A stretch of 36,923 nt of DNA. It comes from a virus. This document shows, in pieces, positions 1-36,923 of the stretch; the first letter of the stretch is position 1, and each line of letters begins with the position of its first letter. The position numbers and the translations under genes are program-made. The stretch covers positions 1-36,923 of IMG/VR virus record IMGVR_UViG_3300034066_000689. One strand, 5' to 3'. The notes under the pieces are model-generated. The model was not told the origin of the DNA, did not search any database, and saw only the letters and a program-made list of their open reading frames with translations.

Positions 1-159
1 CGATGCTTTTCGAATAAGTAAAAAACGTCGTTCGTATAGGGCGTGCCGTTATCTTCAGTAAGCGCATAGTATGATGGTCGCCAAACGAACATAACCGTAT
101 CGGCATCCTGTTCGATGCTACCCGACTCGCGAAGGTCTGAAAGAATCGGGCGTTTATCG
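1..159. repeat. Terminal overlap, left copy
   Basis: Matches 36765-36923 over 159 bases with 8 substitutions and no indels (left-copy positions 27, 30, 39, 66, 72, 74, 144, 150). It lies inside the helicase gene and joins the two gene halves in frame. The simplest reading is that the sequence is a closed circle or permuted genome whose ends were assembled from two close strain variants. Confidence 0.9.
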
Positions 160-1238
160 GCTCTTTGTTCAACTTGCCTACTCAACTGCGCAAGTGCAAT
201 AATCGGTATGTTTAGTTCCTTTTGCGCGGCTTTTAACGTCCGGCTTATCTCAGCCACCTCAGCCTCGCGATTACCGCCTTTAAAGCCCTCAATAGTCATT
301 AACTGCAAATAATCGATTATTGCCCACTTGCATCGATTTTTACGCACCTCGCGGCGCAATATCCTCACGGCTTCATGTACACCGCAACGCGCTTTGTCGT
401 AAATCAAAATAGGTAACTTTTCGGTTTTACCTATCGATTGCTCGAGCGCGTGTAGTTCGGGTTGTGTTAGGTTACCATCGCGGAGGCGTGCGCTATTAAT
501 TAGGCTTTCGCCGTGCTGCAATATGAGGCGCTGGGCTAACTGACTGCGATTCATTTCGAGGTTAAAATAAACGCCCGGCTCATTAAATTGCACCGCGTGA
601 AATAGTGCGAGGGCTGTTTTACCCATCGATGGGCGACCCGCTAAGATTATTAGTTCGGGGTGAAAGCCACCCGTAAAACGATTTAATGCGCTTAAGCCCG
701 TGTTTAAGCCGCTCGTTTGACCTGACTGATACAAAGCGTTGCGGCGGTAATATGCCTGCCGTTCTTCGTCCGATAACTGAGCCATGTTTATGATGTTATC
801 CGTAGGGCTACCGTCCTCGATTAAAGAGTTAAGGCGCTTTATTATTTCGGTTGCCGTTTCAACGCCGCTGCGCATCGTTCCAATTCCTAACGCTTGCTCG
901 GTTAATATTGAACTAACGGAGCGTTTAATATGTTCGTCCTTTAGAATTGCGATATAATCGTTAACGGGTTCGTTATACGATAACTCATTGCCCCAGCTTG
1001 CAAGCTCTGAAATGTTTTGAGCGGTTAGGCTTTTTTCGGTTTTATTGTACTGGGCAATGGTTAGGAGCGTCGGTTGCTTTTGGTCTTTTATGATTGCCTT
1101 AATGAGCTTAAAACAACTAAGCGCGGTGGCATCTTGAAACAGATGCTCGCCGAGTTGCGGCATTATCTCTTTATAATTTTCGTCCGCGTTTAGGCAAAGA
1201 AATATTAAAGCCTGCTCGATTTTTGGTAGTGGTTTCAT
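1..1238 (-). CDS. dnaB: Replicative DNA helicase, DnaB family (5' part; gene continues across the window ends)
   Basis: Hexameric helicase that unwinds DNA at the phage replication fork. The ATG is at 1238 and the frame stays open to base 1; it resumes in the same frame at the other end of the window and stops at 36617, giving about 461 residues, the normal size for DnaB. Visible parts: an all-helical N-terminal domain (about 1-110), Walker A GRPSMGKT near residue 201, and Walker B with IIDYLQL near 307. The start lies just after a GC-rich hairpin (1251-1269) and downstream of the single-gene unit 1277-1750. Together with the initiator-like gene at 1841-2431 it forms the replication module. 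The family call is certain; only the exact sequence at the junction is uncertain because the two window ends differ slightly. Confidence 0.93.
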   Translation of the reverse strand, partial: MKPLPKIEQALIFLCLNADENYKEIMPQLGEHLFQDATALSCFKLIKAIIKDQKQPTLLTIAQYNKTEKSLTAQNISELASWGNELSYNEPVNDYIAILKDEHIKRSVSSILTEQALGIGTMRSGVETATEIIKRLNSLIEDGSPTDNIINMAQLSDEERQAYYRRNALYQSGQTSGLNTGLSALNRFTGGFHPELIILAGRPSMGKTALALFHAVQFNEPGVYFNLEMNRSQLAQRLILQHGESLINSARLRDGNLTQPELHALEQSIGKTEKLPILIYDKARCGVHEAVRILRREVRKNRCKWAIIDYLQLMTIEGFKGGNREAEVAEISRTLKAAQKELNIPIIALAQLSRQVEQRADKRPILSDLRESGSIEQDADTVMFVWRPSYYALTEDNGTPYTNDVFYLFEKH

Positions 1239-1250
1239 GCGGTGAAAATT

Positions 1251-1269
1251 GGGCGGTGGTTAGCCGCCC
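1251..1269 (-). terminator. GC-rich hairpin between the zinc-ribbon gene and dnaB
   Basis: Inverted repeat GGGCGG/CCGCCC with a 7-base loop. It follows the stop of the zinc-ribbon gene, but on the minus strand only AATTTTC follows it and the dnaB ATG is 12 nt further on. It may be a weak terminator or an RNA element in the dnaB leader. Nearly the same hairpin occurs at 6350-6368. Confidence 0.55.
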
Positions 1270-1276
1270 TGTTAAA

Positions 1277-1750
1277 TTAAACTGAAAGAGTATATTTTCT
1301 AACTATATATTTTGAGCCATAACATTCAAAGCATATACCTTGACAATAGTAGTGAAACGCAGGTATAATACCTTTTCCATTACATCTTTCACATTCACAA
1401 ACCTCAAATCCACTAACATTAATTGCGGCTGTATGTTTTTCTGATACAATGGGGTCTTGAAGAAATTTACCTACTTGCTTTAAAACATCATCCGCATCAA
1501 TGTAAGGGGTTACATAAGCCCTTCGCACCCGTCCATAGCCTTTTATTTCAATATTGAAATTTATCTTATTGCCATTTGCATCAACATAGTTTTTATTCGT
1601 CCATGCTTTGCCTTTTTCTGAAATTGCCACTTTTACAATTCCATCCTCTAAAACCTTATTAAGAGTTTTAACAATGTGGCTACGATTGTCGCCTTGTTCT
1701 GGTCTATTAGCAGATTTAAAAAGTTCGTTTACTAAATTTTGTGCTTTCAT
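1277..1750 (-). CDS. Zinc-ribbon protein of unknown function, single-gene unit
   Basis: 157 residues from the ATG at 1750. A longer reading from 1789 is possible, but its extra ATG lies inside the promoter -7 box (TATGTTTG), so it would not be transcribed. The C-terminal third carries four Cys in a DnaJ-like pattern (CERCNGKG, then CQGICFECYGS), likely to bind zinc. The gene has its own promoter (1779-1809) and a hairpin after the stop. It is more A+T-rich than the neighbouring dnaB gene and looks like an independently acquired moron gene. Function unknown; the zinc ribbon suggests nucleic-acid or protein binding. Confidence 0.75.
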   Translation of the reverse strand: MKAQNLVNELFKSANRPEQGDNRSHIVKTLNKVLEDGIVKVAISEKGKAWTNKNYVDANGNKINFNIEIKGYGRVRRAYVTPYIDADDVLKQVGKFLQDPIVSEKHTAAINVSGFEVCECERCNGKGIIPAFHYYCQGICFECYGSKYIVRKYTLSV

Positions 1751-1778
1751 TGTGTAAGTGTTTAAGAGTTTGATGAGG

Positions 1779-1809
1779 CAAACATACAACTCTTTTTTGA
1801 TTCTGCAAA
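1779..1809 (-). promoter_or_regulatory. Bacteroidota-type promoter, cargo-gene family
   Basis: Minus-strand TTTG (1806-1809), 19-nt spacer, TATGTTTG (1779-1786), matching TTTG/TAnnTTTG. The -33 box is part of TTTGCAGAATCAAA, an imperfect palindrome shared with the promoters at 6655, 16012 and 17991. Downstream TTTGCCTCATCAAAC is identical to the 6655 promoter. An A/T-rich tract lies upstream. Confidence 0.75.
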
Positions 1810-1840
1810 CGTTTTCTAAATTATTTTAAAAATATTTTTG

Positions 1841-2431
1841 TCATTGCATCTTTAAACCCATCGAGGCGCGTGTTACTGTTGAGGTTTTAGGTTGTTTATC
1901 GGTGTCGCGTTTATTCCATGTTACTAACCTTCGCCCAGTATCCCACGCATCTTGAGATGTTAAACGTATTTTACCGTTTGCGAGCGGTTCAGTCCAATAG
2001 TTGAAAAAAGCGTTTAAAAGCTCTTTAGGGTATCTATCCTTGTAAGGTGTCATAGCTTCGATTAAATCTTGCTCGCTCCACTTTTTAAAGTTAGCGTTAG
2101 CGTTATCTTTATTTTTATCCTTCTCTTTATCCTTATCCTTATCCTTATAGGCTTCCGTTTCGCTTTTAATTCGCTTCGGTTTCGCTTCGGTTTCGCTTAC
2201 AATTCGCTTCGATTTCGGTTTACTTCCGTTTATGTAATTTGTATTTCCTTTAGTTAAAACAGGCTCAAAAGCAATGAATAAAGCCTTTGCCAAACCGCTT
2301 AACTGGGGTAGCTTAAAGTCGAGCGAATAAAGAAAAATTGCATCGTATAACTCAAGCCTCGCAGCTTCCGGTAGCTCTCTCATTGCTTCATACATTGAGC
2401 GATAAAATATACAGGTATCTCGCTTATCCAT
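1841..2431 (-). CDS. Replication initiator / helicase-loader-like protein (DUF6291-type N-terminus)
   Basis: 196 residues. The N-terminal part (about 1-80: FYRSMYEAMRELPE, ELYDAIFLYSLD) resembles DUF6291, found at the front of many Bacteroidota phage replication proteins. A charged low-complexity linker follows (about 75-112, with KDKDKDKEKDK). The C-terminal part (about 113-175, WSEQDLIEAM, AFFNYWTEP, SQDAWDTGRRL) resembles the helicase-loading end of phage initiators. Two 27-base direct repeats in the linker DNA recall the origin inside the lambda O gene. The gene is preceded by a structured leader (2432-2548). Role inferred from domain layout and closeness to dnaB. Confidence 0.65.
   Translation of the reverse strand: MDKRDTCIFYRSMYEAMRELPEAARLELYDAIFLYSLDFKLPQLSGLAKALFIAFEPVLTKGNTNYINGSKPKSKRIVSETEAKPKRIKSETEAYKDKDKDKEKDKNKDNANANFKKWSEQDLIEAMTPYKDRYPKELLNAFFNYWTEPLANGKIRLTSQDAWDTGRRLVTWNKRDTDKQPKTSTVTRASMGLKMQ
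2099..2215. repeat. Iteron-like direct repeats and A/T-rich tract: candidate replication origin
   Basis: Two 27-base direct repeats, 2156-2182 and 2189-2215, match at 23 of 27 positions and are spaced 33 bases apart, about three helical turns. Next to them (2099-2153) is an A/T-rich tract of repeated TCCTTA/TTTATC units. The arrangement inside an initiator-like gene copies that of lambda-type origins (iterons plus melting region in gene O). The repeats could instead reflect protein-level repetition (KRIVSET/KRIKSET). Confidence 0.45.
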
Positions 2432-2548
2432 ATTGATAAAAAACGCCCTTTGATGGCTGCGGTAGGAACGGCTCGGATATTACTCTTTGCCTCGCAGCCC
2501 CCAAAGGGCTTCAAATGTTTTTAGCTCATTCGGGTTCCTACTTCCGAA
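2432..2548 (-). promoter_or_regulatory. Structured leader with attenuator-type terminator before the initiator gene
   Basis: On the minus strand a first hairpin TTCGG/CCGAA (2544-2548 with 2529-2533) exposes GTAGGAAC (2534-2541) in its loop. A second, larger hairpin has an outer stem GCCCTTTG/CAAAGGGC (2502-2509 with 2445-2452) and an inner stem GGCTGCG/CGCAGCC (2493-2499 with 2455-2461), followed by T-run TTTTTT at 2438-2443, just before the ATG at 2431. The loop of hairpin two contains GTTCCTAC (2462-2469), a perfect 8-base complement of the loop of hairpin one. This suggests a kissing or pseudoknotted attenuator; no known riboswitch class was recognised. Confidence 0.55.
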
Positions 2549-2552
2549 CATT

Positions 2553-2579
2553 CAAATATACAAAATTTATTGATTCAAA
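2553..2579 (-). promoter_or_regulatory. Candidate promoter for the initiator leader
   Basis: TATATTTG at 2553-2560 (minus strand) is a perfect TAnnTTTG box. The nearest TTTG upstream (2576-2579) is only 15 nt away, shorter than the usual 19, so the -33 part is weak. It partly overlaps the stop region of the VRR-NUC gene. Confidence 0.45.
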
Positions 2580-2959
2580 TACTTTTCAATCGTTTCAATA
2601 CACTCATCTAACCCCGAGCAAAACAATGCCTCGAAACCTACGTTTTTAAGCCGCGTAAGGACTTCAAATTGTTCGGTAAGGTGTTCATCTTGTTTTAGAG
2701 TTCCATCGCGCTTAAACGGCTTAAAATCGCCTTTTTTGATTTCAATGAATAAACCGCTAAACTTTCCACGCGGAGCGGCGATAAACAAATCGGGGTAACC
2801 TCTTTGCGGGTTCATGCTTTTGTGTACCCTTGCTTGCCCCATACTCATTTTAGTTCCTGCGCTGAAGTCAAACCTAAAAAGTATTTCGGGGTGTTTTAAG
2901 CTCATGTAACGAGCAATGGCAGAATAAATATCGCTTTCGCGTGGTGGGCGGCGTTTCAT
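2567..2959 (-). CDS. VRR-NUC domain nuclease
   Basis: 130 residues forming a stand-alone VRR-NUC domain, a PD-(D/E)XK nuclease type found alone in many phages and as the catalytic domain of FAN1. The motif is clear: GYPDLF (Asp57), then FIEIKK (Glu73, Lys75), followed by a conserved C-terminal EQFEVLTRLKNVGFEA and a final helix. Such phage proteins are thought to cut branched or structured DNA during replication and recombination. It sits in a run of overlapping early genes with the exonuclease and SSB-like genes. Confidence 0.85.
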   Translation of the reverse strand: MKRRPPRESDIYSAIARYMSLKHPEILFRFDFSAGTKMSMGQARVHKSMNPQRGYPDLFIAAPRGKFSGLFIEIKKGDFKPFKRDGTLKQDEHLTEQFEVLTRLKNVGFEALFCSGLDECIETIEKYLNQ

Positions 2960-3219
2960 CGTTTGTAAATATTATTACAAACTATCATATACTCTACGCG
3001 CCCCTTAAGCTCGGTTGTTTCGTCGTATAGGTCTATTAATATACTGCGATTGTTTTCGTGGTCGTTAAACACTTTACGATACTTAAAATTGCATTCGAGG
3101 TATTCGAATCCGCACGATAGAACGTAAGAGGCTACGTTTTTATAAGTGTGTCCGATAAACTCGGTTAAGTCGCCGAGGTCGTTAGCGTATGTAAGTGCCT
3201 CTTTCTTGTATTTGTCCAT
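2956..3219 (-). CDS. Hypothetical early protein, 87 aa
   Basis: Not recognised. An acidic small protein with no membrane segment or clear motif. The stop overlaps the VRR-NUC start by 4 bases (ATGA), and the start overlaps the upstream gene by 38 bases, so it belongs to the early operon. The frame is well conserved in composition with its neighbours, which supports it being real. Confidence 0.6.
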   Translation of the reverse strand: MDKYKKEALTYANDLGDLTEFIGHTYKNVASYVLSCGFEYLECNFKYRKVFNDHENNRSILIDLYDETTELKGRVEYMIVCNNIYKR

Positions 3220-3433
3220 TGATAAGTTTTATTAAATCGGTTCGTTCAACTTTTAAAAGTATGGCTATTGATGCGGCTGGTATTGCTCCCTTATGCAGCC
3301 ACCAAAACTCAGCGCACTTTAGTAGTTTCTTTTGGTAGCCTATACCGCTTTCAGGCATCCACCTAATATGCCTATCTATTTCGAGTATTAGCTGTAAATA
3401 TGCGTATGTACCGTACTTACCTTTAGATTCCAT
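3182..3433 (-). CDS. Hypothetical early protein, 83 aa
   Basis: Not recognised. The sequence has several Trp residues (IRWMPESG, FWWLHKG) and a C-terminal segment (ASIAILLKVERTDLIKLING) that could be a small helix-turn-helix, but this is only an impression. It overlaps the exonuclease gene by 11 bases and the next gene by 38 bases, within the recombination/replication operon. Confidence 0.6.
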   Translation of the reverse strand: MESKGKYGTYAYLQLILEIDRHIRWMPESGIGYQKKLLKCAEFWWLHKGAIPAASIAILLKVERTDLIKLINGQIQERGTYIR

Positions 3434-3998
3434 TATGAAGGTAGTTAATGATTAAATCGGTAGCGCTTTCGATTTCAGCGTCATTATGGCGGTACAAATA
3501 CAGGTCGCTAAACTTACCCGACTTTTTAGCCTTTGGCGGTACACCTATGTAATAAAACTGTTTAGGGTCGAAGCCCATCAAAAGCGAATACCAAACCGCC
3601 TGCACGTGGTTACAATGTGCTACCATATCGGCGGCGAATGCCTGTATATTTTTGGCGCTCGTTGTTTTAACGTCGGCAATAATACCGCGCTCAAGCCAAC
3701 ACAAATCCATCATGCCTTTGCCTTCGACCGTTATGCCGCCAACTGTTACCGTGTTTAGGGTAATGTATTCGTGTTCTGACTTGTCGAATAGTTCGCCTAA
3801 CATCGGCACTTCGTGAATAGCGTTATATACCTTTTGAGTAGTCGTTGGCATACTTTCGTAAGGTTGTTCGAGTAAATCGAAATGGAACGCCGCGCCTTCG
3901 GTTAGCGCCTTTTGTACGTAGCTTATGTCGCCCGTGTAAAAACGTTTTATACGGCTTGCGCTAATTGCTGGGTGTTTAATGTATTCGTCGCGTGTCAT
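3423..3998 (-). CDS. PD-(D/E)XK exonuclease (RecB / exonuclease VIII-like)
   Basis: 191 residues. Contains the Cas4/RecB-like nuclease layout: an N-terminal S-x-S-R-I helix (13-17), GxxxH-like EGAAFHF (34-40), catalytic GMMDL (Asp98) and IADVKTT (Asp109, Lys111), and the QAVWYS helix (133-138) typical of the PDDEXK_1 / DUF3799 group. Expected role: 5'-3' resection of double-stranded ends to feed phage recombination. It is shorter than full exonuclease VIII-type proteins but keeps all catalytic positions. It is transcribed with a coiled-coil protein and an SSB-like protein. Confidence 0.8.
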   Translation of the reverse strand: MTRDEYIKHPAISASRIKRFYTGDISYVQKALTEGAAFHFDLLEQPYESMPTTTQKVYNAIHEVPMLGELFDKSEHEYITLNTVTVGGITVEGKGMMDLCWLERGIIADVKTTSAKNIQAFAADMVAHCNHVQAVWYSLLMGFDPKQFYYIGVPPKAKKSGKFSDLYLYRHNDAEIESATDLIINYLHNGI

Positions 3999-4204
3999 TC
4001 GATAGTTTTTAAAAAATCGTAAGCGTGATTAAATCCGTTACAAGCGCAAGTAATAAAATCTTCCTTTTCCATTTTTTTCGCTTGCTCAAATGCTTCGGTT
4101 ATTAGTTCACCGAAATCGATAGTAGGTACATCTTCCTCGTGGTATTTGGTAAAAATACTGATTACCCTATCGTAAAAATATTCTGTCGCTGTTTGCTTTT
4201 TCAT
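3995..4204 (-). CDS. Hypothetical small acidic protein, 69 aa
   Basis: Function unknown. The sequence begins with TATEYFYDRVISIF and has an EAFEQAKKMEKEDFI helix; small proteins of this form are common in Bacteroidota phages and mobile elements. ATGA overlaps link it to the genes on both sides, so it is translated as part of the recombination operon. Confidence 0.6.
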   Translation of the reverse strand: MKKQTATEYFYDRVISIFTKYHEEDVPTIDFGELITEAFEQAKKMEKEDFITCACNGFNHAYDFLKTIE

Positions 4205-4596
4205 TGCTTAAATTGTTCGATTTGTTCAAGTGAAATAAATATTTGAAGCTCGAAACCTTGTTTTGCAAATAAAAGGAATTTGCCGTTTTCGAGTATGTAC
4301 TCACGCGGTACGTTCCAGCTTCCGAAATCGTCAACTATGCGCACCGTATCGAAGCGCGTCGCATCTGCGATTAACTTATGATTTAAGCCGTATGCGTTGC
4401 CTTTGTTTAACAAGTGCTTTGCGCGTTTGCGTGTTACCGTTAGCGTTCGCGTTGGCATATCTATTTCGCCCACCTTGCGCTCTTTTTGTTCGTTCGCTAG
4501 CCGAATCGATAGCCGCAGGGTGTTACCCCCACGGCGTACGATTATGCCATTACCGAAGCTATCTTCGACTATTGCGGTATCGTTATCTATTTTCAT
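4201..4596 (-). CDS. Hypothetical early protein, 131 aa
   Basis: Not recognised. Predicted mixed alpha/beta protein with a basic middle (TRKRAKHLLNKG, about 56-67) and strand-rich ends. It is coupled by ATGA overlaps to the coiled-coil protein upstream and the 69-residue protein downstream. The basic stretch would fit nucleic-acid contact, but nothing specific can be claimed. Confidence 0.6.
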   Translation of the reverse strand: MKIDNDTAIVEDSFGNGIIVRRGGNTLRLSIRLANEQKERKVGEIDMPTRTLTVTRKRAKHLLNKGNAYGLNHKLIADATRFDTVRIVDDFGSWNVPREYILENGKFLLFAKQGFELQIFISLEQIEQFKQ

Positions 4597-5264
4597 CGGA
4601 TTACTTGCGTTTTATGTTCGTAAAGTTCAATGCCTGCAATGCTATCTACTCCTAAATCCTTCATCGCTTTGGGTAGCCCCTGTATTAAATCTTCGGGGTT
4701 TAAGTTGTTATGTGCGAATTGAACCGAAAGCAATTTAATCCAGTCAACCTCACCAACGATGCGCGCCTTTACGGTTGTGCGAATGTTTTTAGTTTGGCTG
4801 TTCTCTACCGTGGTGGCATATAGCTTATCGGTAAACGCTGCCATAATATCACCAACCGATTCGGCTTGCTTCATGCTGGCAGTGGCTTCGGCTCTTAACT
4901 TAGCTTCAGCGGCTTCTTGTTCAGCCTCGAGCCGTTCGTGGTATTCTACCATGCGTTTTTTAGCGTCTTCGATAAAATCGAGTAGCGGCGCGGTGGCATC
5001 CTTTTCGAGTTTAATAAGTTCCTTTTTGAAATGTTCGAGCGGTGTGGTAACCTCTTTACGGGCTGCTTCGATTGCCTTAACTGCATCGTTAACGTCTTTT
5101 ACAGCGGCGTTCATTGCTGTATATTCGCTAACGTTTACAACGCTGTTAGCCTCTCCGCCTACTGAGTTGCGGGCTATTATTGCCTGAGCGTTTAATACTT
5201 GAGGCGAATTAATCGCTAAGTATATTTTTTCGATTGGTATTTGTACCTTTGCAAGTGTGTTCAT
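4593..5264 (-). CDS. Coiled-coil protein in the recombination operon
   Basis: 223 residues. The middle (about 55-150) is a long charged helical stretch (ARKEVTTPLEHFKKELIKLEK, then AKKRMVEYHERLEAEQEAAEAKL in pieces) that should form a coiled coil; a small C-terminal domain follows (VGEVDWIKLLSVQ to the end). Proteins of this shape next to a phage exonuclease and SSB are usually annotated as recombination-associated, sometimes as DUF1351-like, but I cannot confirm the family. A GC-rich hairpin (5289-5309) lies just upstream of the start. Confidence 0.6.
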   Translation of the reverse strand: MNTLAKVQIPIEKIYLAINSPQVLNAQAIIARNSVGGEANSVVNVSEYTAMNAAVKDVNDAVKAIEAARKEVTTPLEHFKKELIKLEKDATAPLLDFIEDAKKRMVEYHERLEAEQEAAEAKLRAEATASMKQAESVGDIMAAFTDKLYATTVENSQTKNIRTTVKARIVGEVDWIKLLSVQFAHNNLNPEDLIQGLPKAMKDLGVDSIAGIELYEHKTQVIR

Positions 5265-5288
5265 GTATGTTCTGTTTTATTGATGTGA

Positions 5289-5309
5289 GGGGCGGTGCTT
5301 TACCGCCCC
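5289..5309 (-). other. Intercistronic GC-rich hairpin
   Basis: GGGGCGGT/ACCGCCCC inverted repeat with a 5-base loop between the SSB-like gene and the coiled-coil gene. No T-run follows on the minus strand, so it is not a standard terminator; it may stabilise or process the transcript. It resembles the hairpins at 1251 and 6350. Confidence 0.5.
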
Positions 5310-5317
5310 TTAATTAT

Positions 5318-5992
5318 TTAATCCCACGGTAAGTCATTAGCCGCTTTTTGCCCGAATATATCGTCGATGTCGGGTAGTTCCTCAAAGTTCTGAGGCGGCT
5401 GCGTTTTAGGTGTAAAATCGTTTTTAAACGTTGCCGAAGTCATAGACTTATATTCGTCCGATTCTTTTACCTTATCCTGTAAAAAGTCGGGAAGCTTTGC
5501 GAATACTTCTTGTTCGTGCGCTGTCGGGCTGTATGTGAATGCCTCGTTAATCGGTGCGGGGCATTCGTAGCCTTTCATAAGCGGTGCAAAACTTATAATG
5601 TTTGCATACGTGTTATCGCCTTTGGTAACATGCGCAATATTTACCATACACGTTTTACCCAGCATCTTAAAAATATCGAGCTTTGAGGCTTCAGCATCGG
5701 TTAACTTTTTACCGAGCCACGCTGAAATATCGCGGCGTAACAAAGCCTTTTCGTTCATTGAAAGGGTGTAGATGCTGCGAACGTAGTAAGGCTGTTCGCC
5801 TTTGCTTTCATCGAATACCGCTTTCTCGGTTGGTAGTTCAAATAAGAATTGAACTTTTCGCTTTTTGCCGGGGAAATTTCCCCCTTGCTCGGTCGTGCCG
5901 AGGTCGATAATTTGATAGCAGCGCGCAGGGTATGAGCCTTCGGGTGCGATTTGGCGGTTTGACGTACCGCCTACGGGTGCTGTTAAAGCCAT
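5318..5992 (-). CDS. SSB-like / recombination accessory protein
   Basis: 224 residues. The N-terminal half is strand-rich (GSYPARCYQIIDLGTTEQ, KVQFLFELP) as expected for an OB-like fold of phage single-strand DNA-binding proteins. The last 20 or so residues are acidic and end in NDLPWD, like the acidic tail used by SSB to contact partners. It precedes the coiled-coil protein and the exonuclease. Likely role: coat single-stranded DNA during replication and end repair. Family not firmly identified. Confidence 0.6.
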   Translation of the reverse strand: MALTAPVGGTSNRQIAPEGSYPARCYQIIDLGTTEQGGNFPGKKRKVQFLFELPTEKAVFDESKGEQPYYVRSIYTLSMNEKALLRRDISAWLGKKLTDAEASKLDIFKMLGKTCMVNIAHVTKGDNTYANIISFAPLMKGYECPAPINEAFTYSPTAHEQEVFAKLPDFLQDKVKESDEYKSMTSATFKNDFTPKTQPPQNFEELPDIDDIFGQKAANDLPWD

Positions 5993-6018
5993 TTTAAAAA
6001 GTATTAAAGGGTTAAAAA

Positions 6019-6318
6019 TTAAAGATTCTCAGATTGGATAGAGTGTACGAGGTTGAGGTTAATGCCGTCGATAACCTCAATAAACAGCTCGCTGAATGCG
6101 TTGCGCTCGAGCGGCTCAAATAGTCGATGTTCAACTGGCACGCCTTCGACTTGTTCGCGGTGGAACTTACGCGCTAAGTTTGCCGCGCCTGAATCGCAGC
6201 GCGTGTAGATTCCTTTCATGCAGCCGTCATTAACAAGCATTGTCATAACGCCGCTAAGGTGGTCGTACAAATAAAATTCTGTGTTTTGGTAATTGCGGAA
6301 AATGGTAACCGTGTCCAT
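6019..6318 (-). CDS. Hypothetical early protein, 99 aa
   Basis: Not recognised; no membrane segment. Starts 31 nt after a terminator-like hairpin (6350-6368) and has no promoter box of its own in between, so it may depend on read-through from the single-gene unit upstream. First gene of the early recombination operon. Confidence 0.55.
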   Translation of the reverse strand: MDTVTIFRNYQNTEFYLYDHLSGVMTMLVNDGCMKGIYTRCDSGAANLARKFHREQVEGVPVEHRLFEPLERNAFSELFIEVIDGINLNLVHSIQSENL

Positions 6319-6340
6319 GTGTATAAGGGTTTAAAAGTTT

Positions 6341-6368
6341 AAAAAGAAAGGGCGGTTATTAGCCGCCC
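6341..6368 (-). terminator. Intrinsic terminator after the 79-aa cargo gene
   Basis: Minus-strand GGGCGG/CCGCCC stem with loop CTAATAA, followed by TTTCTTTTT. It closes the single-gene unit 6377-6616. The stem is almost the same as that at 1251-1269. Confidence 0.65.
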
Positions 6369-6376
6369 GTTTGGGG

Positions 6377-6616
6377 TTATTTAGAGTATCTTGACTCTGT
6401 GATTAGCATTAACCTTTCGCCTTTGTAATTGCTAACCCAAATATGGTTTGCACCGCGTCCGCAATCAAATGCTAATACTTTAGATACCACATTGTCAATC
6501 TCTGCGTATGCTTCTTCGATACGCGTTAATCCTTCGATTTTTGCAGATACCATTCTAATGATTGCTGCGTTTTCGATTTCGCTTGTTGCTTTTACTTTTT
6601 CAATTGTCGTGTTCAT
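6377..6616 (-). CDS. Hypothetical protein, 79 aa, single-gene unit
   Basis: Function unknown. A helical N-terminal half (EKVKATSEIENAAIIRMV) and a strand-rich end (GANHIWVSNYKGERLMLI). It has its own promoter at 6655-6685 and terminator at 6341-6368, so it is expressed separately from the operons on both sides. It shares promoter and 5' leader features with three other single-gene units in this genome. Confidence 0.6.
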   Translation of the reverse strand: MNTTIEKVKATSEIENAAIIRMVSAKIEGLTRIEEAYAEIDNVVSKVLAFDCGRGANHIWVSNYKGERLMLITESRYSK

Positions 6617-6654
6617 CGTGTGAATGTTTAAGTGTGTGTGAATGTTTGATGAGG

Positions 6655-6685
6655 CAAATGTATAACCTTTATTTGAAATTGCAAT
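6655..6685 (-). promoter_or_regulatory. Bacteroidota-type promoter, cargo-gene family
   Basis: ATTG (6682-6685), 19-nt spacer, TACATTTG (6655-6662) on the minus strand. The -33 region ATTGCAATTTCAAA is the palindrome-like element shared with other promoters here. Downstream TTTGCCTCATCAAAC is identical to the 1779 promoter. Confidence 0.7.
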
Positions 6686-6739
6686 ACCTTTACAAAAATA
6701 AATGCAAAATAATTTATAATGTGCTGATTTTCAATGTGC

Positions 6740-7384
6740 CTAATTTTGCGCCCGTGCGATACCGAAACCGATAAGCGCCCCGAAACCGACCTTTGCCGCC
6801 GTTGTTTCGTACCATTTTTTGCGGGGTTGCTCGATTACAAAGCTGCGCAGCCCTTCGGCTACCATGTTTGGGTTATCTATTGCAACTCTTACCACGCTTT
6901 CGCGCTTACGAAACGGGAAAACACCGCGTAAAGTGTCGCCTATACCTACCGAAATAGTTGCCGGTATGCTTAAGCTATCGATTTGAAGGTATCCGAGGCG
7001 GTTAATTTTGCCCGTAATACTAAACCAGCGCTCAAACTTTTGAAATTCACGCGGCAAAACAAGCGCGGGAACGGTGTCATGTATATAAATCGGTTCGCCT
7101 AATTCTATTTTAGTCTTATAAATGGTGCGTGTAACGACCTCAACCGCCGCTTTTGGCTTATCGATTCGCAGTTTTTCGGTTAAATCCTTTAGTTCTGTGA
7201 TTTGTTGCGCTTGCGTGTAAATCGTTAAGGAATCGTTTACGTGCGTTTTAACGAACTTTTGCTCCGTTAGTGTGGTTTGCGCTTGCTGATGGCATGAACG
7301 CACGAATAAAAGGCTTAAAACGGCTAAAAATAGCAACCTTTCAAGCCAAACGTAACTCAGCGATGTATTTTTCGATTCTTTCAC
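6740..7384 (-). CDS. Membrane-anchored coiled-coil protein, possible spanin-like lysis protein
   Basis: 214 residues from a GTG at 7384. One membrane segment near the N-terminus (about 15-28, LLFLAVLSLLFV), then a charged helical region (about 35-80, ITELKDLTEKL), a strand-rich region, and a second hydrophobic stretch at the C-terminus (VGFGALIGFGIA). Lies in the lysis cluster after the holin-like and lysozyme genes. An N-anchored, coiled-coil periplasmic protein fits an inner-membrane spanin or unimolecular spanin, but Bacteroidota phage spanins are poorly known. The Cys after the first segment (VRSC) is not a good lipobox. Confidence 0.5.
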   Translation of the reverse strand: MKESKNTSLSYVWLERLLFLAVLSLLFVRSCHQQAQTTLTEQKFVKTHVNDSLTIYTQAQQITELKDLTEKLRIDKPKAAVEVVTRTIYKTKIELGEPIYIHDTVPALVLPREFQKFERWFSITGKINRLGYLQIDSLSIPATISVGIGDTLRGVFPFRKRESVVRVAIDNPNMVAEGLRSFVIEQPRKKWYETTAAKVGFGALIGFGIARAQN

Positions 7385-7499
7385 GGCATTTGGCGTTTTC
7401 GTTTAGTATTGCTTTTGCAACGTTTGGCGGCATTTCGCGCTCGGTTAGGTAAATCTTTAGAACCTTTATTAGCCGCTTATCGATTTGCTTATCATTCAT
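7341..7499 (-). CDS. Small hypothetical protein, 52 aa
   Basis: Starts with MNDKQIDKRLIKVLKIYL and ends ELRLA. The ATG at 7499 overlaps the stop of the PAS-HisKA gene as ATGA, and the end overlaps the next gene by 44 bases, so it is part of the same operon and fills an otherwise empty gap. Basic and helical; no sign of the HATPase domain missing from its upstream neighbour. Confidence 0.6.
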   Translation of the reverse strand: MNDKQIDKRLIKVLKIYLTEREMPPNVAKAILNENAKCRERIEKYIAELRLA

Positions 7500-8062
7500 A
7501 TTTGACGCGTTGCTTTTTTTACTAATGTACGCACGGCTTCGTCCAAATTTACAACCGAATCTTCTAACATCTTCAAAAGGTCGTCGCGTTCTTTTTCGGA
7601 TATTGATTTATTGCCGCTAATTAGCTTTACCAAACCACTAACAGAGGTTAACGGCTGCCGTAATTCATGCGAAAGCATAAACCGAAATTCCTCAAGTAAT
7701 ACCCGTTGGCGTTCGTGTTCATGTGCGCTTATGCTGGTTACATCAACAAGCTGAAAGCCTATAAAATGCACCGCGCCCATGATGTTGTAAATATTCCAAA
7801 CGTTAAAGCGCTCAGATAAATTCTTTTGTTTCGTTCGGGCGTAAACTCTCGAGGGTTCGGGCTGTTTGTCTTTAGCCCTTTTAACGGCTTCTATGAGCGT
7901 TTCTTTATCCTCAGCACTGCTAACTATATCGACGATGTTTTTCGGCTTTATATGGCTCGCGTAATGCTTAAAAAGCTCGTTAGCGCTTACTATCGTGCCG
8001 TCCGATTCGGTAACAACGTAAAATAGGTCTAAAGAATTTTCGAGTATGTACACCGTTGACAC
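7496..8062 (-). CDS. PAS-HisKA protein: histidine-kinase sensor and dimerisation domains without the ATPase domain
   Basis: 188 residues. The first ~110 form a PAS-like sensor fold (LDLFYVVTESDGTIVSANELF near the start, VHFIGFQLVDVT at its end). A HisKA dimerisation/phosphoacceptor domain follows: FMLSHELRQPLTSVSG with the H-box His132, Glu133 and Pro137, and a second helix (about 155-183). In normal kinases a ~110-residue HATPase_c domain follows; here the frame stops directly after HisKA, and neither the next frame nor the next gene carries an N-box or G-box. It could be phosphorylated by, or form mixed dimers with, host kinases. It has a possible promoter box at 8067-8074 and sits among lysis genes. 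Confidence 0.8.
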   Translation of the reverse strand: MSTVYILENSLDLFYVVTESDGTIVSANELFKHYASHIKPKNIVDIVSSAEDKETLIEAVKRAKDKQPEPSRVYARTKQKNLSERFNVWNIYNIMGAVHFIGFQLVDVTSISAHEHERQRVLLEEFRFMLSHELRQPLTSVSGLVKLISGNKSISEKERDDLLKMLEDSVVNLDEAVRTLVKKATRQI

Positions 8063-8066
8063 ATTG

Positions 8067-8074
8067 CAAATTTA
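8067..8074 (-). promoter_or_regulatory. Possible promoter -7 box before the PAS-HisKA gene
   Basis: TAAATTTG on the minus strand, 5 nt upstream of the ATG at 8062 by edge distance; no clear TTTG at the -33 position. So close to the start codon that the transcript would be nearly leaderless. Weak evidence. Confidence 0.25.
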
Positions 8075-8102
8075 AGCAATAGTGTTAAATTTTACTAAAA
8101 GT

Positions 8103-8501
8103 TTAAACGTTTCGCAAATCGGCAATAAGCGAACGCCACGCAGCGCCGCAAGTCATTAAATACTTAGCAGAAAGCCAAAGCGTAAAGCTAAATACAATGC
8201 CGTTTAAAAGTATATCGTAGTTCATAGGCCTCTCCAAATCTTGGGTATTTCTTACGGGCTGAGGTTTCGCTGTGTAGTACGTTGGGGCTGCTAACAAAGA
8301 TACATCGCAGGGCTGAATAGTGTCGAATGCGGTCAAAACTATTTTGGGCTTTGCTTTCGGTTGTGCCATGACAGCCTCGAAGCTTTCGCGGTTAGCTTGC
8401 GCAAAGCTTGTATCTGCATTAGCCGCCTCCCAGCTTATGGTGTCGATGTTCACCTTGTTATGGCGCACGGTCTTTATTGTATCCCTACGAACTTGCTGCA
8501 T
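8103..8501 (-). CDS. Membrane protein in the lysis cluster, 132 aa
   Basis: Mostly polar N-terminal 90 residues, then one membrane segment (about 97-118, ILLNGIVFSFTLWLSAKYL) and a short basic tail. Its start overlaps the holin-like gene by 17 bases. Orientation would put the long part on one side of the membrane, so it could be a second lysis factor (antiholin or spanin-like) or unrelated. Family not recognised. Confidence 0.5.
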   Translation of the reverse strand: MQQVRRDTIKTVRHNKVNIDTISWEAANADTSFAQANRESFEAVMAQPKAKPKIVLTAFDTIQPCDVSLLAAPTYYTAKPQPVRNTQDLERPMNYDILLNGIVFSFTLWLSAKYLMTCGAAWRSLIADLRNV

Positions 8502-8691
8502 CGCTCTTTGCTTTTGGTATGTATCCTGCGGCGATTAGAGTTGTTACAATTGCCGCGAGGGTTTCGGTTGAAATCACTTTAAAGATTAGTAGAAAGATTG
8601 AAACTAATATCATAAGACTTCCGATTGTGCTACGCCAATGCTTAACGATTATATCGATTATTCGCCTTGGTTTGGTAGCACGTTTTCGCAT
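8485..8691 (-). CDS. Holin-like small membrane protein
   Basis: 68 residues with a basic N-terminus (RKRATKPRR) and two membrane segments: about 21-40 (TIGSLMILVSIFLLIFKVI) and 42-57 (TETLAAIVTTLIAAGYI). Size, two segments and position directly after the lysozyme gene fit a class II holin that opens the inner membrane for the lysozyme. Sequence family not recognised. Confidence 0.6.
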   Translation of the reverse strand: MRKRATKPRRIIDIIVKHWRSTIGSLMILVSIFLLIFKVISTETLAAIVTTLIAAGYIPKAKSDAASS

Positions 8692-8737
8692 GGTTTAAAT
8701 TACGCGAAAGCAGCCCGAACGTTGGAGCAATAGTGGC

Positions 8738-9196
8738 TTAGAAATTACAAAGTGAGAAATACAGATTCGCTTCTTCGCGCCTGCGATTGGTTAGCCCTGT
8801 AAGCACTTTGCCGCCTGCCTTATTCCACTTCAGGAACTCATCCAATATCGAAGGGTCGGCTGCGTTTGCTTTGGCTTTTTTTAGCAATGTGGATTTTATC
8901 AGCGCACCCGTGCCAACGTTGTAGCTGAATGCTACCAACGCATCGAACTGGCATTGATTCAAATTCGGTAGGTGCTTATTTACCGCCGCTTCAAATGGCT
9001 CAAGTGTGGCAAGTAAAAGCTGCGTTGCTTCCTTTTCGCTTGCGAGCTTTTCGCCTAAAAGAATCTTTTTGCCGTTCGGGTAGCGAGTCGAGCCGTAGCC
9101 AATTGTCGGCACTCCAGCAGGGCAAAGGTATGAACTAAGCCGCAAGCCCTCGTACTTCTTAATCAAATTGAGACCGAGAAGCGAGGTGGAGCGCAT
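8738..9196 (-). CDS. Endolysin, T4-type lysozyme (GH24)
   Basis: 152 residues that hydrolyse the MurNAc-GlcNAc bond of peptidoglycan at lysis. The catalytic region reads KKYEGLRLSSYLCP then GVPTIGYG, giving Glu16 and Thr31 at the T4 lysozyme spacing (T4 Glu11, Asp20, Thr26). The Asp position is Cys25; this is seen in some phage lysozymes, and T4 D20C is known to stay active. QFDALVAFSYNVG and the TGLTNRRREEANLY end are family hallmarks. There is no signal peptide, so release needs the holin. ATG directly follows the stop of the preceding gene. Confidence 0.92.
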   Translation of the reverse strand: MRSTSLLGLNLIKKYEGLRLSSYLCPAGVPTIGYGSTRYPNGKKILLGEKLASEKEATQLLLATLEPFEAAVNKHLPNLNQCQFDALVAFSYNVGTGALIKSTLLKKAKANAADPSILDEFLKWNKAGGKVLTGLTNRRREEANLYFSLCNF

Positions 9197-9694
9197 TTAG
9201 ATGACTAAGTATTGCAGTTGAACAACAACCGATTGAATTACATCATCAATGTTAGGCGATGTAATAGATATGCTTATTTGATTGAATGTGGTATCTGCTG
9301 TAATGACGTATGCTTCAAGTCTTGCAACATCTATATCCATAGGCGTTAATACGCCAAAAGCATCACGAGGACTGGCAAAAGCAGAACCAACTGGTGGAGA
9401 TATATTAAATGAGCCTGATGTGTTACCTCCAGTTAATTCAAAATCGAAGTTAATTGTTGCAGTAACAATATTGTTAACACGGCAGTAATGTGCGCGAATT
9501 GGTGCTACGATGCAATTATTTTCGTCGCTTATGGTTGGAGTATATATCCCACTTTCAAACTGCGGCAAACCGTCGTAGATGTTCTGCACTTGGATTTGCT
9601 TCGATTGGTCTGCAACGGCATCCACAATGTAAAGAATATCCGTAGGGGTTGCTGCTCCTAACGTGCTTAAATCGGTTACTTTAACGCCTGCCAT
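9197..9694 (-). CDS. Tail fibre / surface protein, 165 aa
   Basis: Begins MAGVKVTDLSTLGAATPTD, an opening often seen in Bacteroidota phage tail-fibre proteins that attach by a short N-terminal motif. The rest is strand-rich with a jelly-roll-like pattern. Its position after the large fibre and before the lysozyme agrees with a host-recognition part or fibre tip. Probably trimeric, but that is inference. Confidence 0.55.
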   Translation of the reverse strand: MAGVKVTDLSTLGAATPTDILYIVDAVADQSKQIQVQNIYDGLPQFESGIYTPTISDENNCIVAPIRAHYCRVNNIVTATINFDFELTGGNTSGSFNISPPVGSAFASPRDAFGVLTPMDIDVARLEAYVITADTTFNQISISITSPNIDDVIQSVVVQLQYLVI

Positions 9695-9719
9695 AAGGGT
9701 AGTTTTTAGTTTGGTAAAT

Positions 9720-9938
9720 TTACAAATTATTCAGATACTTTAATGCCTCTTCTGAACTCTTAAACTTTTGCGCATTTAGTTTATGTTCTGTTACTGTGAT
9801 GCAGTACACGCCCTGCTCAGTTATTACGTGAAAGGATGTTTCATCCACAGCCTCCCAGCGCGGCTCGATTAGATTAAGCCACGGCAAGCCCGTTGAGGTG
9901 AACTCGATATTTGTGGATGTGATGTTTACGTTTGTCAT
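9720..9938 (-). CDS. Hypothetical protein, 72 aa
   Basis: Not recognised. Strand-rich front part (TSFHVITEQGVYCITVTE) and a helical end (SEEALKYLNNL). Overlaps the stop of the large fibre gene by ATGA. May assist fibre assembly because of its place between two fibre genes; no motif supports this directly. Confidence 0.5.
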   Translation of the reverse strand: MTNVNITSTNIEFTSTGLPWLNLIEPRWEAVDETSFHVITEQGVYCITVTEHKLNAQKFKSSEEALKYLNNL

Positions 9939-12442
9939 TTGATTTCGATTTGATAGTATGATAGCGTTGTTGAGTCCGCGGCTGAACCGTTCTGAATGGC
10001 AAAGATAATATATTGGTTAACCGTCCAATCGATGTTTGAATTGGTTAGTGATGCTTGTGCTACAACCGCATCGTTCTGAACCGAGGTTGCAATTGACTGA
10101 AGGGTTTGAGTAACAGTTGCACTTTTAACAATCGCATTTCTGTCAATAGCTTGATAGGTTTGATTGATGTTATTTGTCGATGATGACATCAATAAGGTAG
10201 GTGCAGGAGTTACAATTGAATCGGCAGTATTCGCATAAATCCTTAATGTCATAAACCCTGCCCCTCCCGTCTTCCCTAACCTTGCCTTGAATTCGATAAT
10301 GTTTCCAACTGTTATCGTGTTGGCAGGAATCAACACGCTCACAACTTTATTATTGTTGGTGTTTCCTGTTACCGCCGTTTGATTGTTTAGGTCTTTGTAA
10401 ATCAGTAGCGGAAAGGTTGCAAGCGTTCCGTTTCCACGTACATATTGCGAGGTGCTACCGCCTAACACATTGCCGAGCGAGCGATTCTTCCAAAGGTTAT
10501 TTGTACCCGTAGTGTAAACTAAAAAGTCATTATTCACGGGCGTTACGGTAACAATATCCACATCAGATAGTTCCTCGAGTTCAGCCCCGTTCTGAACAAA
10601 CACATAGATTTGACCATTGCCAGAGTTTGCCCTTTCTACTATCCCTATTCGGGTGTAGTGATTAGGCGCATAAGGTTTGACGTTAGTCAACCCCCCTGCC
10701 GTATTGCCAACATAAAGGGTATCGCCTGCTGTATAAGCGTTGGTATTCAACCCATCAATTACGCCCTGCGTTATGATGTACCCTTTTTGATTCGCTCCGA
10801 TTGAACTACTGAATACAAGCCCTATTGTCTTAGCAGATGTTGCCTCGCTTGTGTTATTCGCGAGCTTGACGGTCATCCTATCGCCAGTCGCTCCAAAAGC
10901 GTAAACGGGTTGCCCTCGATTAATTGTAACGCTATCCGCATTCGTTACATAGGCGAACATCTGATTCGGAGCAACGCCCAATATTTGGAAGTTCGTGCCG
11001 TCATAGATTGCGATGAATTGCTGATTTGCTTGAATATCGCCGCCGATAATTGGCACGTTGTTATTCTTTGCAATGTTAACCGCCCCAAGCCCGTTGATGT
11101 TAAGCGTTGATGCTCCCGTGTTCGCGTTGGTAAATCCTATCGCATAAGCATCGTTGAGGTTATACCCAGTAACGCCCGGAATGCTTACGGTGTAGGTATC
11201 TGTTCCGCTTGCCTGACCGCCTTGCATTCCCAAAGCTGGGAAGGTCTGTGGCGCTCCCGTGCCATCGAGATACTCCGAGCTTGTTCCCGTTGGTGTATCG
11301 AACTTGCCATCGAAGGTATTCCAATCAGCCGAGCTGAGGTAGCCATCTGTTGTGGTATCTGCTTGTGTGATGCTTATATCGGGCGTAGTGCCACCGCTTG
11401 AGGCAATCGGCGCGGTTGCGGTTACATCTTCTACAATTGTCGCAGGCAAAACTGGAATAGTAGGCTTGTTTAATATTTCAGCTACACCGCTCGAAGCGTT
11501 CCAATCTGAATTAACTTGCGCGGCTGGAATCGTTGGCTTGTTCAATATCTGATTGTTTCCGCTTGTTGCATTCCAATCTGAAGGCTGTTGAACCGTTGGA
11601 AATCCCGCGCCAAGATTAACCCAGTAACTTGTATTTGTTGGCAATATTGAATCGTTCGCAGCGATGCAACGATAAACGTTGCCATTATACCAAACAATGT
11701 TACCAATGGCGTAAGCGTTACCCGTTGCGCTTAAATGGTCAGTTGTAAAAGGCAAGGCTATTAAAGTGCCGCCGCCCCCACCGCCACCAATAGCGATTAA
11801 CGGGTCGGCGGGCGTACCGTTTCCGATTATTGTAATGCCGTCAACGGAAACCTCAGTTAAGCAAGGGTTACACGGCAAAAAGTCGGGCGGTAATGGTAGG
11901 TCGCCCGTGTCGCAAATATCGTAGCACGTATCTTCCGAGCCGCTTACTATTTCAACCTCAACCTCGATAACAACGGTTGCAAATTCGAAATTAGGCGGTA
12001 ACGTTTTATCGCCCACCGTGTACCCGTTCGGGATTACTTCATAGCTTACAACGTCGATAATATCTTTAAAACCATAATCGCGACCGCTTACCAACTTAAA
12101 AACTCGAGAGGCTACCCAGTCGCCCGCATCTTCGCTATCGCATGGTAAATTGTTTTTTCTAACTACGGCATAAGCTGAAAGATTAAATTTCGTCGAATAC
12201 ATTTGCTTGCATCCGCTTACCCTTAAATTTTCAACCTTTGAAATATTTACTTTGCCGCGTTTTGCCCAAAATAGCGTACCTACTTTAGCGTCGTAATCCG
12301 TAACGGGTAGCGCTTGCCCGTCGCCTATATAATAAATCCACCCCTTGTCGCCTGTAAGCTCACATAAACCGTATATGCGGTCGAATATATTACTTACCTC
12401 AATTCGTTGGTTTAAACGGTCTATAATGGTTTTTAAAATCAT
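9935..12442 (-). CDS. Large tail fibre with neck-type N-terminal domain and carbohydrate-binding-like module
   Basis: 835 residues. The first ~190 are a compact Cys-containing domain unlike a fibre, coupled by ATGA to the neck genes and perhaps an attachment or tail-completion domain. A run of eight Gly (about 218-225) links it to a WYNGNVYRCIAANDSILPT module like chitin/cellulose-binding CBM5/12 domains. Two near repeats follow (SDWNATSGNNQILNKPTIP and SDWNASSGVAEILNKPTIP), common in fibres, then long Ser/Thr/Asn/Gly-rich beta regions. Role: bind the host surface, probably polysaccharide. The exact receptor cannot be read. Confidence 0.7.
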   Translation of the reverse strand: MILKTIIDRLNQRIEVSNIFDRIYGLCELTGDKGWIYYIGDGQALPVTDYDAKVGTLFWAKRGKVNISKVENLRVSGCKQMYSTKFNLSAYAVVRKNNLPCDSEDAGDWVASRVFKLVSGRDYGFKDIIDVVSYEVIPNGYTVGDKTLPPNFEFATVVIEVEVEIVSGSEDTCYDICDTGDLPLPPDFLPCNPCLTEVSVDGITIIGNGTPADPLIAIGGGGGGGTLIALPFTTDHLSATGNAYAIGNIVWYNGNVYRCIAANDSILPTNTSYWVNLGAGFPTVQQPSDWNATSGNNQILNKPTIPAAQVNSDWNASSGVAEILNKPTIPVLPATIVEDVTATAPIASSGGTTPDISITQADTTTDGYLSSADWNTFDGKFDTPTGTSSEYLDGTGAPQTFPALGMQGGQASGTDTYTVSIPGVTGYNLNDAYAIGFTNANTGASTLNINGLGAVNIAKNNNVPIIGGDIQANQQFIAIYDGTNFQILGVAPNQMFAYVTNADSVTINRGQPVYAFGATGDRMTVKLANNTSEATSAKTIGLVFSSSIGANQKGYIITQGVIDGLNTNAYTAGDTLYVGNTAGGLTNVKPYAPNHYTRIGIVERANSGNGQIYVFVQNGAELEELSDVDIVTVTPVNNDFLVYTTGTNNLWKNRSLGNVLGGSTSQYVRGNGTLATFPLLIYKDLNNQTAVTGNTNNNKVVSVLIPANTITVGNIIEFKARLGKTGGAGFMTLRIYANTADSIVTPAPTLLMSSSTNNINQTYQAIDRNAIVKSATVTQTLQSIATSVQNDAVVAQASLTNSNIDWTVNQYIIFAIQNGSAADSTTLSYYQIEIK

Positions 12443-12945
12443 GCTCCCAGTTGTTTGTTTATTTGCTCGATTACTAACTCTGTATGAATGCGCAAAAATT
12501 CCTTTTCTTCTTCTTCGGTTGGCAGGAATATAATACCGTAACCCCTGAACGAATCGTAACGCGGGTTTACCTCTTTACCGAATTGTAAGCCCTGAGCCTT
12601 TGCATATTCTAAATCATTAAGCATTAATGCAGCGGCTAACCCTTGTTCGAGTATCGGCTCATTCAAAAAGTTACGCCTCAAAAAGCCAGTTAATTCGAGC
12701 GGTATTGGTCGGCGCTGTTTTTTTATTATGTAACCGGGCGAATAAGGTGTTTCATAATTACCGCCACGCCTTGCGGGTAATGGTATCTTTTCGCCCGCCG
12801 TGTTTAAATTGCCGCCTGAAGTTTCAAATATTCGATTGTACATTAAGCGGCGCAATTCGATAGCGGCTAAATACAAAGGTTCGAAATTATCGAGCCATTG
12901 ATTATATAGCGCGTCGGTTCGTTTTTTAGCCTCCTCGGGTGTCAT
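12439..12945 (-). CDS. Probable head-tail connector / morphogenesis protein, 168 aa
   Basis: Helical start (KKRTDALYNQWLDNFEPLYLAAIELRR in pieces), then a basic loop (PLPARRGGNYETPYSPGY) and a helical C-terminus. Size and place, two genes after the capsid gene, resemble HK97 gp10-like or virion-morphogenesis proteins that join head and tail. No decisive motif. Coupled by ATGA overlaps to both neighbours. Confidence 0.45.
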   Translation of the reverse strand: MTPEEAKKRTDALYNQWLDNFEPLYLAAIELRRLMYNRIFETSGGNLNTAGEKIPLPARRGGNYETPYSPGYIIKKQRRPIPLELTGFLRRNFLNEPILEQGLAAALMLNDLEYAKAQGLQFGKEVNPRYDSFRGYGIIFLPTEEEEKEFLRIHTELVIEQINKQLGA

Positions 12946-13970
12946 GGTAACGCCGTAACGTATTTAATGTTTTTACGGCAATCGAAACAATGGTTATCGT
13001 CGGGTAATCGCATATTTTGAAGCATTGCCGTTAACTCATTATTGTATTGGTCGGCTGCAATATCGCGAGCGGTTGTTATACCGCCTAAATCCTTTGCGCC
13101 TTTGTTAACGATTACGCTTGTGTTCGCCCGTTGGTTAGGGCTAACCGTCAACGCGTAGTTATATATTTCCACAGCCGTAGCGTATGCCAAAGCTAAACTC
13201 ATTTGATTACCGATTGAACACAACCAGCCGCGGCGGTCGCAGCTTACCGAGTAATTCAAACTCATTCCCGTCGTGTACTTATTATTTGAGCTACTTAACA
13301 CGCTTACGCCGTCCGTTGTTAGGTTAATGCCTATTGCATCGACGAACGGGCAAATATGCGCCTCACGAACCGCGCCGCCGCAATCGTAGCAACTACCCTT
13401 TTTTGGAATGAATTTAACCGTGTTCATAGTCGATTCGTAAACAAAAGCCAAATCCAACTTGCGGCGCTTTGCTGCGAACTCCTTACCGATATAATATTCG
13501 ATGCCGCCCGCCGTATACGTTATTGTATCAATTAGCTGAAGCGTAGTCATATCGAAAACCAATATAGGAACGTTGGTATTACTCGAATCAATTGCTATCG
13601 TTAAATCGCTTATAAATAGGTTTAGATAGCTTAACGTGTTCGGGCTTATCTTTACACGAATGCCGCCGTAATTACCAGCGCCTAACGCCGTTTGAATGTT
13701 AGCGTAATCGGTAACAACTTGACCGACCCTTTTCGATTCGATAATAGTGTCGGCTTTCATCATTGGACTAAGCCGCGTTAAAACGTCGCTGCTAAGTTTT
13801 TTCCAAGCGAAGGCGCGTTTATCTTCGAATAACTCAACGCCGTTGTTATATTGGTCCGTTATTAGCTGACCTAAAAAGGTGTTATTTATACCGAGTTCGT
13901 CGATATATAAGCCCGTCGTAGGTTCTGCGACGTTGCAATCGCGTAAGCCCAAAAGTGATTCGTAGCACAT
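12942..13970 (-). CDS. Structural protein of the neck/head region, 342 aa, Cys-rich
   Basis: Directly follows the capsid gene terminator. Contains three Cys clusters: CYESLLGLRDC at the start, CYDCGGAVREAHICPF in the middle (about 195-210) and CFDCRK near the end. These could bind zinc or form disulphides. Otherwise mixed alpha/beta with no family recognised; proteins of this shape occur next to the capsid gene in other Bacteroidota phages. Likely a virion part, possibly connector or tail-related. Confidence 0.5.
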   Translation of the reverse strand: MCYESLLGLRDCNVAEPTTGLYIDELGINNTFLGQLITDQYNNGVELFEDKRAFAWKKLSSDVLTRLSPMMKADTIIESKRVGQVVTDYANIQTALGAGNYGGIRVKISPNTLSYLNLFISDLTIAIDSSNTNVPILVFDMTTLQLIDTITYTAGGIEYYIGKEFAAKRRKLDLAFVYESTMNTVKFIPKKGSCYDCGGAVREAHICPFVDAIGINLTTDGVSVLSSSNNKYTTGMSLNYSVSCDRRGWLCSIGNQMSLALAYATAVEIYNYALTVSPNQRANTSVIVNKGAKDLGGITTARDIAADQYNNELTAMLQNMRLPDDNHCFDCRKNIKYVTALP

Positions 13971-13981
13971 AGGACAAAGAT

Positions 13982-14010
13982 AAAAAAAAAGAGGGGTAAT
14001 AAACCCCTCT
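13982..14010 (-). terminator. Intrinsic terminator after the capsid gene
   Basis: Minus-strand stem AGAGGGG/CCCCTCT with 7-base loop (TTTATTA), followed by a run of nine T (13982-13990). Strong. The stop codon of the -1 frame extension of the capsid gene (TGA, 14010-14012) touches the stem. Partial read-through would set lower expression of the genes below. Confidence 0.88.
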
Positions 14011-14095
14011 CATTCAGTTACAAGATTATCAAAACCATTTTGCGTCAATAGGTCTTCATCGGCTTGCGATAATAAACCTATCGACGCTGCTACGG
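14010..14095 (-). CDS. -1 frame extension of the capsid protein (27 residues), no start codon of its own
   Basis: In the -1 frame after the slippery site the reading is open for 27 codons and ends with TGA at 14010-14012. The peptide is acidic (SQADEDLLTQNG in its middle) and contains no ATG or GTG start in the right place, so it can be made only as an extension of the capsid protein (375 residues in total). It fills almost the whole space between the capsid stop and the terminator. Confidence 0.7.
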
Positions 14096-14099
14096 GTTT
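14042..14099 (-). promoter_or_regulatory. Programmed -1 ribosomal frameshift signal at the end of the capsid gene
   Basis: Slippery heptamer A AAC CCG (14099-14093) in the correct phase, one codon before the TAG stop (14090-14092). After a 5-nt spacer comes a 12-bp stem (14076-14087 with 14042-14053, one G-U pair) with a 22-nt loop that can form an extra ATCG/CGAT stem. Site, spacer and stem all match the standard design of -1 frameshift signals. Confidence 0.75.
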
Positions 14100-15136
14100 A
14101 CAATCTCGATGCAGTTTACGTAATTTACGCCTGCGTATTTGTCGCCTGCTTCGTAAATATCGTCAGGTAATGTAACGAGTTTACCAGTATGCGTCAATAC
14201 GATTGACAAATTACCGCAATCGTCCTTCATGGTTAAATCAACTGGCAAGCCCGCAGGGGTAAAAGCAATAGTCTTAGAATAATTGCTACCCGCTACTGGT
14301 GTAATACCCGCGTTCCATTCTGCCATGTTAAACGATAACCATTGCATCGCGCCTGCGGTCGTTGCTAAGTTTTTAAGCTGTGAACCTTGAGCGGCTGCCA
14401 AACGTGCATCGTAAGCGAATCCGAAACCGTTTTGCTGCGAAATCGCCAACAAATCGATACCGAACTGAGTGCAGCAACCAGCTTGCACAGCATTAGCATA
14501 ACGCTGCATTTCAGCACCACCAAATACCACAGGCGCGCCCGGATAGTTAGCCATGCGTGTTGCTTGTAGGATGTCTGCCAAAGCAAACTCATTCAATGCT
14601 TGCCCGCCTGTTTGGCGTGTAGCAACGCGTAAACAATCACCGCTAACGGTGTAGTAACCGCTAACTTCAGTACCCCACTTGCCGATAGCGGCAACGGCTT
14701 GCGTAGCTGCGGCGCTTGCTACTTTTCTGTCCATTACGTCCATTAAACGCATGATGCTTTCCAATACGTAACGGCTGTTTTCTTGACAATGACGGGCGAT
14801 TGCATCAGCCTCAATCAATTGGTCAGCAATATACGTGTCGGTCGTTTCAAGCGTGTACGTAGTTGTGCTATCGCCGTAGGTGTTGGTAGCCGTACAAGTT
14901 AAGATGTTGCCACCTTCTTCTACTTCTGTTTCGGGTAGGCGCTGAATCCAACGTGCCTCAACGGTTTTTAGCTTACCGCGTCCCGGTGCAACCTCTTGAC
15001 GAATTAATTTTACGTTTTCAGGTGAGTTAAGAAATTCGAGGAAAGGTAGCTGTTCGCGCTGCCCAACTTCGATAAAAAGCTCCGAAAGGCTCATTTGCAC
15101 ATTCGGGCATTCGGATAAAATGCGAGAAATTGACAT
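14090..15136 (-). CDS. Major capsid protein
   Basis: 348 residues. Position after scaffold, size, and composition fit an HK97-fold capsid protein: an N-terminal arm, a long helix (about 110-150, ADAIARHCQENSRYVLESIM), a mid region of Ala-rich peripheral-domain type, and a strand-rich C-terminus (SIVLTHTGKLVTLPDDIYEAG). It has its own long leader with promoter and attenuator, and is followed by a strong terminator, as expected for the most abundant virion protein. It contains an unusual number of Cys (including CC). A -1 frameshift signal at its end predicts a minor extended form, like gp10B of T7. Confidence 0.8.
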   Translation of the reverse strand: MSISRILSECPNVQMSLSELFIEVGQREQLPFLEFLNSPENVKLIRQEVAPGRGKLKTVEARWIQRLPETEVEEGGNILTCTATNTYGDSTTTYTLETTDTYIADQLIEADAIARHCQENSRYVLESIMRLMDVMDRKVASAAATQAVAAIGKWGTEVSGYYTVSGDCLRVATRQTGGQALNEFALADILQATRMANYPGAPVVFGGAEMQRYANAVQAGCCTQFGIDLLAISQQNGFGFAYDARLAAAQGSQLKNLATTAGAMQWLSFNMAEWNAGITPVAGSNYSKTIAFTPAGLPVDLTMKDDCGNLSIVLTHTGKLVTLPDDIYEAGDKYAGVNYVNCIEIVNP

Positions 15137-15560
15137 TTTGTTTTTAGGTTTAAGAGTTTACGTTTGCACTTAACAGGCGGCAAACATTCACGCCTAAAAA
15201 TAATTTGTCATTTGAGCGCTGTAAATTTACGAAATGTTTTTTTCATTTCAAAGCATAGCGAGGGGGTTCTCCCGTGCAAGGCAGTTAAACGATTTTAATC
15301 GTACTTAAAAGATTTATTGCCCGTGTACCCCTTTTTTTTATTTGAGGTTGTTAACCGCTCGTCCCTTCTTTTCAATCGCGCTAACTATTTCAACAAATCC
15401 CCTCGGTATACTTGAGCCTTTAGCCCCTTGCACTTGGTCGGTGTTGCCCCCCTCGAGTTTGCAGCGCACCTACGCATACCTTAGTTTATAAGTTCTTTAA
15501 CGACTGCTTTTGATTGCGATTCCTCGCCTATGCTCACGGCTGAACTGGTCGGTTCATCAG
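15137..15560 (-). other. Capsid-gene leader region, about 420 nt, mostly without a clear gene
   Basis: Lies between the attenuator and the capsid ATG. Two tiny open frames are present (18 residues, GTG 15537 to 15481; 43 residues, GTG 15469 to 15338). The segment 15261-15335 can fold: AGGGG/CCCCT outside, GGCA/TGCC inside, ACGATT/AATCGT at the tip. A possible -7-like AATGTTTG lies near 15185-15195 but with no -33 box. I see no tRNA or known RNA class. Confidence 0.4.
15338..15469 (-). CDS. Possible small protein, 43 aa, in the capsid leader
   Basis: GTG start; the residue pattern (KGSSIPRGFVEIVSAIEKKG) looks like coding sequence rather than noise, with a predicted amphipathic helix. No similar protein recognised. 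Could be a real gene, a remnant, or chance. A preceding 18-residue frame (15481-15537) looks similar in character. Confidence 0.3.
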   Translation of the reverse strand: MRCKLEGGNTDQVQGAKGSSIPRGFVEIVSAIEKKGRAVNNLK

Positions 15561-15572
15561 CCTGTTAGGAAC

Positions 15573-15661
15573 AAAAAAGCCCCTAAATAGCAAGGGGGTC
15601 TATTTAAGGGCGATATATCGAGAATGAATATCCGAGCTTAATTAGATAGCCCCTAACTATC
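15573..15661 (-). promoter_or_regulatory. Attenuator-type leader upstream of the capsid gene
   Basis: The transcript from the 15667 promoter would start with hairpin GATAG/CTATC (15657-15661 with 15645-15649) whose loop is TTAGGGG. About 35 nt later comes a terminator: stem CCCTTAAATAG/CTATTTAGGGG (15600-15610 with 15580-15590), loop ACCCCCTTG, then TTTTTT (15573-15578). TTAGGGGC of the first loop copies the 3' arm and can pair with the 5' arm (GCCCTTAA), or AGGGG can pair with CCCCT of the terminator loop. Either pairing could switch the terminator off or on. Confidence 0.6.
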
Positions 15662-15666
15662 TATTG

Positions 15667-15695
15667 CAAATATACTAATTTTTTGAAAACGCAAA
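15667..15695 (-). promoter_or_regulatory. Promoter of the capsid-gene leader
   Basis: TTTG (15692-15695), 17-nt spacer, TATATTTG (15667-15674) on the minus strand. It directly follows the terminator of the upstream single-gene unit. The -33 region TTTGCGTTTTCAAA keeps the palindrome-like form seen at other promoters here. Confidence 0.65.
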
Positions 15696-15704
15696 ACATT
15701 AAAT

Positions 15705-15731
15705 AAAAAAAGCCTACTTGTTAGGTAGGCT
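15705..15731 (-). terminator. Intrinsic terminator after the 78-aa cargo gene
   Basis: Minus-strand stem AGCCTAC/GTAGGCT with a 7-base loop, then a run of seven T. It ends the unit 15747-15983 and separates it from the capsid leader. Confidence 0.85.
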
Positions 15732-15746
15732 CGAAGGTTAGGTTAA

Positions 15747-15983
15747 TTACAATGCGTTTTCATCGCTCAAGGCTTCTTTAACCTCGTTTAAAAAACTATC
15801 CTTTACCCACCTTGAAGCAAATTTATACTCGGTGTTTTTAATAACATCAAAAATACTTATAGTGCCATAAGTTCCAAACTTTTCAGCTCTAACATTAGAA
15901 ACCCATTTTCTCCAATCTTCAATTGAATTTATTGCATTCCAAGTTGAAACTAAATTTTCGATTCTGTTTGTGTAAGTGTTCAT
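15747..15983 (-). CDS. Hypothetical protein, 78 aa, single-gene unit
   Basis: Not recognised. Begins MNTYTNRIENLVSTWNAI; rich in Asn, Lys, Trp and more A+T-rich than the capsid genes around it. It has its own promoter (16012-16042) and terminator (15705-15731) inside the head-gene region, so it can be expressed apart from the structural genes. Its start codon context is like that of the gene at 17594. Confidence 0.65.
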   Translation of the reverse strand: MNTYTNRIENLVSTWNAINSIEDWRKWVSNVRAEKFGTYGTISIFDVIKNTEYKFASRWVKDSFLNEVKEALSDENAL

Positions 15984-16011
15984 GCTTTAACTGTTTAAAT
16001 GTTTAACTCTG

Positions 16012-16042
16012 CAAACATACAAACATTATTTGAATCTGCAAA
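16012..16042 (-). promoter_or_regulatory. Bacteroidota-type promoter, cargo-gene family
   Basis: TTTG (16039-16042), 19-nt spacer, TATGTTTG (16012-16019) on the minus strand. The segment GAAATAGTTTGCAGATTCAA around the -33 box is shared exactly with the 17991 promoter. Downstream ends in TTAAAC as in the other three. Confidence 0.78.
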
Positions 16043-16094
16043 CTATTTCATATAAATATTTAAACTTTTTTTGTAAGTGCTTAATTTACTGCAT

Positions 16095-16126
16095 AAAAAA
16101 AAGGACTGGAAGCGACGCCAGCCCTT
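16095..16126 (-). terminator. Intrinsic terminator after the 90-aa head-region gene
   Basis: Minus-strand 9-bp stem AAGGGCTGG/CCAGTCCTT (one G-U pair), loop CGTCGCTT, then a run of eight T. Confidence 0.85.
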
Positions 16127-16166
16127 TTGTATTCGCCTTAACTTATCTATGAACTATACAAAGATA

Positions 16167-16439
16167 TTAAGGTAATTCTATTTTACCAAAAAAAGGTTTA
16201 TCGCTTACCGACCTTCTACCCTCGCAGCTCCAAAGCTGCCGCGCCCACCAATTCGCCGAGCCTTTCGGTGAAGGGATGCCATTACTACGAGCGCAGTAAG
16301 AATTGCCTGCATCCGTGCCGGGCTTAATCCTAAACCCTGAAGCGCCAAAATGAATCTCGTTGCCTTCATCGTCTACGGCTTTGTATTTCTTACCATCGCG
16401 TTCGGATGCCGTTACATTATAACCTTCATACTGTGGCAT
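16167..16439 (-). CDS. Small conserved phage protein, DUF5754-like, 90 aa
   Basis: Contains GKKYKAVDDEGNEIHFG (about 16-32), the hallmark of small phage proteins related to DUF5754, then a Cys/Trp-containing end (SYCARSNGI, WWARQLWSCEG). Function unknown; such genes are often found near scaffold and capsid genes. The start overlaps the 53-residue gene by 14 bases. A strong terminator follows. Confidence 0.55.
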   Translation of the reverse strand: MPQYEGYNVTASERDGKKYKAVDDEGNEIHFGASGFRIKPGTDAGNSYCARSNGIPSPKGSANWWARQLWSCEGRRSVSDKPFFGKIELP

Positions 16440-16587
16440 AGTTGCTCTGAATTAATTTATTTTCCAAATATGTTAAAACAACCTCGAGGGCTTTAGTTAA
16501 TTGCGATGCTTCTAACATTTCACTATTTAAGCCTTGCCGCCACTCAGCATGATGCTTTAAAATTTTATAGGCTTGCTTAATTGTCAT
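16426..16587 (-). CDS. Small conserved hypothetical protein, 53 aa
   Basis: Begins MTIKQAYKILKHHAEWRQGL, then a helical LTKALEVVLTYLEN. This compact helical type, with KxHxxWRxG, recurs in Bacteroidota phages and elements. ATG overlaps the scaffold stop as ATGA (16584-16587). The two overlaps make it a confident gene despite its size. Function unknown. Confidence 0.72.
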   Translation of the reverse strand: MTIKQAYKILKHHAEWRQGLNSEMLEASQLTKALEVVLTYLENKLIQSNYATV

Positions 16588-17408
16588 TTAACAAAGAAAC
16601 GAGGGTTAACGCCTTTAATCCTTTTTTCAGCCTGTGATTCGAGCGGCGGTAAGATAGCCGCGCCCTGCCTGTTTAACGGCTTGCCAGCGTGTGGGTTCTT
16701 TTGAATGATACCCGCCGCCGTTGCTTCGGCAATCAGTACATCGTTAACACCTAAAAACGCGCCCGCCTTATCTTTGGACTTTAAGCGTTCGCCCGTCTTA
16801 CGGTCTTTTATAAACGCGCTACCATCATCTTCTAAGTCGATAATAAACTTTTCGTTTATAGCCGATTTAAAGCCCTTAATCGTGTACTCATTTACGGTCG
16901 GGTCTAATTTTAATGCGCCGAGTTCGCGCTCAAATACGCTGCTTACCTTAATCGCTTTTTGTTCTTCAGCGGCTTGCGTTTTGTAGCTTTCGAATTGCGT
17001 TAACGCTTCCTGACGTGCTTGCTCAACTTCCGAATATTTACGCTCAAGTTGTTTATGTTTCTTTTCCCATTCGGCTACTAATTCAGCCGCGCCGTTACCA
17101 GTTGCTTTTTTCTCCCATTCATCGCGCTGCTTTTCGTATTCGGTTTTAGCGCGTTCGGCTGCGTTGCGAATTACATCTAAGCTCTTTTGCTCTTTAAAAT
17201 CTTCGTCCGTTAACGTAACGCCAAACGGTTCGAATGCACGCTTTACAACGTTCGCAATCGAGCCGTTAAGTTTACCGAGCGTCGCGGCGTGTTCTTTTTG
17301 GTCTATCCAATTCGTTTGAAATTTCTCCTTCGCCGTTTCGAGGCTTTCGGCTTCGTCGAGGTTTAAGAACTTTATCAGCTCCATCGCCTCCTCGGGTTTC
17401 ATTGCCAT
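16584..17408 (-). CDS. Capsid assembly scaffold-like protein
   Basis: 274 residues. Highly charged; a long coiled coil runs from about 70 to 150 (YEKQRDEWEKK, AEWEKKHKQLERKYSEVEQ), and the C-terminus is basic (LESQAEKRIKGVNPRFFVK), the type of end that contacts capsid protein. Lies between the MuF-like protein and the capsid gene, as scaffolds do. Not homologous to anything I can name with certainty; coiled coil, charge and position support the call. No protease gene is seen next to it. Confidence 0.7.
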   Translation of the reverse strand: MAMKPEEAMELIKFLNLDEAESLETAKEKFQTNWIDQKEHAATLGKLNGSIANVVKRAFEPFGVTLTDEDFKEQKSLDVIRNAAERAKTEYEKQRDEWEKKATGNGAAELVAEWEKKHKQLERKYSEVEQARQEALTQFESYKTQAAEEQKAIKVSSVFERELGALKLDPTVNEYTIKGFKSAINEKFIIDLEDDGSAFIKDRKTGERLKSKDKAGAFLGVNDVLIAEATAAGIIQKNPHAGKPLNRQGAAILPPLESQAEKRIKGVNPRFFVK

Positions 17409-17529
17409 AAATTATAGGGGTTTCTATTTGTTTTAATTTCAACTCACGCGCCCCGCGTGCCAATAGGTTACTTGCCACAACGTCGGACGCTTGTATCACT
17501 TTGCCGTCTGAAAGTAGTATGTACTTCAT
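17272..17529 (-). CDS. Small protein overlapping the scaffold gene, 85 aa
   Basis: N-terminal half reads like a normal small phage protein (MKYILLSDGKVIQASDVVAS); the C-terminal half lies in the 137 bases shared with the scaffold gene in another frame and is low-complexity and basic (RRSRKPRNGEGE). A promoter box lies just upstream (17536-17543), so this gene would open the scaffold-capsid transcript. The real product might be this full length, or translation might mainly serve to start the scaffold. Confidence 0.5.
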   Translation of the reverse strand: MKYILLSDGKVIQASDVVASNLLARGARELKLKQIETPIIYGNETRGGDGADKVLKPRRSRKPRNGEGEISNELDRPKRTRRDAR

Positions 17530-17535
17530 TCAGCA

Positions 17536-17567
17536 CAAAGATAGTTAATTTGAAATTGCAAAACAAA
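17536..17567 (-). promoter_or_regulatory. Promoter for the scaffold operon
   Basis: TATCTTTG (17536-17543) on the minus strand fits TAnnTTTG. Two possible -33 boxes: TTTG at 17564-17567 (20-nt spacer, inside the T-run of the terminator) or at 17559-17562 (15 nt). The region holds TTTGCAATTTCAAA, the same element as in the 6655 promoter. Confidence 0.55.
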
Positions 17568-17589
17568 AAAGCCGCTTTTTAGGGCGGCT
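17564..17589 (-). terminator. Intrinsic terminator after the 122-aa cargo gene
   Basis: Minus-strand stem AGCCGC/GCGGCT with loop CCTAAAAA, then a T-run. Ends the unit 17594-17962. Confidence 0.8.
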
Positions 17590-17593
17590 CTGA

Positions 17594-17962
17594 TTATCTT
17601 GTTAATGATTTAACATTAAATTTTTTTGCAGATTCTTGTCGTAAATTTTTTATTTTAATAAAAATAACATCCCATTCAGGATTAGTAAAATGATATTTAT
17701 CTATTTCTTCATTTAACTGCAAACCGCCCATTTGTACAAAGTATTCATTTGCTTTAGCTAAATTAATCGCATATTGCTTTTTAACCTCTGCGTTTACTTC
17801 AGAATCTTTTTTTAATCCCAAATTTCTTTTAACGCAAGTTGAGCCGTAGTGTAAAAGGGTATCGTTAATTTCAACTGCGTATGTACCTTTTAATTCTGTT
17901 TTGCCGCAGCATCCGCATTCGTTAACCGATTCTGTAAAGCCGAAAATTCTGTAAGTGTTCAT
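17594..17962 (-). CDS. Zinc-binding-like protein of unknown function, 122 aa, single-gene unit
   Basis: N-terminal NECGCCGKTELKG with a later HYGSTCVKRNLG gives a four-Cys treble-clef-like zinc site (about 15-45); the rest is helical and Lys/Asn-rich. A+T-rich compared with the portal and scaffold genes around it. It has its own promoter (17991-18021) and terminator (17564-17589) and so interrupts the head operon as a moron. Its start region repeats the CACTTACA motif of the other cargo genes. Confidence 0.7.
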   Translation of the reverse strand: MNTYRIFGFTESVNECGCCGKTELKGTYAVEINDTLLHYGSTCVKRNLGLKKDSEVNAEVKKQYAINLAKANEYFVQMGGLQLNEEIDKYHFTNPEWDVIFIKIKNLRQESAKKFNVKSLTR

Positions 17963-17990
17963 GGTGTAAGTGTGTGATTGTTTAACAGCA

Positions 17991-18021
17991 CAAATATATA
18001 AACTCTTTTTGAATCTGCAAA
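17991..18021 (-). promoter_or_regulatory. Bacteroidota-type promoter, cargo-gene family
   Basis: TTTG (18018-18021), 19-nt spacer, TATATTTG (17991-17998) on the minus strand, with TTTGCAGATTCAAA at the -33 box and an A/T-rich tract upstream (18022-18055). Confidence 0.8.
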
Positions 18022-18055
18022 CTATTTCAGAAAAAAAGTAAAAATATTTTTTTTG

Positions 18056-18967
18056 TTAATCAATATACCCCTCAGCTCTTGCGCGAGCCTTAACCGTTTC
18101 GGGAACTTTAGAAGCTGGTACGGGTACTAAATCATGCCGGCAATTCCAACCGCCTACAAACGTAAAAATAGTTCGGCTATCCGTTCCGTCGATTTGCCCC
18201 GCCCACGTACCATTTTTAATATCGTTTATACCGGCGCTGTTTTGACCATTGCCCCACGCCTCTATTTCTTTTTTGTGAAATATTTGACCTTGTCTATGTT
18301 CACAAAACGGACGCGTAGTAGGTATTTCGCCGCCTAAGTATTGAAACCATTGTATACCGATTTCCTCGTTAACAGCGGCTGAATAACTACGGTCGGCGAT
18401 AGCCTGAGCAGTTGAGGCGGTTGTTTTAATATGACCTAATAAATTACCATCGAGTTTACTATCCCCTATTATCGTTGCGCTTAATGCTTTCACGGCTTGA
18501 TTAAGCGGCGCGCGTGCCGCTACATTGCTCGTTAGCTGCTCTAAAAACGGCTGCGTTACGCGCTCCCTTAATCCACTACCAAAAAAAGAATTGATTGCGT
18601 TCTGTTGGCTTATTTGAACTAAACGCCGTTGCGCTTCGGTAGGCTCAAAACCAGCCTCGAACTTTTGCGCTATTTCAGTTGATAGGTTAACGCCCTCTTG
18701 AATCTGAGTAAGGAACTTTGAAACCGCATCCTTGTATTCGCCACCCGCTAAAACTTTATTAAGTTCGTCGGCTATTAACCCTATGCGGTTAATGTTCGCA
18801 TCCGTTTGGGTTATATTGCCGTCGCTATCAACGTCCATATCGCGAAGCAACGGCTCAACGGTTCGCCACGCGTCGAGCTGCGCACGTTCCGCGCTCGTTG
18901 CCATATCCTTCGGTATCTGTTCAAATAACCGAATCTTTTTTTTAATCAGTTCGTCAAGCGATGCCAT
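18056..18967 (-). CDS. MuF-like head morphogenesis protein
   Basis: 303 residues. C-terminal region carries the Mu gpF-like signature: WFQYLGGEIPTTRPFCEHR, then GQIFHKKEIEAWGN, and a final GGWNCRHDLVPV. The N-terminal two thirds are helical. In related phages this protein binds the portal and is injected or kept in small copy number in the head. The gene overlaps the portal stop by 14 bases, the usual pair order. The two Cys-His spots (FCEH and NCRH) may form a metal site. Confidence 0.8.
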   Translation of the reverse strand: MASLDELIKKKIRLFEQIPKDMATSAERAQLDAWRTVEPLLRDMDVDSDGNITQTDANINRIGLIADELNKVLAGGEYKDAVSKFLTQIQEGVNLSTEIAQKFEAGFEPTEAQRRLVQISQQNAINSFFGSGLRERVTQPFLEQLTSNVAARAPLNQAVKALSATIIGDSKLDGNLLGHIKTTASTAQAIADRSYSAAVNEEIGIQWFQYLGGEIPTTRPFCEHRQGQIFHKKEIEAWGNGQNSAGINDIKNGTWAGQIDGTDSRTIFTFVGGWNCRHDLVPVPASKVPETVKARARAEGYID

Positions 18968-20864
18968 TCAATAAATCGCGTTGCGCGGTTTGTATAGGGT
19001 CTAATTGCTCGCGTACCTTCGAGGCTGCAATGTTTCTTAACGCTACGATTTGCTCTTGTTGTGGTAAGTCGGTAAACCTCGGCGCATCTTCAGTTGGTAT
19101 ATAATTACGTATTAACTCCATTACTAACTGAGGGGCGCTAAAGTGTAACACGTCCTGCCACTTTTCTACCGTACCGTTTGCAACCCTCGCAGCAATATCG
19201 GCGCTACTCATTAATAAAAGTTCGTCCGCGTTTATAATCAAATCGTAAACCGCGCTCGTTTCTTCGTCCGTATAGTGGATTGCCTTAATGTAATTGTAAA
19301 CATTTGAGAACGTAACCGAAGGCGGTACACCCGCCGCGATACCCTCACCAATAACGGCTAAATAATCGCTTGGTGTGCTTACATCGAAGGTCGTAGGATA
19401 TACCAACGTAACGCCCCCGAATAAGTCACCATAACGCATCTTACCAGTCGTTACAAGTATAAACTCATACAAGCTGAATAACTGGTCTGAAATAGGCTTT
19501 AAAAACGCGTATAAGCTACGCATCTTATTTAAGCTACCCGTAGCCGTTACACCCTCGCCAACGCCTACCGAACTATCGCTCGTTGGTAGGTGTAAAATAG
19601 CGCGGGCTTTTTTCATTTGGTTATCTATTTCAACGCGCAAAAAGTTGAGCGTATCCATAGGAGGCGAAACGAATTTTAAATACTCGCCACTTATACCGCT
19701 ATCGCCTTCACTTACCGAGGTCTTAGGCTTAATCAAAAGCATACCCGTAGGGCTAAAACGCGACTTTAAACCGCCACCACTACACGAAGGGCAAGTTCGA
19801 TAACCCCCGTTAATAGGGTCGAACAATTGCCCGTCTACGCATTTATTACCTTCCCGGTCAATGAAGTCGCAAACCTCGCCTAACGCAACCATAAAAGGAA
19901 ATGCGCTGGTAGCTTTGCTTATTTGTAAATAACTTTCATCGAGTACGACTTGGTCTAAGAAAGGAACGGCGGTAATAAAAGGGGATTGAAACGCTATTTC
20001 GTCGTTAATGAGCTGAGGCGTACCCATTAGCTTATGGCATGGCACGTACCCTAAATTGTGCTGAAAGTAAAGCACAGGTTCGCTAAATTCCATATCGGAC
20101 TTTTTACCCGTTTGGTAAATCTTCCAAATATTAGTATCGTCGTAAAGCTCCAAAACGATACCGCTTTTTTCCATCTTAGACCCGCTTTTAACGGCGCTAT
20201 AATCGTCGGTTATAACAAGATAGTATTCGCCGAAACTTTGCCCTACAATAGACTTACAGGAATAATAATGCGGCATCGGCTTTAATAGCTCATTGCTTAT
20301 TACTTCGCTATCGTCGCTTTCATCCGTTACCGTTTCTACATCCTCGGGTTCAATCGCTATAATGCCGTTCGGGTCTACCAGCTTTAAAGTCGGTAGCATC
20401 GTTTTAACGAATGCCTCAACGCTGCCAAATTTCTTTATTTCCTCGTTAACGAATCGCTGAAAACTATCTTCGCCGAAACGTTCGTCTAACTCAGGGAAAT
20501 ATTTAATACTCCAGTTTTGGTCTGCGAAAGCACGGCTTACCGTTGCCTTGAAATCCTCAAATACGCTTAAGGTAGTAGGCTTATAATTCGCCTTAATGTA
20601 TTGCGCTTGTACGTCGGTTTGGTTCGGAGCGCGAACGCTTAACAAATGTTCGGGGTAAATATCGGGGCGCGTATGCGGCAAAATACTATCGTACATTTTT
20701 GCAGCATAATTATATCCGTCCCAGTATTCAGGGTACTGGCTTACGCCTTGCCGCTGTTTGCTTACGGGGTTTATCGGAGAGCTGCGACTTGCTTCGCTCC
20801 AAGTTTTAAACTTAGCCGCAAAACGGTTTACTACCTTGTCGATTTCCTCGGGTGTCAATGCCAT
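18954..20864 (-). CDS. Portal protein
   Basis: 636 residues; the dodecameric ring through which DNA enters and leaves the head. Helical and strand-rich core with the typical long-helix end (NQMKKARAILHLPTSD, LNKMRSLYAFLKPISDQLFSLY). An unusual inserted Cys-rich segment sits at about 330-370 (CDFIDREGNKC, then CPSCSGGG), which looks like a zinc ribbon. Start fixed by the TAATG overlap with the 25-residue gene before it. MuF-like gene follows directly, the standard order. Confidence 0.85.
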   Translation of the reverse strand: MALTPEEIDKVVNRFAAKFKTWSEASRSSPINPVSKQRQGVSQYPEYWDGYNYAAKMYDSILPHTRPDIYPEHLLSVRAPNQTDVQAQYIKANYKPTTLSVFEDFKATVSRAFADQNWSIKYFPELDERFGEDSFQRFVNEEIKKFGSVEAFVKTMLPTLKLVDPNGIIAIEPEDVETVTDESDDSEVISNELLKPMPHYYSCKSIVGQSFGEYYLVITDDYSAVKSGSKMEKSGIVLELYDDTNIWKIYQTGKKSDMEFSEPVLYFQHNLGYVPCHKLMGTPQLINDEIAFQSPFITAVPFLDQVVLDESYLQISKATSAFPFMVALGEVCDFIDREGNKCVDGQLFDPINGGYRTCPSCSGGGLKSRFSPTGMLLIKPKTSVSEGDSGISGEYLKFVSPPMDTLNFLRVEIDNQMKKARAILHLPTSDSSVGVGEGVTATGSLNKMRSLYAFLKPISDQLFSLYEFILVTTGKMRYGDLFGGVTLVYPTTFDVSTPSDYLAVIGEGIAAGVPPSVTFSNVYNYIKAIHYTDEETSAVYDLIINADELLLMSSADIAARVANGTVEKWQDVLHFSAPQLVMELIRNYIPTEDAPRFTDLPQQEQIVALRNIAASKVREQLDPIQTAQRDLLNGIA

Positions 20865-20941
20865 TACGCGACTGCTTTAGAAGTTGGGTTAACGATAACG
20901 TGCGAACCGCACGACTTTGAACGGCAAATTGTAGGTTTCAT
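20864..20941 (-). CDS. Micro-gene, 25 aa
   Basis: The frame starts with ATG overlapping the stop of the glycosyltransferase (ATGA, 20938-20941) and ends with TAA overlapping the portal ATG (TAATG, 20862-20866). It begins MKPTICRSKSCGSH, with two Cys and a His. Exact fit on both sides argues for translation. It may serve translational coupling to the portal, or be a tiny metal-binding peptide. Confidence 0.5.
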   Translation of the reverse strand: MKPTICRSKSCGSHVIVNPTSKAVA

Positions 20942-21609
20942 AATAGCTTAATTATTTTGTCGTGTTGACTTTGCAAAAATACTTTATTATCCATTTGCTT
21001 ACGCCAAAGGGCGTTAGATTGAATCTTTAAATCTGCGATGTGCTGCGCAATATTAGCAGGGTGGGCAATCTTAATTAACTCGATTTGGTTAGCTAAACAA
21101 TGTACCGATAGTTGCACATCGACGTAATTATTACGCTCAAATTGAACCTCTTTTAAATTTAAAATTGATTCATCCCAAACCGACAAACCTACACCTAGCA
21201 TTGAACATTTAACATCTGTTTCAAACGTTTTCCACGATTCGAGGTTAGCCCACGATTTAAAATAATCTTTGTCATTTAAAAACCGATAGCCCCAAAATGA
21301 ACAATATGCGTTAGGGTTTCGTTCTAAGCCCTTTAAAGCGGTTTCAATGTATTGGTTAGATGCTATAAAGTCATCGTCAATAATTAAGTTAACGCCATTA
21401 CCAACGTGCTTTAATCGTTCAGCAGAGCCTTTATTCGTATCGTTGTAAACATAGCTTAACTCAATCGCGCTTTTAAATTCGTGCCGAAAGCCCTGCAATA
21501 TAATAGTAATCAAATCGGGCTTAATCGATTGTTTATTTAACGAATCAATTAGCCTCTGAGCTACGTATATTCGGTTGCGCTGAACTGCTATGTTAACTTG
21601 TATGTTCAC
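20938..21609 (-). CDS. Glycosyltransferase, GT-A fold (GT2-like)
   Basis: 223 residues. VNIAVQRNRIYVAQRLIDSL at the front and IKPDLITIILQG resemble the GT2 nucleotide-binding half; LIIDDDF (about 76-81) supplies the metal-binding Asp motif. Transfers a sugar from a nucleotide-sugar donor. It is coupled by ATGA to a methyltransferase and follows another glycosyltransferase, all between tail and portal genes. The target may be a virion protein or modified DNA; sequence alone does not decide. Confidence 0.7.
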   Translation of the reverse strand: MNIQVNIAVQRNRIYVAQRLIDSLNKQSIKPDLITIILQGFRHEFKSAIELSYVYNDTNKGSAERLKHVGNGVNLIIDDDFIASNQYIETALKGLERNPNAYCSFWGYRFLNDKDYFKSWANLESWKTFETDVKCSMLGVGLSVWDESILNLKEVQFERNNYVDVQLSVHCLANQIELIKIAHPANIAQHIADLKIQSNALWRKQMDNKVFLQSQHDKIIKLL

Positions 21610-22241
21610 GCCTTGCGATTCATAATTGTTAAACCGTTTGCCGCTGGGGTATCTAAAGTTACCGACTTATAACCATAAGCCCTCGCATAATTTACAAGGC
21701 GCGCCATATCAGGAAACTTAATTGTATCATGATAAACGAGGGTAGAGCCTTTAGTAATTAGGTTTTCAACAGCCTTAAACTCGGGCAAAGCATGACCCCA
21801 CTCGTGAACCGTATCAATGTAAACCAAATCGAACCCGCCACCCTTTAAAGAGTTACACGTTTTAATTGAATCACCTAAAATAAATTCAACTAAAGGGTTC
21901 GCCTCGGTTAGTTGCTTAAACGCTTCACTACGGCTATCTTTAATATCTACCGTAACAAGTTGACCGCCCAAAGGCAAAGCCCTTAACATTGCAGTAGATG
22001 TTTTGCCCTTTAGCGTTCCAAGCTCTAAAACTTTTTTAGCGCCTGTTAGCTTAATTAATGCAGCAATAATCTCGCCTACCTCATCTTCTGAATCCCACGG
22101 GTGCGATTCATCTTTAATTGGTAGCGGCTCAAGCCCGTAAATTTGCATAGGCTCAACCGCTTCAGCTTTTACTTTAATTGCTTTCTTTTTAGGTTTTTCG
22201 GCTTCGGCTGAAACAACCTTTTTACTTTTTATTTGCGGCAT
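21606..22241 (-). CDS. SAM-dependent methyltransferase (Methyltransf_24 type)
   Basis: 211 residues. A Lys-rich N-terminal tail (1-30) precedes a class I fold: motif I KVLELGTLKGKTS (70-82), TVDIKD (97-102), ILGDS (121-125), and FDLVYIDTVHEW (137-148) with LVYHDTIKF (168-176), as in O-methyltransferases acting on sugars. Located between two glycosyltransferases, so it may methylate a sugar they add. The basic tail is unusual and may bind nucleic acid or a partner. Confidence 0.75.
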   Translation of the reverse strand: MPQIKSKKVVSAEAEKPKKKAIKVKAEAVEPMQIYGLEPLPIKDESHPWDSEDEVGEIIAALIKLTGAKKVLELGTLKGKTSTAMLRALPLGGQLVTVDIKDSRSEAFKQLTEANPLVEFILGDSIKTCNSLKGGGFDLVYIDTVHEWGHALPEFKAVENLITKGSTLVYHDTIKFPDMARLVNYARAYGYKSVTLDTPAANGLTIMNRKA

Positions 22242-23190
22242 ACTTATTCGATGTTATTCGGTTTATGAAGTGAATGTGCTGCTTGCCACTTTCGGCAAAC
22301 CATTTTTTTAAAAGTCTATCGAGCCACTCAACATAAAACAGGGGCGTAAATCCTTGCCCGCCGTAATATGATTGTAAATAGAATCGCTCTGTTATTTGTT
22401 CAAACGATAAACGGCGTTGCATTGCAAAATATATATAACCGTTTTCGCTGCCGTCGGTATGCCCCGCCGCAATAATAGCGGGGTCAATTCCTAATTTAGC
22501 AAGGGCTACATTCATATATAGTTCGTCGGGTTGCCCGCCGCCCCACTTCATACGCAGCTTATTAACTGGCAAAGGATTGTTATAATAAAGCTCTTTAGCC
22601 GTGTCGTATAAACGTTTGGAGGCTTCGCCCTTGTGTATATATTGTATCGAGCTATTAATCGCTGGTAGCGTAGCCGTATCGCTTAATTCGAAATGCTGCC
22701 ATATATCGTCTGCCCACGCCCATTGCATTGAGGGTATTGCACGCCCTTGCTGTATGGTGTGATAGCCTACGGTATGGCTTATGTAGTGTTTACCCGCGTT
22801 GATTAATTTGTTAACCATAGGCTCTAAATCCTTTAGCGCTACGGCATCAACATCGAGGTAAATGTTATGTTCAAAGGGTAGGTAATCGTAAAGATTAATC
22901 TTGAGTTTAGCGGGGTCTAACTTGCCGCTTGTTGTTAGGTGTTCAGGGTTTATCTTATTTACCGAATCGACGTAATCGGCAAGCCCGTTAGCATAGCCAT
23001 ACACCTTATCGGTATCGTCCACGAATAGGGCTATTTTAAGCGCGCTATTGAATCGCTTAATTGAAAACGCTAGGTTATAAGCCGCACCGTAATAGTGCGG
23101 TTTACCAAACGCAAAAAGCACAACCCCGACGTTTAACGGGGCGTGCTTCTGTAGGTTTGACAAATTAGCTGAAGATTCCCGCTGGTGCAT
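22222..23190 (-). CDS. Glycosyltransferase, GT8-like
   Basis: 322 residues. GT-A fold with NVGVVLFAFGKPHYYGAAYN at the start, LKINLYDYLPFEH (about 96-108) and the DxD motif YLDVDAVAL (Asp113, Asp115), as in glycogenin/GT8 enzymes. WGGGQPDELYMN near residue 225 is the acceptor-side motif. It overlaps the probable tail tube gene by 26 bases and opens the sugar cassette. Probable role: adding a sugar to a virion part or to a hydroxylated base. Confidence 0.75.
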   Translation of the reverse strand: MHQRESSANLSNLQKHAPLNVGVVLFAFGKPHYYGAAYNLAFSIKRFNSALKIALFVDDTDKVYGYANGLADYVDSVNKINPEHLTTSGKLDPAKLKINLYDYLPFEHNIYLDVDAVALKDLEPMVNKLINAGKHYISHTVGYHTIQQGRAIPSMQWAWADDIWQHFELSDTATLPAINSSIQYIHKGEASKRLYDTAKELYYNNPLPVNKLRMKWGGGQPDELYMNVALAKLGIDPAIIAAGHTDGSENGYIYFAMQRRLSFEQITERFYLQSYYGGQGFTPLFYVEWLDRLLKKWFAESGKQHIHFINRITSNKYAANKK

Positions 23191-23704
23191 TGTACTGAGT
23201 TGGGATATCTTTATCGCGCCATGAGAATGTTACCTCGTAGCGCTGAAGCTCGTTATTCTGCTCGGGCAAAATAAAGTTAGCGCTCGTTGTAATACCCACG
23301 GGCGGGTCGATAAAAATAATCTTACCACTATCACACATATACGCCATAATCCAACCGACGCGGCGGTTGTTTACATCGTTCCAAAACAAATTGTTTTCGT
23401 CCGTTACGTTGGCATCGTATAGCGTGGCGGTGCGGTCTTCATTAATACGAATCGGTGTACCGCAACCGATAGGAGAATCTACCGTTACAGGCGAACCAGC
23501 AGGCAGGGCGAAACGAATATCCTCAATCAAACGGGCTTCTCCGCTATCTAAGTAGCCTTGTATTTCTGTCGCATTTTCAGGGTTAGCCACAGTTACATTA
23601 CAAGCTCCTACGATAATCGCAGAAACACCGCCGAGTTTATACTCATTGCAGTCCACCAAATTATGTTCGAGTAGCGATACATCGCAATAGGAAACGCATC
23701 CCAT
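23165..23704 (-). CDS. Probable major tail (tube) protein
   Basis: 179 residues, strand-rich, ending RYEVTFSWRDKDIPTQYNAP in which strands alternate as in tube proteins. It begins with three Cys in the first 18 residues (CVSYCDVSLLEHNLVDC). It has its own possible promoter box (23788-23795), in keeping with high expression. Size fits tail tube proteins; it could instead be another tail component. The call rests on size, fold impression and place. Confidence 0.45.
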   Translation of the reverse strand: MGCVSYCDVSLLEHNLVDCNEYKLGGVSAIIVGACNVTVANPENATEIQGYLDSGEARLIEDIRFALPAGSPVTVDSPIGCGTPIRINEDRTATLYDANVTDENNLFWNDVNNRRVGWIMAYMCDSGKIIFIDPPVGITTSANFILPEQNNELQRYEVTFSWRDKDIPTQYNAPAGIFS

Positions 23705-23787
23705 AATTTAAAAGGTGTTTATTGTTTCGGCTTCGGTTTGATAGGTCGTAAGCCTGACACCTAAAAAAGGATTGCTCAAATGTTCCC

Positions 23788-23795
23788 CAAATTTA
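23788..23795 (-). promoter_or_regulatory. Possible promoter -7 box before the tail tube candidate
   Basis: TAAATTTG on the minus strand inside ATAATTTGTAAATTTG, directly after the stop of the upstream gene. Without a clear -33 TTTG at 19 nt. Almost the same sequence lies at 35776-35783 and (as TAAATTTA) at about 9717-9724. Confidence 0.35.
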
Positions 23796-23799
23796 CAAA

Positions 23800-25434
23800 T
23801 TATTCTTGATATAAATTTATGTTATCTTGAGTAAGTAGTCTATCGCTATCCTGTGCAAGTATAAACGGCTCAGTATCTATATCGAGTATAGAAGGTAGGC
23901 AATTCGCATCGACGCCAACACAAACAGTCTTACGCACCTTATCGCGCTTATTATATAAGTCGATTGTTAAAGCGCCTAAATCGTCGGCGTTATCGTATTC
24001 AATGGTTGGAAACTCGTTATCGGCTGGGAAAACCGTGTCGCCGTTTATATAGCAGTTATCGAAATAGAAAACAATCGAAAGAAAATCGAAAACGTATTCG
24101 GGCAAGCGCCCAAAATAATAACTCAATTTCTTTTTGCGGTCTACGTATGAAGCCTGCCAACGTCCCGAAGCATATCTAAATAAATCCGTATCGGTATCGT
24201 ATTGCGCCTGAAAGCGTCGCCCCTCTAAACGAATGCCGGGTAAAAACGATGTACCGTTAAAGCCTAAACCAAATTGATTTTCGCCGTTGCACCCTTCAAT
24301 CTTAAAGAATCTGCAATCGTCTGAATAATCCCCTATGCTGATTAGGTCGCTATACATATCGTACTTAGCTGAGTTCTTATCTATACGCACGGTTATACGC
24401 TTAACTGTTATTTCGCCATTGAGCGAAGCACCAAACTGAGAGCCTAATAAACTTACTTGTCCGCTTTGAGTTACTGTGATTGTAAAGTTGTAAGTGCCTG
24501 ACGTGCTTATTGCGCTGCCATAGTTAATGCCGTCAACTTGCAAACGAAGCCTTGCATTGCTTATTGATTCGACTTCAATCTCTACATAATAAGTACTGTT
24601 TTCGCATAGCTCTGTAATGGATACAAGCTCTGTTTGGTTGCCTATTGCAGTCAAATCGATTTGAGCCTCACCATTGCCAACGTTCCAATCGTCCGAGCCC
24701 ACAACGGGTGTAGATGTCCAGCCTACCGGAATGCGTGGCACGCTATTGAAATACGGATTGTAAATGAAATACTGACCGCACGTATTGGTACAATAGTCCG
24801 CAATCGCTAACCGATAGCAGCCTGCCTCGATTTCGTAATCAGCTAAGTTGATTCCACTGGTTAGGTATTGGTTATTAACAGTGCCAACTAAGTCGAGCCT
24901 TTTAACTACTGCTAATGTAGTTGCATCCACAATGCCAGCGAATAATGCGCCGTTTGGAACAGGCACAACGCTGTCAACTGAGAATGAACCATCGAACGGC
25001 TGTGCGCCGTTTGTAAAGTTAATTCCTATAATCCCAGTAGTTAAATCGAATGTGGTTAGGTAAATGCTATGTGTGCCCGGTGTTGTTATGGTTTCCGTAG
25101 TTCCTGAAACAATTGAAACATTCAGCTCCCCAACAATATCGTAAACGGTTACAGTAAGCAAAAAATATTGCACCACATCAAACCGAGCATAAAAAGCTAC
25201 ATAACTTCCCGTACTTGTTCCATTCGCAGTTATTGTCGAACCGCTTTGAGTCCAGTCATCAATAACCGTTTCAAAAGTCCTATCGGCAAATTCACATTGA
25301 CCAGCTTCGAGCTGCCAAAATAGTTGGTCATTGAAATCCACCAACTGCGAATACTCCGAGCCACAGCCCTCGCAGCCTTCAGGCAAAACAGAATTGAAGA
25401 TTATCGGTTGGTTAGGTATCGAGGTATAACTCAT
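23800..25434 (-). CDS. Tail protein with carbohydrate-binding-like beta domains, 544 aa
   Basis: Strand-rich. Cys-rich start (EGCEGCGSEYSQL). Two similar Ser/Thr/Gly-rich sandwich regions, about 60-150 and 240-350, resemble carbohydrate-binding modules (the second includes NGEITVKRITVRID). The C-terminal part (about 360-500) is a different mixed domain with KLSYYFGRLPEYVFDF. Coupled by ATGA to the 657-residue tail protein. Likely part of the tail tip or baseplate with host-surface binding. Confidence 0.55.
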   Translation of the reverse strand: MSYTSIPNQPIIFNSVLPEGCEGCGSEYSQLVDFNDQLFWQLEAGQCEFADRTFETVIDDWTQSGSTITANGTSTGSYVAFYARFDVVQYFLLTVTVYDIVGELNVSIVSGTTETITTPGTHSIYLTTFDLTTGIIGINFTNGAQPFDGSFSVDSVVPVPNGALFAGIVDATTLAVVKRLDLVGTVNNQYLTSGINLADYEIEAGCYRLAIADYCTNTCGQYFIYNPYFNSVPRIPVGWTSTPVVGSDDWNVGNGEAQIDLTAIGNQTELVSITELCENSTYYVEIEVESISNARLRLQVDGINYGSAISTSGTYNFTITVTQSGQVSLLGSQFGASLNGEITVKRITVRIDKNSAKYDMYSDLISIGDYSDDCRFFKIEGCNGENQFGLGFNGTSFLPGIRLEGRRFQAQYDTDTDLFRYASGRWQASYVDRKKKLSYYFGRLPEYVFDFLSIVFYFDNCYINGDTVFPADNEFPTIEYDNADDLGALTIDLYNKRDKVRKTVCVGVDANCLPSILDIDTEPFILAQDSDRLLTQDNINLYQE

Positions 25435-27404
25435 GGCAGTAGTTTATTTGAACGTAATTCGAATTGCGCATTCTTGCGCATCACTGATTCAATCTGAATG
25501 TTTTTAATGTAGGTAGGTGAAACCGCAAGCGCGTCGTCTTTGCGCCCTAATAAGATAGGCTTCGAGGTTTCGCTTGTGATAGCGTTAATCTCCGCCATGC
25601 TTAACGGGCGTTTAAACTTGTATAGGTAGGCTTGCACATCGTTAATATCTACGGGCTGTAAATCGGGGCTTTGAAAATTTGAACCCGAGCCGCTGAATAA
25701 TGTAGCATTTGCAAAGCCTGAAAGAATGCGCATATACATCGGACCAACCGTAGAAGCTCCTGTTACATCGGTGTAAATCCTTTCGCCTTGATTGCAGTAA
25801 AAGGTAGCGGTTGCTGTAGCTAATAAATTTACATTGCCTGTTACGGGCGTGCCGCTCACTTCTTGAATTACAGCCGAGCCGTCGGGTTCATATCTTTTTA
25901 TTTGTGCTATTATTGTTCTGTTTCCAAACGCGCCCGTAAGTTGGTCAAGAAAAAACGAAACGTTAAACGTGTAAATACCGCTAAAGGGTATTAGATAAAA
26001 TTGACCGTTTAAATTGTTTCCAGCATCCGATAACTCATTATTCCAATCAGGGAAAACGCCATTAAACTCACTAAATGAAGTTGAGGTTGTGTTTATAATT
26101 TCCCAATCTTGAACGGGCGTAATTAATACCGTAGCACTAAAAGGCGTTAACGTTGGGTCGCCTTGATTAAAAAAACCATTCAGCGAATTAGGAAAGCCAT
26201 TTAACCAATTACCCGAAACGCTTTCATTCGAAAAGTTTAGGTTATAAAATGGAATCGTTAGCCCCGGCAAATTATAGAAGCGCGCCGAAAATGAATCGGG
26301 CGAAAAACCACTATCATAATTACTTTGAATTATTACGGGGCTTAATTCATGGTCTTGACTATTGTATCGTAATATATCCTCAATAACGTTATGGTCGAAT
26401 ATTACGTCGCTCGTTTTTAAATTAAGTACATTCGATGTATTGCACTCTCCAACGAATCCAAATGTTTCATCTCTAAAGCCTAAAAATTGCGGCTGAGGAA
26501 ATAGGCAAAAGCCTTCGCCGCCGTTACATTCATTCGGGAATAGGTAAGGGTTCGCGCCAAAGTTAACCGAAGCATAAAGCCGCGTTGTATCGAACTTCAT
26601 TTCGATTTCGGGCTGGTCATATAAATTAACCGAAGGCGTGCTTTGTTGGAAGTAGCTAACGGGTTCAATGCGTAACAAAGGTCGCCCGTTCGCTTGCCGC
26701 TCGAAACCCATGCCGAGGTTTAACTTTTGCTTCAGCACTAAATAAACTTGCTCGAACGTGGCGAACATTTCAATATCCGATTTAGTGCGCAATACATTGC
26801 CCTGAGTATAAACAGTTGTATCGTAATTCGGATTTGAATATGCGAATAGGTTAGAATCGAAGTCTATTAACCCGTCGCTCATGCACGTTACCAAATGCGC
26901 AAACACATCGTAAATGCCATAACCAAAAGCCCAGCTCGTATAATAACTACCAGTTGAGGGGTCAAATACATACAGCCGCCTAACCGTTGGCGGTGTTATT
27001 GGGGTGTCATTCTTTGACCTTGTTAAGCGTAGCGAAAACGGTATGCTTTTATTGTTATTTATCTTCGTGCTAAACGTTTCATCGTACATTTTTGTTTTAA
27101 CCTGACAACGGTCTAAAATAAAGTTGCATTCGGTAACAATTAAATAGCCGTCAACTAAACGCTCCCATGTACCCGAACTGCATAAGTATTGAACCGATAA
27201 GCGAACTAACTCACAATAGCCCGAGGTTGCTAACTTATCGTACAAATAGCCGAATACATCGCCGCCAAAGATTAACTCATTATCAAAGGAAACTATACGC
27301 GCTCCTATCGCATCGTCCTCGGTAATATTTATCCCGAAATCTTCAGGGTTCAAAGGTTGCCCCCTATCGAGGTTATCGATTAAAAATTTTAATTCAGATG
27401 CCAT
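25431..27404 (-). CDS. Tail tip / baseplate protein, 657 aa
   Basis: Directly follows the tape measure, where distal tail and hub proteins lie. Starts with a small strand-rich domain (FLIDNLDRGQPLNPEDF), then GYLIVTECNFILDRCQVKTKMYD, a pattern common in Bacteroidota phage tail proteins after the tape measure; a large sandwich-rich C-terminal half follows. No enzymatic motif seen. Probably the distal tail or hub protein on which the fibres sit. Confidence 0.6.
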   Translation of the reverse strand: MASELKFLIDNLDRGQPLNPEDFGINITEDDAIGARIVSFDNELIFGGDVFGYLYDKLATSGYCELVRLSVQYLCSSGTWERLVDGYLIVTECNFILDRCQVKTKMYDETFSTKINNNKSIPFSLRLTRSKNDTPITPPTVRRLYVFDPSTGSYYTSWAFGYGIYDVFAHLVTCMSDGLIDFDSNLFAYSNPNYDTTVYTQGNVLRTKSDIEMFATFEQVYLVLKQKLNLGMGFERQANGRPLLRIEPVSYFQQSTPSVNLYDQPEIEMKFDTTRLYASVNFGANPYLFPNECNGGEGFCLFPQPQFLGFRDETFGFVGECNTSNVLNLKTSDVIFDHNVIEDILRYNSQDHELSPVIIQSNYDSGFSPDSFSARFYNLPGLTIPFYNLNFSNESVSGNWLNGFPNSLNGFFNQGDPTLTPFSATVLITPVQDWEIINTTSTSFSEFNGVFPDWNNELSDAGNNLNGQFYLIPFSGIYTFNVSFFLDQLTGAFGNRTIIAQIKRYEPDGSAVIQEVSGTPVTGNVNLLATATATFYCNQGERIYTDVTGASTVGPMYMRILSGFANATLFSGSGSNFQSPDLQPVDINDVQAYLYKFKRPLSMAEINAITSETSKPILLGRKDDALAVSPTYIKNIQIESVMRKNAQFELRSNKLLP

Positions 27405-29794
27405 GAGTAACGCGAATCGTTGCCATTAATATTTACAATAGTACGCTGTTTGCTCATTGTCTTATTCAGCCTATCGAGTTTTTTCTCCATGCCTTTGCTA
27501 TTCAATGAAGCGTTAACAATTACGTTTTTATCCTTTTTACCCATGTAGTAATTTAATGCAGGGCGAACATACCTTTCATCTATTAAACGTTTAAACGCCG
27601 CGCTCGATGTATTCAAAGCGTCGAGTTCAGAACGGTGGCGCGTTACTGCATTGCGGTTAACAACAAACTCACCGCGTTCGGCTTCGATTAACGTACCGCC
27701 CGCGTCGTGGCTGCGACCGCCTACAATACCGCCTTTTTTATATTTTGGCAAAGGCTTAGATATAACGATACCCGCTTGTATTAAACCTTGCGCAAGAGCG
27801 AAGGCGCTGAAAGGTAAACCAAATGTTTGAGGGCTTGCGGCAATAGACTTAGAAACCGCAATCGATGTATTTAAGGCGATTTCAAATAATGCCGTGGCTC
27901 TATCTAACTTAGCTTGTTTAATTTTTTCGGCTGCTATTTTACGACTTGTTCTTAATTCGCTTGCCTCGCGCTGTCTTTGTTTATCATACTCGCTTTGCGC
28001 TGAATTATTGATAGCCTCTATTTCTGCTTGTGATTGCGCGTTAATTTGTTCGATACGAGCTTGCGATTGTTCTTTGTAAATATTTAAAAGTCCTGAAATA
28101 ATTTCGCCAGTTTGTTGAGCTATTTGTATTATTTCCTCTAATTCAGCTTCACGGTCTTTTTTACGTTCGGCTGCATTTTTTTCTCTAAATTCTTTTTTCT
28201 TATTGAATATCTCAAGTTCGGCGGCGTTTGTAATGGCTTGTCGTTCGCTTTCGCCCGCCTTTATTATTTCGGTTTCTAATATCGAACCTTCGGTAACTCC
28301 TTTCAGTTTTTCGCGCTGGCTTAATTCCGAAGCATCCAATTGAGCTATCGCCCTTTGTTGTATTAATTCTATTTCTGCATTGCTTACATCCTCAGACGTT
28401 GCTAACCCTTGTTGGTTTAGTAATTGTATTTTACTAAACGCGGCTTCGGCTGCACTTACTCGATTTGCTGCTAATGTTTGAGCAAGTAACGCATCCTGTT
28501 TCAATAGTTCCTCGGTAACATTGCCCACCGCTATTTTAAGCGCGTCGTATTCCTTTTTCGTTTTCTCAGCCGCTTTTTGGTTTCTCTTATTCGCCTGTTC
28601 AGCTTTATCGGCTAAATCATTTTCGAACTCAATAATTTCAGCGATTGAATTAGTACGAATATTCGAAGCTCGTTTTGCTCCAGCTTCGATAATTTGCGCT
28701 CTTTGTTCCTCAAATTTACGTTGCTCAATTTGTACCGAACCAATTAAATTACGTTCATCGCCTGCGAACTTTTCTTGTATCGCTTTGATGTTTTCGTTAT
28801 ACTTAGTTCGCGCATCAGTTAGCTCGCTTAATGTTTGTAATTGATTCTTACGCAAATCCTCGTTAACCTTTACTTCTACTTCGGCACGTTTAGCAGTTGC
28901 ATCCGTTATGTTCCCTTGTGCTTTTGCTAACCTAATCGCTGCAAGCTCTTGTTCGGCTGCGGCTTCGGCAACGCTATTAGCTACGTTTTGATTTGCTTCA
29001 GCGAGTTTATTAGTCGCTTCGCTTGCGTCCTCGGTTGCTTCAGTAGATGAGAATAACTTTTCAATTAGAAACCCTAAACCAACAACCAACGCTCCAACAC
29101 CCGTAGCCGCTAAAGCTATTCTAAAGGCTTTTAACGCGCCCGTAGACGTTCCGACTACCGTTGTATAGATTGCTTGCTTTGCGGTTAATATAGCCGTTTT
29201 AATTGCGCTTTCCTCGAGCAATAGGTTTGCTATTTGCTGCACGCCGTTAGCGACCGCGATAGCGCCCTGAACTTTTAAAATAGCCTTTTGTAAATCCTCA
29301 CTCTCATTACCGAACAAAGCCGCCGCACCTTGTGCAACCTCAAACCCCGCTGCCAAACCTTGCGTAGCTTGCACCGCTGCATCGAACTTAAACGTATCGG
29401 CAGCAAGGATTCTAACCCGTGCGCGCGTATCGCCTATTTGGTCTTCGAGTTTAGCGGCTGCGATTAATAGCTGGGTAAACTCTTTTGTATTCTCTTTACC
29501 TTGTTGCTCGAGTAGCGTTAGTTCCTGTTTTAAACCGCGTAGCTGACCCGTTAATGATTTGCCGCTCTTAGCTAACTTTTCAATCGCATTCGTATTACTA
29601 TCGAGAGCCTTTTTAACTTCGCCCCCACTAAATGCAGCGGCGGCGCTTTTGGCGGCGTCCTTAAACTCGGTTGCAATCTTATCGGAAGCCTTTTGAGCTG
29701 ACTTAACCGCCTCGTTATTTACCTCGTTAATCTTATTAACCGTGGCTTCGAGGTCGCCCGCGTCGGCTTTGTACTTAATTAAAACTTCAGCCAT
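27389..29794 (-). CDS. Tape measure protein
   Basis: 801 residues from the ATG at 29794 (a longer reading from 29821 is less likely since 29794 gives an 8-base overlap with the T-like frame). Long helical, Ala/Lys/Glu-rich; coiled coils at about 15-130 and 285-590; hydrophobic stretch at about 225-250 (LAATGVGALVVGLGFLIEKL), typical of tape measures. Sets tail length; at about 0.15 nm per residue this predicts a tail near 120 nm. With no sheath gene in sight, a siphovirus shape is likely. Confidence 0.88.
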   Translation of the reverse strand: MAEVLIKYKADAGDLEATVNKINEVNNEAVKSAQKASDKIATEFKDAAKSAAAAFSGGEVKKALDSNTNAIEKLAKSGKSLTGQLRGLKQELTLLEQQGKENTKEFTQLLIAAAKLEDQIGDTRARVRILAADTFKFDAAVQATQGLAAGFEVAQGAAALFGNESEDLQKAILKVQGAIAVANGVQQIANLLLEESAIKTAILTAKQAIYTTVVGTSTGALKAFRIALAATGVGALVVGLGFLIEKLFSSTEATEDASEATNKLAEANQNVANSVAEAAAEQELAAIRLAKAQGNITDATAKRAEVEVKVNEDLRKNQLQTLSELTDARTKYNENIKAIQEKFAGDERNLIGSVQIEQRKFEEQRAQIIEAGAKRASNIRTNSIAEIIEFENDLADKAEQANKRNQKAAEKTKKEYDALKIAVGNVTEELLKQDALLAQTLAANRVSAAEAAFSKIQLLNQQGLATSEDVSNAEIELIQQRAIAQLDASELSQREKLKGVTEGSILETEIIKAGESERQAITNAAELEIFNKKKEFREKNAAERKKDREAELEEIIQIAQQTGEIISGLLNIYKEQSQARIEQINAQSQAEIEAINNSAQSEYDKQRQREASELRTSRKIAAEKIKQAKLDRATALFEIALNTSIAVSKSIAASPQTFGLPFSAFALAQGLIQAGIVISKPLPKYKKGGIVGGRSHDAGGTLIEAERGEFVVNRNAVTRHRSELDALNTSSAAFKRLIDERYVRPALNYYMGKKDKNVIVNASLNSKGMEKKLDRLNKTMSKQRTIVNINGNDSRYSWHLN

Positions 29795-30080
29795 TTTGGT
29801 GTTGCTTATAGAACACCTCAAATTTAATCAAAAAAACGTCAATATCGGACTGCATCAATTCTTTAAACTCGAGAACATTACCGCCCGCGATGTGCATCAC
29901 TTGTTCGCGGAACTTATCTTGCGCTTGCTTTGCCCTTCGTCCCGGTGAGAACTCAGCGCCGCTAACGTTTCGTGTAGCTTTTGAATTTGCACTCGGTTGT
30001 AATCCCATAATGTCGTTAACTCTTCGGGCGACATACGTAACAAGGGTTTCAGCGGCTCTATATCCAAACCTGTAAAAAAA
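29787..30080 (-). CDS. Tail assembly chaperone, T-like frame reached by -1 shift
   Basis: In the -1 frame from the T-run at 30074-30080 the reading is open for 95 codons to the stop at 29787-29789, which overlaps the tape measure ATG. There is an internal ATG at 30008 that would give a 73-residue protein instead. Position just before the tape measure and -1 relation to the upstream gene match the G/GT chaperone pairs of lambda-like phages. Sequence similarity to known T proteins is not visible. Confidence 0.55.
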   Translation of the reverse strand, partial: FFYRFGYRAAETLVTYVARRVNDIMGLQPSANSKATRNVSGAEFSPGRRAKQAQDKFREQVMHIAGGNVLEFKELMQSDIDVFLIKFEVFYKQHQNG

Positions 30081-30559
30081 TCGTGCGACCCCTCCTCTGC
30101 CATCGCTTCAAATAGTTTTAGTTTCGACTGGTGTATATCGGGGTTAATAACCGCAGGGTTTTCGTCCGAGCGTATTACCCACGTTGCGGCAATGTTCAAC
30201 AATAGGTCGCGGTGTATAACCGTGTTTTGCCTTTCACGAATTACGTGTATGTAGGTAGCAACTAAAGCGGCGTTGCGTGGGTTCGTTAAACCAGCGCCTA
30301 AAGCCTTTTCCATTTCGGTTAGTATTGCTTCCATTTCAGAACCCGATAAACCGCTACTTAATCGCTCAAGCAAGCTCATGCTCATTGCAAAGCGTTCGAG
30401 CGGTAACGATGTTTCTTTTGGAAATCGGTAATAACTAAATCCGTCCTTTGTGAATAGTTGTACTAAGTTGTATTTAGGTAGTTCGGGGTTTGCCTTATTG
30501 CGCGAAAATATGGAGCGCAGTCGCCCGCCTAATTTGCTGAATGATGTGGTCAATGTCAT
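29897..30559 (-). CDS. Tail assembly chaperone, G-like
   Basis: 220 residues, mostly helical (FAMSMSLLERLSSGLSGSEM, PEELTTLWDYNRVQIQKLHE), with an early short domain (NLVQLFTKDGFSYYRFP). Located immediately before the tape measure and overlapped in -1 frame by a second reading frame of 112 bases from its ATG, the classic design of tail chaperones that hold the tape measure during assembly. A U UUU UUU site in phase lies at codons 160-161. Family not named from sequence. Confidence 0.55.
   Translation of the reverse strand: MTLTTSFSKLGGRLRSIFSRNKANPELPKYNLVQLFTKDGFSYYRFPKETSLPLERFAMSMSLLERLSSGLSGSEMEAILTEMEKALGAGLTNPRNAALVATYIHVIRERQNTVIHRDLLLNIAATWVIRSDENPAVINPDIHQSKLKLFEAMAEEGSHDFFTGLDIEPLKPLLRMSPEELTTLWDYNRVQIQKLHETLAALSSHRDEGQSKRKISSANK
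30074..30080 (-). promoter_or_regulatory. Candidate -1 slippery site (T TTT TTT) in the tail chaperone gene
   Basis: Seven T on the minus strand, phased as GAT TTT TTT ACA in the G-like frame, so tRNAs can re-pair after a -1 shift. A weak stem GGTTT/AAACC with a 16-nt loop follows after 3 nt. The -1 frame is open from just upstream to 29787. Confidence 0.45.
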
Positions 30560-30785
30560 TGTTTACTTTTATGATGCTACCGCTACGTAGCTGTATTATA
30601 CACTTTTCATCTTCGCCGCTGAATACGTGGCTTATATCGTTTACGTTAACGAGAACCTCAACGAATCCAATATCGCGCTCACTTAATTCGCGTAGGGTTT
30701 CATCCTCGGTATCGAGCGATTCGGTCAGGAACGCTTGGCAGAGGATGAACCCAGTCATATCTAACTCCAATAGTCGTGCGGGCAT
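30495..30785 (-). CDS. Hypothetical protein in the tail module, 96 aa
   Basis: Not recognised. Acidic N-terminal half (ESLDTEDETLRELSERD), then strands KCIIQLRSGSIIKV with a final helix. Overlaps the G-like gene by 65 bases and the upstream zinc-ribbon gene by 25, so co-translated. Possible minor tail or connector part by position only. Confidence 0.5.
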   Translation of the reverse strand: MPARLLELDMTGFILCQAFLTESLDTEDETLRELSERDIGFVEVLVNVNDISHVFSGEDEKCIIQLRSGSIIKVNNDIDHIIQQIRRATALHIFAQ

Positions 30786-30979
30786 TGTGCATCTTTTACA
30801 CGCGTTTTAGCGGGTAAGAAACAGCCGCACTCATTACAGACGTTTAACAACTTATTGCGATGCTGGCATAGGTTACAAATAGGCGTGCGCGTTTCGCTTA
30901 ATGCGTTCGCTTCCTTGTTCGATGTTACCCAAAGATACCAACCGTGAATTATTGATTTTATCCGTTGCATTCTACGCAC
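30761..30979 (-). CDS. Small zinc-ribbon protein, 72 aa
   Basis: A basic helical start, then CNLCQHRNKLLNVCNECGCF and a later CPHDYW: a CxxC...CxxC ribbon plus extra Cys/His, likely to bind zinc. Sits among tail genes with overlaps on both sides. Role unknown; small zinc ribbons are found in several Bacteroidota phage structural operons. Confidence 0.6.
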   Translation of the reverse strand: MRRMQRIKSIIHGWYLWVTSNKEANALSETRTPICNLCQHRNKLLNVCNECGCFLPAKTRVKDAQCPHDYWS

Positions 30980-31311
30980 TCCATTAAGTTAATTACTTCG
31001 GGTTCTTCGCTTACTATTTCAATATTTGCCACGCTAAAGCTAATGCAGTCGTATTCCACATCACAAACCATTAATTTATTGCACCCGGCTAACTCGAGCG
31101 TGTAGCCCTGCCCGTTATCTATCTTAGCGCCCGTAATGGTTAGCAACCCGTCAATATCTGATTCAGCGTTAAACACTTGAATCTTATTCGTGGCATTGCT
31201 CTTTAACGTTATTGTGTAGTTAGTTTCGGGTTCTACAAATCCGAACGCTATACCGCCATTACAGTAAGCTACTTGAATGCCTGAATCGAAACAAGGTGAA
31301 CAAACGCTCAT
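30958..31311 (-). CDS. Hypothetical structural-type protein, 117 aa, Cys-rich
   Basis: Directly after terminase and coupled by ATGA. Strand-rich with an Ig-like pattern (ETNYTITLKSNATNKIQVF, GYTLELAG) and eight Cys, including CSPC at the N-terminus and CVEC at the C-terminus. Could be a decoration or tail protein. Family not recognised. Confidence 0.5.
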   Translation of the reverse strand: MSVCSPCFDSGIQVAYCNGGIAFGFVEPETNYTITLKSNATNKIQVFNAESDIDGLLTITGAKIDNGQGYTLELAGCNKLMVCDVEYDCISFSVANIEIVSEEPEVINLMECVECNG

Positions 31312-32585
31312 AAATATCTTTTAAGTATTGCGTTCACAAAGTAACGAAAACAATCTAAATAGTCGGCACGCTCAGAAATGTTTTTTCGATTGCTCTTTAT
31401 TATTTGCCCGTCCGCGTTGCATTGCACTTGCTTAGCATCGAATACGAATCCCTTACAGTTTTTACTATTAACACGTATATCGAGTTTTTTGAGCGCCGTG
31501 TTACAATCAATACGACTGTTAACGTGGCGCGGGTTTGCTGGTATTATTATTTGGTTATCGGCTAACTTGAGGCGGCGTTTAATCTGAATATATGCGCTCG
31601 AGTTATCGCGTTCCTGTATTGTACCGCCTTTGCCCATTGCGTCGCCTGTTATGCGTATTAAGCCCGTTGGTATGTTCAATGCTTCGACCGCATCGCAGAA
31701 AGCGTCTATCGAGCCGCGCTCTATCTTTATTTCATCCACTACCGTAGCCGAACTGCCAACGTTTTGAATCACCAAAGCACAAAGAGGGTTAATGTTAAAA
31801 TCGACGCTTATAAACGTCGGTAAGTGCGCGTTATGTGTTACACTATCGTCTATATGCTTTTCGTCGCTCCACGCGTATAGGAACGGGTTTGCAACGTCGT
31901 CTAATACATCCCAATCGCCCTCAACGAAACGGGCGTATTGAATAGGCGGCAATTCCTTTAAGGCTTCGAGGTATTCGGGTGCGATGTGTGGGTTATCCGT
32001 TATACGGCTCGGTATGTACACCCACCGTTCGGGTAATGTGTTTTCGCGGTATCGGTTGTATATAATCGACTTAACCCAGTTCTGAGCTGGGTTGCACGTT
32101 GCGAGGCAAACGATAGGCGGCTTGCCGTGTGCCTTATTCCAACTGCCGATACGTTCCTGTACTTTGTAAAATGTTACTTCCTGCAGTTCGTTTACTTCAT
32201 CTAAGCCCGCCCCGTTAATCTCTAAACCTCGAAAGCGGTTAAGGTCTTTGTCGTCATCAAAACTTTCAGCCATGAACATAAGCTCCGAGCCGTTTGTGAA
32301 TGTTATAACATTCGTTTCCCTATTCCAGTTCTTAACATAGCTACTTACCCCGTCCATCATTATAGAGGCAAAGCTCGGGAACGTGGTACGCTTTAGGTCG
32401 GGTAGGCTTTTGCGAATAACCGCCCACCGGCTACGCGGGTAAGTTAAACAAAGTGAGGTTAGCGTTAAAAGTAACCAATACGTTTTACCGCCTCGAATCG
32501 CGCCCCCGAAAACAATAACTCTTTTATTTCCATATAGGGCGTGCTTATATGCTATCGTTTGCGTTTCGGTTAACTTAAACCTCAT
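31308..32585 (-). CDS. terL: Terminase large subunit
   Basis: 425 residues; ATP-driven motor and nuclease that packages DNA into the head. Walker A GGAIRGGKT (27-35), Walker B INGAGLDE with Asp129-Glu130, coupling motif ATCNP (162-166). The RNase H-like nuclease acids are visible: ISVDFN (Asp262), RITGDAMG (Asp315) and ERADYLDCFRY (Asp408/Asp411). Coupled by ATGA to the small subunit. Length normal for phage terminases of the PBSX/Terminase_3-6 kind. Confidence 0.95.
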   Translation of the reverse strand: MRFKLTETQTIAYKHALYGNKRVIVFGGAIRGGKTYWLLLTLTSLCLTYPRSRWAVIRKSLPDLKRTTFPSFASIMMDGVSSYVKNWNRETNVITFTNGSELMFMAESFDDDKDLNRFRGLEINGAGLDEVNELQEVTFYKVQERIGSWNKAHGKPPIVCLATCNPAQNWVKSIIYNRYRENTLPERWVYIPSRITDNPHIAPEYLEALKELPPIQYARFVEGDWDVLDDVANPFLYAWSDEKHIDDSVTHNAHLPTFISVDFNINPLCALVIQNVGSSATVVDEIKIERGSIDAFCDAVEALNIPTGLIRITGDAMGKGGTIQERDNSSAYIQIKRRLKLADNQIIIPANPRHVNSRIDCNTALKKLDIRVNSKNCKGFVFDAKQVQCNADGQIIKSNRKNISERADYLDCFRYFVNAILKRYL

Positions 32586-32899
32586 TCATTCGGCTGGCTC
32601 GGTTCGGTCAATACAATAACAAGCGGCTCGGTAGTTGTTATATTATTGTCAATGCTTTGCTTCGGCTTACCGTATGCGCGGTCTAATAACAACTCCGCAG
32701 CCCTTACGTCGCCCTTTGCTGCCCTTGCGCGTATTGCTTTCAATATAGCTTCGCCTGCCGTTATGCCGTCTTTTTCTTCGCCTAATACTTCGGCTAATAG
32801 CTTATCGAGTTCGGGTAGCTTACGCGGTCGCCCGTTAGGGTTTCCACTCTCACCCTTCTTCCATCGTGGCTCTATCTTTCCTTTTCCTTTGCTTGGCAT
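32582..32899 (-). CDS. Terminase small subunit-like protein (DUF5681-type)
   Basis: 105 residues. WKKGESGNPNGRPRKL (about 13-28) is the hallmark of DUF5681, seen in small proteins encoded before terminase large subunits; the central part is helical (AILKAIRARAAKGDVRAAELLLDRAYG). Position directly before terL and ATGA coupling support the role of recognising the phage DNA for packaging. Confidence 0.75.
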   Translation of the reverse strand: MPSKGKGKIEPRWKKGESGNPNGRPRKLPELDKLLAEVLGEEKDGITAGEAILKAIRARAAKGDVRAAELLLDRAYGKPKQSIDNNITTTEPLVIVLTEPSQPNE

Positions 32900-32920
32900 A
32901 GTTCGTTGTATTTACGTTGT

Positions 32921-33700
32921 TTAATCAAGACCAACAAAAGCCTTTAAAGGATAGAAAATAAGGGAATTTCTATAACCGCCTTCATGCGTTGGTATTATAG
33001 GTGTAACGCCGTGAATATTGCGCCATGCTGGGTAAACGAGTATAGAATTGTCTTGCTGACCTATTGTAGCATCGTAATCAGGAATGTGTAAATCACCTCC
33101 TTTAGAATTAAACTTTTTGCAGATTATTACATTAACAGCACCTACAATATTAGCAGTATCTTTATGGAATGGAGCGGATATATTATAATTTGATATTGAA
33201 CTTGTAAACAAATTACCAAACTTCCATTTCTCGTTTACAGATTTGAATAGTTCTAATTGCTGCTCATATTGTTTTGGAATTATTTCTTTAATTAGTTTTT
33301 CGCTTTCTTTTGCCAATAACAACATGGCTTTTATAAATGTTTGCGCTGTTTTGACTTCGTGGACAGATTGTATAGCAGGATAAGGCATTCTCATATGTGG
33401 CTTTGGCGCTCTTGAACCTAACAAAGTGCTATATTGAGAAACCCATTCTTGACCTCTTTCATTAGCTTGTTTTTGTGTACCTCTATTCATTTTACTTTTA
33501 GGCACATTTTTGCTTCTAAATTCTGCATTTGCTAAGTCAGCAAGTTTGCACATCTTTTCTGGCATTTTCGTAAGATAGAATCCTACAGGCTCTCCATCAG
33601 CATACAATACACAATCTTCAATTACATTTGGCTTAATGTATTCACAAGAATCACCAATCTTTCGATTATGAACAACTTGAATTAAATCAATTCTTTTCAT
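32921..33700 (-). CDS. TET/JBP-like Fe(II)/2-oxoglutarate dioxygenase
   Basis: 259 residues from the ATG at 33700; an in-frame ATG at 33751 would overlap the methyltransferase gene by 65 bases. The C-terminal half has the double-stranded beta-helix motifs in order: iron ligands FHKDTAN (His179, Asp181), GGDLHIPDYDA (201-211), distal ligand WRNIHGVTP (His230) and the 2-oxoglutarate Arg in GGYRNSLIFY (Arg244). The arrangement matches phage TET/JBP enzymes that oxidise methylated pyrimidines in DNA. It lies beside ParB-like and terminase genes, a known setting for this family. More A+T-rich than terL. No C5-methyltransferase is visible, so the substrate is open. Confidence 0.75.
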   Translation of the reverse strand: MKRIDLIQVVHNRKIGDSCEYIKPNVIEDCVLYADGEPVGFYLTKMPEKMCKLADLANAEFRSKNVPKSKMNRGTQKQANERGQEWVSQYSTLLGSRAPKPHMRMPYPAIQSVHEVKTAQTFIKAMLLLAKESEKLIKEIIPKQYEQQLELFKSVNEKWKFGNLFTSSISNYNISAPFHKDTANIVGAVNVIICKKFNSKGGDLHIPDYDATIGQQDNSILVYPAWRNIHGVTPIIPTHEGGYRNSLIFYPLKAFVGLD

Positions 33701-34385
33701 AGCAGAAAATATTTGTGCAGGCAGGAAACCAAGATTTTTGCCAAGTGTCATAATCTCTTGACTTATACTTTGCCGTATTTCCTATTTCAGCAACTTTGTA
33801 TTTTTTTTGCTGCATTTCAATAATATTCCAAAATCTCGGTAAACTATCGTCAATGTCAAAACTCCATTCATAAACTAATTTCTTGAATACCTTGTTAGTA
33901 TTTTCTAATATAAGCATTTCAGCTCCTTCAATATCCATCTTACAACAATCAATATTTTTTGACTCAGCTTCAAAATTTAAGCATGGTACTTTAATTCCTT
34001 TATTATTCCACTTTTTTACAATTGAATTTCTCCATACATTTCCATTGTTACCAATGAACAAAATGATTTCTTTCGTGTCGTTATGAACTAACGCAGCTTG
34101 TTTGATATTTGCATTAAATCCATTTAATTCAAGATTCTTTTTTATCATTTCGCAGTTAAAAGGGTCGGGTTCATAAACAGTAACCTTTGCTCCTTTTGAG
34201 CAAGCCAATAAAGTAAAAGCACCTACATTACCTCCACAATCCATCCAAGTTTCGTCTTTTTGAATTGTCATGCCTTTTTTTAAGTATACTTCATTTCCTA
34301 AGACTTCTTCAAAGGTTTTTAAATCTGACATTCCATCACGGTGGTAAAATTTAATTCCATTTATTTCCCCTTTACCCAACTTCAT
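33687..34385 (-). CDS. FkbM-type SAM-dependent methyltransferase
   Basis: 232 residues. Class I fold: TWMDCGGNVGAFTLLA (46-61) is motif I, VYEPDPFNCEMIKKNL (70-85) follows, and CKMDIEGAEMLIL (about 167-179) is the FkbM signature. Such enzymes usually methylate hydroxyl groups on sugars or small molecules. A+T-rich compared with terminase genes, suggesting separate origin. Overlaps the ParB-like gene (ATGA) and the dioxygenase (14 bases); together these could act in sequence on one substrate. Confidence 0.8.
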   Translation of the reverse strand: MKLGKGEINGIKFYHRDGMSDLKTFEEVLGNEVYLKKGMTIQKDETWMDCGGNVGAFTLLACSKGAKVTVYEPDPFNCEMIKKNLELNGFNANIKQAALVHNDTKEIILFIGNNGNVWRNSIVKKWNNKGIKVPCLNFEAESKNIDCCKMDIEGAEMLILENTNKVFKKLVYEWSFDIDDSLPRFWNIIEMQQKKYKVAEIGNTAKYKSRDYDTWQKSWFPACTNIFCYEKN

Positions 34386-34960
34386 ATTTTTTCCTTTTCA
34401 GCTTTTAAATACTCCATTATCATACCGCCAACATATCCGCCACGCTCACGCCAAAACTTTACCAGCGCATAGGCTTCTTCATAATGCTCGGCTTCAAATT
34501 CTATTTGTATTGCCTTCTTAACACCATCAGTCATATCTTCAAGTTGTTGAGATACATCCTCATCGTCAAGTATTGAATAATCAACGTCGCTTGCGAATTG
34601 AGGAACGTCCAACCCCCACTCATCAAGCTGCTCGGTGTCCCATTCGTTTTGCAGCATCGCCCAATCCCACTCGCCGCCGCTTACATTATCCTTAATTATA
34701 AATTCGCGCTTTTGAGCCTCTGTAAGCTCGCTTGCCTTCATAACGTGCACTTGCTTTAGCTTGGCAGCTTTGCACGCCTTAAAACGCATATTACCGCCCA
34801 AAATAACGTTATTCTCGTCCACAACTATCGGACGATACTTTAGCATATCTGGAAACTCCTTAATCGATTGCACCAGCTTATCGAACTTTTCGTCCTTAAT
34901 AATGCGCGGGTTATTCGGGTTAACCGTTAACTCAGATATCTCTATTATTTCTACGCTCAT
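34382..34960 (-). CDS. ParB/sulfiredoxin-like domain protein
   Basis: 192 residues. The N-terminal ~95 residues form a ParB-like domain: LTVNPNNPRI (11-20), LVQSIKEF (29-36), RPIVVDENNVILGGNMRFKA (43-62), then KQVHVMKA and TEAQKREFIIKDN. The C-terminal part is acidic and less conserved. Phage ParB-like proteins of this kind occur next to terminase and DNA-modification genes and some are nucleases or CTPases. There is no partition system here, so a role with the modification genes or packaging is more likely. Confidence 0.8.
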   Translation of the reverse strand: MSVEIIEISELTVNPNNPRIIKDEKFDKLVQSIKEFPDMLKYRPIVVDENNVILGGNMRFKACKAAKLKQVHVMKASELTEAQKREFIIKDNVSGGEWDWAMLQNEWDTEQLDEWGLDVPQFASDVDYSILDDEDVSQQLEDMTDGVKKAIQIEFEAEHYEEAYALVKFWRERGGYVGGMIMEYLKAEKEKI

Positions 34961-35628
34961 TTTTTGTAATCGCTAAATTTTTTGTTTCCCATCTTTTTTA
35001 TGAAATGCTTTATATTGTTGCGATACAAACCTACTTTTTTATTTGGGTGTATTGCTGCCAATTTATCGTCTTGCTCAATATCATTATATCCTAACGCTAT
35101 CATTTCATCGTAATTAGGAAATACGTCGCTATGCCTGTCGCTATTTACATCGATTAGGTGGTCTTCTTTTCCTCCGTATGAATATATTATAACAAAGTTT
35201 GTTGGTATTTTATTCGCAAGAGTTATTTTGAATAAACTAACTTCTTTAGTGTATGAGTAAAAGTTTACTAATGGATTCGAATTTGTTATATCAATCCATG
35301 CCATAGCGTAATCCATGCTAAAAAAGTCCCCAGCATCGTGAATCCGTATGTATTTGCCTTTATATTTTCCTTTTGAAAGTTCAGCATTCATTAACTTCTT
35401 AAACTTAGGAAGCTCATTTAATACAAGCTCCAATTTTTCAACGTGCGATTTAAGTACGTTTTTGAATTTATAAGTACCGTTCTTTGCGTAACAAAAAGCT
35501 GCGCACGCGCCTGCATTTGGGCAAGTATTGAATTTCTGCCCGTTTGTTAACGTTACCCAATGCGCTGGCAAAGTCCAACCGTAAATACCTGACTTACGCA
35601 AATCGCTATTTTGAGTTAACAAATTCAT
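34957..35628 (-). CDS. GP88-type protein with Cys cluster
   Basis: 223 residues. The N-terminal region NTCPNAGACAAFCYAKNG carries Cys36, Cys42 and Cys46 (CX5CX3C), followed by a basic region and RIHDAGDFFS (about 95-104): the pattern of 'gene product 88' phage proteins, which may hold a metal or iron-sulphur cluster. Biochemical role unknown. It overlaps the ParB-like gene (ATGA) and the 47-residue gene before it. A+T-rich. Confidence 0.7.
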   Translation of the reverse strand: MNLLTQNSDLRKSGIYGWTLPAHWVTLTNGQKFNTCPNAGACAAFCYAKNGTYKFKNVLKSHVEKLELVLNELPKFKKLMNAELSKGKYKGKYIRIHDAGDFFSMDYAMAWIDITNSNPLVNFYSYTKEVSLFKITLANKIPTNFVIIYSYGGKEDHLIDVNSDRHSDVFPNYDEMIALGYNDIEQDDKLAAIHPNKKVGLYRNNIKHFIKKMGNKKFSDYKK

Positions 35629-35768
35629 CGCTTGTTTCTTGCTTTGCGGTACTTCTCAGCCTCTGCATAAGCAATCGCTGCTGCTTGCTCGTTTGAGTAA
35701 CCTTCGCCTATTAGCTTGCGAATGTTCATGCTTATAATCGTTTGCGTATCTCCTTGAAATAGTGGCAT
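35625..35768 (-). CDS. Small conserved phage protein, 47 aa
   Basis: Contains NIRKLIGEGYSNEQAAAIAY, a motif (KLI-EGY--EQA-AIAY) common in very small phage proteins encoded before GP88-like genes. Stop overlaps the GP88-type ATG as ATGA (35625-35628). A possible promoter box lies 8 nt upstream (35776-35783). Function unknown. Confidence 0.72.
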   Translation of the reverse strand: MPLFQGDTQTIISMNIRKLIGEGYSNEQAAAIAYAEAEKYRKARNKR

Positions 35769-35775
35769 AGTGTTA

Positions 35776-35783
35776 CAAATTTA
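35776..35783 (-). promoter_or_regulatory. Possible promoter -7 box before the modification cassette
   Basis: TAAATTTG on the minus strand, overlapping the stop of the upstream gene, within ATAATTTGTAAATTTG as at 23788. No clear -33 box. Confidence 0.3.
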
Positions 35784-36164
35784 CAAATTATAAGTGTCGA
35801 TTCGTTTCTTAACCATTTCTATAAAGCGTTCCATCATTGCCGCGTAAAATCCGTTAAAGTCCTTATGACCTTCGGGCGCGTGTTCAAAGAGAACGTAAAG
35901 GGTTGAGCGTAACCGTTGGCTCGGTGTTTTGCTTCCGAGTTCGGCGGCATCAAGTTTAAGGTTATTTAATAGCTGTTCGTCGTTGTAATTGAATTGTTCG
36001 CCCTTAAATGCCATAACACCCACGCCGCCCATCCATTGACTAAATAGCGCGCTCGTTTGTTCGGGCGTTAGTTCCTGCGTTCCGATTGTTACTTTAATCG
36101 TTTTATCGCGGCGCGTGGCTACTGATTCAATCGCACACGGTATGGTTAATAGTTTAGCATCCAT
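35781..36164 (-). CDS. Hypothetical early protein, 127 aa
   Basis: Not recognised. An N-terminal strand region (ATRRDKTIKVTIGTQELTPE) and a helical C-terminus (FYAAMMERFIEMVKKRI). Overlaps the RHH-like gene by 11 bases. The mid part mentions TSALFSQWMGGVGVMAF, without known motif. Confidence 0.55.
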   Translation of the reverse strand: MDAKLLTIPCAIESVATRRDKTIKVTIGTQELTPEQTSALFSQWMGGVGVMAFKGEQFNYNDEQLLNNLKLDAAELGSKTPSQRLRSTLYVLFEHAPEGHKDFNGFYAAMMERFIEMVKKRIDTYNL

Positions 36165-36381
36165 ACTCGGGGTCGTGTTTCTTTGATTTGTATTCGAGCT
36201 TTAAGCCTTCGAGGTATGCGCGAACCATTGCCGTAATCTTTTCGCGGTGCGTTTGCGGTACGCGAAAGCATAAAGTCGATGTTTGTTCGCCGTATTGCTT
36301 CGACCTGCCAGCACCCTCACGGCGACCACCACGCTTTGAAATCGGTTTCGGTGTTGCTTCCATTGCTGCAAATATACTCAT
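36154..36381 (-). CDS. Ribbon-helix-helix-like small DNA-binding protein
   Basis: 75 residues from the ATG at 36381, chosen since it overlaps the previous stop as ATGA; an upstream ATG at 36435 is also in frame. KRGGRREGAGRSKQYG followed by TLCFRVPQTHREKITAMVRAYL is the familiar phage/mobile-element form 'GGRREGAGRK' plus a RHH-type strand and helices. May act as a transcription regulator; it is the only clear DNA-binding regulator candidate in the genome. Confidence 0.6.
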   Translation of the reverse strand: MSIFAAMEATPKPISKRGGRREGAGRSKQYGEQTSTLCFRVPQTHREKITAMVRAYLEGLKLEYKSKKHDPEYGC

Positions 36382-36617
36382 TTTTTGATTATGTTTTGCA
36401 AATTTATACCGTGTTTTTTTAGGAGCTTTAACCATTCGAGCGAACGCTTTAAATACATTCGGTATGCTATCGAGGTGCGCGGCGCGTTCATTAATTGCGC
36501 TGCATAGCTTCGATGTGTTTTAAGCGTGTCGGTGTAATGCGTAACGCCTTCTTTAAATTCGCCCTGCCCGGGTTCGTGGTTTGTCATGTAATCAATTATG
36601 CGTTCCTCGGTGGTCAT
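36378..36617 (-). CDS. Hypothetical early protein, 79 aa
   Basis: Begins MTTEERIIDYMTNHEPGQGE; contains HYTDTLKTHRSYAAQLMNAPRTSIAYRMYLKRS, helical, not recognised. Starts on the helicase stop (TAATG), so translation is coupled to dnaB. Confidence 0.6.
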   Translation of the reverse strand: MTTEERIIDYMTNHEPGQGEFKEGVTHYTDTLKTHRSYAAQLMNAPRTSIAYRMYLKRSLEWLKLLKKHGINLQNIIKK

Positions 36618-36923
36618 TAAAACGGTGTAAAATCAAATGTTTCGTTAGGTGCTATTGCGGCTTCCTTAACTGGTAGAAAAGTGCTGCCAGTATTGCCGCC
36701 GTTATCTGTAAAGTGAGTTAGCGTTTCATTATGCTTAAATCGTACCTCGCCCGTCGAGCCTTGCCGATGCTTTTCGAATAAGTAAAAAACATCATTCGTA
36801 TAAGGCGTGCCGTTATCTTCAGTAAGCGCGTAGTAAGCTGGTCGCCAAACGAACATAACCGTATCGGCATCCTGTTCGATGCTACCCGACTCGCGAAGGT
36901 CTGAAAGTATCGGTCGTTTATCG
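36617..36923 (-). CDS. dnaB: Replicative DNA helicase, DnaB family (3' part)
   Basis: C-terminal end of the helicase that begins at 1238. The reading frame enters from the window end, repeats the region around FVWRP and YALTED with one residue changed (Ala here, Ser in the copy at 1-159), and continues through a conserved C-terminal segment (EKHRQGSTGEV) typical of DnaB-family helicases. The stop TAA overlaps the next ATG as TAATG at 36615-36619. There is no separate gene here: an apparent internal ATG at 36856 is inside the helicase. Confidence 0.92.
   Translation of the reverse strand, partial: DKRPILSDLRESGSIEQDADTVMFVWRPAYYALTEDNGTPYTNDVFYLFEKHRQGSTGEVRFKHNETLTHFTDNGGNTGSTFLPVKEAAIAPNETFDFTPF
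36765..36923. repeat. Terminal overlap, right copy
   Basis: Right-hand copy of the 159-base end overlap. Six of the eight changed bases are silent third-position changes; the other two fall in one codon and change Ser to Ala. That pattern fits natural variation under selection rather than random sequencing error. Confidence 0.9.

Follow-up and report, generated by a model that had tools for sequence, protein, structure and literature searches.

We found that the presumed major capsid gene of a family of uncultivated phages very probably uses a programmed -1 ribosomal frameshift, which would yield a minor 375-residue form of the protein beside the 348-residue major form. The hallmarks of such a shift are present, i.e., an X_XXY_YYZ heptamer in phase with the upstream frame, a downstream RNA structure kept by covariation, and a -1 frame under protein-coding selection. 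It is the joint changes of heptamer and extension among relatives, the restriction of coding to the -1 frame and the paired changes in the stem that lead us to programmed -1 frameshifting. The stretch of DNA analysed (the window) is a viral contig of 36,923 nucleotides, positions 1-36,923 of IMG/VR record IMGVR_UViG_3300034066_000689, with its genes mostly on the minus strand.

The shifted gene is presumed to encode the major capsid protein (MCP) from its place in the gene order (portal, head protein, scaffold-like protein, presumed MCP, ~340-aa protein, ~170-aa protein), which is paralleled in Bacteroides phage C1_85S2P. Searches of PHROGs, Pfam and PDB profiles, and a profile comparison with three named phages, gave no sequence similarity to known MCPs, and the two AlphaFold models obtained (mean pLDDT 31.5 and 38.5) were too poor for use. 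Thus, where an earlier sequence-only reading of this DNA spoke of the major capsid gene, gene order sides with it, yet similarity to known MCPs does not.

Table 1. Positions in the window of the elements at the 3' end of the presumed capsid gene, and of the related tag in the tail region.
Feature	Position	Strand	Details
Presumed major capsid protein (MCP) gene	14090..15136	-	348 codons, stop TAG 14092-14090; identity by gene order
Slippery heptamer A_AAC_CCG	14093..14099	-	in phase; XXY and YYZ are the final two sense codons
Stimulatory stem-loop (predicted)	14042..14087	-	22-nt loop; begins 5 nt past the heptamer
-1 frame extension VAASIGLLSQADEDLLTQNGFDNLVTE	14010..14093	-	codons 14093-14013, stop TGA 14012-14010
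Intrinsic terminator	13989..14011	-	stem overlaps the extension's TGA stop
C-terminal tag FILAQDSDRLLTQDNINLYQE of the 544-aa tail-region protein	23803..23865	-	same repeat type as the capsid extension

The capsid frame ends in GTA AAC CCG TAG. The spacer TAGCA (14092-14088, minus strand) separates the heptamer from a stem whose arms, GCGTCGATAGGT (14087-14076) and ACCTATTGACGC (14053-14042), form 12 base pairs including one G-U. The 27 codons of the extension hold no ATG or GTG and a single TTG, and encode five acidic and no basic residues. The sequence-only reading had pointed out the heptamer in phase by the TAG, the 5-nt spacer, the stem with its G-U pair and 22-nt loop, and 27 open -1 codons lacking their own start and ending at the terminator stem; all are there as it described them, and we agree with its predicted 375-residue product bearing an acidic 27-residue tail.

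To see how unusual this arrangement is, we gave helices one point per base pair, less half a point for each G-U. Counting both strands, there are 560 X_XXY_YYZ heptamers in the window, and only the capsid site is followed, 3-9 nt downstream, by a helix scoring at least 11; ten shuffled windows held 0-3 such heptamer-helix sites each (mean 0.5), counted without regard to phase at a gene stop. The folding energy of the region is -53.9 kcal/mol versus -24.0 +/- 3.2 in shuffles (z = -9.2), a value that includes the terminator hairpin. An Rfam search with the hairpin gave sub-threshold matches only.

The proposed mechanism is as follows. The stem would pause the ribosome with Asn-tRNA on AAC and Pro-tRNA on CCG, and the two tRNAs would slip back together by one base, re-pairing on AAA and CCC. 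The slipped ribosome would pass the TAG out of frame and add 27 residues, such that a minority of capsid proteins would reach 375 residues, with the predicted junction ...EIVNPVAASIGLL.... One point counts against this: to our knowledge, heptamers with C-rich Y positions are not among the classic strong ones of E. coli.

In order to compare relatives, we scanned IMG/VR with capsid proteins of the family and a tail protein, which gave 132 distinct relatives (window included) with MCP identities to the window down to 69%; searches of 50,697 phage records and 84,980 cellular genomes yielded none. The -1 extension is present in 105 of the 132, running 26-29 residues past the shift; the other 27 lack it, and their capsid frame stops at or close to the same residue. 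An in-phase heptamer occurs in 102 of the 105 phages with the extension versus 3 of the 27 without (the three being L019, L062 and L101). Loss of the heptamer in relatives, which the sequence-only reading had named as a sign against frameshifting, does occur, and the extension is missing as well in these cases for the most part: of the 27 relatives without the extension, 24 lack the heptamer too. The comparison it had proposed found heptamer, stem pairing and open -1 frame kept, with mostly silent changes in the 3' arm of the stem. An earlier tally (91 of 94 versus 3 of 27; Fisher 6e-19) overstates the case because related contigs are not independent, making contrasts on a tree the fairer measure. 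The tree, built from the capsid gene with its 3' end left out, has 12 changes of state for the extension. In 7-8 of ~10 independent contrasts the heptamer shifts along with the extension, in 2-3 it stays as it was, and in none does it shift the opposite way (sign test, median p 0.016). Some phages can do without the long form, as the losses show. As a separate observation, the capsid frame stops at TAA or TAG in all 132 relatives and never at TGA.

The site itself appears to be selected. All 102 phages with heptamer and extension use CCG or CCA for its proline and none uses CCT, although CCT makes up 48% of MCP proline codons. Extension-less phages have GTT AAC CCT, GTA AAT CCT, GTT AAT CCA and similar, and the changes by which the heptamer is lost mostly leave the capsid protein sequence unaltered. 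In L117 the site reads GTT AAT CCT, a natural example of such a silent loss. We read this proline bias and the silent heptamer loss as selection on the heptamer itself. Eleven further relatives with 69-76% MCP identity all have A_AAC_CC[GA], a stop and an extension of 26-28 residues, and three of these eleven (L268, L269 and L271) have an extension of a different type (e.g., SPDFLISKEFQDGFAFQFQSGEDFDFQ) and their own stem sequence with the heptamer unchanged.

The stem is likewise conserved as a structure. Scoring the 12 stem pairs in each of 50 distinct relatives, we found 95% of the cells paired, versus 85% in shuffles and 28-47% at slid positions, and 7 of the 12 pairs show two-sided changes (G-C/C-G, T-A/C-G and C-G/T-A exchanges). 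Phages of a second class, with extensions shorter by one codon, have a stem of their own with 98% pairing. The 3' arm codons, which encode a conserved D-L-L-T-Q, differ synonymously in 83% of cases; the linker codons in the 5' arm do so in 11%, and the linker's amino acids vary, following the 3' arm. With one arm silent and the other changing amino acids, the RNA structure seems to dictate the residues of the linker.

Substitutions in the extension follow a protein-coding pattern in the -1 frame and in no other. Across 51 distinct gap-free extensions, the -1 frame has no stop in any, while both other frames have stops in all 51. The fraction of synonymous codon differences is 0.48 in the -1 frame versus 0.21 and 0.07 in the others, and versus 0.195 +/- 0.052 for shuffled columns. 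The peptide is a short repeat (hydrophobic-hydrophobic-x-Q/E-x-G/D-x-D/N), and in the window it is about half as long as the extension of the T7 capsid protein. A search with it in named phages gave no match, and none of the 132 relatives has it fused in frame to the capsid gene.

We weighed several ways in which such an extension could arise without frameshifting. Since the stop codon adjoins the element and a TTG lies within the extension, stop codon readthrough or internal restart might translate it; yet reading on in frame past the stop adds 0-6 residues in nearly all relatives, the extension being in the -1 frame, and no start is conserved (ATG and GTG are both absent from the first 15 codons in 85 of 105). 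Moreover, neither process explains the conserved AAACCC or its joint loss with the extension, and we regard both as extremely unlikely. That the hairpin is an RNA element, acting in termination or mRNA stability with the open -1 frame as a by-product, would suit its strong fold and its place directly before the terminator. Codon evolution in the -1 frame nonetheless persists downstream of the stem (synonymous fraction 0.62), the frame is free of stops in all 51 distinct relatives, the heptamer is kept at silent sites and no Rfam family reaches threshold, all of which make this explanation very unlikely. Lastly, the two frames differ by a single base, as they would if an assembly or sequencing error had split one long gene. 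We see next to no chance of this, as the arrangement recurs in more than 100 distinct contigs, mostly from separate metagenomes, the stop is kept as TAA or TAG, and extension-less phages end the gene at the same residue.

A further alternative accepts the frameshift and differs in its mechanics: Pro-tRNA alone would slip on C_CCG beside the stop, with no tandem slip. A few phages lend it some support. L119, L122 and L128 keep the extension with the site GTT AA[CT] GTC CCG TAA, at which only the proline codon can re-pair, and L078 has a duplicated GCC CCG at the usual 5-nt distance from the stem. On the other side, A_AA is kept in 102 of 105, and in ten relatives sense codons separate heptamer and stop, the stop lying one codon later in nine and two codons later in one. 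With stops so placed, a two-tRNA slip fits better than slippage at a stop-occupied A site, and we consider slippage of Pro-tRNA alone unlikely. In the exceptional phages the site may be in decay, or slippage there may need only the proline codon. L119, L122 and L128 also form a natural test of which tRNA must re-pair.

Returning to the tandem -1 shift and its product, we noticed a similar repeat elsewhere in the window, at the C-terminus of a 544-aa tail-region protein (23800-25434, minus strand) that has no family match. A tail-region protein of ~550 residues ends in a repeat of this type in the genomes examined, with the capsid extension present or absent, and inspection of the window and three related genomes in full found no other frame of at least 120 residues with such an ending. 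In the L268/L271 clade, the capsid extension and the tail protein end (IFQDTNPFIFQDGEYFGFN) have both switched from an LLxQ type to an F-x-F-Q type. Local alignment scores of the tags fall into two blocks: 44-46 among tags of the F type and 24-56 among most tags of the L type, two pairs of which score 17-18, versus 13-24 across types. The tail protein's tag is read in frame, the frameshift being limited to the capsid gene.

What the minor form is for is less certain, and the resemblance suggests that the extension may act on the capsid as a low-copy tag for docking or binding, with the same job as the tail protein's tag. Tentatively, and with the odds rather against it, we suggest that the frameshift puts the tail protein's docking tag on a few capsid subunits, with head and tail binding one shared partner (which could be a fibre, a decoration protein or a host surface feature) and the tags co-evolving. 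We keep this idea provisional because one type switch is known, the tags are short, and sequence exchange between capsid and tail genes is a rival cause of their likeness.

Capsid extensions made by frameshifting are known from T7, T3 and Listeria phages (PMC5009743). As in T7 gene 10 (10A/10B), where a -1 shift near the end of the capsid gene gives a minor form with a C-terminal tail, the predicted shift here would lengthen a minority of subunits; the T7 heptamer, however, has G_GU at the X_XX position (PMC5009743), in contrast to A_AAC_CCG and a simple 12-bp stem at 5 nt in the window. We found no homology to T7 gene 10, the capsid protein having no match in 50,697 phage records or PHROGs. 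In T3 and Lactobacillus phage A2, too, a virion protein gains a surface-type module through a -1 frameshift (PMC5009743). Their extensions are Ig-like, unlike that of T7 (PMC5009743) and unlike the repeat of this family, which we rejected as an Ig-like domain because 26-29 residues are too short for one. Listeria phages PSA, A118 and A500 (cps, tsh) resemble the window in having a proline codon at the shift site beside a stop or RNA structure, and in extending both capsid and tail proteins, as both are tagged in the window's family; their capsid shift is +1 in PSA and -1 in A118 and A500 (PMC5009743). The window differs from them in that its tail protein is tagged in frame and the shift is in the capsid gene only. 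In the literature searched, no paper turned up that describes a capsid frameshift in this phage group or a slippery AAACCC in the capsid gene of a phage.

An unrelated and uncultivated family would thereby join the few phages with capsid genes known for frameshifting. Going by the comparisons above, what is new relative to known cases is the unusual C-rich heptamer, the linker tied to the stem, the many natural losses and the tag common to the tail protein. The more than 100 natural variants show which bases matter and form a comparative data set for the unusual A_AAC_CC[GA] site. Likewise, the roughly twelve state changes of the extension on the tree offer a handle on the purpose of the minor capsid form, and the common tag is a concrete lead to its function.

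As to hosts, the portal protein shares 21-23% identity with portals of Bacteroides, Croceibacter and Flavobacterium phages, which makes Bacteroidota hosts likely; this uncultivated family thus probably infects Bacteroidota. The Bacteroidota promoter -7 element is TAnnTTTG. A similar sequence, TATCTTTG (13975-13982, minus strand), is placed right between the terminator of the capsid gene and the following gene, whose ATG is at 13970, with the same or close variants in relatives; as a promoter it would yield an almost leaderless mRNA. Two open frames of 96 and 220 aa immediately precede the tape measure gene and overlap, in different frames, by 65 nt (30495-30559, minus strand). The G/GT frameshift of tail chaperones is usually found here; the overlap showed no classic heptamer, and the second frame comes with an ATG of its own. 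Finally, the two ends of the contig (3-1238 and 36617-36922, minus strand) code for one and the same segment of a replicative helicase-like protein, reading RPSYYAL versus RPAYYAL, a near-repeat that perhaps reflects a circular genome whose assembly drew on more than one variant.
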